Of a stretch of DNA of 64,000 nt, positions 1-64,000 are shown piece by piece. Made by a program: the position numbers and the translations under genes. This DNA comes from Effusibacillus dendaii. Lineage in GTDB: Bacteria; Bacillota; Bacilli; Tumebacillales; Effusibacillaceae. The DNA lies in NCBI RefSeq assembly GCF_015097055.1, contig NZ_AP023366.1, positions 2,560,001 through 2,624,000 on the forward strand. Reading direction: 5' to 3'. Positions within the stretch are counted from its first letter, which is position 1, and each line of letters begins with the position of its first letter. The notes beneath the pieces are model-generated. The model did no database searches. It was not told the origin of the DNA and worked only from the letters and a program-made list of their open reading frames with translations.

Positions 1-7
1 GAACATA

Positions 8-766
8 TTGCTTTCCAAGCGGTCCGTTCCTGAAGGTGTATCCATGTATAGATGGGTAGCAGAACAACTACGGAATGAAATTATGGAAGAAAAGTGGGAA
101 AAGGGAAGTAGCTTTCTCTCAGAAACCCAAATTATTGAAAAATACCAGGTAAGTAGAGCAACGGCAAGACGAGCCATGGATGTTTTGGAAGAGGACGGAT
201 TAATCGAGCGTATTCAAGGAGCTGGGACGTTCGTTTCATCTCCAATGATTGAACAAAGCCTGGATGATTTTCATAGTTTCGCCTATGATGCTGAAAAGGA
301 AGGAAGGAGGGTTTCCTTCAAAATTTTAAGCCTTGAGCAAATTTCATGCAATAAAGCATTGAGTAAGGTGTTTGGGCTGCCAGAAGGTACCGATTTATGG
401 CGAATCGAACGAATTAAATACATTGATCAGATACCTTGCATTTTTGATCGCATTTTTATCCCTGTAAAGTACGTGCCAAATCTTGAAATAAGTGAGTTGG
501 GGAGATCTTGGTTAATCGAATTATTGCGAGAGCAGGGGTTTTGCTTCACAAAGGTAAAGAAGTTTATTGAACCAGTGATTATAGGCGATTATGAAGCAAA
601 GTATCTTGAGGTTCATTATCGGGCTCAAGGACTTTTAGTGGACCGAATAACCAGTTCAAATAAGGATGTAATTATCATTACAAGGTCTATCATTCGTAGT
701 GATATCATGCGGTATAGCGTAGACATCGAGGACAAGAACATTGATTATGATATAGACAATTTATAA
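8..766 (+). CDS. GntR-family regulator, HutC/UTRA type
   Basis: Ligand-responsive DNA-binding repressor. Residues about 12-80 form a GntR winged helix (SETQIIEKYQVSRATARRAM, then the wing LIERIQGAGTFV). Residues about 95-240 match the UTRA effector domain (FGLPEGTDLWRIERIKY, later ITRSIIRSDIMRYSVDI). The TTG at 8 is the first possible start inside the window and the frame stays open to the edge, so a few N-terminal residues may lie outside; an ATG at 44 would cut into the first helix. A terminator follows, and the membrane transporter downstream in the same direction is a plausible target. The effector is unknown. Codon use is A/T-richer than in the core genes further on. Confidence 0.88.
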   Translation: MLSKRSVPEGVSMYRWVAEQLRNEIMEEKWEKGSSFLSETQIIEKYQVSRATARRAMDVLEEDGLIERIQGAGTFVSSPMIEQSLDDFHSFAYDAEKEGRRVSFKILSLEQISCNKALSKVFGLPEGTDLWRIERIKYIDQIPCIFDRIFIPVKYVPNLEISELGRSWLIELLREQGFCFTKVKKFIEPVIIGDYEAKYLEVHYRAQGLLVDRITSSNKDVIIITRSIIRSDIMRYSVDIEDKNIDYDIDNL

Positions 767-784
767 TGTCCAACCATCTAAAGC

Positions 785-817
785 CGACGATTCCTATGTA
801 GGAAAAATCGTTTTTTT
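785..817 (+). terminator. Rho-independent terminator after the GntR gene
   Basis: CGATT-CCTA-TG-TAGG-(AAA)-AATCG forms an imperfect hairpin and is followed by seven T. It separates the regulator from the transporter gene. Confidence 0.6.
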
Positions 818-882
818 CTGTTCCTGTAGTCTGCACGTAAAACACGACCAGTTGAATCGGGCGCGCCAGTTGGAGGGAGTTC

Positions 883-2049
883 ATGCAAAAATATATCCTA
901 TACATATCGAAATTAACAGGTGATATGAAGGGAATAGGGCGAGGTGTCTTTAAAAGCACTATACTCCTCCTATTAGGAAGTACCTTTGGCTTTTTATTTT
1001 CTCTAACAGGGGTTTCGATTGGATGGATGATAGGAACGATGATCCTGTTGGGTGCATTATCTATAGCAAGACCCTCATGGTTTGCATCAATCTTGCCGGA
1101 AAGTGGATTTAGCCCCCGTTGGAAAAATCTGGCGCAGTTGATATTGGCAGTTCAAATTGGTGAGCAAATGACCGCCCAGAAATGGGACATTTTTGCCCAC
1201 TCATGGTTCATCATAACTGGAATGTTAGTCCTATCCATGGTCTTTTCTGTTTTGTCGGGCATTTTTCTGAATCGTTATAGTAATGTGGGAGTTATTACCA
1301 GTTTATATGCGACTGCGCCTGGAGGTTTGAATAACATGCCTGCCATTGCAGAGGAGGTTGGAGCAAATACGGTGGTGGTAACAATCGTCCAGGTTACTCG
1401 AATTTTGGTGGTTGTTGGATTAATTCCTATCTTCGTTAGGGTGGAAGATCATAACAACCATATGATTACAACGAGTGTTGGAGTGGATACTTTGACGAAT
1501 GTTTCGATGTGGTGGGCGGGTTGCTTGCTCCTCGCTGCCCAGATTGGTTACCTTATCATGAAAAGGTTGAGGTTTCCGGCCGCACGAATGATAGGTGGAA
1601 TTATAGGTGTAGCACTGTGTCAACTCATTTCAACATCCATCACTGATACAGATCTAGTTCCGTGGTACCCGGCTGAGCTAAAAGTAATCATACAAATTAT
1701 ATTAGGGGCGAGCCTTGGATTGTCTATAAAAAAAGAAATGTTCAAAGGACTAGGTAAAATCACATTGTTAGGGATATTCAGTTCATCCGCACTGCTAGTT
1801 TTGATGGTTTTCTTTTCTTATTTATTATCCAGTAACTCTGGTATTTCTTATCTAACGGCCATTTTAGCTTTTGCACCGGGTGGCGTGGCGGAAATGACGG
1901 TAACAGCCCTGTCATTGCAAGAGAATGTTCCCTTTGTAGCATCTGCCCAAACGTTACGAATTATCATGACCTTCTTGTTGATTCCACCTTTATGTCGGTT
2001 TCTCTCGGTGTACCTGAATTTTAAGAGAGATACTAATCATAACATGTGA
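883..2049 (+). CDS. AbrB-family (PF05145-type) membrane transporter
   Basis: Polytopic membrane protein of 388 residues with about ten hydrophobic helices. It has the two-fold internal repeat of the family wrongly named 'AbrB' or 'ammonia monooxygenase' membrane proteins. Repeat signatures are TAPGGLNNMPAIAEE near residue 145 and FAPGGVAEMTVTALSLQ near 330, each followed by a V/T-rich helix ending in R-I. The family is thought to be a transporter with no settled substrate; it has nothing to do with the AbrB DNA-binding fold. A GGAGGGAG ribosome site lies just before the ATG. The adjacent GntR gene may control it (inference from position). Confidence 0.85.
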   Translation: MQKYILYISKLTGDMKGIGRGVFKSTILLLLGSTFGFLFSLTGVSIGWMIGTMILLGALSIARPSWFASILPESGFSPRWKNLAQLILAVQIGEQMTAQKWDIFAHSWFIITGMLVLSMVFSVLSGIFLNRYSNVGVITSLYATAPGGLNNMPAIAEEVGANTVVVTIVQVTRILVVVGLIPIFVRVEDHNNHMITTSVGVDTLTNVSMWWAGCLLLAAQIGYLIMKRLRFPAARMIGGIIGVALCQLISTSITDTDLVPWYPAELKVIIQIILGASLGLSIKKEMFKGLGKITLLGIFSSSALLVLMVFFSYLLSSNSGISYLTAILAFAPGGVAEMTVTALSLQENVPFVASAQTLRIIMTFLLIPPLCRFLSVYLNFKRDTNHNM

Positions 2050-2383
2050 TGCTAAATGCATGTAAACTTTCTTCTGTAAGGTTGGAGATTGCCGTTAGTA
2101 CCGCCGAACCATTGATGGTTTTTCAAACGATTTTCCTGTTAAAAATCAATAAGAGTATTTTTAGATGTACTGGAAATTTATGCACTAAATTTAGAATTAG
2201 GATAGGTCCGAACGACCCAGTACATATGGAATCGGACCCAACGATAGCATGGCAACAATGGGGTCGGGTACTGCTCTATCCCAATTGTTTAACGGGTGTC
2301 CGGTTGACAGGCTCCATCCGGATCATTCTTCAACTCTATTCCATCAATGTGTACATAGCGTGTCAACCTAGCCCCAGCCTGGT
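2050..2383. other. Intergenic gap, no supported gene
   Basis: This 334-base gap lies between convergent genes. A plus-strand open frame crosses it, but it has no ribosome site, has protein-unlike composition and runs into the minus-strand regulator, so I do not call it. A small hairpin AACCA-TTGA-TGGTT followed by T at 2107-2123 could end transcription of the transporter gene. I see nothing else. Confidence 0.5.
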
Positions 2384-3076
2384 CTACAATATCAAATCCA
2401 GTTTCTTTTGCACGTTTTGCAAGTGGATCCGGCACTGTACCTTGGCCAATTCCGGCTGGCCGGCTTCAATCGCCAGATAGATGTCTTCATGTTCCTTGTA
2501 TACCTGTTGCCGTTTTCGCGGCAAACCGATGTTTTGCTTTAGCGTTATGGCCAAAACCTTACGATATAAATCGGACAAATGAGTCATTGTATGCAGCATG
2601 ATCGGGTTGTGGGCCGCTCGAACCATTTGTTGGTGGAAACTGAAATCCGCTTCATCACCTGACTTGTCATTTGTTGAAAAGTCATATTTTAAAATTTGCA
2701 GGGCGTTATGCATTTGTTCCAAATCGCTTTCCGTCCGCCGCAACGCCGCAAGATAAGCGGCTTCTGTTTCCAGTATGATTCTGATTTCAAAAAGATGGCG
2801 CATCTGCTGCAAGTCGGTCGCCTGCACCTGCATCTGTGTCAACAATGACGAAACGTCGACTTCTTCCACATAATTGCCGCCGCCTTGGCGGGACGAAAGG
2901 ATGCCCAGTGCATTCAATACGCTCAGCGCTTCCCGGATTGTTGCCCGACTTACCGAAAAATGGGCAGCCAGATCCATCTCGCTCGGCAGTCGGGATCCGG
3001 CCGGAAATTGACCGGTGTTGATCATGGTCAGCAGCTGTTGGGATATGGTTTGTGAGATTTTCGGTTTCTTTCCCAT
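2384..3076 (-). CDS. FadR-subfamily GntR regulator (FCD domain)
   Basis: Regulator of 230 residues. The N-terminal winged helix (LPSEMDLAAHFSVSRATIRE, residues 32-51) ends in SSRQGGGNYVEE. The all-helical FCD domain (about 90-225) shows the metal/ligand pattern E-x-R near LFEIRIILETEAAYLAA, FHQQMVRAAHN and EHEDIYLAIEAGQPELA. Members of this group sense small carboxylates such as lactate, glycolate or gluconate. The gene sits 27 bases downstream of lhgO on the same strand and is probably co-transcribed, so it is likely the local regulator of the hydroxy-acid island. The start ATG follows GGAGTAACC. Confidence 0.9.
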   Translation of the reverse strand: MGKKPKISQTISQQLLTMINTGQFPAGSRLPSEMDLAAHFSVSRATIREALSVLNALGILSSRQGGGNYVEEVDVSSLLTQMQVQATDLQQMRHLFEIRIILETEAAYLAALRRTESDLEQMHNALQILKYDFSTNDKSGDEADFSFHQQMVRAAHNPIMLHTMTHLSDLYRKVLAITLKQNIGLPRKRQQVYKEHEDIYLAIEAGQPELAKVQCRIHLQNVQKKLDLIL

Positions 3077-3103
3077 AGAATGGTTACTCCTCCGTTTTCC
3101 GCA

Positions 3104-4300
3104 TTAGAGGAGGCTCGGTTCCGGAATCTGTTCCGCAATCGATTCCCCAATCGAAATGGAAGCGGTTGCCGCCGGTGAAGGAGCGTTTAAAATATGGGTC
3201 GAGCGTGTCTGCGTCACGATCATAAAATCATCGATCAGGCTACCGTCGCGCGTCAACGCCTGGGCACGCACCCCGCTTTGGGAGGGGACGACGTCCGACT
3301 CCGTCACCTCTGGAATCAACCGCTGCAGATTGCGCACAAACACTTTTTTGCTGAAAGAGCGGACAATCTCCTTCCAGCCTTCCCCTATGTTTTGCCGGGC
3401 AATTTTCCAAAAGGCGGGATATGCCAACACTTCCGCAAAATCTTTTAAATTAAAATCGGTTTTCTTATACCCTTCCCGTTTCATGCTGAGCACGGCGTTC
3501 GGTCCTGCATGAACATGACCGTCGATCATTCTTGTGAAATGGACGCCAAGAAACGGGAAGTTCGGATTCGGGACGGGATAAATCAAATTGTTGACCAGAT
3601 AATTTTTTTCCGGTCGCAATTCGTAATATTCGCCTCGGAACGGGACGATTTTCATATCGGTGCGAAGCCCTGCAAGACGGGCAATCCGGTCACAATGCAG
3701 TCCGCCGCAGTTGATGAGATAACGGGCGTGGTAGGTCCCGCTTTCCGATTCAATTGATATTTCCCGTCCCTTTTCCGTGATTCGATGAACCGCCGAATTA
3801 AGCCGAATGTCACCGCCTTGCTCCCGGATGATAGCGGCGAATGTCTCCGCAACCTGTTTGTAGTTAACAATGCCGGCCGCTTTCACGTGAATTGCCTGCA
3901 GGCCATTTGCATACGGTTCAATTTCCTTCAGTTCACGCGCATCTATTTTCCTGACGTCGAGCTGATTGGCCAATCCCCGCTGATACAGGTTATCCAACAG
4001 AGGCAGTTCTTCTTTCTGGGTGGCGACGATCACCTTGCCGCAGATCTCGTGTTGAATACCATGCGTTTCGCAAAATTCGACCATCCGCCGACTGCCTTCC
4101 TTTGCAAATTTTGCTTTCAGGCTGCCCGGCTTGTAATAAATTCCGGAATGGATCACGCCGCTGTTATGGCCGGTCTGGTGAAATGCCAGGCTGGACTCCT
4201 TTTCGAGAATCAATAGTTTGGCCTGGGGGTAGCGTTGAGCCAATGCCATTCCGGTTGACAGCCCCACAATGCCGCCGCCCACAATTGCGTAATCGTACAA
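3104..4300 (-). CDS. lhgO: L-2-hydroxyglutarate oxidase
   Basis: FAD-dependent oxidase of the DAO fold that converts L-2-hydroxyglutarate to 2-oxoglutarate and passes electrons to the membrane pool. I chose the TTG at 4300 because GGGAGGT lies seven bases upstream and the protein then begins directly at the Rossmann motif DYAIVGGGIVGLSTG. Upstream residues of the longer frame look like leader and overlap the operator repeats. Other family marks are FHQTGHNSGVIHSGIYYKPG, and LINCGGLHCDRIARLAG in the FAD-binding half. The resulting 398 residues fit the family. Another 2-hydroxyacid may be the real substrate, given the neighbouring GlcDF pair. Confidence 0.88.
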   Translation of the reverse strand: MYDYAIVGGGIVGLSTGMALAQRYPQAKLLILEKESSLAFHQTGHNSGVIHSGIYYKPGSLKAKFAKEGSRRMVEFCETHGIQHEICGKVIVATQKEELPLLDNLYQRGLANQLDVRKIDARELKEIEPYANGLQAIHVKAAGIVNYKQVAETFAAIIREQGGDIRLNSAVHRITEKGREISIESESGTYHARYLINCGGLHCDRIARLAGLRTDMKIVPFRGEYYELRPEKNYLVNNLIYPVPNPNFPFLGVHFTRMIDGHVHAGPNAVLSMKREGYKKTDFNLKDFAEVLAYPAFWKIARQNIGEGWKEIVRSFSKKVFVRNLQRLIPEVTESDVVPSQSGVRAQALTRDGSLIDDFMIVTQTRSTHILNAPSPAATASISIGESIAEQIPEPSLL

Positions 4301-4347
4301 AGAGACGACCTCCCTTTTCCAACTTTCATTTGAATGAAGATAGCAAT

Positions 4348-4381
4348 CAAGATTTGCTAGACAACAAGATTTGCTAGACAA
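4348..4381. repeat. Perfect tandem 17-bp direct repeat
   Basis: CAAGATTTGCTAGACAA occurs twice back to back at 4348-4364 and 4365-4381, immediately upstream of lhgO. The core TTTGCTAGACAA is nearly palindromic (TTGTC-TA-GACAA type). Related copies occur further toward the divergent gene. Confidence 0.9.
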
Positions 4382-4504
4382 ATTTTTAAGGTTAAAAAAA
4401 CCATGTAGACAAATAAAGAACGATAATGTATGTTAATTTTATAAAAATATTAACCTTTTTTTAAATGAAAAAGCAATAACTATTCTGCAAAATTTGCCTG
4501 ACAA
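4348..4504. promoter_or_regulatory. Divergent control region with repeated operator-like motif
   Basis: Four similar sites lie between the divergent lhgO and hydrolase genes: TTTGCTAGACAA at 4353 and 4370, CATGTAGACAA at 4402, and TTTGCCTGACAA at 4493. FadR-type GntR proteins bind short near-palindromes, and the regulator gene is next door, so this is a plausible operator array. The rest of the gap is very A/T rich. I could not place a convincing -35/-10 pair in it. Confidence 0.55.
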
Positions 4505-4524
4505 GTTTTCAAGGGGGATGGGTC

Positions 4525-5259
4525 GTGCAAATTGATATTTTGTTTGAGGGATTTCCCGGTAAGTCGGATCGTGGATTTTTGGGATGGAGCAGTTGTGTTT
4601 TGATCCGTATACCGGGAGAGCGCCCTGTACTGTTTGATACAGTCGGTTTCAATGAGAGATTCGTCCTGCTGGAACGGCTGGCGGCGCTGGGGGTTCGTCT
4701 GGATGAGATTGAAAGCGTTTTCCTCAGTCATTTCCATTTCGACCATGCTGTCAATTTCGGATTGTTTCCGAAGGCCACCTTTTATCTGCACGAGGAAGAG
4801 GTTCGGCATGTGAAGGAGAACGGCCAAAAAGACCTGGCCGTACCGTATGAAATGTTTTCCGCGCTGGAAAACACCGGCCGACTCTCGATTTTGAGCGGGA
4901 GTTCAGGCGAAACGAAAGGGATCCGATGGGTTCATACACCTGGACATACGCCTGGATTATACTCCATTTTTATTCAATATCAGGCTGAACGATGGGTACT
5001 GGCGTCCGATGCGGTGAAAAATCCGGCTGAACTGATCAGTGGGAAAGCGGCGATGACATGGGACCCGCAACGTGGTGAACAAAGCATCGCATTGATTCGG
5101 GATTGGGCGGATGTAGTGGTCCCCGGCCATTCCGGAGCGGTTCGGATTGAGCGCGGTCCTGATGGGATCGAGATTCGTCCGGTTACATCAAGTACCGTAA
5201 CGATTTCCATTCCGCAAAACGGGATTCCGGAAACGAAAATATTTGTACTGGAAGCGTAA
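4525..5259 (+). CDS. MBL-fold metallo-hydrolase
   Basis: Cytoplasmic metallo-beta-lactamase-fold hydrolase of 244 residues. The zinc motif HFHFDH is at about residues 73-78 (the HxHxDH signature). A further metal-ligand His lies in HTPGHTPG, an Asp in LASDAV, and a distal His in VVPGHSG. It resembles the lactonase / quorum-quenching-like branch, so a lactone or ester intermediate is a reasonable guess, but substrate identity cannot be read from sequence. The GTG start follows AAGGGGGATGG. It is the first gene of the plus-strand arm of the hydroxy-acid island, and the nearest operator-like copy lies 21 bases upstream. Confidence 0.85.
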   Translation: MQIDILFEGFPGKSDRGFLGWSSCVLIRIPGERPVLFDTVGFNERFVLLERLAALGVRLDEIESVFLSHFHFDHAVNFGLFPKATFYLHEEEVRHVKENGQKDLAVPYEMFSALENTGRLSILSGSSGETKGIRWVHTPGHTPGLYSIFIQYQAERWVLASDAVKNPAELISGKAAMTWDPQRGEQSIALIRDWADVVVPGHSGAVRIERGPDGIEIRPVTSSTVTISIPQNGIPETKIFVLEA

Positions 5260-5332
5260 ACGGGTTTCCGCGCCGATACGGTCTGAATCGGCGAGAACTG
5301 CAATCCAGATGTGGACAAGGAGGTGAATCGTT

Positions 5333-6202
5333 GTGAATTTGTTGGATGGAGCAATCGATATCCATGTGCATTCGAGCCCAAGTATATTCCCGCGTTCTGT
5401 CGACGATTTTGAGTTGGCGGAACAGGCGAAATCTGCCGGGATGAGGGCGATCGTACTGAAAGCGCATGAAGAATCAACCGTTTCCAGGGCAAAATTGGTC
5501 AGTAAAATAGTGGCCGGGATTGAAGTATACGGTTCATTGGTGCTAAACGAGTATGTTGGCGGACTGAACCCGTACGCGGTTGATATGGCGCTGCAAACGG
5601 GTGCAAAAATCATTTGGATGCCTACCGGTTCCGCCAAACAGCACATTGACCATTATGGCGGGAAAAGCGACTACAAGGAACAAAAATCAATCATTCGTCT
5701 GCTGCCGCAAAAAGGGATTTCCGTTTTATCCGAGGATGGCAAGCTTTTGCCTGTAGTTTTTGAAATTATCGATCTGTTAAAACAATCGGATGCGGTGCTT
5801 GCGACAGGCCATCTGTCGCCAAAGGAGACTGAAATTTTAGTAAAGGCGGCTGTCGAACGGGGAGTTGAAAAGATTCTTGTAGCGCATCCCGATTTGAAAA
5901 TCAACCGGATGGATCTCGATTTGCAGTGTGAATTGGTGAGGCTCGGCGCCTATGTGGAAAAGTCGATGCTGACGTTAATGCCTGGCTGGAAATCGATCGA
6001 ACCGGAGGAGCTGGTAAACGGTATCCGAAAAATTGGCCCGGACAGATGCATTCTGCAAACCGATTTTGGCCAAATCAACCACCCGGTACCGGTCGAGGGG
6101 TATCGACAGTTTACTGAACTGCTGCTGCAGCACGGCTTGCAGGAATCGGACGTACGCAAAATGGCGTGCGTGAATCCGGCTCATCTTCTCGGTCTGCCGT
6201 GA
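5333..6202 (+). CDS. DUF6282-type amidohydrolase-like protein
   Basis: Protein of 289 residues with a PHP/amidohydrolase-like pattern: DIHVHSSPS near residue 9 (HxH metal site), VLKAHEEST, ATGHLS, VAHPDL and LQTDFGQ near 245. These are in the right order for a TIM-barrel metal-dependent hydrolase. The pattern agrees with the DUF6282 family, whose function is not established. The GTG start lies behind AGGAGGTGAATCGTT. It is the second gene of the plus-strand catabolic operon, between an MBL hydrolase and a carrier, so hydrolysis of an imported compound is likely (inference). Confidence 0.75.
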   Translation: MNLLDGAIDIHVHSSPSIFPRSVDDFELAEQAKSAGMRAIVLKAHEESTVSRAKLVSKIVAGIEVYGSLVLNEYVGGLNPYAVDMALQTGAKIIWMPTGSAKQHIDHYGGKSDYKEQKSIIRLLPQKGISVLSEDGKLLPVVFEIIDLLKQSDAVLATGHLSPKETEILVKAAVERGVEKILVAHPDLKINRMDLDLQCELVRLGAYVEKSMLTLMPGWKSIEPEELVNGIRKIGPDRCILQTDFGQINHPVPVEGYRQFTELLLQHGLQESDVRKMACVNPAHLLGLP

Positions 6203-6238
6203 TTCAAACATCAAGATTGGCTTAAAGGAGGAAAACGA

Positions 6239-7516
6239 ATGGTGGAATTAGGAAAAAACGCGAGTGTGCAAACCGATCTCCCCTGGTATCGGGAAATCAA
6301 TTCTAAACAGTGGCGGGCACTGCTGGCATCCGGTTTGGGGTGGATGTTGGATTCGATGGATGTTACGCTGTATGCAATGGTGCTTGTCAATGTGATGGCC
6401 GATTTGCATATGGACAAATCGATCGGCGGGCTGCTGGCATCCTTAACTTTGCTCAGCTCCGCGCTAGGCGGCATTATTTTCGGAGTGGTGGCCGACAAAT
6501 ACGGGCGAACCCGCTCGCTGATGATCAGCATGATTGTATTTTCGCTGTTTACTGCCATTCAGGGTTTCTCGCAAACTGTCACGCAACTGGCAGTGCTTCG
6601 TTTGCTGCTGGGGCTTGGAATGGGCGGTGAATGGGTAGCGGGGGCTGCTTTGATCACGGAAACATGGCCGGCCAAACATCGCGGCAAGGCGATGGGAATC
6701 GTACAGGGTTCCTGGGCGATTGGATATGGACTGGCAGCGGTGGTGGCCGGTGTGCTGCTACCGTTATTCGGATGGCGTGGCGTGTTTTTCTTCGGAATTG
6801 TTCCTGCTTTAATTGCAATTTGGGTAAGGAAGGGAACGGATGAACCGGAGATTTGGAGCCAGCGGAAAGCCGATCAGGCGGCGGGCGAAACAATCGAAAA
6901 GGGTTCGGTCGGCAAACTCTTCGGAAAGAAAGTGGTACGCTGGACCGTGTTAGGTTCCCTCTTAAGCGTTTGCGCACAATTTGGTTACTGGGGATTGTTT
7001 ACCTGGATTCCAACGTATCTGGGTACACCGGTCGCGCAGGGAGGAGCCGGGCTGACGGTTCTGAAACAAACCAGTTGGATTGTCATTATGCAGGTGGGCG
7101 CCTGGTTGGGATATGTGATATTTGGGTTGCTGGCTGACAAAATTGGCCGTAAAATTACGTTTATCCTGTTTTTTGCACTGGCTGCCGCATTGGTACCGTT
7201 TTACGGTTTTTCGCATGATCCGACCCGGCTGTTGTTGTTGGGACCGCTGGTTGCTTTCTTTGGATCGGGTTATTTCAGCGGCTTTGGAGCCGTTTTGGCG
7301 GAATTGTTTCCAACGGCCATACGGGCTACGGGTCAGGGATTTACTTACAACTTCGGCAGGGCGGTGGCTGCGTCTGCCCCGTTTACAGTGGGTGCATTAG
7401 CCAACACGTACGGTTTGGGGGCGGCATTTAGCATTACTTCGATCGCGTTTGCGACAGCTGCGCTGTTGGTTTTATTTTTCTTGCCTGAAACAAAAGGTCG
7501 GGAACTCGAAGCGTAA
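6239..7516 (+). CDS. MFS transporter, organic-acid type
   Basis: Major facilitator of 425 residues with 12 predicted membrane helices. GVVADKYGRTRSL after helix 2 and LADKIGRKI after helix 8 are the paired D-x-x-G-R-(K/R) loop motifs. LGLGMGGEWVAGAALITE in helix 4 and ETWPAKHRGKAMG resemble aromatic-acid/hydroxy-acid proton symporters. AAAGGAGG lies seven bases before the ATG. Its place between the hydrolases and the GlcD/GlcF oxidase indicates uptake of the substrate handled by this cluster. The substrate itself is unknown. Confidence 0.85.
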   Translation: MVELGKNASVQTDLPWYREINSKQWRALLASGLGWMLDSMDVTLYAMVLVNVMADLHMDKSIGGLLASLTLLSSALGGIIFGVVADKYGRTRSLMISMIVFSLFTAIQGFSQTVTQLAVLRLLLGLGMGGEWVAGAALITETWPAKHRGKAMGIVQGSWAIGYGLAAVVAGVLLPLFGWRGVFFFGIVPALIAIWVRKGTDEPEIWSQRKADQAAGETIEKGSVGKLFGKKVVRWTVLGSLLSVCAQFGYWGLFTWIPTYLGTPVAQGGAGLTVLKQTSWIVIMQVGAWLGYVIFGLLADKIGRKITFILFFALAAALVPFYGFSHDPTRLLLLGPLVAFFGSGYFSGFGAVLAELFPTAIRATGQGFTYNFGRAVAASAPFTVGALANTYGLGAAFSITSIAFATAALLVLFFLPETKGRELEA

Positions 7517-7528
7517 AATCGGCCTGTT

Positions 7529-7553
7529 CCCCCGCCACGCTGTGTGGCGGGGG
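7529..7553 (+). terminator. Strong hairpin between MFS and glcD (terminator or attenuator)
   Basis: Perfect 10-bp stem CCCCCGCCAC / GTGGCGGGGG with a five-base loop, followed by only a weak ATTTATC tract. It lies 12 bases after the MFS stop and 43 bases before the glcD start. It could end part of the transcripts or protect the 3' end of the upstream message. Confidence 0.55.
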
Positions 7554-7596
7554 ATTTATCCGTTACCTATATGGGGTGTTGCAAGGGGGAATCCAG

Positions 7597-9003
7597 GTGA
7601 AACCGGAACTGATCCGAGAATTAAAAGAGATGTTGAGCGACGACCGCGTGTTGGATTCATTGGATGAGCGGTACAGTTATTCGTTCGACGCTTCGTTCGG
7701 GACATTTCTGCCGGATGTGGCGGTGTTTCCCGTGACGACGGAGGAAGTGGTGAATGTAATAAAACTGGCGAACCGCGAAAAAATCCCCGTTACGCCGCGT
7801 GGCGGAGGTACTTCTTTAAGCGGTGGGCCGCTGCCTGTGGCGGGCGGCATCGCCCTTGTTATGACCCGCATGAACAGACTGCTGGAGATCGATCGGGACA
7901 ATCTGGTGGCCATTGTCGAGCCGGGCGTGATCACGGCGGAACTGCAAAGAAGGGCGGAAGCGGAAGGCTTATTTTATCCGCCGGATCCGAGCAGTTCGAA
8001 TGTCTCCACAATCGGCGGCAATTTGGCGGAGAATTCCGGCGGTCCGCATGGGCTGAAATACGGTGTAACGAAACACTACGTGATCGGTTTGGAAGTGGTA
8101 ACTCCACAGGGAGAAATCATTCGGACAGGCGGCATGACCGTCAAAAATGTGACCGGATATGATCTCACGCCGCTGATTGTCGGATCGGAAGGAACGCTTG
8201 GCGTCATTACAAAAGCGATTCTGCGCCTGATTCCGAAACCGCGCGCAAGAAAGGCCTTAATGGCTGTGTTTAATGATCTGATCGATTCCGGCAGGGCGAT
8301 CAGCGGGGTACTGACAAACGGGATTTTGCCTGCCAAAATGGAAATTTTGGACAATCCGTCGATTCGGGCAGTAGAAAATTATCAACCTATCGGTCTGCCG
8401 GTGGAGGCGGATGCGATTATTTTAATAGAAGTAGACGGTCATCCGGCTGCAGTCGAGGACGAAATCAACCGGGCGGCCGAAATCTGCAGGCGATACCGTG
8501 CGAAAGAAGTTCGTGTGGCTGAGAACGAGCGGCAGCGGGAAGAACTTTGGCGAGCGAGAAAATTGGTATCACCCGCCATCACACAGGTTAAGCCGACCAA
8601 AATTTCGGAAGACGCCACGGTGCCGCGCGCCAAAATTCCGGAGATGTTTGAACGGCTGCGCCAGATCCGCGACAAGTACAACATCCATCTGGTGGTGTTC
8701 GGTCATGCGGGTGACGGCAATCTGCATCCGAATATTATTGCCGATATTCGCGATAAAGACGAGATGCGCCGGGTGGAAGAGGCGGTTGGCGAAATTTTTA
8801 AAGCGGCTGTTGAATTGGGCGGAACATTGTCAGGAGAACACGGCATCGGTACGATGAAAGCCCCCTACATGGAGATGGAATTGGGGCCGGTGGGGCTGGA
8901 TATGATGCGGCGAATCAAACAGGCATGGGATCCTGACAACATTCTCAATCCGTATAAAATTTTTCCACAGCCGGGGCAGACGCGGGTGGTGCTGAGCGAA
9001 TGA
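7597..9003 (+). CDS. glcD: FAD-linked oxidase, glycolate oxidase GlcD type
   Basis: Flavoprotein that oxidises a 2-hydroxyacid such as glycolate or D-lactate. It has an N-terminal PCMH/FAD-binding-4 domain (PRGGGTSLSGGPLPVAGGI, then YPPDPSSSNVSTIGGNLAEN and GSEGTLGVITKA). The C-terminal FAD-oxidase domain contains VFGHAGDGNLHPN and SGEHGIGTMK. The GTG at 7597 is preferred over the TTG at 7576 because GGGGGA precedes it and the family usually begins close to this point. The length is 468 residues. The stop overlaps the start of glcF (ATGA), as expected for subunits of one enzyme. A separate GlcE subunit is absent here, as in many Bacilli. Confidence 0.88.
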   Translation: MKPELIRELKEMLSDDRVLDSLDERYSYSFDASFGTFLPDVAVFPVTTEEVVNVIKLANREKIPVTPRGGGTSLSGGPLPVAGGIALVMTRMNRLLEIDRDNLVAIVEPGVITAELQRRAEAEGLFYPPDPSSSNVSTIGGNLAENSGGPHGLKYGVTKHYVIGLEVVTPQGEIIRTGGMTVKNVTGYDLTPLIVGSEGTLGVITKAILRLIPKPRARKALMAVFNDLIDSGRAISGVLTNGILPAKMEILDNPSIRAVENYQPIGLPVEADAIILIEVDGHPAAVEDEINRAAEICRRYRAKEVRVAENERQREELWRARKLVSPAITQVKPTKISEDATVPRAKIPEMFERLRQIRDKYNIHLVVFGHAGDGNLHPNIIADIRDKDEMRRVEEAVGEIFKAAVELGGTLSGEHGIGTMKAPYMEMELGPVGLDMMRRIKQAWDPDNILNPYKIFPQPGQTRVVLSE

Positions 9004-10289
9004 ACGAACTGCAAAAAATGCTTGAATATGATGAGACATTTAATTGTGTCCAGTGTGGATACTGCCTCCCTGCATGTCCGACTTACAAGGTGTTGGAAAA
9101 GGAATCCGCTTCCCCGCGCGGGCGCATTGCTCTGGTTAAGGCGGCGGCGGAAGGGAAAATTGATGTAACGGAACACTTGGCTTCGCCCATCGACCTCTGT
9201 CTGGGCTGCCGGGCTTGTGAAACGGCCTGTCCGACCGGAGTCCGATACGGAACCATTCTGGAAGGGGCCAAACGGACGCTTGAAAGCAAACGGTCGCACA
9301 AACCGCTCGTCAGTTCGTTGCGGCGGTTTGCGTTTCGAGGCCTGTTCCCCTATCCGGGGCGTTTGAAAGTAATCGGTGGATTGTTCTGGTTCTATCACAA
9401 ATCCGGTCTGCGGAAAGCGGCAGGCGCGTTAGGTATTACAGACAAATTGCCTTACCATCTGGGTGAATTTGAAGCGGCATTGCCTGATGTCGTTTCGCCG
9501 TTTGCTTATCTTGGCAAACGGCGAACGGTTTACGCGCATGGGGGGAAACCGAAAGCGAAGGTGGCTTTTTTCTCCGGTTGTGTGATGGACTCCCTTTTTT
9601 ATGAAACAAACCGCAAGACAGTAGAGCTGTTAGCGGCAGCCGGGTGTGACGTGACAATTCCACATATGCAAACATGCTGCGGGGCGCTGCATGCTCATGC
9701 GGGAGAACTGGATCAAGCGAAGGAACTGGCAAAGAAAAACATTGCGGCTTTTGAAGCGAGTGGGGCGGACTGGTATATCAACAATGCAGGGGGCTGCGGC
9801 GCCATGCTGGTGGAGTACGAAAAACTGCTGGCGGATGATCCCGAATGGGCAGAACGGGCGCGTAATTTCGTGCGGAAAAGCCGTGACATCAATACGGTTT
9901 TGGCCGATCTGGCGCCGCTGCCGTTTTGCAAACCGATCCATAAACGAATTACGTACCAGGATTCCTGCCACCTGCGTAACGTGCAGAAAGTCTCCTCAGA
10001 GCCAAGGCAGCTTTTGCAGGCGATTCCGGGCATTGATTATGTGGAGCTGCCGGGTGCCGACAGCTGCTGCGGTTCGGCAGGGATTTACAGTTTGTTGCAA
10101 TACGACACCTCAATGAAAGTGTTGGATCAAAAGATGGAATCGGTAAAGAAAACCGATGCGGTGCTGATTGTAACGTCCAATCCGGGCTGCCTGCTGCAGA
10201 TGCGAATGGGGATTCAGAGGGAGAACCTGCAGGGGCGGATGGACGCGGCGCATATTGTCGATTTGCTGCACGAAGCATGCGGATTGTAA
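9000..10289 (+). CDS. glcF: Glycolate-oxidase type iron-sulfur subunit GlcF
   Basis: Electron-transfer partner of the upstream flavoprotein. Two 4Fe-4S ferredoxin motifs are visible: CVQCGYCLPACP (Cys16, 19, 22, 26) and CLGCRACETACP near residue 65-76. They are followed by two CCG domains (CCGALHAHAGE near 225 and DSCCGSAGIYS near 355) that bind a further cluster in related heterodisulfide-reductase-like subunits. It is 429 residues long, normal for the family. Translational coupling to glcD by ATGA supports a 1:1 complex. Electrons probably go to menaquinone at the membrane (family knowledge). Confidence 0.9.
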   Translation: MNELQKMLEYDETFNCVQCGYCLPACPTYKVLEKESASPRGRIALVKAAAEGKIDVTEHLASPIDLCLGCRACETACPTGVRYGTILEGAKRTLESKRSHKPLVSSLRRFAFRGLFPYPGRLKVIGGLFWFYHKSGLRKAAGALGITDKLPYHLGEFEAALPDVVSPFAYLGKRRTVYAHGGKPKAKVAFFSGCVMDSLFYETNRKTVELLAAAGCDVTIPHMQTCCGALHAHAGELDQAKELAKKNIAAFEASGADWYINNAGGCGAMLVEYEKLLADDPEWAERARNFVRKSRDINTVLADLAPLPFCKPIHKRITYQDSCHLRNVQKVSSEPRQLLQAIPGIDYVELPGADSCCGSAGIYSLLQYDTSMKVLDQKMESVKKTDAVLIVTSNPGCLLQMRMGIQRENLQGRMDAAHIVDLLHEACGL

Positions 10290-10333
10290 GCTAAATTGCA
10301 CCAATCTCATTTATCGGTATCGTTTCAGGTCGC

Positions 10334-10357
10334 AGCAGGCGGCCTGCTTTTATTTTT
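10334..10357 (+). terminator. Terminator of the glcDF operon
   Basis: AGCAGG-CGG-CCTGCT forms a six-base-pair stem directly followed by TTATTTTT, 45 bases after the glcF stop. Confidence 0.7.
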
Positions 10358-10510
10358 GGGGGATAGGTACAAATTGTTCGATCTAGTAGTGCCAGCTGGA
10401 TAAAGGTGGATGGAGGCGAAGCGGATATACAGCCGCTTGAAACGTTTTGGAACCGTAAGGGTTACGGGTACAAATGCGGTCAGTCGTGTCTGTATTAAAA
10501 TAGAGTAAAA

Positions 10511-10532
10511 ACAGTCGGCGGCTGCCGACTGT
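10511..10532 (-). terminator. Terminator of the tartrate dehydrogenase-like gene
   Basis: ACAGTCGGC / GCCGACTGT is a nine-base-pair stem with a four-base loop. Read on the minus strand it is followed by TTTTTACTC, so it ends the minus-strand gene that stops at 10547. Confidence 0.8.
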
Positions 10533-10546
10533 CATCTTTATACGTA

Positions 10547-11614
10547 TCATTTGGCCCGTTTTTTCAGATTCTCGATCACCGCGTTGGTGACTTCTCCTGT
10601 GTTGGCGCGGCCGCCAATATCACCGGTCTTGATTCCCGCTTCCAGCGTATCTTCCAGCGCATCAAGCAGCAGATTGCCGAGCTCTTGATACCCTAAGAAA
10701 TCAAGCATCATTTTGCCAGTCCAGATTTGTCCGGCCGGGTTGGCGATCCCGCGTCCCGCAATATCAGGGGCGGAACCGTGAACCGGTTCAAACATGGAAG
10801 GGAATTTTCGCTCGATATTCAGGTTTGCGGCAGGTGCAATTCCGATGCTTCCCATAATCGCGCCGCCCAAATCGGTCAGTATGTCGCCGAACAGATTGGA
10901 CGCTACGATCACATCAAAAATATGCGGTTTCATTACAAAAAACGCAGCCAATGCGTCAATATGCGTACTGGCAGTTTGAATATCCGGGTAATCCTGTTGA
11001 ACCTGTCTGAACACCTCATCCCAAAACGGCATGCTGTGTGAGATTCCGTTTGACTTGGTGGCGCTTGTTACATGACCTCTGCGCTGTTTTGCCAATTCGA
11101 ACGCGTAACGCATCGCGCGTTCTGTCGACTTGCGGGTAAACACCGCATTTTGGATGGCCATTTCGTCGTCGCTGCCGCTATGGATGCGACCGCCAATTTC
11201 TGAATATTCACCTTCCGAGTTTTCGCGTACCACGATCAGATCAAACTGTTTCGGATCCCGTAAAGGAGACTGCAAACCACGCAGCAGTTTGGCCGGCCGA
11301 ACATTGATCGACTGGTTCATCTCACGGCGGATTTTGATCAGCAATCCCCAAAGCGACACGTGATCAGGAACGAGGTTTGGCATACCGACCGCGCCCAGGA
11401 AAATCTGGTCAAAATTTCGCAATGTGGCGATTCCGTCTTGCGGCATCATTTCACCGTGCTTTAGATAATACTCGCAGTTCCACGGGAAATGTGTCCAGGC
11501 AAAGGACAAACCGCCGTGAATCTCGGCTGCGGCGTCGAGCACGCGAATGGCTGCCGGTACTACTTCATTTCCAATTCCGTCGCCTGGTATGACAGCAATT
11601 TCAAAACGGTTCAT
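10547..11614 (-). CDS. Tartrate dehydrogenase / beta-decarboxylating dehydrogenase
   Basis: NAD-dependent member of the isopropylmalate/isocitrate dehydrogenase superfamily, 355 residues from the ATG at 11614, which follows GGAGGTTTCTT. VIPGDGIGNEVVPAA opens the fold. NQSINVRPAKLL and VVRENSEGEYSEIGG carry the Arg and substrate-loop residues. VASNLFGDILTDLGGAIMGS is the metal-binding Asp region and EPVHGSAPDIAGRGIANP the cofactor loop. The FPWNCEYYLKHGEMMP segment and overall pattern favour the tartrate/D-malate dehydrogenase subgroup over LeuB. It is a single gene with its own promoter and terminator. D-malate or tartrate decarboxylation is the likely activity. Confidence 0.82.
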   Translation of the reverse strand: MNRFEIAVIPGDGIGNEVVPAAIRVLDAAAEIHGGLSFAWTHFPWNCEYYLKHGEMMPQDGIATLRNFDQIFLGAVGMPNLVPDHVSLWGLLIKIRREMNQSINVRPAKLLRGLQSPLRDPKQFDLIVVRENSEGEYSEIGGRIHSGSDDEMAIQNAVFTRKSTERAMRYAFELAKQRRGHVTSATKSNGISHSMPFWDEVFRQVQQDYPDIQTASTHIDALAAFFVMKPHIFDVIVASNLFGDILTDLGGAIMGSIGIAPAANLNIERKFPSMFEPVHGSAPDIAGRGIANPAGQIWTGKMMLDFLGYQELGNLLLDALEDTLEAGIKTGDIGGRANTGEVTNAVIENLKKRAK

Positions 11615-11660
11615 AATAAGAAACCTCCATTTGTATGTACAACCTCTAATCATTAATAGT

Positions 11661-11690
11661 ATTATAAAGACCGATTGAAATGACAGGCAA
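11661..11690 (-). promoter_or_regulatory. Candidate SigA promoter for the tartrate dehydrogenase-like gene
   Basis: On the minus strand TTGCCT (11690-11685) and TATAAT (11666-11661) are 18 bases apart, about 50 bases before the start codon. Confidence 0.5.
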
Positions 11691-11711
11691 GTAGCAAGGC
11701 AAAATTCGCTT

Positions 11712-11720
11712 TGCTATAAT
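11712..11720 (+). promoter_or_regulatory. Extended -10 promoter for upp
   Basis: TGCTATAAT is a perfect extended -10 element 52 bases upstream of the upp start. No good -35 box is visible, which is usual for this promoter class. Confidence 0.6.
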
Positions 11721-11772
11721 AGGGAAAGTAATTGTGGGACAACCCCCGTTAACTGAAGGAGAACAAATAAAA

Positions 11773-12402
11773 ATGAGCAAATTGCATGTTTTTGACCATC
11801 CTCTGATCTTGCATAAGCTGACTTATATTCGGGACGAGCTTACAGGAACAAAGGAATTTCGCGAATTGGTGGAAGAAGTTGCGATGCTGATGGCCTATGA
11901 AATCACGCGCGACCTGCCTCTGCAAGAAACGGTTGTCAAGACGCCGGTTGCGGAAGCGAAGGCCAGTGTAATCTCAGGGAAAAAATTGGGTTTGGTGCCG
12001 ATTTTGCGGGCCGGTCTTGGCATGGTCGACGGAGTGCTGAAACTGATCCCGGCGGCAAAGGTCGGGCATATCGGATTGTATCGGGATCCAGAATCGTTGC
12101 AGCCTGTTGAGTATTATTGCAAACTGCCAACCGATGTTCATGAAAGAGACTTGATCGTGATCGACCCCATGTTGGCGACCGGGGGATCTGCGGCGGCTGC
12201 GATTACATTTTTGAAACAGCGGGGTGTGAAAAACATCAAGCTGATGTGCTTGATCGCAGCGCCGGAAGGTGTGGCCCGCGTGCAGCGGGAACACCCGGAT
12301 GTCGACATTTACACGGCGGCGTTGGATGAGAAACTGAACGATCACGGATACATTGTACCGGGACTGGGGGACGCAGGAGATCGACTGTTCGGCACAAAGT
12401 AA
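11773..12402 (+). CDS. upp: Uracil phosphoribosyltransferase
   Basis: Pyrimidine salvage enzyme that converts uracil and PRPP to UMP. The ATG at 11773 is chosen because GAAGGAGAAC precedes it and the protein then begins [17 protein letters not shown], the usual family start; it gives 209 residues. [21 protein letters not shown]-like [14 protein letters not shown] and the PRPP loop [15 protein letters not shown] are intact, and the uracil-binding end [13 protein letters not shown] is complete. As in B. subtilis, mnaA and the ATP synthase genes follow. Confidence 0.97.
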
Positions 12403-12447
12403 GACGATTCGATACATATTTAACAAGCATCATGAAGGAGATATTGT

Positions 12448-13590
12448 ATGGAGGCAATTCGGGTTCTGACTGTTTTTGGCACACGACCGGAAGCGATCAA
12501 AATGGCGCCGCTTGTCAAAGCGCTGCAAAAGGCCTCTCCGCTGATCGATTCGAAAGTCTGTGTTACCGCGCAGCATCGGCAAATGCTTGACCAGGTCCTT
12601 GATATTTTTCAGATCAGGCCGGATTACGATTTGGACATCATGGAACCGCGTCAAACATTGACGAGCATCAGCATCAAGGCGTTAAAAGGATTGGAACAGG
12701 TAATTGCCGATACAAAGCCGCATATCCTGCTGGTTCACGGTGATACCACCACTACGTTCGTGGCTGCGTTGGCTGCCTTTTACCAACAGGTTGCGATTGG
12801 GCATGTGGAGGCAGGCCTCCGAACCTATGACAAATATTCTCCGTTTCCGGAAGAGATGAATCGCCAGTTGACGGGCGTTATGGCCGATTTGCATTTTGCG
12901 CCGACCCGTCAATCGGCCGACAACCTCCTGCAAGAGCGGAAAACCCGAGGGACTATTTTTATCACCGGAAACACGGCCATTGATGCGATGGAAACGACGG
13001 TGAGAGCCGATTACCGCCATCCGATTTTGGATTCGTTGCAAGCCGATCAGCGTCTGGTCTTTATGACTGCTCATCGGCGCGAGAATATCGGGGAAAAAAT
13101 GCGGAATATTTTTCGTGCTGTTCGTCGGATTGTCGAGGAACAGCCAGATGTGGTGCTGGTCTATCCGGTGCATCTAAACCCGGCCGTGCAGGAGCCAGCC
13201 CGTGAAATTCTGGGTGATCATCCGCGTATCCATTTGATTGATCCGTTGGATGTAGTAGATACACACAATTTCATGTCGCGCTCCTACCTGATTTTGACCG
13301 ATTCCGGCGGCATTCAGGAAGAAGCCCCGTCGCTTGGTGTGCCTGTATTGGTTCTGCGGGACACGACGGAAAGACCGGAAGGAATCGCGGCGGGAACGTT
13401 GAAATTGGCCGGGACAGAGGAAGCGGATGTCTACCGGTTAACCAAGCAGCTGTTGATCGACCGGCAGGCGCACGGTGAAATGTCGATTGCGGCGAATCCT
13501 TACGGGGATGGCCGGGCGTCAGAACGGATCGTACGGGCGATCCTCCATCATTATGGGAAAGGGGAACCGCCGGACGAATTTAAATCCTGA
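12448..13590 (+). CDS. mnaA: UDP-N-acetylglucosamine 2-epimerase, non-hydrolysing
   Basis: Interconverts UDP-GlcNAc and UDP-ManNAc, feeding teichoic acid linkage-unit or other wall polymer synthesis. The 380-residue protein has FGTRPEAIKMAPLVKAL at the N-terminus, HVEAGLRTYDKYSPFPEE, TAHRRENIGE and TDSGGIQEEAPSLGVPVL, the substrate and catalytic segments of the GT-B-fold epimerases. AAGGAGATATTGT precedes the ATG. Its place between upp and atpI matches the Bacillus gene order. ManNAc may also be needed for the surface glycans suggested by the locus 35 kb downstream (inference). Confidence 0.95.
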   Translation: MEAIRVLTVFGTRPEAIKMAPLVKALQKASPLIDSKVCVTAQHRQMLDQVLDIFQIRPDYDLDIMEPRQTLTSISIKALKGLEQVIADTKPHILLVHGDTTTTFVAALAAFYQQVAIGHVEAGLRTYDKYSPFPEEMNRQLTGVMADLHFAPTRQSADNLLQERKTRGTIFITGNTAIDAMETTVRADYRHPILDSLQADQRLVFMTAHRRENIGEKMRNIFRAVRRIVEEQPDVVLVYPVHLNPAVQEPAREILGDHPRIHLIDPLDVVDTHNFMSRSYLILTDSGGIQEEAPSLGVPVLVLRDTTERPEGIAAGTLKLAGTEEADVYRLTKQLLIDRQAHGEMSIAANPYGDGRASERIVRAILHHYGKGEPPDEFKS

Positions 13591-13684
13591 TTTTGTTCGT
13601 TTGCATGACGGGAAGAGTTGGCAGACAGAATAAAGAAGATATGGGTATAAAAATTCTATTTTGGGAGAGAGGAAGGGATCTAAC

Positions 13685-14863
13685 ATGAAAGACGCTGTAA
13701 TTGTAAGCGCCGTGCGTACGGCGATCGGCAGTTTTCAGGGCGCTCTGTCGGGGATTCCGGCAACGGAGCTTGGCAGTATCGTATTGAAAGAAGCGCTTGC
13801 AAGGGCGGGCGTCAGTCATGAACAGGTGGAGGAAGTGATTCTCGGCAACGTGCTGCAGGCGGGACTCGGACAAAATCCGGCCAGACAGGCGTGGATCAAG
13901 GCAGGCTATCATGAGGCGGTTCCTGCCTTGACGATTAACAAAGTGTGCGGATCCGGATTGAAAGCGGTTATGTTGGCGGCTCAGGCAATCCGGGCTGGCG
14001 ATGCGGATGTGATCGTGGCGGGCGGCATGGAGAACATGAGTCGTGCCCCCTACTTATTGGAAGGCGCTCGCGGCGGTTATCGGATGGGAGATGCAACAGC
14101 CGTCGATTCCATGATCCGTGACGGCTTATGGTGTGCGTTCTTTGACTATCATATGGGAATCACGGCGGAAAACGTCGCCGAAAAATACGGGTTGAGCCGC
14201 GACGAACAGGATGAGTTTGCTGCCTGGAGTCAGCAAAAAGCGGAGGCGGCCATCAAAAACAACCGTTTTAAAGAGGAAATTGTTCCTGTTCAGCTGCCTT
14301 CCAAAAAGGGCGATCCGGTGATTTTTGATACGGATGAATTTCCGAGGGCAGGCACGACAAAGGAAGGGCTGGCAAAACTGCGCCCTGCATTCAAGAAAGA
14401 AGGCACGGTCACGGCCGGCAATGCATCGGGGATTAACGACGGGGCTGCCGCATTGGTGGTCATGTCTGCCGACAAAGCCGCTGCGCTCGGTTTAAAGCCA
14501 CTTGCTCGTATTGTGGCGTATGCGTCTGCCGCATTGGATCCGTCGATCATGGGCCTGGGGCCGATTTTTGCCACTCGCAAAGTATTGGAAAAATCAGGAC
14601 TGTCGATCAGCGACATTGATCTGATAGAAGCAAACGAGGCGTTTGCGGCACAGTCGCTGGCAGTCGGCAAAGATTTGGAAATCCCGCGTGAAAAGCTGAA
14701 TGTAAACGGAGGCGCCATCGCGTTGGGACATCCGATCGGAGCCAGCGGGGCGCGTATATTAGTGACATTATTGCATGAATTGGAAAAACGCAATGGAAAA
14801 CGAGGGATTGCCACTTTGTGTATTGGGGGCGGGCAGGGGGTTTCCTTGCTGGTCGAAAGATAA
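13685..14863 (+). CDS. Acetyl-CoA C-acetyltransferase (thiolase)
   Basis: Biosynthetic-type thiolase of 392 residues that condenses two acetyl-CoA or cleaves acetoacetyl-CoA. The nucleophile Cys88 lies in [11 protein letters not shown], with [12 protein letters not shown] (His349) and LCIGGGQG (Cys379) as the acid/base pair. ATG at 13685 ([15 protein letters not shown]) is the normal family start and has GAGAGGAAGGG upstream. It stands between mnaA and atpI, where B. subtilis has no thiolase. No fatty-acid or acetoacetate partner gene lies beside it, so its physiological direction is open. Confidence 0.93.
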
Positions 14864-14967
14864 GCGTCGGAATATTTCGTATACGACAGGTAAGTGGGGA
14901 AGTTTGGCAGAAATGTGAAACTTGCGTGAAGCTAGAATAAATCAAGCAAAACATGATTTCGAATTCG

Positions 14968-14997
14968 TTGACAATCAAAACACGTCTATTGTACGAT
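14968..14997 (+). promoter_or_regulatory. Candidate SigA promoter of the atp operon
   Basis: TTGACA (14968-14973) is separated by 18 bases from TACGAT (14992-14997), about 67 bases before the atpI start. It is the only consensus-like -35 in the gap after the thiolase gene. Confidence 0.55.
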
Positions 14998-15063
14998 TGG
15001 TTAGGCGGTTTCACCAAGAGGTACAACTGTTTCGTATAGTGAAACACCGGGGGTCGTTCGAAT

Positions 15064-15462
15064 ATGGATGAAGCAAATCGTTTTCTTCGACAAACGGTGA
15101 AATACACAACTTATATCACCTTGGTGTGGGCTGTGTTGTGGGCGGTTGTCCCGGGGTGGAAATCGGTTTTTTCCGGATTGGCAATCGGTTCTCTGGTAAG
15201 CGTTTACTTTGCCGTCAGCATGGGACGCCAGTTGCAGGCGGCAGTCACCATTGCCTTGCGGGATGAGAAGCGAAAACCGGGATTCCCGTTAGTCTCTCGA
15301 ATTGCGGTAATCGCTTTGGCGGTAATGGTTGTCAAAAAACTGTCCTATCCGAATGCTCTGCTGATGATCGCAGCGTTCTTTACGTATCAGCTCGTCATTT
15401 TTGCAGGCTTCGTTTTGAATAGGAAAAAACAACAAGAGTCCAAACCGGAAGGGGTGAAATAG
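15064..15462 (+). CDS. atpI: ATP synthase subunit I
   Basis: Small membrane protein of 132 residues with four predicted helices (WAVLWAVVPGW, FSGLAIGSLVSVYFAVSMG, IAVIALAVMVVKKLSY, ALLMIAAFFTYQLVIFAGF). It fits AtpI in size, topology and position as first gene of the atp operon. AtpI helps c-ring assembly in some bacteria. The C-terminus is short, charged and cytoplasmic. Its TAG stop abuts the GTG start of atpB, so the two are probably translationally coupled. The sequence family is poorly conserved, so the call rests heavily on context. Confidence 0.85.
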   Translation: MDEANRFLRQTVKYTTYITLVWAVLWAVVPGWKSVFSGLAIGSLVSVYFAVSMGRQLQAAVTIALRDEKRKPGFPLVSRIAVIALAVMVVKKLSYPNALLMIAAFFTYQLVIFAGFVLNRKKQQESKPEGVK

Positions 15463-16215
15463 GTGGAGCACTCTTATCCTACGGTCTCTCTATTCGGGAT
15501 CGAAGGTTTGACGGTGAACTTGACAGTTGTCGGAATGTCCCTGCTTGCGGCGATCTTGGTTGCCGTTATTGTAATGGCGGCTGTGCGGGGCGCTGATGTT
15601 CGGCGGCCGGGAAAACTACAAACTTTCTTTGAAATGATTGTGGACTTTGTTAGAGGACTTGCGAGCGATACGGTGGGACAAAAACGGGCGGATGCTTGGG
15701 TGCCGTTTGCGCTGACTTTATTTATCTGGATGTTTGTGGCGAACCAGCTTGGGCTGATTACAAACATTACAGCTGAGGCGGGGGACGCGCAGGGCCATGC
15801 AGTCAGCTACTCGTTCTTCATGTCTCCCACTGCGGATTTTACGGTGGCGATGACGATGGGGATTTCGATGGTACTGCTCAGTCATATCGTAGGTCTGAGA
15901 CATCCGGGACAATATTTTAAACATTGGGTAACTCCGTTGTGGATGTTCCCGTTGCATCTGATCGAAGAACTGCCAAAGTTTTTGACACTCGGTTTGCGTC
16001 TGTTCGGCAATATTTTTGCCGGTGAAGTCATGATTGGGATTTTGTTGGGAATGACGCATACATTGGGGGTTGTTACCGGTGGTTTGGCAGCCGGTGTACC
16101 GCTGCTCGTGTGGATCGGTTATTCACTGATGGTGGGTACGATCCAGGCGTTCGTGTTTACCGTGTTAACACTGGTTTACATCGGGCAGAAAATGCCTCAC
16201 GAAGAACATCATTAA
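15463..16215 (+). CDS. atpB: F1Fo ATP synthase subunit a
   Basis: Integral membrane subunit that forms the proton half-channels against the c-ring. It has 250 residues starting at GTG, adjacent to the atpI stop. The essential arginine is in LRLFGNIFAGEV (Arg179), and PLHLIEELPKFLTL precedes it; the last helices GVPLLVWIGYSLMVGTIQAFVFTVLTLVYIG are typical. A GGGGTGAAAT ribosome site overlaps the end of atpI. It belongs to the nine-gene operon, with membrane sector genes first and F1 genes after. Confidence 0.96.
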   Translation: MEHSYPTVSLFGIEGLTVNLTVVGMSLLAAILVAVIVMAAVRGADVRRPGKLQTFFEMIVDFVRGLASDTVGQKRADAWVPFALTLFIWMFVANQLGLITNITAEAGDAQGHAVSYSFFMSPTADFTVAMTMGISMVLLSHIVGLRHPGQYFKHWVTPLWMFPLHLIEELPKFLTLGLRLFGNIFAGEVMIGILLGMTHTLGVVTGGLAAGVPLLVWIGYSLMVGTIQAFVFTVLTLVYIGQKMPHEEHH

Positions 16216-16266
16216 AAATAGTTGGATCGCAATTATCGATGTATAGTTAAACAAGCGAAAAATTAA

Positions 16267-16500
<234 letters not shown>

Positions 16501-16603
16501 GGAGCAAAGCGGGACGGTACAGTCTCGTTGATTGGCGGGGCAAGACAGACTTGTACCTCGCCTTCCTTTTGTCCTCTACCGCTGAAGAAAGGAGTGAACA
16601 TGA

Positions 16604-17085
16604 GTGTCGTTTCAACTTGGTAGTTCGATCGTACAATTAATCATATTCATACTGTTGTTTCTTTTCCTGCGTAAAGTTGCATGGGGGCCGTTGATGAAAA
16701 CCATGAACGACCGCCAGCAATATATCGAAAGCCAAATTTCGACTGCGGAACAAAATCGGCAGGAAGCTGAGAAATTGGCACAAGAGCATCGCGATGCCAT
16801 GCAGTCAGCCAAGAAAGAAGCGGCTGAACTTTTGGATAACGCGCGCCGTACAGGTGAAAGGCAGGCGGCTGACATCATTGCCGCCGCAGAGGCCGAAGCA
16901 AGACGTATTAAGGATCAAGCGGTTGCCGATATCAATCGCGAAAAAGAACAGGCCATTGCGGAATTGCGTGAGCAAGTCGGCGCATTGTCTGTACAGTTGG
17001 CTGGTAAAATCATTGCTCAAGAAATTGATTCATCCAAGCATAAAGCACTGTTAGAAGAAGCGGTAAAAGAGATGGGTGAACGCGT

Positions 17086-17089
<4 letters not shown>
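16604..17089 (+). CDS. atpF: F1Fo ATP synthase subunit b
   Basis: Peripheral stalk subunit of 161 residues with one N-terminal membrane helix (SIVQLIIFILLFLFLRKV) followed by a long charged helix rich in A, E, K and Q (residues 40-140), the coiled dimer stalk. The reading frame needs the GTG at 16604. An ATG at 16600, four bases upstream and closer to the GGAG, lies in another frame and would end after seven residues. The stop overlaps atpH by four bases (ATGA). Confidence 0.94.
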
Positions 17090-19154
<2,065 letters not shown>

Positions 19155-19192
19155 TGGTAGAATTGATCTTTCCTGCAAGGTGGTGAAACGAA

Positions 19193-21479
<2,287 letters not shown>

Positions 21480-21512
21480 TCCTAGGCCATGAGGCTGTAG
21501 GAGGGAAAGAAT

Positions 21513-21929
21513 ATGAAAACTGTGCCTTTGGAAATTGTAACACCGGAACGGAAAGTGTTTGCGGAGGATGTACAGATGGTCATCGCGCGCGGTGGCGCTG
21601 GCGATCTCGGTATACTTCCGGGGCATACTCCGCTTGTGACCACCTTAAAAATATCCGCTTTGCGGATCAAAATGCAGGATGGCAGCGAGCGACATGTGGC
21701 GCTTTCCGGCGGTTTTATGGAAGTCAAACCGGAACATGTAACGGTTTTGGCGGAAACGGCCGAAATGCCGGAAGATATTGATGTGAACCGGGCGGAAAGG
21801 GCCCGTGAACGTGCCGAACAGCGACTGGCTCAAAGCGGCGCGGAAAACATCGACTATCGACGTGCAGAACTTGCGTTGCAGCGGGCATTGACCCGTTTGC
21901 AAGTGGCGAAAGGGAACGTCCGCAGGTAA
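21513..21929 (+). CDS. atpC: F1 ATP synthase subunit epsilon
   Basis: Rotor subunit and intrinsic inhibitor of F1, 138 residues. The N-terminal beta sandwich (VPLEIVTPERKVFAEDVQMV, then LGILPGHTPLVTTLKI) and the C-terminal two-helix domain (ERARERAEQRLAQ ... AELALQRALTRLQVAK) are both complete, so the inhibitory arm is retained. AGGAGGGAAAGAAT precedes the ATG. It is the last gene of the operon and a large hairpin terminator follows at once. Confidence 0.95.
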   Translation: MKTVPLEIVTPERKVFAEDVQMVIARGGAGDLGILPGHTPLVTTLKISALRIKMQDGSERHVALSGGFMEVKPEHVTVLAETAEMPEDIDVNRAERARERAEQRLAQSGAENIDYRRAELALQRALTRLQVAKGNVRR

Positions 21930-21931
21930 AT

Positions 21932-21992
21932 AAACCCCTGTTTGAAACCGATTTTACCTTGAGTAAGGCGGTTCAAACAGGGTTTTTATTTT
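21932..21992 (+). terminator. Terminator of the atp operon
   Basis: AAACCC(C)TGTTTGAA..CC pairs with GGTTCAAACAGGGTTT across a loop of about 20 bases, then TTTTTATTTT follows. It directly follows the atpC stop. Confidence 0.85.
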
Positions 21993-22043
21993 GTATCCTA
22001 CATATTTTTGGTGAAGTGGAAAGTATCGCCAGTCTAGCAAGTA

Positions 22044-22052
22044 TGTTATAAT
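22044..22052 (+). promoter_or_regulatory. Extended -10 promoter of the nuo operon
   Basis: TGTTATAAT is an extended -10 element 42 bases upstream of the nuoA start. It lies between the atp terminator and the first nuo gene, so nuo is transcribed separately from atp. Confidence 0.6.
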
Positions 22053-22093
22053 ACGTTTGTGTGAAAACTTTCTCAATATTGGAGGAATGCCGC

Positions 22094-22462
22094 TTGTTCA
22101 CGTATTGGAACAGTTATTTATTCGTAACATTGTTCCTTTTGCTGGGCATTGCACTTCCAGTTGGCTCGCTCATGGTGCTCGGGCCTCTTTTGCGTCCGAA
22201 AAAACCCACCGCCGAGAAACTGTCAACATATGAAAGCGGTCTTGAGCCATTTGGAGAAGCACAGGTTCGTTACAACATTCGGTATTATCTGTTTGCCCTA
22301 CTATTTGTTGTGTTTGACGTGGAAATTCTCTTCTTGTATCCTTGGGCAGTGTCATTTATGAAACTGGGCGCATTTGGGCTGGTGGAAGCATTTATCTTTA
22401 TCGTACTGCTTGTCATCGGATTGGCCTATGCCTGGAAGAAGAAGGTGTTGGAATGGACGTAA
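22094..22462 (+). CDS. nuoA: NADH-quinone oxidoreductase subunit A
   Basis: Small membrane subunit of complex I, 122 residues, three helices. The family core is [48 protein letters not shown] at 22094 is chosen because GGAGG lies eight bases before it; the GTG at 22061 would overlap the region where transcription should start. nuoA overlaps nuoB by ten bases. It is the first of eleven nuo genes in one run. Confidence 0.95.
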
Positions 22463-23001
22463 TCAATGGCTATAGTCAACAGCCTCGTGTAGAATTTGAA
22501 GGGTTTACACCGGAAGAGTCGATGGAACTGCAGCAGGCTGGCGTTTTTGTTGGCGGCCTGGAACAGATTAAGGCTTGGGCACGAAGCAACTCATTATGGC
22601 CAATGACGTTTGGTTTGGCATGCTGCGCCATTGAAATGATGGGAACAGGTGCCTCCCATTATGATTTGGACCGGTTTGGGATCATTTTTCGCGCGTCGCC
22701 CCGGCAATCGGATTGTATCATCATTTCCGGTACGGTGACAAAGAAAATGGCACCCTTGATCAAACGTTTGTATGAACAGATGCCCGATCCGAAATGGGTT
22801 GTATCGATGGGATCTTGTGCAACGGCCGGCGGACCGTATGTACGCTCTTATTCCGTTGTCAAAGGGGTTGACCAGTATATTCCGGTTGACGTATATATTC
22901 CAGGCTGTCCGCCATCGCCGCCGGCGTTGATCTATGGCCTTAACAAACTGCAGGAAAAAATCCGCCTGGAGGCCAAAGGGAAGAAGGTGCCTCGTACATG
23001 A
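22453..23001 (+). CDS. nuoB: NADH-quinone oxidoreductase subunit B
   Basis: Carries cluster N2, the last iron-sulfur centre before quinone. The four ligands are visible as Cys57-Cys58 (LACCAIEMM), Cys122 ([10 protein letters not shown]) and Cys152 ([12 protein letters not shown]). It is 182 residues long from the ATG at 22453. The upstream extension of the frame lies within nuoA and is not part of the protein. The stop overlaps nuoC (ATGA). The enzyme arm faces the cytoplasm. Confidence 0.97.
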
Positions 23002-23675
23002 CGGATGAAAACAAGAATGTGGATTTGACGAACAATCAGCCAACTTCGGAGGAAGCAGATCCGAAAAAACAAGCATCGGAAAAACCGGTGTCACCGGCAG
23101 CGTCGGAACAGACACCGGTTGTAAAACCGGCCGCTGCCAAACCAACCGTTGAGAAACCGGCCGCAGCCAAAGAAGCGGCGCCTCAGAAACCGGATCCGAA
23201 AAAAGAAGCCGCGCAGAAAGAGTTGGACCGTTTTCGACAGCAGATTGTGGCGAAATTCGGGGAATCCGTATTAGAAGAAGCAGTGCTCGCCAAATACCAA
23301 CCTACCTTTGTAATCAAACGGGAAGATTGGCGGAATGTGATAGAATATCTCCGGTTTGACGAGAGCTTGCTGTTTGATTATCCGGAAGTGATGGCGGGAA
23401 CCGACTATCCGGACAAAGGCTATATCGAGGTTGTTCTGTATCTGTATTCGATGAAGCATGGCTATTTTGTCACATTGAAGACGCGTGCCCCTCGCGACAA
23501 TGCGGAAGTTCCTTCTGTAACTCCGATCTATGGCGGAGTCAATTGGGAGGAACGGGAGATCTATGATTTGTTGGGAGTTACGTTTACCGATCACCCGGAT
23601 CTGAGACGAATTATGATGCCGGAAGATTATGAGGGATATCCGCTGCGGAAAGACTTCAGTGTATGGAAGGAGTAG
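22998..23675 (+). CDS. nuoC: NADH-quinone oxidoreductase subunit C with low-complexity N-terminus
   Basis: Peripheral-arm subunit of 225 residues. The conserved 30-kDa domain occupies about 90-225, with [35 protein letters not shown] and the ending [18 protein letters not shown]. The first ~75 residues are an unusual linker rich in Ala, Pro, Lys and Glu ([20 protein letters not shown]), likely disordered. A similar tail is found at the end of nuoI. The ATG overlaps the nuoB stop, so the extension is translated unless an internal start is used; I see no well-placed internal ribosome site. Confidence 0.94.
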
Positions 23676-23684
23676 AGGGGAACA

Positions 23685-24788
23685 ATGGCTGAAATTCGAA
23701 CAGAAGAAATGCTTTTGAACGTCGGCCCTCAACATCCCAGTACGCATGGAGTGTTTCGGGTAGTCGTTAAAATCGACGGTGAAATGATAACGGATGCTAC
23801 CCCTGTAATCGGGTATTTGCATCGGGGAACGGAAAAACTGGCGGAAGATCTGCAGTATCCGCAGATCATTCCTTACTTTGACAGGCTTGATTATTTGGCG
23901 GCGATGCTTAACAACCATGCAATTGTCAATTCTGTTGAACAGGCAATGGATGTGCAGGTGCCGGAGCGAGCCGAATATCTTCGGATTATTGTGGGCGAGA
24001 TGAACCGGGTTGCCTCCCATTTATTGTTTTTGGGAGCCTATCTGTTGGATCTTGGCGCAATGAGTCCGTTTTTGTATGCGTTTCAGGAGAGGGAAACGAT
24101 CTGCCAAATGTTTAACGAAATCAGCGGCGCCCGACTTACATACAACTATATGCGGATTGGCGGCGTGAAATGGGATGCTCCGGTCGGCTGGCTGAACAAT
24201 CTGAAAGCGTATTTGCCCCGATTGCGGGAAAAGATGAAAATGTATAACGATCTGGTGACAGGAAATGAAATTTTCCTCAGCCGGGTTAAAGGGATTGGCG
24301 TGTACGACAGTGAAACGGCAATCAATTACGGGTTGTCGGGCATCAACTTGCGCTGTACCGGCTTCAAGTGGGACCTGCGCAGAAACAAACCCTATTCGAT
24401 TTATGATCGATTTGATTTTGAAATCCCAGTCGGCCAGAACGGTGACTGCTTCGACCGTTTCTATCTGCATGTATTGGAAATTGAGCAGTCGATCCGAATC
24501 GTCGAACAGGCGCTGGAACAGATCCCGGAAGGTCCGATTTTGGGGAAAGTACCGAAAATCCTGCGCGTCCCGGCAGGCGAATATTATGCGGCAGTGGAAG
24601 GAGCCAAAGGGGAATTGGGAGTGTACATTGTCTCGGATGGCAAAGACAAACCGTATCGTCTCAAAATAAAACGGCCTTCTTTTGTCAATTTGCAAATTTT
24701 GCCGAGTCTCCTAAAGGGACAGAATATGGCGAACTTCATTGCAATACTCGGAGCGGTTGATATTGTGCTGGGGGAGGTTGATGCATAA
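23685..24788 (+). CDS. nuoD: NADH-quinone oxidoreductase subunit D
   Basis: The 49-kDa quinone-site subunit, homologous to the large subunit of NiFe hydrogenases. The 367 residues include LNVGPQHPSTHGVFRVVVKIDGE, IGYLHRGTEKLAE, RIVGEMNRVASHLLFLGAYLLDLGAMSPFLY (given in parts), GINLRCTGFKWDLRRNKPYS and the C-terminal ANFIAILGAVDIVLGEVDA ending. The hydrogenase nickel cysteines are absent, as expected. The stop and the nuoH start overlap (TAATG). Confidence 0.97.
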   Translation: MAEIRTEEMLLNVGPQHPSTHGVFRVVVKIDGEMITDATPVIGYLHRGTEKLAEDLQYPQIIPYFDRLDYLAAMLNNHAIVNSVEQAMDVQVPERAEYLRIIVGEMNRVASHLLFLGAYLLDLGAMSPFLYAFQERETICQMFNEISGARLTYNYMRIGGVKWDAPVGWLNNLKAYLPRLREKMKMYNDLVTGNEIFLSRVKGIGVYDSETAINYGLSGINLRCTGFKWDLRRNKPYSIYDRFDFEIPVGQNGDCFDRFYLHVLEIEQSIRIVEQALEQIPEGPILGKVPKILRVPAGEYYAAVEGAKGELGVYIVSDGKDKPYRLKIKRPSFVNLQILPSLLKGQNMANFIAILGAVDIVLGEVDA

Positions 24789-25795
24789 TGTGGAACCTGC
24801 TTTGGGGATGGATTGATCAGCCTTTAACCGCCACTTCAGCGCTTTTTATGATTATCGGTGCTGTTGTTGTTCTGGCGGTCGTTCTTGGCGTAGTAACCTA
24901 CAGCATTTATTTTGAACGGAAAATCATTGGCTGGATGCAGGGACGGATTGGGCCTAACCGGGTAGGACCATTTGGATTGTTCCAATCATTCGCCGATATT
25001 CTGAAATTGTTGATTAAAGAGGACATTGTTCCGGCAAAAGCGGATCGCCTGATGTTTCTGGTGGCGCCGATGATCACATATGTCCCTTCATTTATGGTGT
25101 TGGCTGTCATCCCCTACACGGCGCAGCATTGGTTTACCGCACAACTGAACGTTGGGATTCTCTACTATATTGCGTTGTCCTCGATTTCCATTATAGGGAT
25201 CGTATTGGGTGGATGGGCATCAAACAACAAGTATTCGTTGATTGGCGGACTTCGTTCGGCTGCGCAGATGATCTCGTATGAAATCCCGCTCGCATTGTCG
25301 ATGTTGGGCGTGGTACTGATGGCGGGTTCCCTGAACCTGATCGATATTGTCAAGGCACAGGAGAATTTTCCGTATGTTTGGTATGTCGTGCCGCAGATTC
25401 TTGGTTTTGTTGTGTTTATTATATCCGCTACAGCGGAATTGAACCGCACGCCTTTCGATTTGCCGGAAGCAGAGTCGGAGCTGGTCTCCGGGTACTTCAC
25501 CGAATATTCCGGTTTTCGTTTTGCCTTCTATATGTTAGCTGAATATGTCTACATCACCGCAATGGCCGGGTTGGCAGCCGCGCTGTTTTTTGGCGGCTGG
25601 TCAGGACCTTTGCTGCCAGGATGGCTTTGGTACGCGATTAAAGCAAGCGCGTTTATTTTCCTGATGTTCTGGCTGCGGGCCACTTACCCGCGTGTGCGGA
25701 ATGACCAACTGATGGGGTTCAGTTGGAAAGTGTTGATCCCATTGGCGCTGCTAAATATTTTTCTGACTGCGATCATTAAGATCGCCATGATGTAA
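24788..25795 (+). CDS. nuoH: NADH-quinone oxidoreductase subunit H
   Basis: Membrane subunit joining the peripheral arm to the proton pumps and forming part of the quinone tunnel. It has 335 residues and about eight helices. FERKIIGWMQGRIGPNRVGPFG is the cytoplasmic first loop, and AELNRTPFDLPEAESELVSGY the second, with the acidic residues of the E-channel. RATYPRVRNDQLMGFSWKVLIPLALLN is the C-terminal signature. No frameshift or gap is seen. Confidence 0.97.
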   Translation: MWNLLWGWIDQPLTATSALFMIIGAVVVLAVVLGVVTYSIYFERKIIGWMQGRIGPNRVGPFGLFQSFADILKLLIKEDIVPAKADRLMFLVAPMITYVPSFMVLAVIPYTAQHWFTAQLNVGILYYIALSSISIIGIVLGGWASNNKYSLIGGLRSAAQMISYEIPLALSMLGVVLMAGSLNLIDIVKAQENFPYVWYVVPQILGFVVFIISATAELNRTPFDLPEAESELVSGYFTEYSGFRFAFYMLAEYVYITAMAGLAAALFFGGWSGPLLPGWLWYAIKASAFIFLMFWLRATYPRVRNDQLMGFSWKVLIPLALLNIFLTAIIKIAMM

Positions 25796-25806
25796 GGGGT
25801 GATACG

Positions 25807-26424
25807 ATGTTTGGACTGCTGAAAGGGTTAAGCGTAACGCTTAGCCAAATTCCCAAAAAGAAATACACCCTGATGTACCCTGAACAAAAGCCGGAATGGC
25901 CAAATCGTTTTCGCGGCATCCACAAGTTTTACCCGGAGCTTTGTATCGTGTGCAACCAATGTGCGCGCATCTGCCCGACAAGCTGTATTTCATTGTCAGG
26001 CAGCCGCGGAGAGGACAAAAAGCTGCACATCGAAACGTACGACATTAATTTCGAAATTTGCATTCTTTGCGATTTGTGCACAGAAGTTTGTCCGACGGAA
26101 GCGATTCAGATGTCCGATACGTTTGAATTGGCCGAATACAATCGAGATGCGCTTTATAAAACAATCGATTGGCTGACAGAAAATGGGAAACAGTATGACA
26201 AACGGAAAGGATATGACCAGGATACGCCTGGAGACGAGTTTGCCGCTCAATTTACCCCGGCGATGCTGAGTAATTCCCGTACGTTGAGAGGGTCCACCAC
26301 ACCGGTAGCCGCAGGTGGAGCGAAAGCGGAGGGTGCCGCTAAGCCGGCTGCGAAACCGGCAGCAGAATCCAAACCTGCAGAAACACCGCAAAATCAAGCA
26401 GAAAAGGCGGGTGACGCCGAATGA
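25807..26424 (+). CDS. nuoI: NADH-quinone oxidoreductase subunit I with extended C-terminus
   Basis: Holds the two 4Fe-4S clusters N6a and N6b. Ligands are CIVCNQCARICP (Cys46, 49, 52, 56) and CILCDLCTEVCP (Cys85, 88, 91, 95). The ferredoxin core ends near residue 150. A tail of about 50 residues follows, rich in Ala, Lys and Pro (GAAKPAAKPAAESKPAETP), not needed for cluster binding and similar in composition to the nuoC head. GGGGTGATACG precedes the ATG. The TGA overlaps nuoJ. Confidence 0.95.
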   Translation: MFGLLKGLSVTLSQIPKKKYTLMYPEQKPEWPNRFRGIHKFYPELCIVCNQCARICPTSCISLSGSRGEDKKLHIETYDINFEICILCDLCTEVCPTEAIQMSDTFELAEYNRDALYKTIDWLTENGKQYDKRKGYDQDTPGDEFAAQFTPAMLSNSRTLRGSTTPVAAGGAKAEGAAKPAAKPAAESKPAETPQNQAEKAGDAE

Positions 26425-26954
26425 TGTTGCCTGTCCTTAATGGTCAAATGATTGCTTTCATTCTGATCAGTTTGGTACTGATTGGTTCGGCGGTCGCTAT
26501 GCTGTTTTCCAGAAAAGTAATCTATATGGCTCTCTTGATCGGCGGCGTTTTTATCGGTGCAGCCGCGATCTACATTTTGCTTGATGCGGATTTTGTCGGG
26601 TTCGCCCAGATACTGATCTATGCGGGCGCGATTACGATCTTGATGCTGTTTGCGATCATGTTGACCCATCATGGGGAGCAAAACGAGAAACAGGGAAAAG
26701 GGCATACCGTTTTTGCCGTCATTTCGGCGGGAGGTCTGCTTGTCTTGCTGTACTGGGGATTCAACAGCATCGACTGGTCAAAATGGAATCAGTTGTCCCC
26801 GAAGACTCCCAATCCTGTTTGGGGAGACAACTCGGTGCAGGCGATCGGAAATGCAATCTACACCAGTTACGTGATTCCGTTTGAATTAATTTCGGTAGTT
26901 TTGATCGTGTCGTTAGTTGGGGCAGTCATTCTTGCTCGAAAGGGGGAAGAATGA
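26421..26954 (+). CDS. nuoJ: NADH-quinone oxidoreductase subunit J
   Basis: Membrane subunit of 177 residues with five predicted helices. [45 protein letters not shown] contains the third-helix pi-bulge region typical of NuoJ. The C-terminal helix is [24 protein letters not shown]. Both ends overlap neighbours by four bases, so it is co-translated with nuoI and nuoK. Confidence 0.95.
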
Positions 26955-27265
26955 TGGAACCGACAATTGTTCGATATCTCCTGTTGGCGGCGGTTTTGTT
27001 CTGCCTCGGGCTGTTCGGGGTTTTATGGAAACGGAACATTATCATCGTGCTGGTTTCGATCGAGTTGATGCTGAATGCGGTTAATATTAATTTGGTCGCA
27101 TTTTCAAGGCTTGGTTTATCGCCCAATATAAACGGTCAAATATTCGCATTGTTTGTTATGGTAATAGCAGCTTGTGAAGTAGCGGTCGGTTTGGCAGTTT
27201 TGATTGCAATTTATCGCAATCGCAGTTCCAGCGATATTAAAGATATGAATCTTACGAAATGGTAA
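26951..27265 (+). CDS. nuoK: NADH-quinone oxidoreductase subunit K
   Basis: MrpC-like antiporter-related subunit of 104 residues with three helices. The conserved glutamates lie in [19 protein letters not shown] and in [22 protein letters not shown]. The start is either of two adjacent ATG codons at 26951 or 26954. AAAGGGGGAAGA inside nuoJ is the ribosome site. Confidence 0.95.
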
Positions 27266-27282
27266 CGGGGCAGGTGATCGGA

Positions 27283-29214
27283 TTGGTAGCTTATGCTTGG
27301 CTGGTTCCTTTTTTTCCGTTAGCAGCATATGCGCTGTTATTCCTGTTTGGCCGTCGCGGGCAGGAGGGTATTGTTGCCGCTCTAGGAGTAATTGCCACTC
27401 TGTTATCGTTGATCGTCTCTTTGTTGATATTTGGAGATGTAGCAGCGAACGGTTATAGTGGAACCTATAATTTCCGCTGGTTACAATTTGGAAGCGCGAC
27501 ATTATCGATTGGTTTTGAAGTGACGCAGCTAAATGCCATCATGCTGGTGGTGGTAAGCTTTGTAAGCACACTGGTGCTTCTGTTCTCCAAAGGATACATG
27601 CACGGAGATGAGCGGTTCAGGGTGTTTTACCAGTACTTGTGTTTGTTTGTTTTCTCCATGTTGAGTCTTGTTATTTCGCCAAATTTGATGCAGCTGTACG
27701 TATTCTGGGAACTTGTCGGACTCTGTTCGTACCTGTTGGTGGGCTTTTGGTATTTCAAGCCGGAAGCAGCTTCCGCAGCCAAAAAATCATTCGTGGTGAC
27801 CCGGATTGGCGATGTCGGTTTGTTTATCGGCATCATTCTGCTGTTTTTATCAACAGGCAGTTTTGAATACAAGCCGATTTTCGAATTTGCCGGTTATGTG
27901 GCTCAGTATTCGAGTGCGCCGCAGTCTGCCGTATGGTTTGCGAGCCACCCTCCGTTCGGTATGAGTCCGGAGCAACTGGTTACCGTTTCTGCCATTCTGA
28001 TTTTTATCGGAGCGGTTGGAAAATCGGCCCAGTTCCCGTTGCACGTCTGGTTGCCGGATGCAATGGAAGGTCCGACACCGGTCTCGGCGTTGATCCACGC
28101 GGCGACGATGGTGGCCGCCGGAGTGTATTTGGTAGCTCGCACATTTCCGTTATTTTCCGCAGCGCCTGCCGCATTGACGGTTGTCGCCATAGTCGGTGGC
28201 TTTACCGCGATTTTTGCGGCGGCAATTGGCCTGACGCAAAACGATATCAAGCGTGTGATCGCCTATTCCACGGTGTCCCAGTTAGGGTACATGATGTTGG
28301 CGCTCGGTGTAAGCGCCTATGCGGCATCCGTTTTCCATTTGATGACACATGCTTTCTTTAAAGCATTGTTGTTCCTGGGTGCGGGTTCGGTTATCCACGC
28401 CGTACAGACACAGGATATCCGCGAAATGGGCGGGCTGTGGAAGAAGATGCCTGTAACTACATGGACGTTTTTGTTTGGTGCGCTTGCCTTATCGGGAATT
28501 CCGCCGTTTGCCGGCTTCTGGTCAAAGGATGAAATATTGACGGCCGCATATGGCAGTGGTCATGTAACGTTAGGCGTATTGGCAACTATTGCTGCATTTT
28601 TTACGGCGTTTTATATCTTCCGGGTGTTTTTCCTGACGTTCACCGGAAATTATCGGGGAAATCCGGAAGTGCATCCGCACGAAAGCGGTGCCGTGATGAC
28701 AATTCCGCTGGTCCTGCTGGCGATTTTAGCGCTTGTCAGTGGATTTGTGAATGCGCCTTTCTTGGGAAGTCCGTTCGAACATTTCTTGCAAGGGACGGGT
28801 GAAATCGGCGCCGTCTATTCGTTTGATGCGAAAACGGCTGTTATTTCCGTAGTAGTAGGACTGGCGGGCATACTGTTGGCTTATCTGATGTATGGAAAAG
28901 GCGTGCTGAATCCCCGTTCCGTGCGGCAGGCGAGCGGTCCGTTGTACAATTTGTCTTTCAACAAATTTTTTATCGATGAATTGTACAAAGGAATCATTGT
29001 GACACCGGTTGTTCTGATCGGAAAAGGGTTGGATTTTGTCGATCGGTGGGTGATTGACGGAATCGTAATGATCGTTGGACGGATGGGAGCATCCGCATCG
29101 CTCATTCTGCGGAACGCGCAAAACGGTCAGATTCAAACATACGGATTGGTCACATCGCTTGGAGTATTGCTGCTGGTAGCAATCAGTCTTTATATAGGAG
29201 GGGTGTTGCAATGA
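27283..29214 (+). CDS. nuoL: NADH-quinone oxidoreductase subunit L
   Basis: Largest proton-pumping antiporter-like subunit. I choose the TTG at 27283 because CAGGTGATCGGA precedes it and the protein then starts with the usual helix VAYAWLVPFFPLAAYALLFLFG (643 residues). An upstream ATG at 27259 would overlap nuoK and lacks a ribosome site. Marks are FWELVGLCSYLLVGFWY (key Glu), VGKSAQFPLHVWLPDAMEGPTPVSALIHAATMVAAGVYL and DIKRVIAYSTVSQLGYMMLALG. The long lateral helix and the last membrane helix at the C-terminus are present. Confidence 0.95.
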   Translation: MVAYAWLVPFFPLAAYALLFLFGRRGQEGIVAALGVIATLLSLIVSLLIFGDVAANGYSGTYNFRWLQFGSATLSIGFEVTQLNAIMLVVVSFVSTLVLLFSKGYMHGDERFRVFYQYLCLFVFSMLSLVISPNLMQLYVFWELVGLCSYLLVGFWYFKPEAASAAKKSFVVTRIGDVGLFIGIILLFLSTGSFEYKPIFEFAGYVAQYSSAPQSAVWFASHPPFGMSPEQLVTVSAILIFIGAVGKSAQFPLHVWLPDAMEGPTPVSALIHAATMVAAGVYLVARTFPLFSAAPAALTVVAIVGGFTAIFAAAIGLTQNDIKRVIAYSTVSQLGYMMLALGVSAYAASVFHLMTHAFFKALLFLGAGSVIHAVQTQDIREMGGLWKKMPVTTWTFLFGALALSGIPPFAGFWSKDEILTAAYGSGHVTLGVLATIAAFFTAFYIFRVFFLTFTGNYRGNPEVHPHESGAVMTIPLVLLAILALVSGFVNAPFLGSPFEHFLQGTGEIGAVYSFDAKTAVISVVVGLAGILLAYLMYGKGVLNPRSVRQASGPLYNLSFNKFFIDELYKGIIVTPVVLIGKGLDFVDRWVIDGIVMIVGRMGASASLILRNAQNGQIQTYGLVTSLGVLLLVAISLYIGGVLQ

Positions 29215-30722
29215 ACGGTTTACTGGTCGCTTTACCTCTCCTGCCGTTAATTGGAGCGATTTTGCTGCTGTTTGTGCCACGCAACGCCAATTCACAAATT
29301 AAGGCAGTCGCCTTATTGGCAACTTTGTTGCCTGCCTTGGCTGCAATTGTAATCGCAAGCGGTTTCCAGACGACCGGCGGCATGCAATATTTGTTCTCGA
29401 AAAATTGGATCGCGGTGCCGTTTGCATACACAGATGGCCCCTTGCGGATCGGACTCGATTTTGGCGTGGACGGTTTGTCGCTCCCGTTCGTTCTGTTGAC
29501 AGCCATCGTGAGCGTTTTAGCCATGTTGGCTGCATGGCGCACATCGCTTCGTACAAAAGAGTACTTCGTCTGGTATCTGCTGCTGCTTACCGGATTGTAT
29601 GGCGTGTTTGTGTCCCTTGATCTATTCCTGTTCTTCCTGTTCCTTGAACTGACGTTGATCCCGATGTATTTCCTGATCAGCATTTGGGGAGCTGAAAAAG
29701 GCCGGCAAACGGCTGTCAAGTTTCTTGTTTATCGGGGACTGGCCTCAGTCGGAATTCTGGTTTCGTTTATTGCGTTAGCCTACTTTGCCGGTTACGGAAG
29801 CGGCTCGATGAGCTTCAATATGAGCCAGATTGCAGCTTCATTCGGCCATATTGCATCGCAAATTCCGTTAGAAATCAAACGATGGATTTTTGCGGTTCTA
29901 TTGATTGCGATTCTGATCGAAGAAGCATTCTTTCCGTTCCACACGTGGATGCCCGATACCCATGAGCAAGTGACACCGGCGGTATCGATGATTGTGGGCG
30001 GCGTTTTGATGAAAGTGGGGGCGTACATCCTGTTCCGGATTGGAGTCGGAATTATGCCGGACATGGTGGCCTATTTTGGCAAATGGATGGCGGTCATAGG
30101 CGTCATCAACATCGTATACGGAGCGTTGGTTGCGATGGTGCAGCGAGACTGGCGGCGTTTGTTGGCATTTTCAACCATTTCCCATATGGGAATTATGCTG
30201 TTAGGTACCGCTTCGCTGACAGTTGCCGGATTACAGGGGGCGGTCTTCATGACAATCTCGTCCGGTCTTCTTTCCGCCTTATTGTTTTTCCTGGTGGGTG
30301 CGATACAAGAACGCACCGGTACAACATTCGTGGATGCGATGGGCGGCATTTCCAAACAGATGCCTGTTTTATCCGGGTTTTTGCTGGCGGGTGCACTGGG
30401 ATCGCTCGGTTTGCCTGGCATGAGCGGATTCGTATCGGAGCTGGTTTCGTTTATTGGGTCGTTTCAAAAGTTTCCTGTTCTGTCCGTTGTTGGAACATCC
30501 GGCATTATCCTGGCAGCCGTTTATATGCTTTGGGCGATGCAGAAAACGACGTTTGGCCCGACAGCCCTTGCGGCTGAGGGAATACAGGATGCGAAGGCAG
30601 CCGAATACATTCCGATGGTGCTGCTTCTGGCGACCGTTGTACTAATTGGTGTCTATCCGTCCATTTTGGGCGACCTGATAAATCCGGCCTTGACCCAATT
30701 GGTCGCAAGGATAGGGGGGTAG
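29211..30722 (+). CDS. nuoM: NADH-quinone oxidoreductase subunit M
   Basis: Second antiporter-like subunit, 503 residues and about 14 helices. FLFLELTLIPMYFLISIWG carries the key glutamate; the central discontinuous helix region reads PFHTWMPDTHEQVTPAVSMIVGGVLMKVGAYILFR. The third signature is DWRRLLAFSTISHMGIMLLG. The ATG overlaps the nuoL stop by four bases with GGAGGGG upstream. Confidence 0.96.
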   Translation: MNGLLVALPLLPLIGAILLLFVPRNANSQIKAVALLATLLPALAAIVIASGFQTTGGMQYLFSKNWIAVPFAYTDGPLRIGLDFGVDGLSLPFVLLTAIVSVLAMLAAWRTSLRTKEYFVWYLLLLTGLYGVFVSLDLFLFFLFLELTLIPMYFLISIWGAEKGRQTAVKFLVYRGLASVGILVSFIALAYFAGYGSGSMSFNMSQIAASFGHIASQIPLEIKRWIFAVLLIAILIEEAFFPFHTWMPDTHEQVTPAVSMIVGGVLMKVGAYILFRIGVGIMPDMVAYFGKWMAVIGVINIVYGALVAMVQRDWRRLLAFSTISHMGIMLLGTASLTVAGLQGAVFMTISSGLLSALLFFLVGAIQERTGTTFVDAMGGISKQMPVLSGFLLAGALGSLGLPGMSGFVSELVSFIGSFQKFPVLSVVGTSGIILAAVYMLWAMQKTTFGPTALAAEGIQDAKAAEYIPMVLLLATVVLIGVYPSILGDLINPALTQLVARIGG

Positions 30723-30725
30723 ACG

Positions 30726-32240
30726 ATGCAACAGACAACTGTGCAAATGATCAACTTTGTTTCGTTGTGGAATGTAATGGCGCCTGAAGTGGTTATGGTG
30801 CTTGGCGGGTTCATTCTGTTAGTGATCGATTTGTTCCTGAAAGAACAGCAAAAAAGGGTGCTTCCTTGGCTCGGAATGCTGGCGGTGCTTGTGGCAGGTG
30901 GACTGGTGATTGCGAACATGGTGCACCTGCAATCGGCCAAAGACATAAAAGCATTGTCAGATTTCCTTTATATCGTAGACGACTATGGGAACATATTTAA
31001 ACTGATTGTGTTAATGGGAACGTTCTTCACGCTCTTGATGTCGGTCGATTATCTGAAACAAGTACAGATTCCGCGTGGAGAATACACATACTTGCTGCTG
31101 TTTGCCACAGTCGGCGCGATGGTCATGGCATCTTCATTAGATTTGATCACGTTGTTCGTCGGGCTGGAACTGTTGTCAATCGCTTCTTACGTAATGGTAG
31201 GCATTCGCCGAAATTATGGAAAATCAACGGAAGGCGCCATGAAATATCTGGTTATTGGCGGAATTTCTACTGCCTTAACGCTTTATGGAATGTCATTTGT
31301 TTACGGGCTGACAGGCACCACCAATATTTCAGCAGCCATTCAATCGTTTTCAGCGCTTTGGGGAGAATTTCATTTTCTCTTCCTGCTGTCCCTGGTAATG
31401 ATTGTGGCGGGACTTGGCATCAAGCTATCGCTTGTACCGTTTCATATGTGGACGCCCGATACTTATGAGGGGGCGCCCACACCGATCACCGCCTTTCTGT
31501 CTGCCGTTTCCAAAGCGGCTGCATTAGCCATTCTGTTCCGGGTTCTCTTGTTCCTCTATTCCGGGTTTATTTCAGAATGGTACATGATCATTGTTGTGAT
31601 CGCGATATTAACCATGGTGATCGGAAACGTAGCGGCTCTCACCCAAAAAAATATCAAGCGGATGATGGCTTACTCCAGCGTTGCGCAGGCCGGCTATCTG
31701 CTGGTGCCGATAGCGGTATTGGGAAAATCCGAAACATTGTTAAATCTGCTGCAGTCGATGTCAGAACTGGTATTCTACTTAGGGGTTTATGTGTTAATGA
31801 CGATGGGGGCTTTTGCGGTAATCTCGTATGTCACACGGCAAACCGGTTCAGAAGATATTGATTCGTTTCGCGGATTGTATCAGAGATCGCCTTTTCTGGC
31901 GATTGCAATGACCGTTTTTATGCTGTCGATGGCAGGAATGCCCATTACGGCAGGTTTTTTTGGCAAGTTTATAATTATCCTTGGTGCCATCCATGCGCAG
32001 TCATTCTGGTTGGCTGGAATTATGTTCGCGGCTTCCGTCATCTCCTTCTACTATTACTTTGGAGTCATGCGAGCGATTTTTACAAGCGTTTCGAACGGAA
32101 CTTCGTTACCTATGCGGACGCCGGGCAATCTGTCATTTTTAATCGGAGTTGCGTTAATCGGGATACTTGGCCTCGGAGTTGTACCCAATGTCCTGCTGAC
32201 TGTACTTCAAAATCTGAAATGGTTCGGCCCGACAGCGTAA
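30726..32240 (+). CDS. nuoN: NADH-quinone oxidoreductase subunit N
   Basis: Third antiporter-like pump subunit, 504 residues, about 14 helices. FVGLELLSIASYVMVGI, SLVPFHMWTPDTYEGAPTPITAFLSAVSKAAALAILFR and NIKRMMAYSSVAQAGYLLVPIA match the family. It is the last nuo gene. NuoE, NuoF and NuoG are not encoded anywhere in the run, so the complex lacks the NADH-binding module. ATAGGGGGGTAGACG precedes the ATG. Confidence 0.96.
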   Translation: MQQTTVQMINFVSLWNVMAPEVVMVLGGFILLVIDLFLKEQQKRVLPWLGMLAVLVAGGLVIANMVHLQSAKDIKALSDFLYIVDDYGNIFKLIVLMGTFFTLLMSVDYLKQVQIPRGEYTYLLLFATVGAMVMASSLDLITLFVGLELLSIASYVMVGIRRNYGKSTEGAMKYLVIGGISTALTLYGMSFVYGLTGTTNISAAIQSFSALWGEFHFLFLLSLVMIVAGLGIKLSLVPFHMWTPDTYEGAPTPITAFLSAVSKAAALAILFRVLLFLYSGFISEWYMIIVVIAILTMVIGNVAALTQKNIKRMMAYSSVAQAGYLLVPIAVLGKSETLLNLLQSMSELVFYLGVYVLMTMGAFAVISYVTRQTGSEDIDSFRGLYQRSPFLAIAMTVFMLSMAGMPITAGFFGKFIIILGAIHAQSFWLAGIMFAASVISFYYYFGVMRAIFTSVSNGTSLPMRTPGNLSFLIGVALIGILGLGVVPNVLLTVLQNLKWFGPTA

Positions 32241-32241
32241 C

Positions 32242-32493
32242 ATGTATCCGAACCCTTCACTTTCCACTTTGACAGGAATTTACAGCTTGATGCAGTTGCT
32301 GATCTTCCTGATCACAATTGTGGTGGCCTGGTACGGCCTTGGCAGTGTGAAATGGGATTTGTTCCTCCGGAATCACCGAACCGGGCAGGCGTTGGTATTG
32401 CGATTGTTGCTGGCTATTACAGTCGGTTTTCTCGTCGGACAATTTTTTTTACAGTACCTAAATGCATCACTCTTATTGAAAAATCTGTTTTAA
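32242..32493 (+). CDS. ywzB: DUF1146 small membrane protein (YwzB-like)
   Basis: Membrane protein of 83 residues with two helices (LMQLLIFLITIVVAWYGLG and LLLAITVGFLVGQFFLQYL). The intervening KWDLFLRNHRTGQALVLR is the family motif. It starts one base after the nuoN stop and is co-transcribed with it. In B. subtilis the homologue follows atpC directly, so here the nuo operon lies between them. Function unknown. Confidence 0.85.
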   Translation: MYPNPSLSTLTGIYSLMQLLIFLITIVVAWYGLGSVKWDLFLRNHRTGQALVLRLLLAITVGFLVGQFFLQYLNASLLLKNLF

Positions 32494-32522
32494 CAGCTTG
32501 GCGAAAACCAAGTTTTCTTTAG

Positions 32523-32576
32523 AACCGGTTGTCGGAAAATGCGTGGAACGCGTTTTCCAACGCCGGTTTTTTGTAT
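32523..32576 (+). terminator. Terminator of the nuo operon
   Basis: Long two-part hairpin: outer AACCGG/CCGGTT and inner GGAAAATGCG/CGCGTTTTCC around the loop TGGAA, followed by TTTTTTG. It lies 30 bases after the ywzB stop. Confidence 0.88.
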
Positions 32577-32641
32577 AGATCCTCTCAATTTGGCCAAACT
32601 GGTTGATAACGTACTAGATTTGCCTTTGGGAGGAAACAGGG

Positions 32642-33400
32642 ATGAAACGTTGGACCGTTTTGCTTTTGACTCTGTTCGTTTTTTTAGGAACGGCTGCGGC
32701 CCTGCCGGCCGATTCGTTGGCAGGAAGAGACATGCAGCCAGACGAGATGTTGATTCGCGCATTTCAGATATCGGGTGCAAAGCTTGAGGGGTATGAAGTG
32801 CACAATTGGTCAATCCTGAATGATAAAGTGATGGATATGGGGCAGCTTGCCGAAATGGCCGACCGGTTAAATAAAACGATTCAGATCCAAGATTCTGTTG
32901 CGGAACAAAGAGAGGACAGCGAAAAAAGGACTTATCAAATCAACGGAAATTGGGGAGGTCAGACGCAGACGTCGCTGCTTTTGACTTCCATAAAAATAAA
33001 AAATCAGAAACCGAGCACTGTCATGGTAATTAAAATAAAAGGAGAGACAAACCGATTGCAGGATATCGGCCAATCGGTAGAGAAAGTTAAGAATACGGTA
33101 AACAGGATTGGTGCAACGGCACATATTAGCACTTGTATCAAGGGTTTTTTCAATGATAGAATTGAAACAAACAATCGTGATATGCTTGTACAACAGGTAT
33201 TTGCGGCGGTGCAAGCGTCAGAAATTGAAGGGATACATACACAGTCCCTGACCAGCGTATCGGGCCGTTCTTACTTGGTCAAAGATACGATTACAACCGG
33301 TAAGCAGCAAATGAATCTGCAAATAGCGGTCTACCCGGATGAATACCGAAACGAGACCCGCTTTCTTATCGGATCGCCCATCATTACTATCGAGTATTAA
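32642..33400 (+). CDS. ywmB: YwmB-family secreted protein
   Basis: Protein of 252 residues with an N-terminal signal sequence (MKRWTVLLLTLFVFLGTAAALPADSLA in parts). The exported domain has the alternating strand-helix pattern of YwmB, a family with a TATA-box-binding-protein-like fold and unknown function. GFFNDRIETNNRDMLVQQVFAAVQASEIEGIHT is the most family-like stretch. GGGAGGAAACAGG precedes the ATG. The ywmB-murA-spoIID order is conserved in sporulating Bacilli and hints at a wall or sporulation role. Confidence 0.85.
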   Translation: MKRWTVLLLTLFVFLGTAAALPADSLAGRDMQPDEMLIRAFQISGAKLEGYEVHNWSILNDKVMDMGQLAEMADRLNKTIQIQDSVAEQREDSEKRTYQINGNWGGQTQTSLLLTSIKIKNQKPSTVMVIKIKGETNRLQDIGQSVEKVKNTVNRIGATAHISTCIKGFFNDRIETNNRDMLVQQVFAAVQASEIEGIHTQSLTSVSGRSYLVKDTITTGKQQMNLQIAVYPDEYRNETRFLIGSPIITIEY

Positions 33401-33445
33401 GAATTTCTCAATTAGGGCGAATGCCCGTTTCCGGAGGTTGCAACA

Positions 33446-34708
33446 TTGTCGAAGTTTTTAATACGTGGCGGGAATCGCCTGTCGGGTAGCGTAAAAGTGG
33501 AAGGTGCAAAAAATGCGGTTCTGCCGATTCTTGCGGCCTCGATATTGGCTTCGGAAGGAACCAGTCTGATTGAAGATGTTCCCTGGCTGACAGACGTGGA
33601 AACGATTAGTGAAGTGATTAGCGCGTTAGGCGCTGAAGTTCGGCGGGAAAGCTCCAGCACATTATTTGTTGACTCCCGAAATGTAAATCAATGGGTGGCT
33701 CAGGAATCGCTTGTCCGAAAAATGAGAGCCTCCTTTCTTGTCATGGGCCCGTTATTGGCCCGTATGGGACAAGCGCGCGTGTCGCTGCCCGGTGGTTGTG
33801 CGATCGGCGCGCGGCCTGTAGACCAGCACATAAAAGGTTTTCAATCACTTGGTGCCGCAGTAGAAATTGGTCGCGGGCATGTAGAAGTCCGCACAAATGG
33901 GAAACGGTTAAAGGGGAACCGAATCTATCTGGATATTCAAAGTGTGGGAGCCACTCAGAATATCATGATGGCGGCTTGTCTTGCAGAAGGACGAACGGTC
34001 CTTGAAAACGCTGCTAAGGAACCGGAAATCGTTGATTTGGCGAACTATTTGAACGCAATGGGGGCCAATGTACGCGGAGCCGGAACAGATGTTATCCGGA
34101 TCGAAGGCGTCGACCGGATGCACGGTGCCAACCATACTGTGATTCCGGACCGCATACAAGCAGGAACATTTTTGCTTGCTGCTGCAATGACTGGTGGAGA
34201 CGTCTACGTGGAGGGAGCCATTTCCGACCACCTTAAGCCGATACTTGCCAAAATGAAAGAAGCTGGCGTTGAGATACTGGAAGATATTAACGGGGTTCGG
34301 GCGCGCGGCGGCCCGGGCAGCAAACCGCTTGATGTGAAGACACTCCCTTATCCGGGGTTTCCAACCGATATGCAGGCGCAGATGATGGCGCTGCTGACGG
34401 TTCTGCCGGGTAACAGCTTGGTAACGGAGAGCGTATTTGAAAATCGGTATATGCATGTAGGCGAGTTACAGCGAATGGGAGCTGACATCAAGATAGAAGG
34501 TCGAACAGCCTTGATTACCGGTGTTCCCTATCTGTCAGGGGCCGGCGTAACAGCCAGCGACCTGCGGGCCGGGGCGGCGCTTGTCATTGCCGGACTGGGT
34601 GCGCAGGGGGAAACGGAAGTCCAGGGCTTGCATCATATTGATCGGGGATATTCCCGACTGGAAGAAAAATTGCGGCTGATTGGTGCCGATATAGAAAGAA
34701 TCGATTAA
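33446..34708 (+). CDS. murA: UDP-N-acetylglucosamine 1-carboxyvinyltransferase
   Basis: First committed step of peptidoglycan synthesis: transfers enolpyruvate from PEP to UDP-GlcNAc. Its 420 residues have the inside-out alpha/beta barrel repeats. The catalytic Cys118 ([15 protein letters not shown]) is the fosfomycin-sensitive residue. [14 protein letters not shown] holds the Lys-Asn pair, and [17 protein letters not shown] is also present. The TTG start follows GGAGGTTGCAACA. This genome position corresponds to murAA of B. subtilis. Confidence 0.97.
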
Positions 34709-34776
34709 GAAGTTACAGCAATCGTTGGAAACGGCTGCTGTTTTCTTTTCCTGGGGACATGACTTTTGGCTGCGGA

Positions 34777-34807
34777 ACATATACATCTTGTACTGGCACC
34801 GTATTGT
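34777..34807 (+). promoter_or_regulatory. Possible SigE promoter of spoIID (weak)
   Basis: ACATATA and CGTATTGT, 16 bases apart, loosely fit the SigE pattern KMATATT / CATACANT. Support is mainly that spoIID is a SigE gene in B. subtilis. Confidence 0.3.
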
Positions 34808-34840
34808 GAAAGCGCCAAGTCATACGGAGGAGGAGCAGTA

Positions 34841-35830
34841 TTGAACCAAGCCGCAATGTCCAAAAAACCAATATTGCTGTTATTCGCTCTAACGATTGTG
34901 CTGATGATGGTACTTCCTGCAGGTCTTATCCGTCTCATGTCCCATGGCCAACCGACGAAAACCGTTCCCTCTATCCACGCAAATGAACCGTCCATTAACG
35001 TATACCTGAAAGAAACCAAACAGATTGTGAAAATGCCGCTTGAAGAATATGTCAAAGGAGTGGTGGCCGCTGAGATGCCGGTGACATTTCCGCTGGAAGC
35101 ATTGAAAGCACAGGCGATTGCGGCCCGAACCAACGCGGTCAAGAAAATCGAAAGCCATACATTAACGCCGGAAGGCGCCAATGTAACGGACGATTACCGG
35201 CAGATTCAGGCGTATAGCACCGATGAACAATTGAAACAACGCTGGGGCATGCTTTCTTATGAAGTGAATATGAGTAAAATCATGCAGGCGGTCAACGAGA
35301 CAAGGGGAAAGATTTTGACCTATCAGCAGCAGCCGATTGAGGCACTGTTTTTCTCCACATCAAACGGGAAAACAGAAAATGCGCAGGATTATTTTGGAAG
35401 GGCGCTGCCTTACCTGCGTACCGTGGACAGTCCCTGGGACAAACAGGCCAAACATGCAACGGATACGAAAACGATCCCTTTGAAGGATATGAGCAAGCTC
35501 TTGGGAATCAATGCGGTAGCTGCATCGGCTGGCAACGGCCAATGGCTGCAAGTTCTGGAAACTTCACAAACCAACCGCATCAAGAAAATCAAAGTGGCGA
35601 ATCAGGTGATGACCGGCCCTGATTTTCGAGAAAAACTCGGGCTGTATTCGACTGATTTTTCATGGAAGATAGACGGAGACTCGATTATATTTACCACACA
35701 CGGCTATGGGCACGGAGTGGGCCTGAGCCAATACGGAGCGGAAGGAATGGCGAAGGAAGGCAAGCGGGCAGAGGATATCCTTGCATATTACTATCAAGGA
35801 ACAAGTATTGCAAACTATCAATCTAAATGA
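34841..35830 (+). CDS. spoIID: Stage II sporulation protein D
   Basis: Lytic transglycosylase of the engulfing mother-cell membrane, working with SpoIIM and SpoIIP. The TTG at 34841 has GGAGGAGGAG upstream and begins just before the membrane anchor PILLLFALTIVLMMVLPAGLI. The SpoIID/LytB domain starts at LEEYVKGVVAAEMPVTFPLEALKAQAIAART, with the catalytic Glu in AAEMP. FSTSNGKTENAQDYFG and the C-terminal THGYGHGVGLSQYGAEGMAKEG are intact. The length of 329 residues is near the family norm. Confidence 0.96.
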   Translation: MNQAAMSKKPILLLFALTIVLMMVLPAGLIRLMSHGQPTKTVPSIHANEPSINVYLKETKQIVKMPLEEYVKGVVAAEMPVTFPLEALKAQAIAARTNAVKKIESHTLTPEGANVTDDYRQIQAYSTDEQLKQRWGMLSYEVNMSKIMQAVNETRGKILTYQQQPIEALFFSTSNGKTENAQDYFGRALPYLRTVDSPWDKQAKHATDTKTIPLKDMSKLLGINAVAASAGNGQWLQVLETSQTNRIKKIKVANQVMTGPDFREKLGLYSTDFSWKIDGDSIIFTTHGYGHGVGLSQYGAEGMAKEGKRAEDILAYYYQGTSIANYQSK

Positions 35831-35868
35831 ATGTACTATAAAAAATTCCGATCAACTGAGTATTCCCT

Positions 35869-35898
35869 GTATAAGCTTTCTTATTCATGGCGAGAATG
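35869..35898 (+). promoter_or_regulatory. SigF-type promoter of spoIIQ
   Basis: GTATA (35869-35873) and GGCGAGAATG (35889-35898) are 15 bases apart. This fits the SigF pattern GYWTA-N15-GGNRANANTW at all but the last position. SpoIIQ is forespore-specific in B. subtilis. The -10 box would lie inside the coding region if translation began at 35887, so it argues for the later start. Confidence 0.7.
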
Positions 35899-35919
35899 GG
35901 GAATGAGGTGATCGAGAAG

Positions 35920-36621
35920 ATGAATGAAGAAAAAAACCAGTTGCAAAATTTGGCTCCTCGGAGTCAGAAAAAGCCGGGATTCTGGAAGACTTTGTTTGCC
36001 AAACGGTGGACGTTTCCGGCACTTTATCTTGGCGCAGCAGCAGTCATTATCGGTATCGTGGTAGCAGGAACCCAGTACAAACACCAGGAAGGCGCGACAC
36101 CGGCTCCGCAAGGGAACGTGCTGACTGATCCGAGCGCAGGCACAGACACACAACCGGTAACCGCCGGCCAAAATCTGATCTGGCCTATGGCGGCAGACGG
36201 TACAGATGCACAAGTCACCATGTCATTCTACGACGATTCGAAAGACGAGAAAACAAAAGCGAATTCGATCGTCAGATTTGACAACAATTTCTACACGCAA
36301 AACGGTGTGGTAATTGGGCGAAAGGACGATAAACCGTTCTCGGTCGTGGCAGCGGCATCCGGTACAGTAACCCGTGTGGAAAATGATCCGTTAATGGGAC
36401 AGGTTGTCGAGATTGCGCATGACAACGGCTATGTAACCTACTATGCGTCTCTGCAAAATGTGCAAGTCAAGCAGGGAGACAAAGTGGTACAAAGCCAACC
36501 GATTGGCCAGTCGGGAAACAACAAACTGGAGGCGGACCAAAAGAATCATCTTCATTTTGAAGTGAAGAAAGATTCCAAATACATCAATCCGCAAAGCGTT
36601 CTACCGCCTCGCGGCCAATAA
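35920..36621 (+). CDS. spoIIQ: SpoIIQ-like forespore protein, M23/LytM domain
   Basis: Forespore membrane protein that pairs with SpoIIIAH across the septum. The ATG at 35920 is chosen because a SigF promoter ends at 35898 and a GAGGTG site lies between. A cytoplasmic head is followed by one helix (FPALYLGAAAVIIGIVVAGT) and an extracytoplasmic LytM domain. The second zinc motif HLHFEV remains, but the first (HxxxD) is replaced by TQNGVV, so the domain is probably a catalytically dead binding module, as in B. subtilis. Total 233 residues. Confidence 0.88.
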   Translation: MNEEKNQLQNLAPRSQKKPGFWKTLFAKRWTFPALYLGAAAVIIGIVVAGTQYKHQEGATPAPQGNVLTDPSAGTDTQPVTAGQNLIWPMAADGTDAQVTMSFYDDSKDEKTKANSIVRFDNNFYTQNGVVIGRKDDKPFSVVAAASGTVTRVENDPLMGQVVEIAHDNGYVTYYASLQNVQVKQGDKVVQSQPIGQSGNNKLEADQKNHLHFEVKKDSKYINPQSVLPPRGQ

Positions 36622-36642
36622 GTTCAAAGTCGAAGTCGCGTG

Positions 36643-36670
36643 AAAGAGTCTCTTGCAAAAGAGGCTCTTT
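36643..36670 (+). terminator. Terminator after spoIIQ
   Basis: AAAGAGTCTCTT-GCAA-AAGAGGCTCTTT is a 12-base-pair stem with one G-T pair and a four-base loop; the T tract is short. Confidence 0.7.
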
Positions 36671-36925
36671 GTTCTGCGGTAAAGCCACCGCGTGTCAGCC
36701 GTTTGACTGACATCTTGCTCCTTTCCCTTCAGAAAAAGAAATAGCCCCCCTCTTTCAGAATTCAAAACGCAGATGTCTTTCACACTGTCTCTTTTCATTC
36801 CATTAGAGAGGATATGCCTTGTCTTTTTACTTCCAATAGTATGTCAAGCATGAGCTTGTCAAGTTGAGAAAAAAAGAGAAAAATCAGGAAAAACAGACCT
36901 TAGGCTTGTCAGTGGGCCAATTTAG

Positions 36926-36953
36926 GCATATGTGGTACACACCCTCATATAAT
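36926..36953 (+). promoter_or_regulatory. SigE-type promoter of spoIIID
   Basis: GCATATG (36926-36932) and CATATAAT (36946-36953) with a 13-base spacer match KMATATT / CATACANT closely. spoIIID is a SigE gene in B. subtilis. The start codon is 37 bases further on. Confidence 0.6.
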
Positions 36954-36990
36954 GTATCAGACACTTGAAGGATGGGGGAGGCGAAAGGGA

Positions 36991-37299
36991 GTGCACGACT
37001 ACATCAAGGAGCGCACCCTAAAGATTGGCGAGTATATCGTTGAAACGAGGAATACCGTCCGCACAATCGCAAGGGAGTTTGGTGTTTCTAAAAGCACGGT
37101 GCATAAAGACCTGACCGAACGTCTGCCTGATATTAACCCTGATTTAGCGAACCGTGTGAAAGAAATCCTCGAATACCACAAGTCTATACGCCATTTAAGG
37201 GGTGGAGAAGCAACCAAGAAGAAATATCATAGAGAGGAACCAAAACGGAAATTGTCAAAAAATGTCGGCGTGGAAAAAGGAGTTTCTACGACACTGTAG
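36991..37299 (+). CDS. spoIIID: Sporulation transcription factor SpoIIID
   Basis: Mother-cell regulator that adjusts the SigE regulon. The GTG start at 36991 gives HDYIKERTLKIGEYIVETRN, nearly identical to the B. subtilis start, behind GGGAGGCGAAAGGGA. The helix-turn-helix is TVRTIAREFGVSKSTVHKDL (22-41), followed by RLPDINPDLANRVKEIL and YHKSIRHLRGGEAT. The basic C-terminal tail is a little longer than in B. subtilis (102 against about 93 residues). The mbl gene follows after 141 bases. Confidence 0.97.
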   Translation: MHDYIKERTLKIGEYIVETRNTVRTIAREFGVSKSTVHKDLTERLPDINPDLANRVKEILEYHKSIRHLRGGEATKKKYHREEPKRKLSKNVGVEKGVSTTL

Positions 37300-37440
37300 A
37301 ATATTACTAATAACAAAATCCGGAATTTTTTTAACGTGGAATGGGGCCGTAGGGAAACACCACTATTCTTTCATACAGCACGTATCATATATCGGTTATA
37401 GAAGCCTGGAGATCGGATACGAAGGAGGACAACGTTTTAA

Positions 37441-38460
37441 ATGTTCAGTAGAGATATTGGTGTAGACCTAGGAACGGCCAATGTCCTGATCCATGTCAAA
37501 GGGAAAGGAATTGTACTTAATGAGCCGTCCGTAGTAGCTATAGAAAGCCAAACCAAAAAAGTGGTGGCAATTGGAGAAGAAGCTCGTCAAATGCTTGGGC
37601 GCACCCCTGGAAACATTATCGCCATTCGCCCACTTCGCGAGGGTGTCATCGCAGACTTCGATGTAACGGAAATGATGCTTCGTCATTTTATAAACAAAAC
37701 GGTCGGAAAAGGAATCCTGATGCGGCCCCGAATCGTGATCTGTGTGCCAGCTGGCATTACGTCCGTTGAACAGAAAGCGGTGCGTGAAGCAGCAGAACGC
37801 ACGGGGGCTCGTGATGTATATATAATTGAAGAACCTCGCGCTGCCGCGATCGGTGCTGGACTGGACATCTTTCAACCGAGTGGATCGATGGTGGTGGATA
37901 TTGGCGGAGGTACGACGGACATTGCGGTACTCTCGTTGGGAGACGTCGTCACCGCCTCTTCTATTCGAGTTGCGGGGGACAAGTTTGATGAATCGATCAT
38001 TCGCTATATCAAAAAACAACACAATCTGCTGATTGGTGAACGGTCGGCAGAACTAATAAAGATGCAAATTGCATCGGTTTACCCGGATGCACGCCATGAA
38101 CAAATGGATATCCGGGGCCGCGATATGGTGACCGGCCTTCCCAAAACGATTGAGGTCAACTCGGAAGAGATCCGGTTGGCGATGGAAGAACCTGTAGCGC
38201 AACTGATTTCGGCGGCGAGAAGTGTATTGGAGCGGACTCCCCCTGAACTGGCTTCCGATATTTATACCAAAGGTGTTGTGTTGACGGGTGGCGGTGCCTT
38301 GTTGTTCGGTTTGGACAAGCTGATGCGGGAAGAATTGCAAATCCCCGTTCATATTGCAGACGATCCCATGACGTGTGTGGCGCGTGGAACGGGAATGGTC
38401 TTGGACAACTTGTCGCAAGTGATACGGACAACGGGCAAAAGACCTCTAAGGAGTAGGTGA
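37441..38460 (+). CDS. mbl: MreB-like actin homologue Mbl
   Basis: Bacterial actin that guides lateral wall synthesis. Its 339 residues show DIGVDLGTANVLIHVKGKGIV (phosphate 1), VDIGGGTTDIAVLSLGD (phosphate 2) and VLTGGGALLFGLDKLM (adenosine motif). VCVPAGITSVEQKAVREAAERTGAR precedes the second phosphate loop. AAGGAGGACAACGTTTTAA lies before the ATG. The spoIIID-mbl-flhO-flhP order is the same as in B. subtilis, which supports Mbl rather than MreB or MreBH. Confidence 0.95.
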   Translation: MFSRDIGVDLGTANVLIHVKGKGIVLNEPSVVAIESQTKKVVAIGEEARQMLGRTPGNIIAIRPLREGVIADFDVTEMMLRHFINKTVGKGILMRPRIVICVPAGITSVEQKAVREAAERTGARDVYIIEEPRAAAIGAGLDIFQPSGSMVVDIGGGTTDIAVLSLGDVVTASSIRVAGDKFDESIIRYIKKQHNLLIGERSAELIKMQIASVYPDARHEQMDIRGRDMVTGLPKTIEVNSEEIRLAMEEPVAQLISAARSVLERTPPELASDIYTKGVVLTGGGALLFGLDKLMREELQIPVHIADDPMTCVARGTGMVLDNLSQVIRTTGKRPLRSR

Positions 38461-38466
38461 ACAGAA

Positions 38467-39297
38467 ATGATCCGTGGGCTTTATACGGCAGCGTCCGGAA
38501 TGGTTGCCGGAGAACGCAGGCAAGATGTGATTTCAAACAATTTGGCAAACGTGAATACGATCGGATTCAAAAAAGATGACAGCATAATGCGTTCGTTCCC
38601 CGAGATGCTGTTGTATTCTTTGAATGACCATACGGGCAGCGGACCTCAATCGATCAGTCCGGGCATGCCGAATATCGGCAGTGTTGGGACGGGTGCCTTT
38701 TTAGAAGAGGTACTTACCCGTTTTTCGCAAGGCCCTTTAAAAGCCACCGATAACAAATATGGGTATGCGATTGAGGATGTGGAGCATCCGGGAGAACCGC
38801 GGCGTGCTTCGTTTTTCCCGATGGAAGACGCACAGGGCAATTCCTATGTGTCGCGGGATGGTGACTTTCATTTGGACACACAAGGGTATCTTGTCAATTC
38901 TGCCGGGTTCTTTGTGCAGGCAGTTGACGCGACCGGTAAACCGATACCCAATTCCCGTGTCAAGTTCGACGAGCAATCGGGAAGTTTGGTAGCTGGCATG
39001 GCAGTGGGTGTCGGAGGGTTTCAATTGAATACGAATTTACAGTTCAAAATCATTGATATACAAGATACCAATCAATTGCAGCAGGCGGGAACCGGTTCAT
39101 ACCGGTACAACCCCGCGTCCGTGGCTACGGGAACCGGTGAACTGAAGAAAGGGTTTGTGGAAACGTCGAACGTGGATGTAGCCCAGGCGATGACCGATAT
39201 GATGGCTGTAATGCGCAGTTATGAAGCAAATCAACGAATGATTCGGACGCTTGACAGTACTTTGGATAAGGCGGTCAATTCATTAGGACGGATCTAA
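38467..39297 (+). CDS. flhO: Flagellar hook-basal body protein FlhO
   Basis: Rod or hook family protein of 276 residues. The N-terminal coiled motif MIRGLYTAASGMVAGERRQDVISNNLANVNTIGFKK (in parts) and the C-terminal NVDVAQAMTDMMAVMRSYEANQRMI are the flagellar axial-protein ends. It pairs with FlhP, which follows after 19 bases. In B. subtilis FlhO and FlhP form the distal rod. The start lies six bases after mbl, so the three genes are probably one transcript. Confidence 0.92.
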   Translation: MIRGLYTAASGMVAGERRQDVISNNLANVNTIGFKKDDSIMRSFPEMLLYSLNDHTGSGPQSISPGMPNIGSVGTGAFLEEVLTRFSQGPLKATDNKYGYAIEDVEHPGEPRRASFFPMEDAQGNSYVSRDGDFHLDTQGYLVNSAGFFVQAVDATGKPIPNSRVKFDEQSGSLVAGMAVGVGGFQLNTNLQFKIIDIQDTNQLQQAGTGSYRYNPASVATGTGELKKGFVETSNVDVAQAMTDMMAVMRSYEANQRMIRTLDSTLDKAVNSLGRI

Positions 39298-39316
39298 CAG
39301 GAAAGGAGACCGCAAC

Positions 39317-40159
39317 ATGAGAGCGCTCTATACGGCAGCATCCGGCTTGACCGCACAGCAAACCAGGCTGGATGTGATCAGTCATAATATGGCAAATTTA
39401 AATACGGTAGGGTTTAAAGAGAAACAAAGTCAATTTGCTGAGATGCTGCGTTCTGAATTTACGCAGCCGGATGAATTTCAATTGCAGGGCCGAGCTTCCG
39501 CAGCCGGATTACGGATCGGAAACGGGTCTTATGCGGCTCATTTGGGGCAGATTTTTTCGCAAGGCAGCATTCAGACAACAGGCAACAATACCGATTTGGC
39601 GGTTCAAGGGGAAGGGTTCTTTACGATCGGCATTCCCTCGAACGGTTCCGGTTCGCCTTACCAGACGGCGTTCACCCGGTCCGGGAATTTTCATGTGGAT
39701 GGGAATGGAATGTTGGTGACGGATGAGGGATACCCCCTTTTGAATCAGTCGGGACAACCGATCCGGTTGCCAGCCGGGGTAGATGGACAATCGATGTCGG
39801 TGAAGACCGATGGGCAAATTTTGGCCGATAGCGGGAATGGACCGGCCTATGTCGATACGGTTAATCTGGTACTGGTTCGGAATCCGGAAGAAAATCTGCA
39901 GGAAGTCGGAGACAATCTGTACCGTATAGCACCCGGAACCAATTATAATCCTTTAAATGATTCGCTCGGCAAACTAACTCAAAAATCCGATTTGGATCGA
40001 ATCGGGACAATCCGGCAGGGGGCGTTGGAAATGGCAAACGTTGACCTTGCGAAGGAAATGGCTGATTTGATGGAAGTCCAGCGGGCTTATCAGATTAATG
40101 CGCGATCAGTTGCAACGATCGACACGATGATGGGACTGGCAAATAATCTGCGATCGTAA
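39317..40159 (+). CDS. flhP: Flagellar hook-basal body protein FlhP
   Basis: Paralogue of the preceding protein, 280 residues. It starts RALYTAASGLTAQQTRLDVISHNMANLNTVGFKE and ends with NVDLAKEMADLMEVQRAYQINARSVATID, the FlgG-like end pieces. The centre contains LAVQGEGFFTIGIP and GNFHVDGNGMLVTDEGYPLL, the FlgF/FlgG core. GGAAAGGAGACCGCAAC precedes the ATG. A terminator follows. Confidence 0.92.
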   Translation: MRALYTAASGLTAQQTRLDVISHNMANLNTVGFKEKQSQFAEMLRSEFTQPDEFQLQGRASAAGLRIGNGSYAAHLGQIFSQGSIQTTGNNTDLAVQGEGFFTIGIPSNGSGSPYQTAFTRSGNFHVDGNGMLVTDEGYPLLNQSGQPIRLPAGVDGQSMSVKTDGQILADSGNGPAYVDTVNLVLVRNPEENLQEVGDNLYRIAPGTNYNPLNDSLGKLTQKSDLDRIGTIRQGALEMANVDLAKEMADLMEVQRAYQINARSVATIDTMMGLANNLRS

Positions 40160-40175
40160 CAACGGGTATATGCCG

Positions 40176-40204
40176 AAGGGGTCGAACAAGCGGCCTCTTT
40201 TTTT
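40176..40204 (+). terminator. Terminator of the mbl-flhO-flhP operon
   Basis: AAGGGGTCG-AACAAG-CGGCCTCTT forms a stem with G-T pairs, followed by a run of T. Confidence 0.75.
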
Positions 40205-40256
40205 GCTTTCCATTTGATGCTATGATTGGAATTAGTGCAGCAGAGGGGGTATCCGA

Positions 40257-40772
40257 TTGAAGCAATTGCCCAACATACTGACTGCAGTGCGGTTATGCCT
40301 TGTACCCTGCTATTTTCTGGCGTTTTTTTCAGATAGCGATTGGAATATGGGATATGCGTTTGCGATCTTGGTAGCGGCTGGATTGACGGATTTGCTGGAC
40401 GGTTATTTGGCGCGCAAGTACCATCTGATTACCCCGCTCGGCACAATTCTTGACCCTTTGGCTGATAAACTGATGATGCTGTCTGTCATCCTGTCTTTTA
40501 TACTGTCCGAACGAATGTCCTGGATTGCAGCCATTCTGCTTGTGTTTCGTGACGTTGCGATGATTGTGGGCTCGGCTTTTTTTCATTTTCGCGACAAGCA
40601 GATTGTGCCGGCCGTGTGGTGGGGAAAGTTCACCACCGTTTTGTACTATGCAATGGTAATCAGCATTCTGTTCAAATGGGCCATATCCGATTGGTTGCTT
40701 TGGATCACAATCGCCTTTTCTTTTCTTACCAGCATTGTCTATCTGCGTAAAATCCGTGCACTCAATCGATAG
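40257..40772 (+). CDS. CDP-alcohol phosphatidyltransferase, PgsA-like
   Basis: Membrane enzyme of 171 residues that transfers a phosphatidyl group from CDP-diacylglycerol to an alcohol. The signature D-x2-DG-x2-AR-x8-G-x3-D-x3-D is complete in [28 protein letters not shown]. Five or six helices are predicted. The TTG start has AGAGGGGGTATCCGA upstream. The closest match is the phosphatidylglycerophosphate synthase group, but a different acceptor alcohol is possible, because sporeformers often carry several paralogues. Confidence 0.85.
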
Positions 40773-40804
40773 TACGCGGGGCAGGTCTCACTACGGAGGG
40801 AATT

Positions 40805-41230
40805 ATGTTAAACATTGATCAAATCAAAGAGATTATCCCACATCGGTATCCGTTTTTGCTGATTGATCGAATTTTGGAAGTGGAAGCGGGAAAAAGGGCT
40901 GTTGGAATCAAAAACGTGACCGCAAACGAACCGTTTTTTGCCGGGCATTTTCCTGAGTATCCGGTCATGCCGGGAGTTTTGGTGATTGAAGCGATGGCAC
41001 AGGTCGGCGCGGTTGCTTTGTTGTCGGTCGAGGAAAACAAAGGGCGGCTGGCGTTTTTTGCCGGTATTGACGGTGCCCGCTTTCGACAACAAGTCCGACC
41101 GGGTGATACGCTTCACATGGAAGTCGAGATTCTTTCGTTCAGACGGAATATTGGCAAGGGGAAAGCAGTGGCTATGGTAGGCGATAAAGTAGCTTGCGAG
41201 GCGGAATTGATGTTCGCTCTGGGCGACTAA
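40805..41230 (+). CDS. fabZ: 3-hydroxyacyl-ACP dehydratase FabZ
   Basis: Dehydration step of fatty acid elongation. Hot-dog fold protein of 141 residues. The catalytic His48 is in [16 protein letters not shown] and Glu62 in [29 protein letters not shown] is the family N-terminus. CGGAGGGAATT precedes the ATG. Its stop codon overlaps that of the convergent yigZ-like gene. Near-neighbour of mbl-flhOP also in B. subtilis (ywpB). Confidence 0.95.
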
Positions 41231-41874
41231 CTGATCACCTTGCCGTCCTGAATGGTTGCATAAACGACCTCTCCTTCTTGCAGGCTCGCTTGTCCATGGG
41301 TCGCGTTTGTCACCAACGTCCGGAAATGTTCCGTTTCATTTGCTGGGACAAGCACCGTTAAACAGACCAGATCGGTGTATTCGGTATTGACGATAAAGTA
41401 TCCCTGTTGTAACAGCTCATTTTCTAACTTTCCCAGCCATGTATAGTCAATTTTGACGGCAAACGATTGGAAGCGGGAACGGGTCACGATCCCGGCGGCA
41501 CGCAATCCGGCTGTCGCTGCTTGCCCGTAGGCTCGTACCAAACCTCCCGAGCCAAGCATGATGCCGCCAAAATAACGGGTAACTACAATGGCCACGTTTT
41601 TAAGTCCTTCTTTTTTGATTACCTCCAAAATAGGCTTTCCTGCGGTACCGGAAGGTTCGCCGTCATCGTTCGACCTCTGAATCTCGTCGTGCGGACCAAT
41701 CTGATACGCATAACAATTATGAGTAGCGTCCCAGTGCTTTTTCTGGATCGACTCGATAAAGGAAATCGCCGCTTCTTCTGTTTCGACTGGCTGCGCATAA
41801 CTGATGAAGCGGGATTTTTTGATCGTTAACATGTCTTCCCCATAGCCTTTGATCGTTTTATAACTTGACAGCAT
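41227..41874 (-). CDS. YigZ/IMPACT-family protein (YvyE-like)
   Basis: Protein of 215 residues. The N-terminal IMPACT domain has [53 protein letters not shown] and [21 protein letters not shown], all classic for UPF0029. The C-terminal DUF1949 domain follows from about 140. Function is uncertain; the family is linked to translation or nucleic-acid handling. GGAGGGCGAACC precedes the ATG. It converges on fabZ, sharing bases of the stop codons. Confidence 0.93.
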
Positions 41875-41975
41875 GGTTCGCCCTCCTTGTTCGTTCTAGA
41901 TTGTATCACATTTCAATAAAAATTTACCCATGTATCGCATGATAGGACGATTCGGAATATTTAAAGGTGATGAAA

Positions 41976-43067
41976 ATGAGCGACGCAACAAAAAGCATTC
42001 GGTTCATCTGGAAACTGATTGTTCAGTATGGAGGGAACGGACTTCTGGAATCACGGGATCTTCCGAAGCTGGAAGCGGCTTTCCTCTACGGCAAATGGAT
42101 CATGTTCCTGTTTCCGCCGGTTTACTATATGTGGGTGGGACAAGCGTACTTCGTCCCGATGCTTGTCTCCATGTCCGTGCTGGCGATCTACAACGGAATC
42201 GTTTACTTCCTGTTGCGGAATACGAAGAATTGGTCTAAATCCTATTCCTGCATGCTGCGGATTATCGAGCTGTTCATAGTTGGCAGCATGTCAGTGATGG
42301 CACGGTTGACAATGGACCTTTTTAATTTCAACAGCTATTATCTGCTGGTGGTTTTGATTGGTATTCTCAGTGGCGGGTTAGTCATGGCTGGGGTATTGTT
42401 GACGATTGCCATACTGATCTTTTATTTCAGCGGACTGATGGTTTCCTATGCAGGAGGGACTGTCAGCGCAACAGACGCTTTCTTTGAGACCGTATTAACC
42501 GGAACCCTGTTCGTGCTCATTTCGTTTTCGGTTTTATATGTCGTGGCCCGCAGCAACCGATATCGCATCGAATCGAAGGTCGACTGGTTGACAGGGCTCT
42601 ACAATCATCGTTATTTTTATCAAACCCTCATACAGTCGCTGGAAGATACCGGAATCTCTCGGCTTACGATCATACTGGCAGACATTGATGATTTTAAAAA
42701 GATTAATGACATGTACGGGCACCTGGTGGGAGACGAAGTACTGCGCAAAATCGGTTTGCTGCTCCGCGAACGGCTGGTGGCTCCGAATATAGCGGCCCGA
42801 TACGGGGGAGAGGAATTTGGGATTTTGCTGTTTGACAAATCGGAGGAGCAGGTACAGAAACTGCTGGTTTCTATACAGCAATCGTTGGCAGAATTGACGA
42901 TCGATACGGAAGCGGGAGTGCTGCAGGGGGTGACGGTCAGTATGGGAGTCGTTACGGGTGTGTCGTCTGCTCACTTGGCCAGCAAATGGGTACGATTGGC
43001 GGACCAAACGCTCTATCGAGCCAAGTCGAGCGGAAAAAACAGGATCGTATTTGCCGAAACGCCATAG
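41976..43067 (+). CDS. Membrane-anchored diguanylate cyclase
   Basis: Makes cyclic di-GMP. The 363-residue protein begins with about six membrane helices (residues 35-190), followed by a short helix and a GGDEF domain (205-363). The active site reads ARYGGEEFGILL, and IILADIDDFKKINDMYGHLVGDEVLRKIG supplies the metal-binding Asp and substrate contacts, so it should be active. No RxxD inhibitory site is seen at the usual place upstream of GGEEF. Two in-frame starts precede 41976; AAAGGTGATGAAA favours this ATG. It stands alone between terminators. Confidence 0.9.
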   Translation: MSDATKSIRFIWKLIVQYGGNGLLESRDLPKLEAAFLYGKWIMFLFPPVYYMWVGQAYFVPMLVSMSVLAIYNGIVYFLLRNTKNWSKSYSCMLRIIELFIVGSMSVMARLTMDLFNFNSYYLLVVLIGILSGGLVMAGVLLTIAILIFYFSGLMVSYAGGTVSATDAFFETVLTGTLFVLISFSVLYVVARSNRYRIESKVDWLTGLYNHRYFYQTLIQSLEDTGISRLTIILADIDDFKKINDMYGHLVGDEVLRKIGLLLRERLVAPNIAARYGGEEFGILLFDKSEEQVQKLLVSIQQSLAELTIDTEAGVLQGVTVSMGVVTGVSSAHLASKWVRLADQTLYRAKSSGKNRIVFAETP

Positions 43068-43083
43068 AATTCCTTAAATAACG

Positions 43084-43124
43084 AATCAGCCTCTCATCCA
43101 ATCGGACAAGAGGCTGATTGTTTA
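43084..43124. terminator. Bidirectional terminator between converging genes
   Basis: AATCAGCCTCT / AGAGGCTGATT is an 11-base-pair stem with T-rich flank on the plus side and A-rich on the other. It serves the diguanylate cyclase gene and possibly the converging SLH gene. Confidence 0.75.
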
Positions 43125-43135
43125 CTAAGAGAGGA

Positions 43136-45472
43136 TTACCAGTTAAAACTCGCGAATTCGTTCCATTCGGCCGGTGTTGCCGTTCTGCCCCGGTAGGTCG
43201 AATAGCCGATTGCGCCGTAATCTTTAGCAGCCTGCATGGCGCCGCGAATTTCATAAGGCTGCGGATACTGTCCTGCGTCACCGGGGAACATGTTATAGGA
43301 CTGGCCGACGATTTTAATCGGCATGTCTTGTCGGGTCAACTGGCGCAGTTTTGTGATTTCAGCACCGATGCTGTCGTACGCTTCTTTGTAGGTGTATGGT
43401 TTTGACTTGAAATGCCAATAGACCATCGGTTCCAATACATCGTAATATTTGGAGTAGACGCTCCACGGCTGGTTTGGCTTCCAAGTAGCCGGATAAATGA
43501 CTCCAAACAGCGGATAGTTGGGACCTGTGGCATCCCGGATTCCTTTTGCAAATGCCTCTTGTTGATAGGCCGCCAGGTTTTCTTCGATATCGGCTGCAAT
43601 TCCGTCGAATCTGTCACCTGTAGGAGTCGTATAATTAATGACTTGAATGGTTTGACCGGCATCCTTCCAGGGATCATTGTTTGCCGCATAAATCCAGCCC
43701 ACTACGGCAATTCCGGCTTTATGGGCTTTCGGCAGGAAATCGTCAATCGCGTCTTGTCCAAAGAACCCGTCTGTTGTCGTCGAGTTGAGCATATACACAT
43801 GTGTAACCCCGGCATCCTTTAACCGTTGAATGGTTTGATCGACCGGATAGTTTTTCCAGTCGCTGTACATCATCCATTCTCCTTTTCCGCTCGACAGATC
43901 AGCAGCTGATGTATATACGGTCAGTTGTTGAGTGGCGCTGATGGATCCCGACTGTGCGGTGATCGTGTAGCTTCCTTGCGTATTGCCCACCTTCAGGGTT
44001 CCAATGGGCGAATTGCTATTCGAAGAAATTGAACCCAACCGGCTGTCGTTGACCTTGAACGTAACGGGGAAAGTGGAAATCTCATTATCCCACATATCCA
44101 GTCCCTTGGCGCTGATCTGTACATCCTGACCGGGACGGACAAATGTAGAAGGAGCCGCGTGAACATCCAGTTTCGCAAGATCGCCTGGCGTTACAACAAA
44201 TGTGGCCGGTTTATCCAAGATGGTGCCTCTGGCAGACGCTGTAACCGTGTATGTTCCTGCTTTGGTTTTGGAAGTCTGCAACTGAGCGACGCCATTAACG
44301 GTAGATGCTTGCGTGGTGAACGTCCCATCCGGTCCCGTTATCGTAAATGTAACTGCACGGAGATTGTCCGTCTGCAGGAATTTCCCGTTTTCGTCATTGA
44401 CCTTAACGGTCAAATTGATCGTTTCGGTTGGTTTGTGTGAACCGTAATCGTCATTCGAGAACGCCAAATGTTTAGGTGCCTCAACAGTGACGTTGACACT
44501 TGCTGTAACAGGGGATTGCCCGGGCTGGCGAACAGTCGCGGTTATTTTTCCGCTGCCAGGTACCAGCGCGGTGAAAACCCCGTCTGATGAAATCTGTCCC
44601 ACGAGCCCATCTACGCTCCATACAACGGGTATACCCGAAACGGTAGAGTTCGCCTTATTGAACAGTTGCGCAGTCAGGGAGAGGGTTTCTCCCGCGACCA
44701 ACTTCACTTGATCGGGTGTAATCTGAATTCGGCTTACCTGTACGCTGGTTTTAAGATCGTTAATTTTTGCGGCAGGTACTTGCAACAGGTTATAAATCAT
44801 GCCGGCCGCTTCTGCACGGGTAGCGGTAGCAAGCGGTTTAAACGTACTGTCGGGATAACCGTTGATGATTTTTAACTGGCTGGCGATCGCCACTCCTTTT
44901 TGCTCGTCAGGCGAAATTTGGTCCGCATCGGCGAATGAACCGGTGCTTTTTAAAACTGCGTCAGAAACGGCAGGAATTTGTAAAGCATTGGCTATAAAAT
45001 AGGCCATATCCTGGCGCGTAATAGGCTGATCCGGTTGAAAAGAGGTGACGGACGCATCGCCAAACACTTTCAGTTTCGAGGCGGTCTGAATTTCTTTAAA
45101 GGCAAAATAGGAAGCTGGAACGTCATCGAAAACCGGAGTGCTGTCCGGGTCAAGCGGTGTCTTTAAAGCGCGTAACAGCAGGGTTACGAATTCGGCCCGG
45201 GTAATCGTGTCGGAAGGGGCAAACAAATTCGTGGCTTTCCCCCGTACGATTCCCATGTTTGACAATGTCTGAACGGCGGAAAACGCCCAATGTCCCGGTG
45301 GCACATCAGTATATTGGCCCTGTGATTGCGAGTCGGATTTGGCAGCAGCGGCCAAAGCCGTTTGGCTGTAAGCGGTTGGCAGCAGCGGAAGCGGGGCAAG
45401 CAGCGAAATTGCGATGGTGCCCGAAAGGGCTTTGCGCGACAGGCGTCGGCGTGAGGGTACTGGCATTTTCAC
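43136..45472 (-). CDS. SLH-domain surface protein with glycoside-hydrolase-like C-terminus
   Basis: Exported protein of 778 residues from the GTG at 45472 (GGGAGG ten bases before). The signal sequence spans 1-43, and three S-layer-homology domains about 53-105, 113-165 and 175-232 (QYTDVPPGHWAFSAVQTL first) attach it to wall polymer. A Big_2-like Ig domain follows (245-330), then two more beta-sandwich segments (335-520). The C-terminal domain (530-778) resembles the DUF4015-type putative TIM-barrel glycosidases, with YMLNSTTTDGFF, GIAVVGWIY, FDGIAADIEEN, DVLEPMVYWHF and GAIGYSTYRG at strand ends and candidate acids in DIEEN. A polysaccharide substrate is likely but unproven. Confidence 0.85.
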   Translation of the reverse strand: MKMPVPSRRRLSRKALSGTIAISLLAPLPLLPTAYSQTALAAAAKSDSQSQGQYTDVPPGHWAFSAVQTLSNMGIVRGKATNLFAPSDTITRAEFVTLLLRALKTPLDPDSTPVFDDVPASYFAFKEIQTASKLKVFGDASVTSFQPDQPITRQDMAYFIANALQIPAVSDAVLKSTGSFADADQISPDEQKGVAIASQLKIINGYPDSTFKPLATATRAEAAGMIYNLLQVPAAKINDLKTSVQVSRIQITPDQVKLVAGETLSLTAQLFNKANSTVSGIPVVWSVDGLVGQISSDGVFTALVPGSGKITATVRQPGQSPVTASVNVTVEAPKHLAFSNDDYGSHKPTETINLTVKVNDENGKFLQTDNLRAVTFTITGPDGTFTTQASTVNGVAQLQTSKTKAGTYTVTASARGTILDKPATFVVTPGDLAKLDVHAAPSTFVRPGQDVQISAKGLDMWDNEISTFPVTFKVNDSRLGSISSNSNSPIGTLKVGNTQGSYTITAQSGSISATQQLTVYTSAADLSSGKGEWMMYSDWKNYPVDQTIQRLKDAGVTHVYMLNSTTTDGFFGQDAIDDFLPKAHKAGIAVVGWIYAANNDPWKDAGQTIQVINYTTPTGDRFDGIAADIEENLAAYQQEAFAKGIRDATGPNYPLFGVIYPATWKPNQPWSVYSKYYDVLEPMVYWHFKSKPYTYKEAYDSIGAEITKLRQLTRQDMPIKIVGQSYNMFPGDAGQYPQPYEIRGAMQAAKDYGAIGYSTYRGRTATPAEWNEFASFNW

Positions 45473-45632
45473 GTTTCTACATCCTCCCAATAAAAGCATT
45501 ATGTAGAACTTCGACAAAAATTGAGCAAATCCTACACTATCTACTATAAAATTCGCTAGAAATAGCCAATTTACTAGGGTTAAATATAAAAAAATTTTCC
45601 ATTTTGGCAAATCGGTGGTCCATAAAAATTTT

Positions 45633-45663
45633 TTGATAACGCCATCGGAAAGTCGTTTATAAT
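45633..45663 (+). promoter_or_regulatory. Candidate promoter for the coiled-coil protein gene
   Basis: TTGATA (45633-45638) and TATAAT (45658-45663) are 19 bases apart, 21 bases before the start codon. The spacer is longer than ideal. Confidence 0.45.
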
Positions 45664-45684
45664 CGAATCTGAGGGAGGATTCAT

Positions 45685-45981
45685 ATGGACGAAACAAAGG
45701 AGCTATTAAAAGCGATTTTGGGAAGGCTTGAAGAAACAAGCGCAGATATTAAATTGCTAAAAGAGGACGTTAAATCGCTTAAAGAGGATATTACTTCAAT
45801 AAAAGAAGATGTTAAATCGCTTAAAGATGGACAACTTGAGATTAAAGATCGCTTGAGCCGAATAGAAATGCGCTTAGATTTTCAGCGAATAAGATTAGCG
45901 AAAACACAGAAGAAATTGAGATCCTTAAAAAGTCTGTTAGGTTTTAAAGCTGTTCCAACAGTCATTTTCTCAAATTTATAG
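45685..45981 (+). CDS. Small coiled-coil protein of unknown function
   Basis: Protein of 98 residues. Residues 22-70 are an almost perfect heptad array: LKEDVKS, LKEDITS, IKEDVKS, LKDGQLE, IKDRLSR, IEMRLDF, with Leu/Ile at the first position, so a parallel coiled coil is expected. The C-terminus is basic (RIRLAKTQKKLRSLKSLL) and ends in a short hydrophobic patch. The repeats are visible in DNA too (AAAGAGGATGTTAAATCGCT type). GAGGGAGGATTCAT precedes the ATG, and its own promoter and terminator surround it. I do not recognise a specific family. Confidence 0.75.
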   Translation: MDETKELLKAILGRLEETSADIKLLKEDVKSLKEDITSIKEDVKSLKDGQLEIKDRLSRIEMRLDFQRIRLAKTQKKLRSLKSLLGFKAVPTVIFSNL

Positions 45982-46014
45982 CCGCCCAGTAATTAAATTT
46001 GTATGAAAAGCAGT

Positions 46015-46054
46015 TACCCCGTACCACTTTTAATAGGGATACGGGGTATTTTTT
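46015..46054 (+). terminator. Terminator after the coiled-coil protein gene
   Basis: TACCCCGTA / TACGGGGTA forms a nine-base-pair stem, followed by TTTTTT. Confidence 0.85.
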
Positions 46055-46130
46055 AGCCCGATTTGGGGTGTGACTATTCGGCGCTACCCGCTTGGGACAG
46101 CCCCTTGTCAATATACAGCACATCACACGA

Positions 46131-46889
46131 TCATTGACTGGGCGTGCTCAGCTGCTGATTTTTCAGCTGCTGTTTCAATCCTTCCGGCATCTCGATTTTC
46201 GTTTGCTTGTTGCCGAGATTGAAAAACTTAATGGAAGCGTTTGATACCATCGTTCCGATGTCAGATACGGAACTGGTGGAAACAATATCAATCTGTCGGA
46301 TGTAGCGTGTTTTTTTGTCGACGTAAATGGTGTAGCGGCTGGGAATCGTTTTATTCGCTGTTGGCAGCCAATCGGCAAATCGAATCGCATCCGCTTCAAA
46401 CTGGTACACTTCCGTGTCCTTATTGGTCAGGAGGGAAAGATCAGGCAACCGGAAAACAGGTGGCGCAGGCAACTTTTTTAAAGACAACAAGGATTGCCAC
46501 ACATTCGGGATGGCTACCCGTTCTGTCGGTCGCCAAACCCCCAGTTCCCTGTAATAGGCCGTTTTTTTATCCTGATACAGGTAATAGGACTGGTTGTCGA
46601 TCGTTTGGGATATTACTGCCTGATCCGGCAAGATAATATCACCGTATAACCGGGCTGCATGTTTGTTGTTCCGCTCAAACGTTTCCAAGCTGGCTTGGAT
46701 GCCGAAGTCGGTAACCGTTTGGTTTTTGTCTACCGAATCAAGAATTTGGTTCCAGCCGTCTGGATCCATCGTTTTCTCTTCCGGTTTGGCAGGAGTTGCG
46801 GTGCTGTTCGGCGCCGAAAGGGGCAGACTGCAGCCGGACATAAGCAATGCCAACCCTAAACTGAGTGCGGCGATGAATCGTTTATTCAT
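46131..46889 (-). CDS. Secreted lipoprotein, LolA/LppX-fold-like
   Basis: Protein of 252 residues. The N-terminus is a lipoprotein signal (LSLGLALLMSGCSLPL) with lipobox Cys20. The exported domain has alternating strands such as GIQASLETFERNNKHAARLYGDIILP, SQTIDNQSYYLYQDKKTAYYREL, RYTIYVDKKTRYIRQIDIVS and ASIKFFNLGNKQTKIEMPEGL. This resembles the half-barrel LolA/RseB/DUF6612 group that binds lipids or hydrophobic ligands; this is a pattern judgement. It overlaps the upstream membrane-protein gene by eight bases and ends a three-gene operon with an O-antigen-ligase-like protein, so a role in surface polymer handling is suggested. Confidence 0.7.
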   Translation of the reverse strand: MNKRFIAALSLGLALLMSGCSLPLSAPNSTATPAKPEEKTMDPDGWNQILDSVDKNQTVTDFGIQASLETFERNNKHAARLYGDIILPDQAVISQTIDNQSYYLYQDKKTAYYRELGVWRPTERVAIPNVWQSLLSLKKLPAPPVFRLPDLSLLTNKDTEVYQFEADAIRFADWLPTANKTIPSRYTIYVDKKTRYIRQIDIVSTSSVSDIGTMVSNASIKFFNLGNKQTKIEMPEGLKQQLKNQQLSTPSQ

Positions 46890-48417
46890 GAAGTCTCCCC
46901 CGTTTCAAAAGCTGATAGCCGAATCCGCCGACGATAAGCAGCGCATACATGCCTGCCAGAACAGTCTGCAAGGAAACGGGCAGCGGCCTGATTACAAACA
47001 GATTAGGCGTGCCGTAAAATCCGCTGGCCCAAGTTTGGTTGTCAATCGGAAACGGGAACAGCAGATTGGTTTTGAATACGCGCCAATCGCGAATCAACTG
47101 ACCGTTTTGCCATGTATACCCGGTCAAATAACGATCCGGTTTGTCCCGCACCAGACTGGGGTCGTTTGTGACGATCATCGGTTTCGAGCCTGCTTTCACG
47201 CCCGGCTGAACGAACTCGAAGCGCAGGGAATCCGTCCCGCTTTCCCATATCGTATTCCATGTACGGTTTGCGTTCAGTTTAAGAATCCTGGCGGGAATCG
47301 TGTTCAATAAAAGTTCGTCGATCCCATCCCCATCGACGTCTCCAATCACCAAATTGGAAGTGACCGGCTCATCCCAAGATCCTTTATAAGCGGCAATCGG
47401 TGTTTCGGAAGGGTTGTTTCCGTCAATCAACTGCACTTCATTGTTTTTGACAACTACCAGTTGCGAGTCGTTGCCGGGCATGAATTTACCTTTGCCCACC
47501 AGGGCGCCGTTTGGAATGGCGGGGGAATTGGAACGCCCGAACGCATCGGACCAGTTTTTGCGGGTGGCGGATAACGCGTCTTCCGCCTGTTTATCCATGG
47601 CTGCCGTAATGGACAACGGATTAAAAAAACTGGTCAAGACCCGCTTTGGATCTACACTAGGTGTAAAGTGCTGGCGAACGGCTTCGTTGTTCACGGTCCA
47701 GCTCGAAATATAGTATGGGAAACCGGTCAAAGCGAGCGATGGGAACGGCAGGGCTGCGACTTCTTCTTTCGTAGCCGGATGTTTCAGGTATCCGTCCTTC
47801 TGCGAAAAACGGAGAATATCAACGCCTTCCAGCAGCCGCTTTTGCAGTTCGAATACAGCAAGCAGATTTCCTTTTCCGTCCGGACCGACTGTTGCTTTTT
47901 TCAGTTCATCGTCGGTCAGCGGCTTCAAATCTCCCAGCGTATAAAGATCCGTCCCCCGGTTTACGATAGGATATACAGGAAATGTCGGGAAACGGTCCAA
48001 CGCTGCGCTATTGTAAACCAGTTGAAATTGCGAATAAAACGCAAGGCTGGAAAACGGCATCCATTGAAGAAACAGTGTGAGTGCGAGAAATACAACCGTA
48101 AAGTCACGCCAGCGGATTTTTCCGTACCAGGCGGCAAGGGCGCCAAGCAGCAGGAACAAGAAAGGGAACTCGATAAACCGCCACGCGAGGCTGTCGAGAT
48201 AGATTCGCTGCACCCCATAGCTTAGCAGCAAAATCAGCAAAGACAGCAAAAACACAAATCGGCGCTGCGGTTTCGGCACACAGAAATAGCCTAATAACGC
48301 ACCGATTATCAAAACGGCGAACCCATAATAAGAAAAATCAAGTACGAGCGGAATCGCCACCAACTGATAGATCGCGGTCAGGAACAGGGAGTAAAGAGCG
48401 ATTGTTACATACCTCAT
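46882..48417 (-). CDS. Membrane protein with extracellular FG-GAP/VCBS-like repeat
   Basis: Protein of 511 residues. Four to five N-terminal helices (to about residue 135) are followed by a large outside domain and one C-terminal helix (VLAGMYALLIVGGFGYQLL). Within the outside part, NLVIGDVDGDGIDELLLNTI (about 357-376) is a calcium-binding FG-GAP/dockerin-like D-x-D-x-D-G loop, with a second blade around GKFMPGNDSQLVVVKNNEVQLIDG. The function is unknown. It overlaps the ligase-like gene upstream and the lipoprotein gene downstream, so all three are translated from one message. Confidence 0.75.
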   Translation of the reverse strand: MRYVTIALYSLFLTAIYQLVAIPLVLDFSYYGFAVLIIGALLGYFCVPKPQRRFVFLLSLLILLLSYGVQRIYLDSLAWRFIEFPFLFLLLGALAAWYGKIRWRDFTVVFLALTLFLQWMPFSSLAFYSQFQLVYNSAALDRFPTFPVYPIVNRGTDLYTLGDLKPLTDDELKKATVGPDGKGNLLAVFELQKRLLEGVDILRFSQKDGYLKHPATKEEVAALPFPSLALTGFPYYISSWTVNNEAVRQHFTPSVDPKRVLTSFFNPLSITAAMDKQAEDALSATRKNWSDAFGRSNSPAIPNGALVGKGKFMPGNDSQLVVVKNNEVQLIDGNNPSETPIAAYKGSWDEPVTSNLVIGDVDGDGIDELLLNTIPARILKLNANRTWNTIWESGTDSLRFEFVQPGVKAGSKPMIVTNDPSLVRDKPDRYLTGYTWQNGQLIRDWRVFKTNLLFPFPIDNQTWASGFYGTPNLFVIRPLPVSLQTVLAGMYALLIVGGFGYQLLKRGRLHE

Positions 48418-49670
48418 GTTGTATATTCCTCCCTTGTAAGACTCGTATCGACTGTGTGGGTATCCCCGGTTCGGGTCAGAATAACCAGTAATGAAACATA
48501 AAACCAGAAGAGAAAGTTCATCGCCGGTACCTCAAATACGTTTTCCACCGCATTTTGCACCAAAAGCGCCAGGAGACCGGCGAACATGCCTGCCAGCAAC
48601 GGCCAGTTGGGACGGCTGCGAAGCGGTTTGAAAATTCGCTTGTACAAGTTTTGCATCACGGTCCAGAAAAGCGCCAACATCGCAAACAGGCCAACAAGCC
48701 CCATTTCTCCGATAGTCTTGGCGTAATAGTTGTCCACATACATGGCGTTAAAACGGCGGGCTGCCACGGCGCCACCGAAATGTCCCAACCCCGTTCCGAA
48801 AAACGGGTTGTTGCGGACTACGTCATAAGCCAGCAGCCAGCGGTAGACGCGTCCGTCTTTTGCCGCTTTCATCCAATAGAGCGGATCAAACAGTTGGGTT
48901 ACACGGGTGTGGATTTTCGGAATGAAAAAGGCGGCGACCGCAGCGACCAGAATCAGGATCAGCAGGCGGCGGTCAATCAGCGCAGCGGTAATAACCAGAG
49001 CTACAAACAACGCGAGCCAGGCGCCCCGTGTGAAAGTAAACAATAAGGCCATCATAGCGGCAAGCGCGATTCCGCCAAACAAAATCCGCTGCCTCCAGCT
49101 GGAGGCCGACCAGGCCATTCCGACCGCTGTGGGAAACAGCAGAATCATATAGCTGCCCATAATATTGGGGCTGCCGAATAAGGAAAAGGCGCGTGTCCGT
49201 AAACTTTCTCCCGCATCTATCCAATTGGGGGGGATCGGCGTTTTGACAATATATTGGTAGATCCCGTGCAAACTGATCAAGAGACCTGCGTATAGTGAAA
49301 AGCGCACCAGTTGAAGCGCTGTTTCCCGCTCCCGAACTACAAACGGCAGAACAAAAACGAACAGCATGTACCAGTAAACGGCGCGAAACCCTTCGAAATC
49401 GGCCGCAAAAAAAGGAAGATCGATCGCCACATAGGCGGCGCCCAGTGCAAGAAATGCAATCATGACCCGGTGGTACGGCAACCGCTCAAACCGGTCTCCC
49501 GCCACAAATCGATAGACGGCGATCAATGCCAGACCGAGCAAAATCAACTTGTCCCAGATGGAACCGACAATAGGCAGCAACCGAAGTACGTAGTCAACGA
49601 TGGGAAAGCAGGCAAGTGAAATCAATGCCCACATCTGCAACCTTTCGAATTTCCTGATGTTTAGTATCAC
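48414..49670 (-). CDS. O-antigen ligase-like membrane protein
   Basis: Polytopic protein of about 418 residues of the WaaL/Wzy_C superfamily, which joins or polymerises lipid-linked glycans outside the membrane. About ten to twelve helices. The conserved external loop has ESLRTRAFSLFGSPNIMGSYM near the middle and GTGLGHFGGAVAARRFNAMYVDNYYAKTIGEMGLVGLF near 300, the ligase signature. The GTG at 49670 is used because AAGGAG precedes it; residues upstream of it in the frame look like leader. It is the first gene of the minus-strand operon and diverges from a GT39-like gene. Confidence 0.85.
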   Translation of the reverse strand: MILNIRKFERLQMWALISLACFPIVDYVLRLLPIVGSIWDKLILLGLALIAVYRFVAGDRFERLPYHRVMIAFLALGAAYVAIDLPFFAADFEGFRAVYWYMLFVFVLPFVVRERETALQLVRFSLYAGLLISLHGIYQYIVKTPIPPNWIDAGESLRTRAFSLFGSPNIMGSYMILLFPTAVGMAWSASSWRQRILFGGIALAAMMALLFTFTRGAWLALFVALVITAALIDRRLLILILVAAVAAFFIPKIHTRVTQLFDPLYWMKAAKDGRVYRWLLAYDVVRNNPFFGTGLGHFGGAVAARRFNAMYVDNYYAKTIGEMGLVGLFAMLALFWTVMQNLYKRIFKPLRSRPNWPLLAGMFAGLLALLVQNAVENVFEVPAMNFLFWFYVSLLVILTRTGDTHTVDTSLTREEYTT

Positions 49671-49713
49671 AACTTGTTTTCTCCTTCCAGGACATAACGT
49701 TTCCAACGCCAAA

Positions 49714-49722
49714 ATTATACCA
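49714..49722 (-). promoter_or_regulatory. Extended -10 promoter for the ligase-like operon
   Basis: Minus-strand TGGTATAAT (49722-49714) is an extended -10 element 44 bases before the GTG start. It faces away from the promoter of the GT39-like gene and their upstream parts overlap. Confidence 0.55.
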
Positions 49723-49745
49723 TCCCAATCCGAATCGAAACAGAC

Positions 49746-49775
49746 TTGTCCAATAACGGCAAGGTTGTTTATAAT
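49746..49775 (+). promoter_or_regulatory. Promoter of the GT39-like gene
   Basis: TTGTCC (49746-49751) and TATAAT (49770-49775) are 18 bases apart, 55 bases before the start codon. Confidence 0.6.
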
Positions 49776-49830
49776 TACCACTGTACCATCGGATTATTAC
49801 AACTCCATTTATTAAAAAGGAAATTATACG

Positions 49831-51120
49831 ATGCCAAAACACCGCATGTGGATCGGAACGGTTTTATTGATCGCGCTTCTGCTCAGGCTTTCCGCGCTGG
49901 CGATATATGGCTTGGATCACCTCAGCCTGCATAGCGATGACGTAGGCTATACGAATGGTGCCATTCGGTTATTGGAAACGGGGATGTTAACGTACAAAGG
50001 GCCTACGGAACCGGCCCATTTCGCAACTGAACCGACTGTCAAAATTATGCCGGGTCAGCCGCTTCTGCTGGCGGCCGTTTTTTTGCTGTTCGGATCGGGA
50101 ACGCTAGGAATGTACGCGGCGAAGATCGTTATGATCGGAATCGGGTTGCTTGGCATTTATGGAATCTATCTGCTGGGCCGTTATATTTGGGGAACGGCTG
50201 TTGGAGTGATCGCCGCTTTTTTGCTGGCTGTTTCCATCGAGCATATTGTAACCGACAACTTATTGCTGACAGAAACGCCGTTTTTTGCAAGCCTTGTGTT
50301 TCTGGTTTACTTCTCCGTTCGATTGGCGCGTGAACGGAAACCGGTTCATTTCTACAGCTTGCTGCTGTGTTATATGGCGGCTCTTATGTTCAAAACAACC
50401 GTCGCGCTTTATCCGGTCCTGCTTCTGATTTACTTGCTGCTGCAAAAATATCCGTTTCGCTTGCTGATGAAACAGGCGGCGATTGCGGCTGCCGTCATGC
50501 TGATGGTGCTGTCTCCCTGGTGGATTCGCAATTATGTGCATTATCATACGTTTATTCCTCTGACGGCGGGTGAGGGGAATCCTCTGCTGTTGGGTTCCTA
50601 TCAGGGAAAAGGGTATCCGAATCGTCCTCCGCAGGATGAACTTATGAAGAATTTGAAAGCGGAATATGCAAACGTAACTTCCTTTGAGTTTCAGAAGATA
50701 CAGGCCGAGGTTGCGAAACAGCGAATTAAATTGTGGTGGGAAACCGACCGGAATTCGTTTATTGAAAGCTATGCCTGGTTGAAACCGAAGATTTTATGGA
50801 AAGATTCGTTTTATTGGGTGGAGATCTTTCATATAAAGGAAGCGGATGTACATGCAGCGCAGTGGCGGATTGTCAAATTCGGGCTGCTGGCTTTCCTGCT
50901 TTCCTTCTTATTAAATAGGAAAGGCAGGAAAGAGTTGTTCCTGCTCTTCAGTCTGCTGGGCTATTTTACGGTGGTGTACAGCGTTTACTTTGTTTTCGGG
51001 CGGTATAACGAGCCTTTGATGCCGTTTCTCTATCTGGCAATCGGTGTGGCTCTCGTATCGATTTGGCAATCGCTGCGAACCGGACTTGCGTTCTGGCGGC
51101 AATCCCGTTCGGATACATGA
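49831..51120 (+). CDS. GT39-like membrane glycosyltransferase
   Basis: GT-C-fold transferase of 429 residues that uses a polyprenyl-phosphate sugar. About ten helices. The first external loop has LHSDDVGYTNGAIRLLETGML, with the paired acidic residues typical of the PMT/ArnT superfamily. DNLLLTETPFFASLVFLVYFSVRLARE is the third to fourth helix region. SPWWIRNYVHYHTFIPLT is also family-like. The next gene is a GT4 transferase and the S-layer gene follows, so the acceptor may be a surface protein or wall polymer (inference). Confidence 0.82.
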   Translation: MPKHRMWIGTVLLIALLLRLSALAIYGLDHLSLHSDDVGYTNGAIRLLETGMLTYKGPTEPAHFATEPTVKIMPGQPLLLAAVFLLFGSGTLGMYAAKIVMIGIGLLGIYGIYLLGRYIWGTAVGVIAAFLLAVSIEHIVTDNLLLTETPFFASLVFLVYFSVRLARERKPVHFYSLLLCYMAALMFKTTVALYPVLLLIYLLLQKYPFRLLMKQAAIAAAVMLMVLSPWWIRNYVHYHTFIPLTAGEGNPLLLGSYQGKGYPNRPPQDELMKNLKAEYANVTSFEFQKIQAEVAKQRIKLWWETDRNSFIESYAWLKPKILWKDSFYWVEIFHIKEADVHAAQWRIVKFGLLAFLLSFLLNRKGRKELFLLFSLLGYFTVVYSVYFVFGRYNEPLMPFLYLAIGVALVSIWQSLRTGLAFWRQSRSDT

Positions 51121-51192
51121 TTGTAAGCGAATCTTGCTTTTTGTTATTATAAATAAATGAAGATGACCGAAAGGGTCCGTGGAGGGATGCAG

Positions 51193-52329
51193 ATGGCAGC
51201 TCCAGCAAAAATCCTTTACATAATTGGCGGCGGCGAGTTTGGCGGGGCGGAACAGCATCTTCTCGGACTGATACAATCACTGGATCGGGAGCAATGGGAA
51301 CCTCATGTTATTGTGTTTTACCAGGGGGAATTAGCGGAACGGCTGCAACAACTGCAAATTCCAGTTTCGGTGATCTCGCTTCAGACAGCCCGAACCTTGT
51401 TTGGTCTGCGGGCCGTTCGTAAATTAATTGGTGCGATTCACCCGGATATTGTGCATACGCATGGAGTCCGTGCCAATTTGGCGGGACGACTTGCGAAACT
51501 GTCCTTGCCGTCCGGATTTAAACTCATCACTACCATTCACAGCGTTCTCGAACTGGACTATCCGGTGCCCTGGAAACGGGCGATTTTCGGTTTTCTTGAG
51601 AAGCGCACCTGGTTTCTGGTCGACCATTTTATTCTGGTGTCCCGCGCCATGCAGCAAACACTTTATCAGAAAGGATTGCCGCAAAACCGGACGAGTGTGA
51701 TTCACAATGCGATTCGCCTGCCGGACCAGCCTCCCGCAAGACCGTCCTTTTCCCGGCTTCGCGCAGAATTGCAACTGCCACAGGACGCGGTGCTGGTCGG
51801 AACCGTGGCTCGGCTCCATAAGGTGAAAGGCCATTCCTACCTGATGCGTGCGGCGGGAATGCTGCAGAATCAGTTTCCGGATGTACACTATGTCTGGATC
51901 GGCGGCGGCGAACTGGAAGCGGAGTTAAAACAGGCGGCAATAGAGGCCGGGTTGCAGCAGCGCATTCATTTTCTTGGCGTACGCCAGGATGTAGCCGAAT
52001 TGCTGCCGCAGTTCGATTTGTTTGTGCTTCCTTCCGTCTCGGAAGGATTGTCGATTGCATTATTGGAGGCTATGATGTCAGGAGTGCCCGTGATTGCCAC
52101 CGCGGTGGGTGGAAATCCGGAGGTCGTAGCGGAGGGCGAAGACGGAATGCTCGTCCCGTCACAGGATGCCGATGCGCTTTGCAGCGCCATCCAGTCCGCG
52201 TTATCGACTCCCGAACAGATGAAGAGAATGGGGCAAACCGGGCAGCAAAAAGTATTTCAATACTATTCTCTCCAACGTCTTGTACAGGAAACCGAAGAAA
52301 TTTATAAAAAAATGATGAATCGGGTGTAA
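51193..52329 (+). CDS. Glycosyltransferase family 4
   Basis: Cytoplasmic GT-B glycosyltransferase of 378 residues. The N-terminal half has ILYIIGGGEFGGAEQHLLGLIQSL and HTHGVRANLAGRLAKL. The nucleotide-sugar half has VGTVARLHKVKGHSYLMRAA, VLPSVSEGLSIALLEAMMSGVPVIATAVGGNPEVV, the E-x7-E motif of GT4. ATG at 51193 is selected because GGAGG lies seven bases before it; two earlier in-frame ATG codons are badly spaced. It follows the GT39-like gene after 72 bases. Confidence 0.9.
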   Translation: MAAPAKILYIIGGGEFGGAEQHLLGLIQSLDREQWEPHVIVFYQGELAERLQQLQIPVSVISLQTARTLFGLRAVRKLIGAIHPDIVHTHGVRANLAGRLAKLSLPSGFKLITTIHSVLELDYPVPWKRAIFGFLEKRTWFLVDHFILVSRAMQQTLYQKGLPQNRTSVIHNAIRLPDQPPARPSFSRLRAELQLPQDAVLVGTVARLHKVKGHSYLMRAAGMLQNQFPDVHYVWIGGGELEAELKQAAIEAGLQQRIHFLGVRQDVAELLPQFDLFVLPSVSEGLSIALLEAMMSGVPVIATAVGGNPEVVAEGEDGMLVPSQDADALCSAIQSALSTPEQMKRMGQTGQQKVFQYYSLQRLVQETEEIYKKMMNRV

Positions 52330-52480
52330 CCTTTTTATGTTTCGTTACGTCTATCATAGTGTAAAACAAACCATTACACGTTTAAAGCCATTCTGTAAGC
52401 TATAAAAACCGCAGGTATAAAACCGAGACGTTGCGCATATGGATGGCAAAGTGATGGCAAAGCAAGAAATCTTTACTACT

Positions 52481-52509
52481 TTACGTTTCTATTTGCAGGC
52501 AAGTATAAT
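52481..52509 (+). promoter_or_regulatory. Candidate upstream promoter of the S-layer gene
   Basis: TATAAT at 52504-52509 with a weak -35 (TTACGT) 17 bases upstream. It would give a leader of nearly 390 bases. Confidence 0.35.
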
Positions 52510-52632
52510 CGGTTCATGAGCCAAACAAAAGATTCATAGATTCGATAGACAAGTTGGAACGACCCTCATAGTTTTCCGACAAATTTCGAATCCATATAAG
52601 AGGAATTGCTTGATTTGTGTCGTATACTTAAT

Positions 52633-52672
52633 GTGAAATTCCAGCTTCACCGACTGTAAAGGTGAATTTCAC
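52633..52672 (+). promoter_or_regulatory. Bulged stem in the S-layer leader
   Basis: GTGAAA/TTTCAC stacks on TTCACC/GGTGAA with a seven-base bulge (TTCCAGC) and a nine-base loop. It could stabilise the message or be a protein-binding site. Confidence 0.45.
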
Positions 52673-52814
52673 TGAAGGGAGTGATGTTGTCCTGCTTGGG
52701 CAGAGGCTCAGCGAATTGCGTGGAATTCGTCATGCGAACCTTAGGGAACGGGAATTGGGAAGGTCGCAGAATCGAAATTCAAGCATGTTGGGCAGAGACT
52801 GAGTGGGGTTGAAC
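52662..52814 (+). pseudogene. Decayed XRE/SinR-like helix-turn-helix remnant
   Basis: The frame starting at GTG 52662 reads VLLGQRLSELRGIRHANLRE, then RELGRSQNRNSSMLGRD, a stop, and VGLN. This matches the layout of XRE regulators (LGQRLRELR.., ..LRELA.., SQ..IS.LERG.VG) but part of the recognition helix is lost and a stop interrupts it. There is no good ribosome site. It may instead be a short leader peptide. Confidence 0.45.
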
Positions 52815-52901
52815 ATATATAGGGAAAGGTTTGGCTCTGAATTACAACACACAACCTATCAGTAAGTACTAAAGGATTTAAGAGGAGGAGAAATAAGAGT
52901 T

Positions 52902-55385
52902 ATGAAAAAGAGCACAAAACTTCTTGCGGTTCTTTCTGCAACCGCAATCGCTACTCCGGTAGCAGTTGTAGCTCCGGCTGCTTCTTCCGTATTCGCTGCT
53001 GGCGCAGGCACCATCACTGCAGTAACGGTTCCGACGATTTCGACGGAAGCTACCACTGACCAAGCTCTTGGGAAAATTAAAGTTTCGGTTGCTGCAGGTT
53101 CCTTGAAAGCGGGCAACGTGGTAACGGTTAAACTTCCGAGCGGTGTGAAACTGCCGGATAACTCAGTAGCTCCGCAATCGGTTCAATCTGGTGGTAGTTC
53201 TGCATCTGTAGGTGGTAAAACTTACAAAAACTTTGTGTCGGTTCCGACCATCATCAACAACGCAGGTGATAAGAACGGTTTTGTTGGAACCAATGATCCT
53301 ACCGGCACTCCAGATCAAAACATTAGTCCGAACGCTGCCTCTAATATAAGTCCGTATACTGGGATCTTTAGTGTAAAACAATTAGGAGATGACCGCCTCC
53401 AAATTACGGTGCGCCAAGATCTTCTCTACGGCGGAAACACGGGTGCTGATGCTTCCCTCAATGGAAAAGCGGTAAGCTCTGTACAACCGTTCGACGCTGT
53501 ATTCTACGTTGAACTGTACGGCGTAGACGTTACGGGTGCAAGCGGCGGTCCGTTGGATGTTGTATTTGATGCTTCTCCCAACAGCGGTTTCCCGAATGGT
53601 AAAGTAACGGCTGCGAAAATATCTAACAGCGGTACCGTTTCCGTTGCTGTAGCTGACACGCAGTCTTCGAACGACAAGTTCCAAGTTAAAATTGACCTGG
53701 CGGAAGATGTTGCAGGTGCGTTCCGAAACGGAGATACGGTTAAGTTCAAACTGCCTTCTGGCTATAAGTGGAGCTCTACTGGTAATAAGGCATCTGTATT
53801 GTACGGGGATTCGGGTGTTGTTGATGGTACAATCATCGATCCCAACACTAATAAAGTTACCGCTAATGCTTTAACCATTGTTCCGAACGATCAAGAATTG
53901 AGAGTCAGCTACAATGAGACTGCAGCCGGTACTCGTTCGCAGGCAACTCAGATTGAACTGGTACTGAACTTCTACGTGGATGACAGTAATACAGCAAAAT
54001 ACGGTGATATTACTGCTACTGTATCCGGTCAATCCGATACAGATGTAAGCAACATCGTAGTTGGCCGCTATGGCGATTACAATGCTACCGTAACGGCTGC
54101 TACTCCGACCAATGTAATCTCCGGTCAGGATGAGCAGGATATCGCGGATATCACTATCCAAGAAGGAATTCCGGGCGCTCTGGTTTCCGGCCGTACCGTT
54201 GAATTGACACTGCCGGAAGGTGCTAGATGGCAGCCGGAATTCAAAGCAGATACGGATGGACTCAGTTCTACTGATCCGGCAAGTGCATCCACCGATGCAA
54301 CCACCACGAGTGAAAACGGGCTGCATCTCACGTTCACTGGTTACAAAGGAACGAACTACCGGACTGCTAAATTCACAGTTACCGGTGATTCTTCAAACAG
54401 CAAAGATCCGGGTAAAGTAACGATCAAGAATCAGCAAATCGCAGTTGACCCGACCTTTACCGGTGATGTTAAGGTTGAAGTTGGCGGCAGCGCATCTGTA
54501 ACCGGCGAAGTAGTAGTTGCAAAAGCAGCTGGTTCTATTAAAGCTTCTTCTTCTGCAACTCCGAAAGTAAATATCGGTGCTGCTGGTCAAACAGCTGGCG
54601 ACTTCACCATCACAGAACAAATCGCTGGTGGATTCAGCAAAGACAGCAAGCATGACAACAACCAAGTAATCCTTGACCTGCCGGATGGCGTAGCGTTCGA
54701 CGGCAAGCCGACCATTCAAGTTACTTCTGGTGACCTGACGATCGACAACATCCAAACGGCTGCTGACAACGGAACAAGCGACAACCGTGTAACATTCGAA
54801 GTTACTGGTGAAAGCACAACTCCGTCTACGATCAAGGTTTCGAACATCAAGCTGAAAGTAGACCGTACGGTTGCTGAAGGCCCGATTACCTTGAAAGTTA
54901 AAGGTCAACCGGTTGCTTACACTTCCAAGTACTCTGACTGGACCAACGATACGACGGCAGCTAAAGCTGACATCGCTACCGTTGCTACTCCGGCAGCTTC
55001 CGATCAAAGAGGCAACGCTGTATTCAAGATCGGTGCTACTTCCTACACCGTGAATGGTTCGGAACAAACGATGGATGCAGCTCCGTACATCAAAAACGAT
55101 CGTACGTACCTGCCGATCCGTTATGTAGCACAAGCTCTGGGCGTATCGTCCAGCAACATCCTGTGGAGCGACGCTGATCGTTCTGTAACGATCTTCCAAA
55201 ACAACCGGGTTGTTAAAATGACGATCGACAGCAACGTCATGTATGTAAACGGCGTAGCTGTAACGATTGATGCAGCTCCGGAAATCAATAACGGTCGTAC
55301 CATGCTCCCGATCCGCGCGGTTGGTCAGGCACTCGGTGCAGACATACAGTGGGATGCAACAGCTCAAACTGTAACCGTTAAGTAA
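52902..55385 (+). CDS. Major S-layer-like surface protein with C-terminal stalk domain
   Basis: Secreted protein of 827 residues. The signal sequence is residues 1-32 (cut after VFA). The body has at least four divergent beta-sandwich repeats, recognised by AAGSLKAGNVVTVKLPSGVK (64-83), VAGAFRNGDTVKFKLPSGYK (270-289), IPGALVSGRTVELTLPEGAR (423-442) and IAGGFSKD..NQVILDLPDG (574-596). Residues 706-827 are a copper-amine-oxidase-N-like 'stalk' domain in two halves (APYIKNDRTYLPIRYVAQAL, APEINNGRTMLPIRAVGQAL). Codons are strongly biased, the ribosome site is strong and a terminator follows, all typical of an abundant S-layer subunit. There are no SLH domains, so the stalk domain may be the wall anchor (inference). 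Confidence 0.85.
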   Translation: MKKSTKLLAVLSATAIATPVAVVAPAASSVFAAGAGTITAVTVPTISTEATTDQALGKIKVSVAAGSLKAGNVVTVKLPSGVKLPDNSVAPQSVQSGGSSASVGGKTYKNFVSVPTIINNAGDKNGFVGTNDPTGTPDQNISPNAASNISPYTGIFSVKQLGDDRLQITVRQDLLYGGNTGADASLNGKAVSSVQPFDAVFYVELYGVDVTGASGGPLDVVFDASPNSGFPNGKVTAAKISNSGTVSVAVADTQSSNDKFQVKIDLAEDVAGAFRNGDTVKFKLPSGYKWSSTGNKASVLYGDSGVVDGTIIDPNTNKVTANALTIVPNDQELRVSYNETAAGTRSQATQIELVLNFYVDDSNTAKYGDITATVSGQSDTDVSNIVVGRYGDYNATVTAATPTNVISGQDEQDIADITIQEGIPGALVSGRTVELTLPEGARWQPEFKADTDGLSSTDPASASTDATTTSENGLHLTFTGYKGTNYRTAKFTVTGDSSNSKDPGKVTIKNQQIAVDPTFTGDVKVEVGGSASVTGEVVVAKAAGSIKASSSATPKVNIGAAGQTAGDFTITEQIAGGFSKDSKHDNNQVILDLPDGVAFDGKPTIQVTSGDLTIDNIQTAADNGTSDNRVTFEVTGESTTPSTIKVSNIKLKVDRTVAEGPITLKVKGQPVAYTSKYSDWTNDTTAAKADIATVATPAASDQRGNAVFKIGATSYTVNGSEQTMDAAPYIKNDRTYLPIRYVAQALGVSSSNILWSDADRSVTIFQNNRVVKMTIDSNVMYVNGVAVTIDAAPEINNGRTMLPIRAVGQALGADIQWDATAQTVTVK

Positions 55386-55409
55386 TTGCTCTCTCGAGTA
55401 AGAATTTGG

Positions 55410-55434
55410 GACCCCCGCAAGGGGGTCTCTTTTT
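55410..55434 (+). terminator. Terminator of the S-layer gene
   Basis: GACCCCC-GCAA-GGGGGTC is a seven-base-pair GC-rich stem with a four-base loop, followed by TCTTTTTC. Confidence 0.9.
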
Positions 55435-55483
55435 CTAAAAAGTATGTTTCCCCACAATGGGAAAAGAATGTGGAGGGTTTCTC

Positions 55484-57100
55484 GTGAAGAGACAACTATC
55501 GGTCTTTTTTGCGACTTTGTTGTTGACCAGTGCAGCGAGTACCGTGTCTGCGGCGGAATCAGCAATTCAGGTAGTCATTAATGGTCAGACCCGAACATTT
55601 GATCAGCAGCCGGTGATTGTCAACGACCGGACGTTAGTGCCGATGCGGGGGATCTTTGAGGCACTTGGGGCGCAGGTCAATTGGGATGATGCCACACAAA
55701 CGGTAACGGCTACAAAAGCCAATCTGCAGGTCAACCTTCAGATCAATTCGCTGGTTGCTACCAAGAACGGGACTTCTATCAATCTGGATGTTCCGCCCAA
55801 AATCATCAATGATCGAACGATGGTCCCGCTTCGTTTTGTAAGTGAATCGCTGGGTGCGAAAGTGGACTGGAACGCAAATGATCGTTCCGCCGTGATCACG
55901 TCCGATACTGCGGCTGCATCATCTGCAAACTTGACTCCAGGCTCATCTGTATCCAACTCAACAGATAGTGCATCTTCGGCGACTAACCCGGCGGGCAGTG
56001 CATCACAGTCCAACACGGCTGGGAACACTTCTGCAAGCAATACCACACAGACTGCCGCAGTTTCGAATGGTACGTCTGCCGATAGCAGCAATACGAACCA
56101 GCTGACGTATGACGCGGCGGTCACCATGGCAATGAACAGCAGTTACTCTTTGAAAAATGCCGCCAAAGATATCGAGCGTTCTAAAGAAGTGATGGACAAT
56201 GTTTCGGATGATGTGAAATGGATCCCGGCATCGGGGGATAACGCGTCAGCTGCGAAATTGTATTCCTCATTCGCCACTTCTCAGACCAGTTACCTGATGT
56301 CGAAGAAAAGTTATGAAATGGCGCAGGACGCGATTGCTTATGCGGTGAAACAGGCGTATAATGGTGTCTTCCAGGCACAGGAAGCTTTAAACTTGGCACA
56401 GATCGCCTATCAAAACGCCGATCAGCAAAACCGGATCACACAAGCCAAGTTCCAACAGGGAATGGCGAGCACAAATGATCAGCTTCAGGCACAAAACAAT
56501 TTTAAAAACGCCGATACTTCATTATCTGCGGCGAAAAAAGCGATGGATGACGCGTACCAAAAGCTGGATAAATTGTTGGGCCTGCCAGTTGATGCACGCC
56601 CAAGTCTGGTGGATGTACCCCAGATGACTAACAGCTCGATTGATGCAGATGTGAAAGTGAATCAGGTCATCAATGACAGTCCAAACATTTGGCAAGCGGA
56701 GCAGAATGTGAATTTGGCTCAGCTCCGGGTCGATCTGTATACGTTTAACGATCCATCTGCTGATCCGTACAAGGCCAAAGAGATCGATGTGGAAAAAGCG
56801 AAGCTTTCGGTCGGTCAACTGAAAGATCAGTTGGAAAAAACAGTTCGTTCTCTCTACAACGCGATTAAGCAAGAGGAAGACCAATATAAAGGGTTGCAAA
56901 GCAAACTGCAGGCTGCCGAAGACAACCTTCGCGTTGCGAAAGTGAAGTATGATAACGGAACGGGTATCCAGGCTGATGTGGTAGCCGCACAATTGGCTGT
57001 TGAACAGATCAAACAACAGATGCTCAGCTTGGCTGCACAGCATGACAACAACCTGATGGCATTTGATAAGCCCTGGGCTGCATCAGGCGGCGGTCAATAG
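55484..57100 (+). CDS. Stalk-domain / TolC-like fusion protein
   Basis: Exported protein of 538 residues from the GTG at 55484 (GGAGGG six bases upstream). Signal sequence 1-23; residues 26-141 are a copper-amine-oxidase-N-like stalk domain (QPVIVNDRTLVPMRGIFEALGAQVNWD, PPKIINDRTMVPLRFVSESLGAKVDWN); 142-205 is a Ser/Thr/Asn/Ala linker. From 206 it resembles TolC/OEP proteins, with LTYDAAVTMAMNSSYSLK and two copies of the long-helix pattern, KFQQGMASTNDQLQAQNNFKNAD...LDKLLGLPVD (322-370) and KYDNGTGIQADVVAAQLAVEQIK (488-510). A monoderm cell has no outer membrane for a TolC pore, so the helices probably form a surface or wall-spanning structure. Confidence 0.8.
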   Translation: MKRQLSVFFATLLLTSAASTVSAAESAIQVVINGQTRTFDQQPVIVNDRTLVPMRGIFEALGAQVNWDDATQTVTATKANLQVNLQINSLVATKNGTSINLDVPPKIINDRTMVPLRFVSESLGAKVDWNANDRSAVITSDTAAASSANLTPGSSVSNSTDSASSATNPAGSASQSNTAGNTSASNTTQTAAVSNGTSADSSNTNQLTYDAAVTMAMNSSYSLKNAAKDIERSKEVMDNVSDDVKWIPASGDNASAAKLYSSFATSQTSYLMSKKSYEMAQDAIAYAVKQAYNGVFQAQEALNLAQIAYQNADQQNRITQAKFQQGMASTNDQLQAQNNFKNADTSLSAAKKAMDDAYQKLDKLLGLPVDARPSLVDVPQMTNSSIDADVKVNQVINDSPNIWQAEQNVNLAQLRVDLYTFNDPSADPYKAKEIDVEKAKLSVGQLKDQLEKTVRSLYNAIKQEEDQYKGLQSKLQAAEDNLRVAKVKYDNGTGIQADVVAAQLAVEQIKQQMLSLAAQHDNNLMAFDKPWAASGGGQ

Positions 57101-57136
57101 ATAGATCCGAAGCGTGTAAGAGGCTGTCCCAAAAAG

Positions 57137-57245
57137 TGAACTGGCACCCCGTCAAGTAGACAGTACAAATAATAAAAATCAGTTAGGCGGTCTTGGTCCT
57201 AAATTCGATTGGACTAAGACCGTTTCGTTTTGCCTGTCATCGCTC
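57137..57245 (-). mobile_element. Remnant end of an IS3-family element
   Basis: On the minus strand the frame ending at 57183 reads QAKRNGLSPIEFRTKTA then stop, the usual C-terminus of IS3-group transposase OrfB. It is followed by an A/T stretch and an end resembling an IS terminal repeat (TGAACTGGCACCCC on the plus strand at 57137). Only this end survives; upstream the frame is closed by a stop. Confidence 0.6.
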
Positions 57246-57275
57246 GTGGCATCTTTATACTGACGTTTGGTTTCT

Positions 57276-57440
57276 TCATCCTCTTTGGTACGGCCCCGAC
57301 ATGGGAAAGGCTATCTGATGGAACTTCTCATCCAGCTTTTGATCATACTTTAGGGTAGATCTCTTCCGGACAAAGGTATATTTATTGGCGTTGTCTTCAA
57401 GCTTCACTAATCCTTCTTCGTGAAGGAGGATTCGACACAT
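57276..57440 (-). pseudogene. Unidentified 54-residue frame, probable gene fragment
   Basis: It reads CRILLHEEGLVKLEDNANKY then TFVRKRSTLKYDQKLDEKFH and ends QIAFPMSGPYQRG. Composition is protein-like, with charged helical character, but there is no ribosome site and the upstream frame is broken. I do not recognise a family. It lies in the IS debris and may be a leftover of a longer gene. Confidence 0.25.
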
Positions 57441-57607
57441 GAACAGTCGTTTTTTTCATACTCTAAGTCGCCCGATAAGGCGGACAGGATCGGGGCGATT
57501 ACGTGTCCACAAGTTGCTTAAACGTATAAAACCGTTAAAATGTTGTCTCTGCCCGTATATAAAACTGGAGGTAAGTCAATTATATTAGGTAAGACGAAAT
57601 AAAATGT

Positions 57608-57636
57608 TTTACATATTGTATAAAGTAAGATAAAAT
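57608..57636 (+). promoter_or_regulatory. Promoter of the AbrB-PIN module
   Basis: TTTACA (57608-57613) and TAAAAT (57631-57636) with an exact 17-base spacer. Two possible antitoxin starts lie downstream, at 57658 and 57757. Confidence 0.6.
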
Positions 57637-57756
57637 TGAAAGAGGGGGAGTTGGGGGATGACGATGAGGAATATGAAAGAGGGATTGAAACCCGTAAATC
57701 AGAAGGGGAACTGCTTTAGTCCCTTCGAGCATGTGTCATTCGGAGGGAGTAAAAAT

Positions 57757-58032
57757 ATGTCGGTCACTACTAAAGTTTCATCGAAAGGGCAGGTTGTTAT
57801 CCCTGCAGAAATTCGAAAGGCCATTAAGGTGGAGGAGGGCGATAGTCTCGCATTTGAGGTAATTGACCAGGGCACTTTACGTGTTCGGGTGATAAGAACT
57901 AAGCCTTTAATGTCATTGTTTGGAGCTTTGTCGGCACGTCCAAATCAACCAGAAATGGACTTTCAAGAGATTCGCAGGCAAGCCCGTTATTCGATGACAG
58001 AGAAGAGATTCTCTAAAGGAGAAGGTTTATAA
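57757..58032 (+). CDS. AbrB/MazE/SpoVT-type antitoxin
   Basis: DNA-binding antitoxin of 91 residues. The swapped-hairpin domain is TKVSSKGQVVIPAEIRKAIKVEEGDSLAFEVIDQGTLRVRVI in parts (residues 5-47). The C-terminal half (LSARPNQPEMDFQEIRRQAR) would wrap the toxin. ATG at 57757 has GGAGGG nine bases upstream and begins right before the domain. A start at 57658 also has a good site (AGAGGGGGAG) and would add 33 residues. The PIN toxin gene begins directly after the stop. Confidence 0.85.
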   Translation: MSVTTKVSSKGQVVIPAEIRKAIKVEEGDSLAFEVIDQGTLRVRVIRTKPLMSLFGALSARPNQPEMDFQEIRRQARYSMTEKRFSKGEGL

Positions 58033-58449
58033 TTGGCGCATAAAGTATGGGTTGATACAAATGTAATTATTAGCTTTTTAACTAAAGACTCCAATGGCAT
58101 CGAAGCGGCTCAGCTGATGGAAAAAGTCCAAAGTGGTGAAGTTACTTTAAAAGTACCGTCAATTGTTATTGCTGAGTGTTGTTGGGTTTTAGAAGGGCCT
58201 CGTTTTGGATATACACCATCTGACATTGCTACTACTTTGACACATCTTATTTATGCGGATGGCATTGAAGTAGACGAGAAAAGTGTCATTTTAGAGTCCT
58301 TACAGAATTATGCAGCACATGGGATTGATTTTACTGATGCTTATATGGCAGCGCACAGCCGTGCGAATCCGCCAGATCACGTTGCAACCTTCAATATAAA
58401 GGATTTTCAAAAATTAGGTATAACAGTAAGTCGTCCTAAAGATATTTAA
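58033..58449 (+). CDS. PIN-domain toxin, VapC-like
   Basis: Probable RNase toxin of 138 residues. Acidic metal-binding residues are in place: Asp8 (WVDTNVIISFL), Glu48 (SIVIAECCWVL), and Asp99/Asp102 (GIDFTDAYMAA), followed by ATFNIKDFQKLG. The TTG start directly abuts the antitoxin stop. The final TAA overlaps the ATG of the following glycosyltransferase gene, so the toxin and the transferase share a message. Lower G+C than the surface genes around it suggests acquisition. Confidence 0.87.
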   Translation: MAHKVWVDTNVIISFLTKDSNGIEAAQLMEKVQSGEVTLKVPSIVIAECCWVLEGPRFGYTPSDIATTLTHLIYADGIEVDEKSVILESLQNYAAHGIDFTDAYMAAHSRANPPDHVATFNIKDFQKLGITVSRPKDI

Positions 58450-59891
58450 TGATGGGGATGATGGACATGCAGGACTCAAACACCCTACTTCAACCCGTAC
58501 AATATGCGATTCAGGATCACAACTATTTGCTCGCGGAACGATTGGCATCCGATATTGTAAGAAGATACCCGCTATTTGAGGAAGCCTGGATCTTGTTGGG
58601 GGATTCTCTTTATTATCAAGGGTGCGGGTTGATGGCTCATAAAGTGTATACGCGTGCTTGTTTATTCCATCCACAAGCAACATGGATCGATCAGAAATTA
58701 AAATCGCTTGAGAGCGTGCCGAAAGGAATCATAAAAGAAGAGGTCGAGGACTTGCTCAAGGTTCGCAACAAGACTTCAGTTGGTGCGGCTATCCTAGCTA
58801 AAAACGAAGAAAGCTGTATTGGCAGATGTTTGGAAAGCTTGGTTCATGCGGTGGATGAGATCCTGGTTGTCGATACAGGGTCAACGGACCGGACAATCGA
58901 AATTGCGAAATCGTTTCCGAAAACAACAGTGGTTCATTTTGCATGGTGTGATGACTTTTCAGCAGCACGCAATTTTGGCATGTCACAAATGGAGAGCGAT
59001 TGGGTTTTGTGGGTGGATGCGGATAAACATTTGCACCCGGATGATGTCCCTCTTCTTCACTATACCGCTTCCTTATTGGCTGACTATGAGCCGCACCCTC
59101 TTTTGCATATCATGATGCTAAATCAAATGGGGGATCGGATTTCCATCAATTATGGATTACCTCGGTTCTTTCCCATAAGAGGCCATTTACGGTATTATGG
59201 GAGAATCCATGAACAACTGGGTCCCATCCGGGGGAACCGGTATACGGACCTCGGGACACATGATTTTTTTGTGCGGATTCGATTGTTTCATGACGGATAT
59301 GATCCTCAAAAAACGAATATGGAGAGAAAATTACGACGGAATATCGAACTTTTGGAGAACATGACTCAGGATGAGCCAGATGATCCGACCTGGTGGTTGT
59401 ATCTTGGGCGTGAATCGCTAAACAAAGGAGATTTGGATAAGGGAATACAAGCCTTACGGAAAGCGGAAGAGAAGGCGAAAACGTTTCGGGGATTTGGGTC
59501 TCTTATCGAGGTTCTAAATTTGTTAGTGTCCGCCTATCTGGCAAAAGGTGAATTGTCGGAAGCGGAAAAGGTATGTGACCGAATGGTGGAAGCGAATCCG
59601 ACATTCCCTGACAGTTATTACTATTTGGGGTATATTCAAATTCAAAAGGGAAGACAATTCTATAAAGAAGTCGAAGAAAATTTAAAGAAATCGAAAGCGT
59701 TATTTGCAGAATATCGGGGTTTGGTTTCCCCTAACAGTGACATTGTAAAGTGGAAAGCCGATCTCCTTCTGGCGGATCTTTATCGTTTGTCGGGAGAGAC
59801 AGATAAAGCGAAAAAGCATTACCTTCAAGTTTTGGCTGCTTGTCCAGCCTCATATAAACAAAGGATTGAAAAGATCGTAAGCAAGCTTTGA
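58449..59891 (+). CDS. TPR-containing glycosyltransferase family 2
   Basis: Protein of 480 residues. A short N-terminal TPR-like part is followed by a GT2 domain (about 102-250: AAILAKNEESCIGRCLESL, EILVVDTGSTDRTIEIAKSF, DFSAARNFGM, and VLWVDADKHL with the DxD-type metal site). The C-terminal half carries TPR-like helices (LYLGRESLNKGDLDKGIQALRKAEE, LVSAYLAKGELSEAEKVCDRMVEANP, YYYLGYIQIQKGRQFYKEV). Such proteins modify surface or secreted proteins. Four nearby in-frame ATG codons make the exact start uncertain; 58449 overlaps the PIN stop. The neighbouring S-layer gene is a candidate target (inference). Confidence 0.88.
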   Translation: MMGMMDMQDSNTLLQPVQYAIQDHNYLLAERLASDIVRRYPLFEEAWILLGDSLYYQGCGLMAHKVYTRACLFHPQATWIDQKLKSLESVPKGIIKEEVEDLLKVRNKTSVGAAILAKNEESCIGRCLESLVHAVDEILVVDTGSTDRTIEIAKSFPKTTVVHFAWCDDFSAARNFGMSQMESDWVLWVDADKHLHPDDVPLLHYTASLLADYEPHPLLHIMMLNQMGDRISINYGLPRFFPIRGHLRYYGRIHEQLGPIRGNRYTDLGTHDFFVRIRLFHDGYDPQKTNMERKLRRNIELLENMTQDEPDDPTWWLYLGRESLNKGDLDKGIQALRKAEEKAKTFRGFGSLIEVLNLLVSAYLAKGELSEAEKVCDRMVEANPTFPDSYYYLGYIQIQKGRQFYKEVEENLKKSKALFAEYRGLVSPNSDIVKWKADLLLADLYRLSGETDKAKKHYLQVLAACPASYKQRIEKIVSKL

Positions 59892-59934
59892 ATATGGAAA
59901 TTGGATGCGGTGTATACAATCTAAGTTTGCCAAT

Positions 59935-59966
59935 AACAGCAGATTTGCCGATCTGCTGTTTTGTTT
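59935..59966 (+). terminator. Terminator after the GT2 gene
   Basis: AACAGCAGAT-TTGCCG-ATCTGCTGTT is a ten-base-pair stem followed by TTGTTT. Confidence 0.85.
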
Positions 59967-60087
59967 GGATGATCGATACTGTATAGAGAGGAACAAGTTT
60001 CTATCGATTTTTGTCGGGGAGGTTGTTACAATTGAGGATAGTTATGTAGAACCATAATAGAGAAGAAATAATGGAGGAAACAGATCG

Positions 60088-62421
60088 ATGACACAATTGA
60101 CCGGAGTGATAGGGGCGCGTGTCAACATAGAGACGGCACAAGCCTATCGAACAAATAAACTGTTTTACTTGCTGATGACAATCCTGTTTGTGGGTTTTTC
60201 ATTCAAGAACGGGTTGTTTTTCAACCCGTCGTTTATGATCTCCTCACTGTATGTCAGCGCAGTTTCGATTGTAGTCTTGGCATGGCTGCGCATGTCGAGA
60301 GCGCAGGTAAGCGGCTGGCAAATGACCGACCTGTTTGTCGGCGGGTATTTTTTAATGGTGCTGTTGACCACATTTACCCCTGCCAATCAGGAATACGCAG
60401 TAACGGGACTGATCCGTCAGTTTGATTATACGCTGGTTTATCTGATCGTGCGGGTGATTACAAGCATTGACCGAAACAGGCAATCGCTGTTAAACGGATT
60501 GCTGTTGTCAGGTGTGGTATTCAGCCTCTACGGTCTGGCGAACGGATTTGGTACCTTGAATGTGAACGGCACCATTTTTGATGAAAACTTGCGGCGGTTA
60601 GCGTCAAACTTTGAATATCCAAACGCGTTCGCTATTTATCAGGCGGTATTGTTTGTCATTGCCGTTGCCGCCTCCACCGTCGAAACGGGAAAAATTATGA
60701 AACGGATCTATCCGGCAGTTGCCTACCTTCTCCTTTCGTCTGTTATATTGACATATTCACGCGGTACATGGCTCGTACTTGCCGGAATGGTCCTGTTGTT
60801 ATTCCTGATTTATCCGAAAGGAACAAGACGTCGAGTTGTGATTCAAACAGCGGTTCCATTGGTTGGATTGGCAGCTACTATCGCCTTTCTTTCAAAAGCG
60901 GTATTGCAGAAGCAATCGGTCTTTGGATGGGAAATTACAATGTCCGGAACTATTCTTGCTGTTTTGGTGTCTTGGCTGTTTGAAGCGGCAATACGTAAAT
61001 TGACGAACCGACTCAATAAGAAGCAGCGTGTAACAGTGGCAGCAGTAGTTGGATTGGTGGCTGTTTTGGCGGTTGCCGGAGTCGTTCTGAAAGTGGGACT
61101 TCCGCAAAATCTGGCAGAACGTATTTCGTCCATTAACTTGCAGCAGTTTTCAGTTGTGCAGCGCTTTCTCTTTTACAAAGACGGCTTAAAAGTGCTGCAT
61201 GATTTCCCGGTTTTGGGAGCCGGATGGGATGCATGGAAGGCCATCCATCTCCGCTACCAGTCCTATCCCTATATCAGTAACGAGTCGCACAGTTACCTGA
61301 TCGATATTATTATGAGTGTAGGGGTGCTGGGAACATTAGTCTGGTTGACGATGATCGGTATGGCGATTTGGCAGGGGATTAAATCCTTGCGCATGTTCGA
61401 TTTTAAAAACCGGGTTATGCAGAGTGCGATCTTCTGTGGATTAGTTGGGTTGCTGGGGCACTCTTTGATTGACTTTGATATGTCCTATGGAACGAACAAT
61501 TATTTAATGTGGGCTTTGTTGGGGATGTTGGTTCCGCCGTTTACAGTTAAATTTCCAAGCATTCTTACGCGGAATGTAGAAATATCCTCCTCACAAACAA
61601 CTTGGAATTACGGAGGAGTTGTCGTAGCGGTAATCGGTGCTGTAATAGCTGGCGGGTTCCTGCTGTCCGATCGTGAGATGGCGATAGCGAATGCAGCCAA
61701 AACACCGGATGTCGGTCTGAAGGCGGCGCAAAACGCTACCATTTTTGCACCATACCGTCCAGCAGCGTATTTGAAGCTGGCAGATTTTCAGACGCAGCTT
61801 TATAAAGACAATCAGGATCAAAAGCTCGCTGCACAGATTAAGGAAAACGTGGATAGCGCGGTGGCGAAAGCCCCGTACCAGCCGGATAATCTGGTTAGAG
61901 CCTCCGATTATTACACACGGTTCGGGGATCCAGTGAAAGCGGTCGATTTGGCAAAACAAGCGTGGGAAAATGACCCCTATGCCATGGACTTCGCACAAAA
62001 TTATATGCGCGTGGCAGGCAGTCATGGTGCAGAGGAGTACAGTAAAGACAAAGGAAAGTCAAAACAGTTTTTTGCTGACATTATTAGTACGTACCAGAAT
62101 ATTGAGCAGCGTATCGCTGATTTCAAGAATTTGCCGTCTGTACTGAAACCGGAATACGATTACAGCATTACTCCGGAAATGAAGCTGTATTACGGGGAAG
62201 CCAACGTGTACCTCGGAAAGTATGAGGAAGCGAAGAAGGTTCTCGAACCTTTGTTGACTGCGGCACAGCAGCAGGATCAAAATCGTGCGAAAGTGATGTT
62301 GGCAGCTATCCAGAAGAGACAAGGGCAGTCGGTTGACTTGAACCTGTTGGCGCCGACTCTGACGGATCCAAAGCTGAAACAATATTTCGAGGGACTCGCG
62401 AAACTGGAACCGTTGCAATAA
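60088..62421 (+). CDS. O-antigen ligase-like protein with C-terminal TPR domain
   Basis: Protein of 777 residues. About twelve membrane helices (35-500) are followed by a soluble external part (from about 530) with TPR-like helices (RPAAYLKLADFQTQLYKDNQ, RASDYYTRFGDPVKAVDLAKQAWEND, LKLYYGEANVYLGKYEEAKK-like EMKLYYGEANVYLGKYEEAKK). The ligase loop has FLFYKDGLKVLHDFPVLGAGWDAW and NESHSYLIDIIMSVGVLGTL with the conserved His. TPR-bearing ligases of this type include protein O-oligosaccharyltransferases. It stands alone with its own terminator, 5 kb from the S-layer gene, and is a candidate for glycosylating it (inference). Confidence 0.85.
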   Translation: MTQLTGVIGARVNIETAQAYRTNKLFYLLMTILFVGFSFKNGLFFNPSFMISSLYVSAVSIVVLAWLRMSRAQVSGWQMTDLFVGGYFLMVLLTTFTPANQEYAVTGLIRQFDYTLVYLIVRVITSIDRNRQSLLNGLLLSGVVFSLYGLANGFGTLNVNGTIFDENLRRLASNFEYPNAFAIYQAVLFVIAVAASTVETGKIMKRIYPAVAYLLLSSVILTYSRGTWLVLAGMVLLLFLIYPKGTRRRVVIQTAVPLVGLAATIAFLSKAVLQKQSVFGWEITMSGTILAVLVSWLFEAAIRKLTNRLNKKQRVTVAAVVGLVAVLAVAGVVLKVGLPQNLAERISSINLQQFSVVQRFLFYKDGLKVLHDFPVLGAGWDAWKAIHLRYQSYPYISNESHSYLIDIIMSVGVLGTLVWLTMIGMAIWQGIKSLRMFDFKNRVMQSAIFCGLVGLLGHSLIDFDMSYGTNNYLMWALLGMLVPPFTVKFPSILTRNVEISSSQTTWNYGGVVVAVIGAVIAGGFLLSDREMAIANAAKTPDVGLKAAQNATIFAPYRPAAYLKLADFQTQLYKDNQDQKLAAQIKENVDSAVAKAPYQPDNLVRASDYYTRFGDPVKAVDLAKQAWENDPYAMDFAQNYMRVAGSHGAEEYSKDKGKSKQFFADIISTYQNIEQRIADFKNLPSVLKPEYDYSITPEMKLYYGEANVYLGKYEEAKKVLEPLLTAAQQQDQNRAKVMLAAIQKRQGQSVDLNLLAPTLTDPKLKQYFEGLAKLEPLQ

Positions 62422-62435
62422 AACTATACAAGACG

Positions 62436-62474
62436 AAAGGGGCCTGTCCAAGGTGAATGGACAAGCCCCTTTTT
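62436..62474 (+). terminator. Terminator of the TPR-ligase gene
   Basis: AAAGGGGCCTGTCCA pairs with TGGACAAGCCCCTTT across a seven-base loop with one internal mismatch, followed by T. Confidence 0.88.
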
Positions 62475-62484
62475 CCATATAAAC

Positions 62485-62864
62485 TCATGAACGATTTCGA
62501 TAAATCTCCATATTCGCCAAGTCAATTATGAACCGTCCACTTAAGAGAATGTCTAATCCGATCAGTCCGTCAATGTCAGAATCCAAAAGCCCAAAATCCA
62601 CATACATTTCATTAATCTCAAAACTTCCGAAACGAACCCCATCAACTTTCTTACGGAGAGAACGTTGTTTTCCACCGATTCCACGCATTACTACGATTTT
62701 ATCATCCTTTTCAGGACCAATGTTCAGCTCTTCTACAGCATCTGCGGAAATGATCGATTTTGTGGCTCGGTGTCGATAACGACATTCTCCAGTGTTTTAA
62801 ATTTTCCTTGGTGCATGAGGGTGATAGAAGTAAATAAGAGTCCATCAATGAACTCAATTACCAT
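62485..62864 (-). pseudogene. Retropepsin-like aspartic protease, frameshifted
   Basis: Starting at the ATG at 62864 (GGAGGCACGCCA upstream) the protein reads VIEFIDGLLFTSITLMHQGK, then ENVVIDT. There the expected DTGAT active-site motif breaks: GACACCGAGCC stands where GACACCGGAGCC would give D-T-G-A. In the next frame the protein continues ATKSIISADAVEELNIG, VVMRGIGGKQRSL and IDGLIGLDILLSGRFIIDL to the stop at 62485. One G is missing near 62768. The family is a small single-domain protease. It overlaps the end of the upstream 84-residue gene by eleven bases. This may be a real loss or a sequencing error. Confidence 0.8.
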
Positions 62865-63108
62865 TGGCGTGCCTCCTGATGGAAGGCTTTGTCCTAACTT
62901 CCATTACAATCTGTTCTTTAGATGTGTGATACACAAATCGATCACCTTTAGCAATCATGAGTTCTCTCATGGCTTCTTTTGAATCCGGGATCGGTTTGAT
63001 TACGGAAACCTCTTCAACATATATCTTGTCATTTTTTTCGTATGATTTTAATTCTTCCACAAGTACCCATTGATCCGGATACAGTTTGCAAACTTCGGAC
63101 CACTGCAT
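62854..63108 (-). CDS. Small conserved protein paired with the aspartic protease
   Basis: Protein of 84 residues: QWSEVCKLYPDQWVLVEELK, an acidic centre with IYVEEVSVIKPI, then DSKEAMRELMIAKGDRFVYH and EQIVMEVRTKPS. It has no signal or membrane segment. Similar small proteins beginning with W-x-E-V-x-x-x-Y-P-x-x-W-V-L-V-E are common next to retropepsin-like genes in Firmicutes (from memory). GGGGAGTCCAGAT precedes the ATG. Function unknown; it may be part of a toxin-antitoxin-like or regulatory pair with the protease. Confidence 0.7.
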   Translation of the reverse strand: MQWSEVCKLYPDQWVLVEELKSYEKNDKIYVEEVSVIKPIPDSKEAMRELMIAKGDRFVYHTSKEQIVMEVRTKPSIRRHANGN

Positions 63109-63277
63109 ATCTGGACTCCCCTTTCAAGGTTCCTCATTCTAATTTTGAAACAAGAGCGCATGATATTCTATAGCAGGCAGTTAAAATACGTTATCGGAAA
63201 ATAGCCAAACAATAACGATAAGGGACCTTGTTAAATTTATTGATTTATGTGGAGTTTTTGAATCTCCGTCAGTGCTC

Positions 63278-63306
63278 TGTTTATTCTCATTATAAAATGC
63301 TATAAT
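63278..63306 (+). promoter_or_regulatory. Promoter of the SpoVT/AbrB-RelE module
   Basis: The extended -10 element TGCTATAAT (TATAAT at 63301-63306) has a weak -35 (TGTTTA) 17 bases upstream. Confidence 0.55.
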
Positions 63307-63375
63307 TAACAAAGAAACAAGGAAACACAGAAATTATGAAGACAAAGAATACTTTTTTCCGGGAGGGAATATACT

Positions 63376-63765
63376 ATGGGTACCCAAATTGTAAAAAGAG
63401 AGGGAATCCATACAATGGACTTCGAAACAAAAAGAATTAGTGTGTCCGCTAAGAGACAGATCACTATACCGCAAAAGTTCTTTGAAAAATTGGGAATTGG
63501 TAGTGAAGTAGATTGTTTTATTCGCGGCGACGAGCTGGTAATTCGCCCAATCCGGACTAATGAGTTTGCTGAAGAAATTTTAAAGGATCTGGTGAATCAA
63601 GGATTTCAAGGACAAGAACTTGTCCAAGAGTTTATCAAGATGAGTTCTAAGGTTCGTCCCGCTGTTGTCCGGATGATTGAAGAAGCCGACCGTATTGCAC
63701 AAAAGACGTCAGGAACCGGAACTGAAAAGACGCGAGAGATCTTTGGTGATGTCATGGAGGATTGA
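63376..63765 (+). CDS. AbrB/SpoVT-domain antitoxin, long form
   Basis: Protein of 129 residues. Residues 14-60 are the swapped-hairpin DNA-binding domain (ISVSAKRQITIPQKFFEKLG, then DCFIRGDELVIRPI). The remaining 65 residues are helical and charged (LKDLVNQGFQGQELVQEFIKM, VVRMIEEADRIAQ) and probably neutralise the toxin encoded next. GGGAGGGAATATACT precedes the ATG. Another in-frame ATG at 63415 would remove 13 residues. The toxin start lies three bases after the stop. Confidence 0.85.
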   Translation: MGTQIVKREGIHTMDFETKRISVSAKRQITIPQKFFEKLGIGSEVDCFIRGDELVIRPIRTNEFAEEILKDLVNQGFQGQELVQEFIKMSSKVRPAVVRMIEEADRIAQKTSGTGTEKTREIFGDVMED

Positions 63766-63767
63766 GT

Positions 63768-64000
63768 GTGTTACGAGTCGACTATTTGCCCCCAGCCGAA
63801 AAATACTTCAAAAAATTAAAAGACAAGCAGCTCAAAAAGAAATACTTCGAAGCCATCCGGGAGATCTGTTCGGATCCGACCGTAGGAGATGCCAAAACAG
63901 GTGAGTTGGCCGGGATCTATTCCTATGACATTTACCACCAAAAGACGAACTATGAACTGGCTTACCGATTGACGGAGAATGACGAGGGTGAAATTGTCGT
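63768..64000 (+). CDS. RelE/ParE-type toxin, cut by window end
   Basis: Starts at GTG 63768 and runs off the window, so only the first 77 residues are visible. LPPAEKYFKKLKDKQLKKKYFEAIREICSDP and LAGIYSYDIYHQKTNYELAYRL match the RelE/ParE fold: an N-terminal helix pair followed by strands with basic residues. Toxins of this kind cut ribosome-bound mRNA or poison gyrase. The partner antitoxin is of the AbrB/SpoVT type rather than the usual RelB type. The C-terminus with catalytic residues is outside. Confidence 0.85.
   Translation, partial: MLRVDYLPPAEKYFKKLKDKQLKKKYFEAIREICSDPTVGDAKTGELAGIYSYDIYHQKTNYELAYRLTENDEGEIV

Follow-up and report, generated by a model that had tools for sequence, protein, structure and literature searches.

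A predicted barrel-less TolC-type duct fused to a wall-binding stalk domain beside a putative S-layer gene in Effusibacillus dendaii

TolC-type ducts are textbook outer-membrane proteins, and the distal end of TolC is prolonged by a beta-barrel that sits in the outer membrane. What, then, can such a duct do when it is joined to a wall-binding domain in a bacterium that seems to have no outer membrane? This question is raised by a gene at 55484-57100 on the forward strand of the window, i.e., the whole stretch of 64,000 nucleotides of Effusibacillus dendaii DNA analysed here. The reading that we favour, with a probability of roughly 0.63, is that the gene encodes a barrel-less exit duct of the TolC or outer membrane factor (OMF) type, which serves a tripartite pump and is tied to the wall and the S-layer. 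Such an arrangement suggests a drug or export pump emptying through the wall and the protein coat.

The gene has a GTG start and encodes 538 amino acids. Upon inspection of the sequence, residues 1-23 (55484-55552) form a signal peptide that ends between VSA and AE and is devoid of a lipobox. This is followed by a PF07833 stalk domain at residues 31-137 (55574-55894; Pfam E 5.2e-41, 139.4 bits against a cut-off of 24.2), a linker rich in Ser, Asn and Thr at residues ~138-203 (55895-56092), again recognized by inspection, and a TolC-type helical domain at residues 204-538 (56093-57097), which is assigned by PF02321, AF2 and Foldseek/VIA. In particular, PF02321 (OEP) matches two stretches of the protein (E 1.9e-20, 73.9 bits against a cut-off of 22). 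Thus, the profile search with PF02321 and PF07833 that the sequence-only reading had proposed places both domains above their cut-offs in a single open reading frame, and its description of a stalk joined through a Ser/Asn linker to TolC/OEP repeats holds.

The OEP part was modelled as a monomer with AF2 from an alignment of two sequences. The model is all helix (pLDDT 75.9, pTM 0.64), with helices at domain residues 6-41, 50-121, 127-162, 185-195, 197-219, 226-287 and 293-325 that include two long helix-tip-helix units. With this model, Foldseek returned 44 matches at E<=0.001 (best 2.5e-8), all of them TolC/OprM-type channels, so that an unrelated coiled coil, named beforehand as the outcome that would refute the reading, gave way to a predicted fold that significantly matches only outer-membrane factors. 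Similarly, the predicted monomer matches the TolC protomer fold in VIA, with Z up to 21.9 over 324 residues for TolC/OprM folds versus 10.8 for the best non-OMF fold. Both long-helix repeats are therefore present as had been claimed, while they lack the beta strands by which the outer-membrane portion of TolC is defined: no strand is predicted anywhere in the domain, and the regions where the hairpins would lie are shortened.

The extent of this shortening can be appreciated by comparison with E. coli TolC (K-12 record). The helix bodies before the two tips are of equal length in both proteins (37 and 43 residues), whereas the first hairpin region between fixed columns spans 59 residues in the duct versus 86 in TolC (27 shorter) and the second 39 versus 91 (52 shorter). 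The first TolC beta-hairpin is replaced by distal loop 1 (..DDVKWIPASGDN..; 56207-56260) and the second by distal loop 2 (TFNDPSADPYKAKEIDV; 56741-56794). Across 46 relatives the loops are conserved at an average level or below that of the helices, with no strong overall conservation found, and single residues stand out, namely a Pro in loop 1 (43/46) and a Tyr in loop 2 (42/46). At the opposite end, the putative adaptor-docking tips carry a Gly that is invariant in all 46 sequences: domain residue 123 in tip 1 (56456-56470) aligns with TolC G147, and domain residue 289 in tip 2 (56954-56968) with G365. As modelled, the domain is a TolC-type helical module without either outer-membrane beta-hairpin, with short loops in their place.

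The loss of the barrel can be set against the type of envelope. No match to Omp85/BamA is found in the E. dendaii genome, in line with the earlier claim of a host without an outer membrane, and Omp85 is above cut-off in none of 32 carriers (E. dendaii and 31 other genomes). The contrast was evaluated with PF02321, chosen since its scoring is independent of our own profile, on 20 Bacillota genomes with and 25 without Omp85, all carriers of relatives, and a hairpin half was counted as covered when the PF02321 match started at profile position <=19. At least one match covering the hairpin half occurs in 19 of the 20 Omp85-positive genomes, while none of the 25 Omp85-negative genomes has a match starting before profile position 40 (Fisher p 8e-12, which serves as a guide only as the genomes are related). 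Barrel-less OEPs are present in Omp85-positive genomes as well, frequently together with barrelled ones, and barrel loss is therefore not a pure monoderm trait. For the same reason, barrel length taken from matches to our own profile was rejected as a clean monoderm/diderm marker, since that profile favours the barrel-less forms. A puzzling case of the two OEP types within one diderm operon is provided by locus L143 of an Omp85-positive Bacillota genome, where a barrel-less OEP gene (778-2007) is followed by a barrelled one (2004-3001), both on the forward strand.

A second line of evidence comes from the gene directly upstream (52902-55385, forward strand), which encodes a putative S-layer protein of 827 amino acids. 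This identity is suggested by the composition (pI 4.72, no Cys, rich in Thr, Ala, Val, Ser and Gly), a signal peptide seen by inspection, a beta-rich AF2 model of low confidence (pLDDT 48, too poor for use), and a PF07833 domain at C-terminal residues 716-826 (55047-55379; Pfam E 1.9e-36); no PDB sequence match was found. The wall-domain type is thus common to the two neighbours, as the sequence-only reading had stated. Between the genes lies a terminator-like hairpin (55408-55429, forward strand) with a 9-bp stem followed by TTTTT.

The pairing extends well beyond E. dendaii. Relatives are detected by our own profile in 60/399 genomes of the class and in 217/398 genomes of the phylum, the latter including weaker and more distant OEPs. 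The gene of an S-layer-like homologue immediately precedes that of the OEP protein in 18 of the 22 strong loci of the class-level set, which comprises 21 loci of the class and the Syntrophomonadaceae locus L039 (a further locus, L042, broken by an apparent frameshift, is not counted among the 22), and in 17 of 27 other loci of the phylum. A fusion of stalk and OEP domains is seen in 14/22 loci of the class-level set versus 0/27 of the others, so that the gene pair is a wide feature and the stalk fusion a lineage variant. The fusion is also seen in two loci, L100 and L103, from bacteria that we guess to be Paenibacillus-like; under the same guessed family name, several unfused, weaker OEP copies are adjoined by SLH proteins. 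A reverse-strand gene of our window (43139-45739) codes for three SLH domains together with several Big domains, and E. dendaii appears to employ both SLH and stalk anchors.

A tripartite pump also needs its inner partners. No pump gene adjoining the duct gene was found within the window, and the closest RND gene lies at a distance of about 55 kb, in a set that comprises EmrA-like, HlyD-type, MFS, adaptor and RND genes and that matches the set located directly after the gene pair in L041 and L042. The last adaptor of the E. dendaii set carries R...L......S, a spacing reported as the RLS motif and proposed to bind TolC-type tips (PMC4446572). Among the relatives, L041, L042 and L039 have genes for adaptors and an RND pump behind the gene pair; stalk-OEP, adaptor and RND genes are consecutive in L107 and L108; and EmrA-like and MFS genes follow in L090, L091, L093 and L094, with an extra adaptor in the last three. 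Overall, 15 of the 60 loci scanned have pump genes downstream, although many loci offered just 1.5 kb of flank, and several of the adaptors in these loci have RLS motifs. The search for a MacAB- or HlyD-like pump that the sequence-only reading had proposed points to RND and MFS transporters with HlyD-type adaptors, in linked or syntenic clusters, as the predicted partner rather than to MacAB.

Some further observations concern the same loci and the surroundings of the duct gene. The stalk-OEP genes of L107 (7025-8470, reverse strand) and L108 (6754-8211, forward strand) are second copies, placed in compact operons without an S-layer gene. In E. dendaii, a second adaptor and RND pair, whose adaptor has an RLS-like motif, is found in L058 (8188-12683, forward strand), and those weak OEP matches elsewhere in the genome that were examined (L049) were rejected as ducts, as they are HlyD-type adaptors. 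Just downstream of the duct gene, a pair resembling a MazE-like antitoxin and a PIN-domain toxin is encoded at 57757-58449 (forward strand). The long non-coding stretch at 57100-57560 resembles the end of an IS, yet an insertion between the duct and the downstream genes is unsupported because its sequence occurs just once in the genome.

The favoured reading has four rivals. That OEP profiles merely caught a coiled coil by chance is conceivable for a helical, Ala/Gln-rich sequence, in a genome where adaptor coiled coils do give weak OEP matches; however, the full two-repeat topology, structural matches specific to TolC and far above those to other helical folds, the conserved tips and the spread of homologues over many families of the phylum make this explanation hardly credible. 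An ordinary TolC sitting in an unrecognized outer membrane would likewise account for the OEP repeats, yet no Omp85 is found, no beta-barrel segments are predicted and a wall-binding domain is present instead, and we consider it extremely improbable.

The neighbouring gene lends itself to two other explanations. One is that the protein is a wall-bound structural or assembly helper of the S-layer, i.e., a rigid spacer or docking rod derived from a duct, which organizes subunits and transports nothing. The very frequent pairing with an S-layer-like gene, the stalk domain common to both proteins and the window devoid of an adjoining pump gene would all suit this function, which is nonetheless unlikely in view of the two invariant glycines of the putative adaptor-docking tips, the helix lengths equal to those of TolC, and the adaptor and RND genes directly after the OEP gene in several relatives, including L107 and L108, where the S-layer gene is missing. 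The other is a dedicated, type I-like outlet that would export proteins, either the S-layer protein or a different secreted one, rather than small molecules. Pairing with the gene of a secreted protein and HlyD-type adaptors in linked clusters are compatible with it, but the S-layer-like protein has an ordinary Sec signal peptide and the transporters in these clusters belong to the RND and MFS types rather than to the ABC exporters, and we rate this possibility as quite low. The exit-duct reading is itself favoured by the fold, the tip glycines, the helix lengths, the absent Omp85, the contrast between Omp85-positive and Omp85-negative genomes, the S-layer-like gene next door, the SLH neighbours of the Paenibacillus-like copies, the pump genes of relatives, the matching set about 55 kb away in E. 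dendaii and the co-shedding of TolC-like and S-layer proteins in C. difficile. Against it count the window without an adjoining pump, the terminator-like hairpin between the paired genes, the low share of loci with pump genes nearby (15 of 60), the barrel-less OEPs of Omp85-positive genomes and a structure that comes from a monomer model based on two aligned sequences.

A wall-crossing conduit held in the S-layer thus represents the best-supported hypothesis, and the duct most likely serves RND/MFS tripartite pumps as an outlet that crosses the wall to open at the S-layer. In this scheme, three copies of the duct would most likely form the usual 12-helix alpha-barrel, and the proximal tips of this barrel would meet the HlyD-type membrane-fusion adaptors that serve RND (and MFS) pumps of the cytoplasmic membrane. 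At the other end, where short loops are left, the duct would have its opening within or beneath the S-layer, and the N-terminal stalk on its flexible linker would tie the duct to the wall, probably through the same ligand as the neighbouring S-layer-like protein. A broader proposal is that the two genes form a conserved, Bacillota-wide unit, with the distal loops binding to an S-layer lattice that replaces the outer-membrane barrel, so that S-layered monoderms would possess true envelope-spanning tripartite pumps and the fused stalk would add a wall anchor in this lineage; we regard it as tentative and possible rather than probable. Should a duct trimmed of its barrel indeed be anchored to the wall and paired with the S-layer-like gene over much of the phylum, single-membrane bacteria could pump through their whole envelope, S-layers would acquire a second function, and a trace would be preserved of how outer-membrane machinery was reworked upon loss of the outer membrane.

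The system had been put forward as a candidate for an undescribed one, but its outline is already present in the main text of Stubenrauch et al. 2022 (PMC8809574), which reports TolC-like proteins and pump operons in twelve S-layer-bearing monoderm Firmicutes, presents a model of a C. difficile TolC-like protein in which part of the barrel is missing, draws a pump housed in the S-layer, and cites the co-shedding of TolC-like and S-layer proteins by C. difficile. As in those cases, a TolC-like protein with a reduced barrel occurs in a host devoid of Omp85, with a putative S-layer protein as its neighbour and pump operons in relatives; in the present protein neither hairpin is left, and the contrast with Omp85-positive genomes has been quantified. 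Neither the stalk fusion nor the pairing with an S-layer gene is reported in that main text, to which the comparison is limited, and no paper describing a stalk-OEP fusion was found in the literature searched. Thus, the stalk fusion, the phylum-wide pairing and the Omp85 test are apparently new, and they give a short proposal from the literature the concrete form of a testable protein pair.

The duct resembles TolC/OprM outer membrane factors in its two OEP repeats, the lengths of its helices, the glycines at its tips and the predicted monomer fold, while it differs in lacking the beta-barrel hairpins, in its added wall-binding stalk and in a host without Omp85. As in AcrAB-TolC, MexAB-OprM and EmrAB-TolC, RND/MFS transporters and adaptors with RLS motifs occur in linked or syntenic clusters, but the exit proposed here is the wall and S-layer, and the pump of E. 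dendaii itself is about 55 kb off. Finally, PF07833 (copper amine oxidase N-terminal, 'stalk') has been described on cell-surface proteins of Desulfotomaculum reducens, for which an OEP protein is likewise reported (PMC4137172); the duct and the S-layer-like protein carry the same domain as such wall proteins, and in the duct the stalk would anchor a TolC-type domain.
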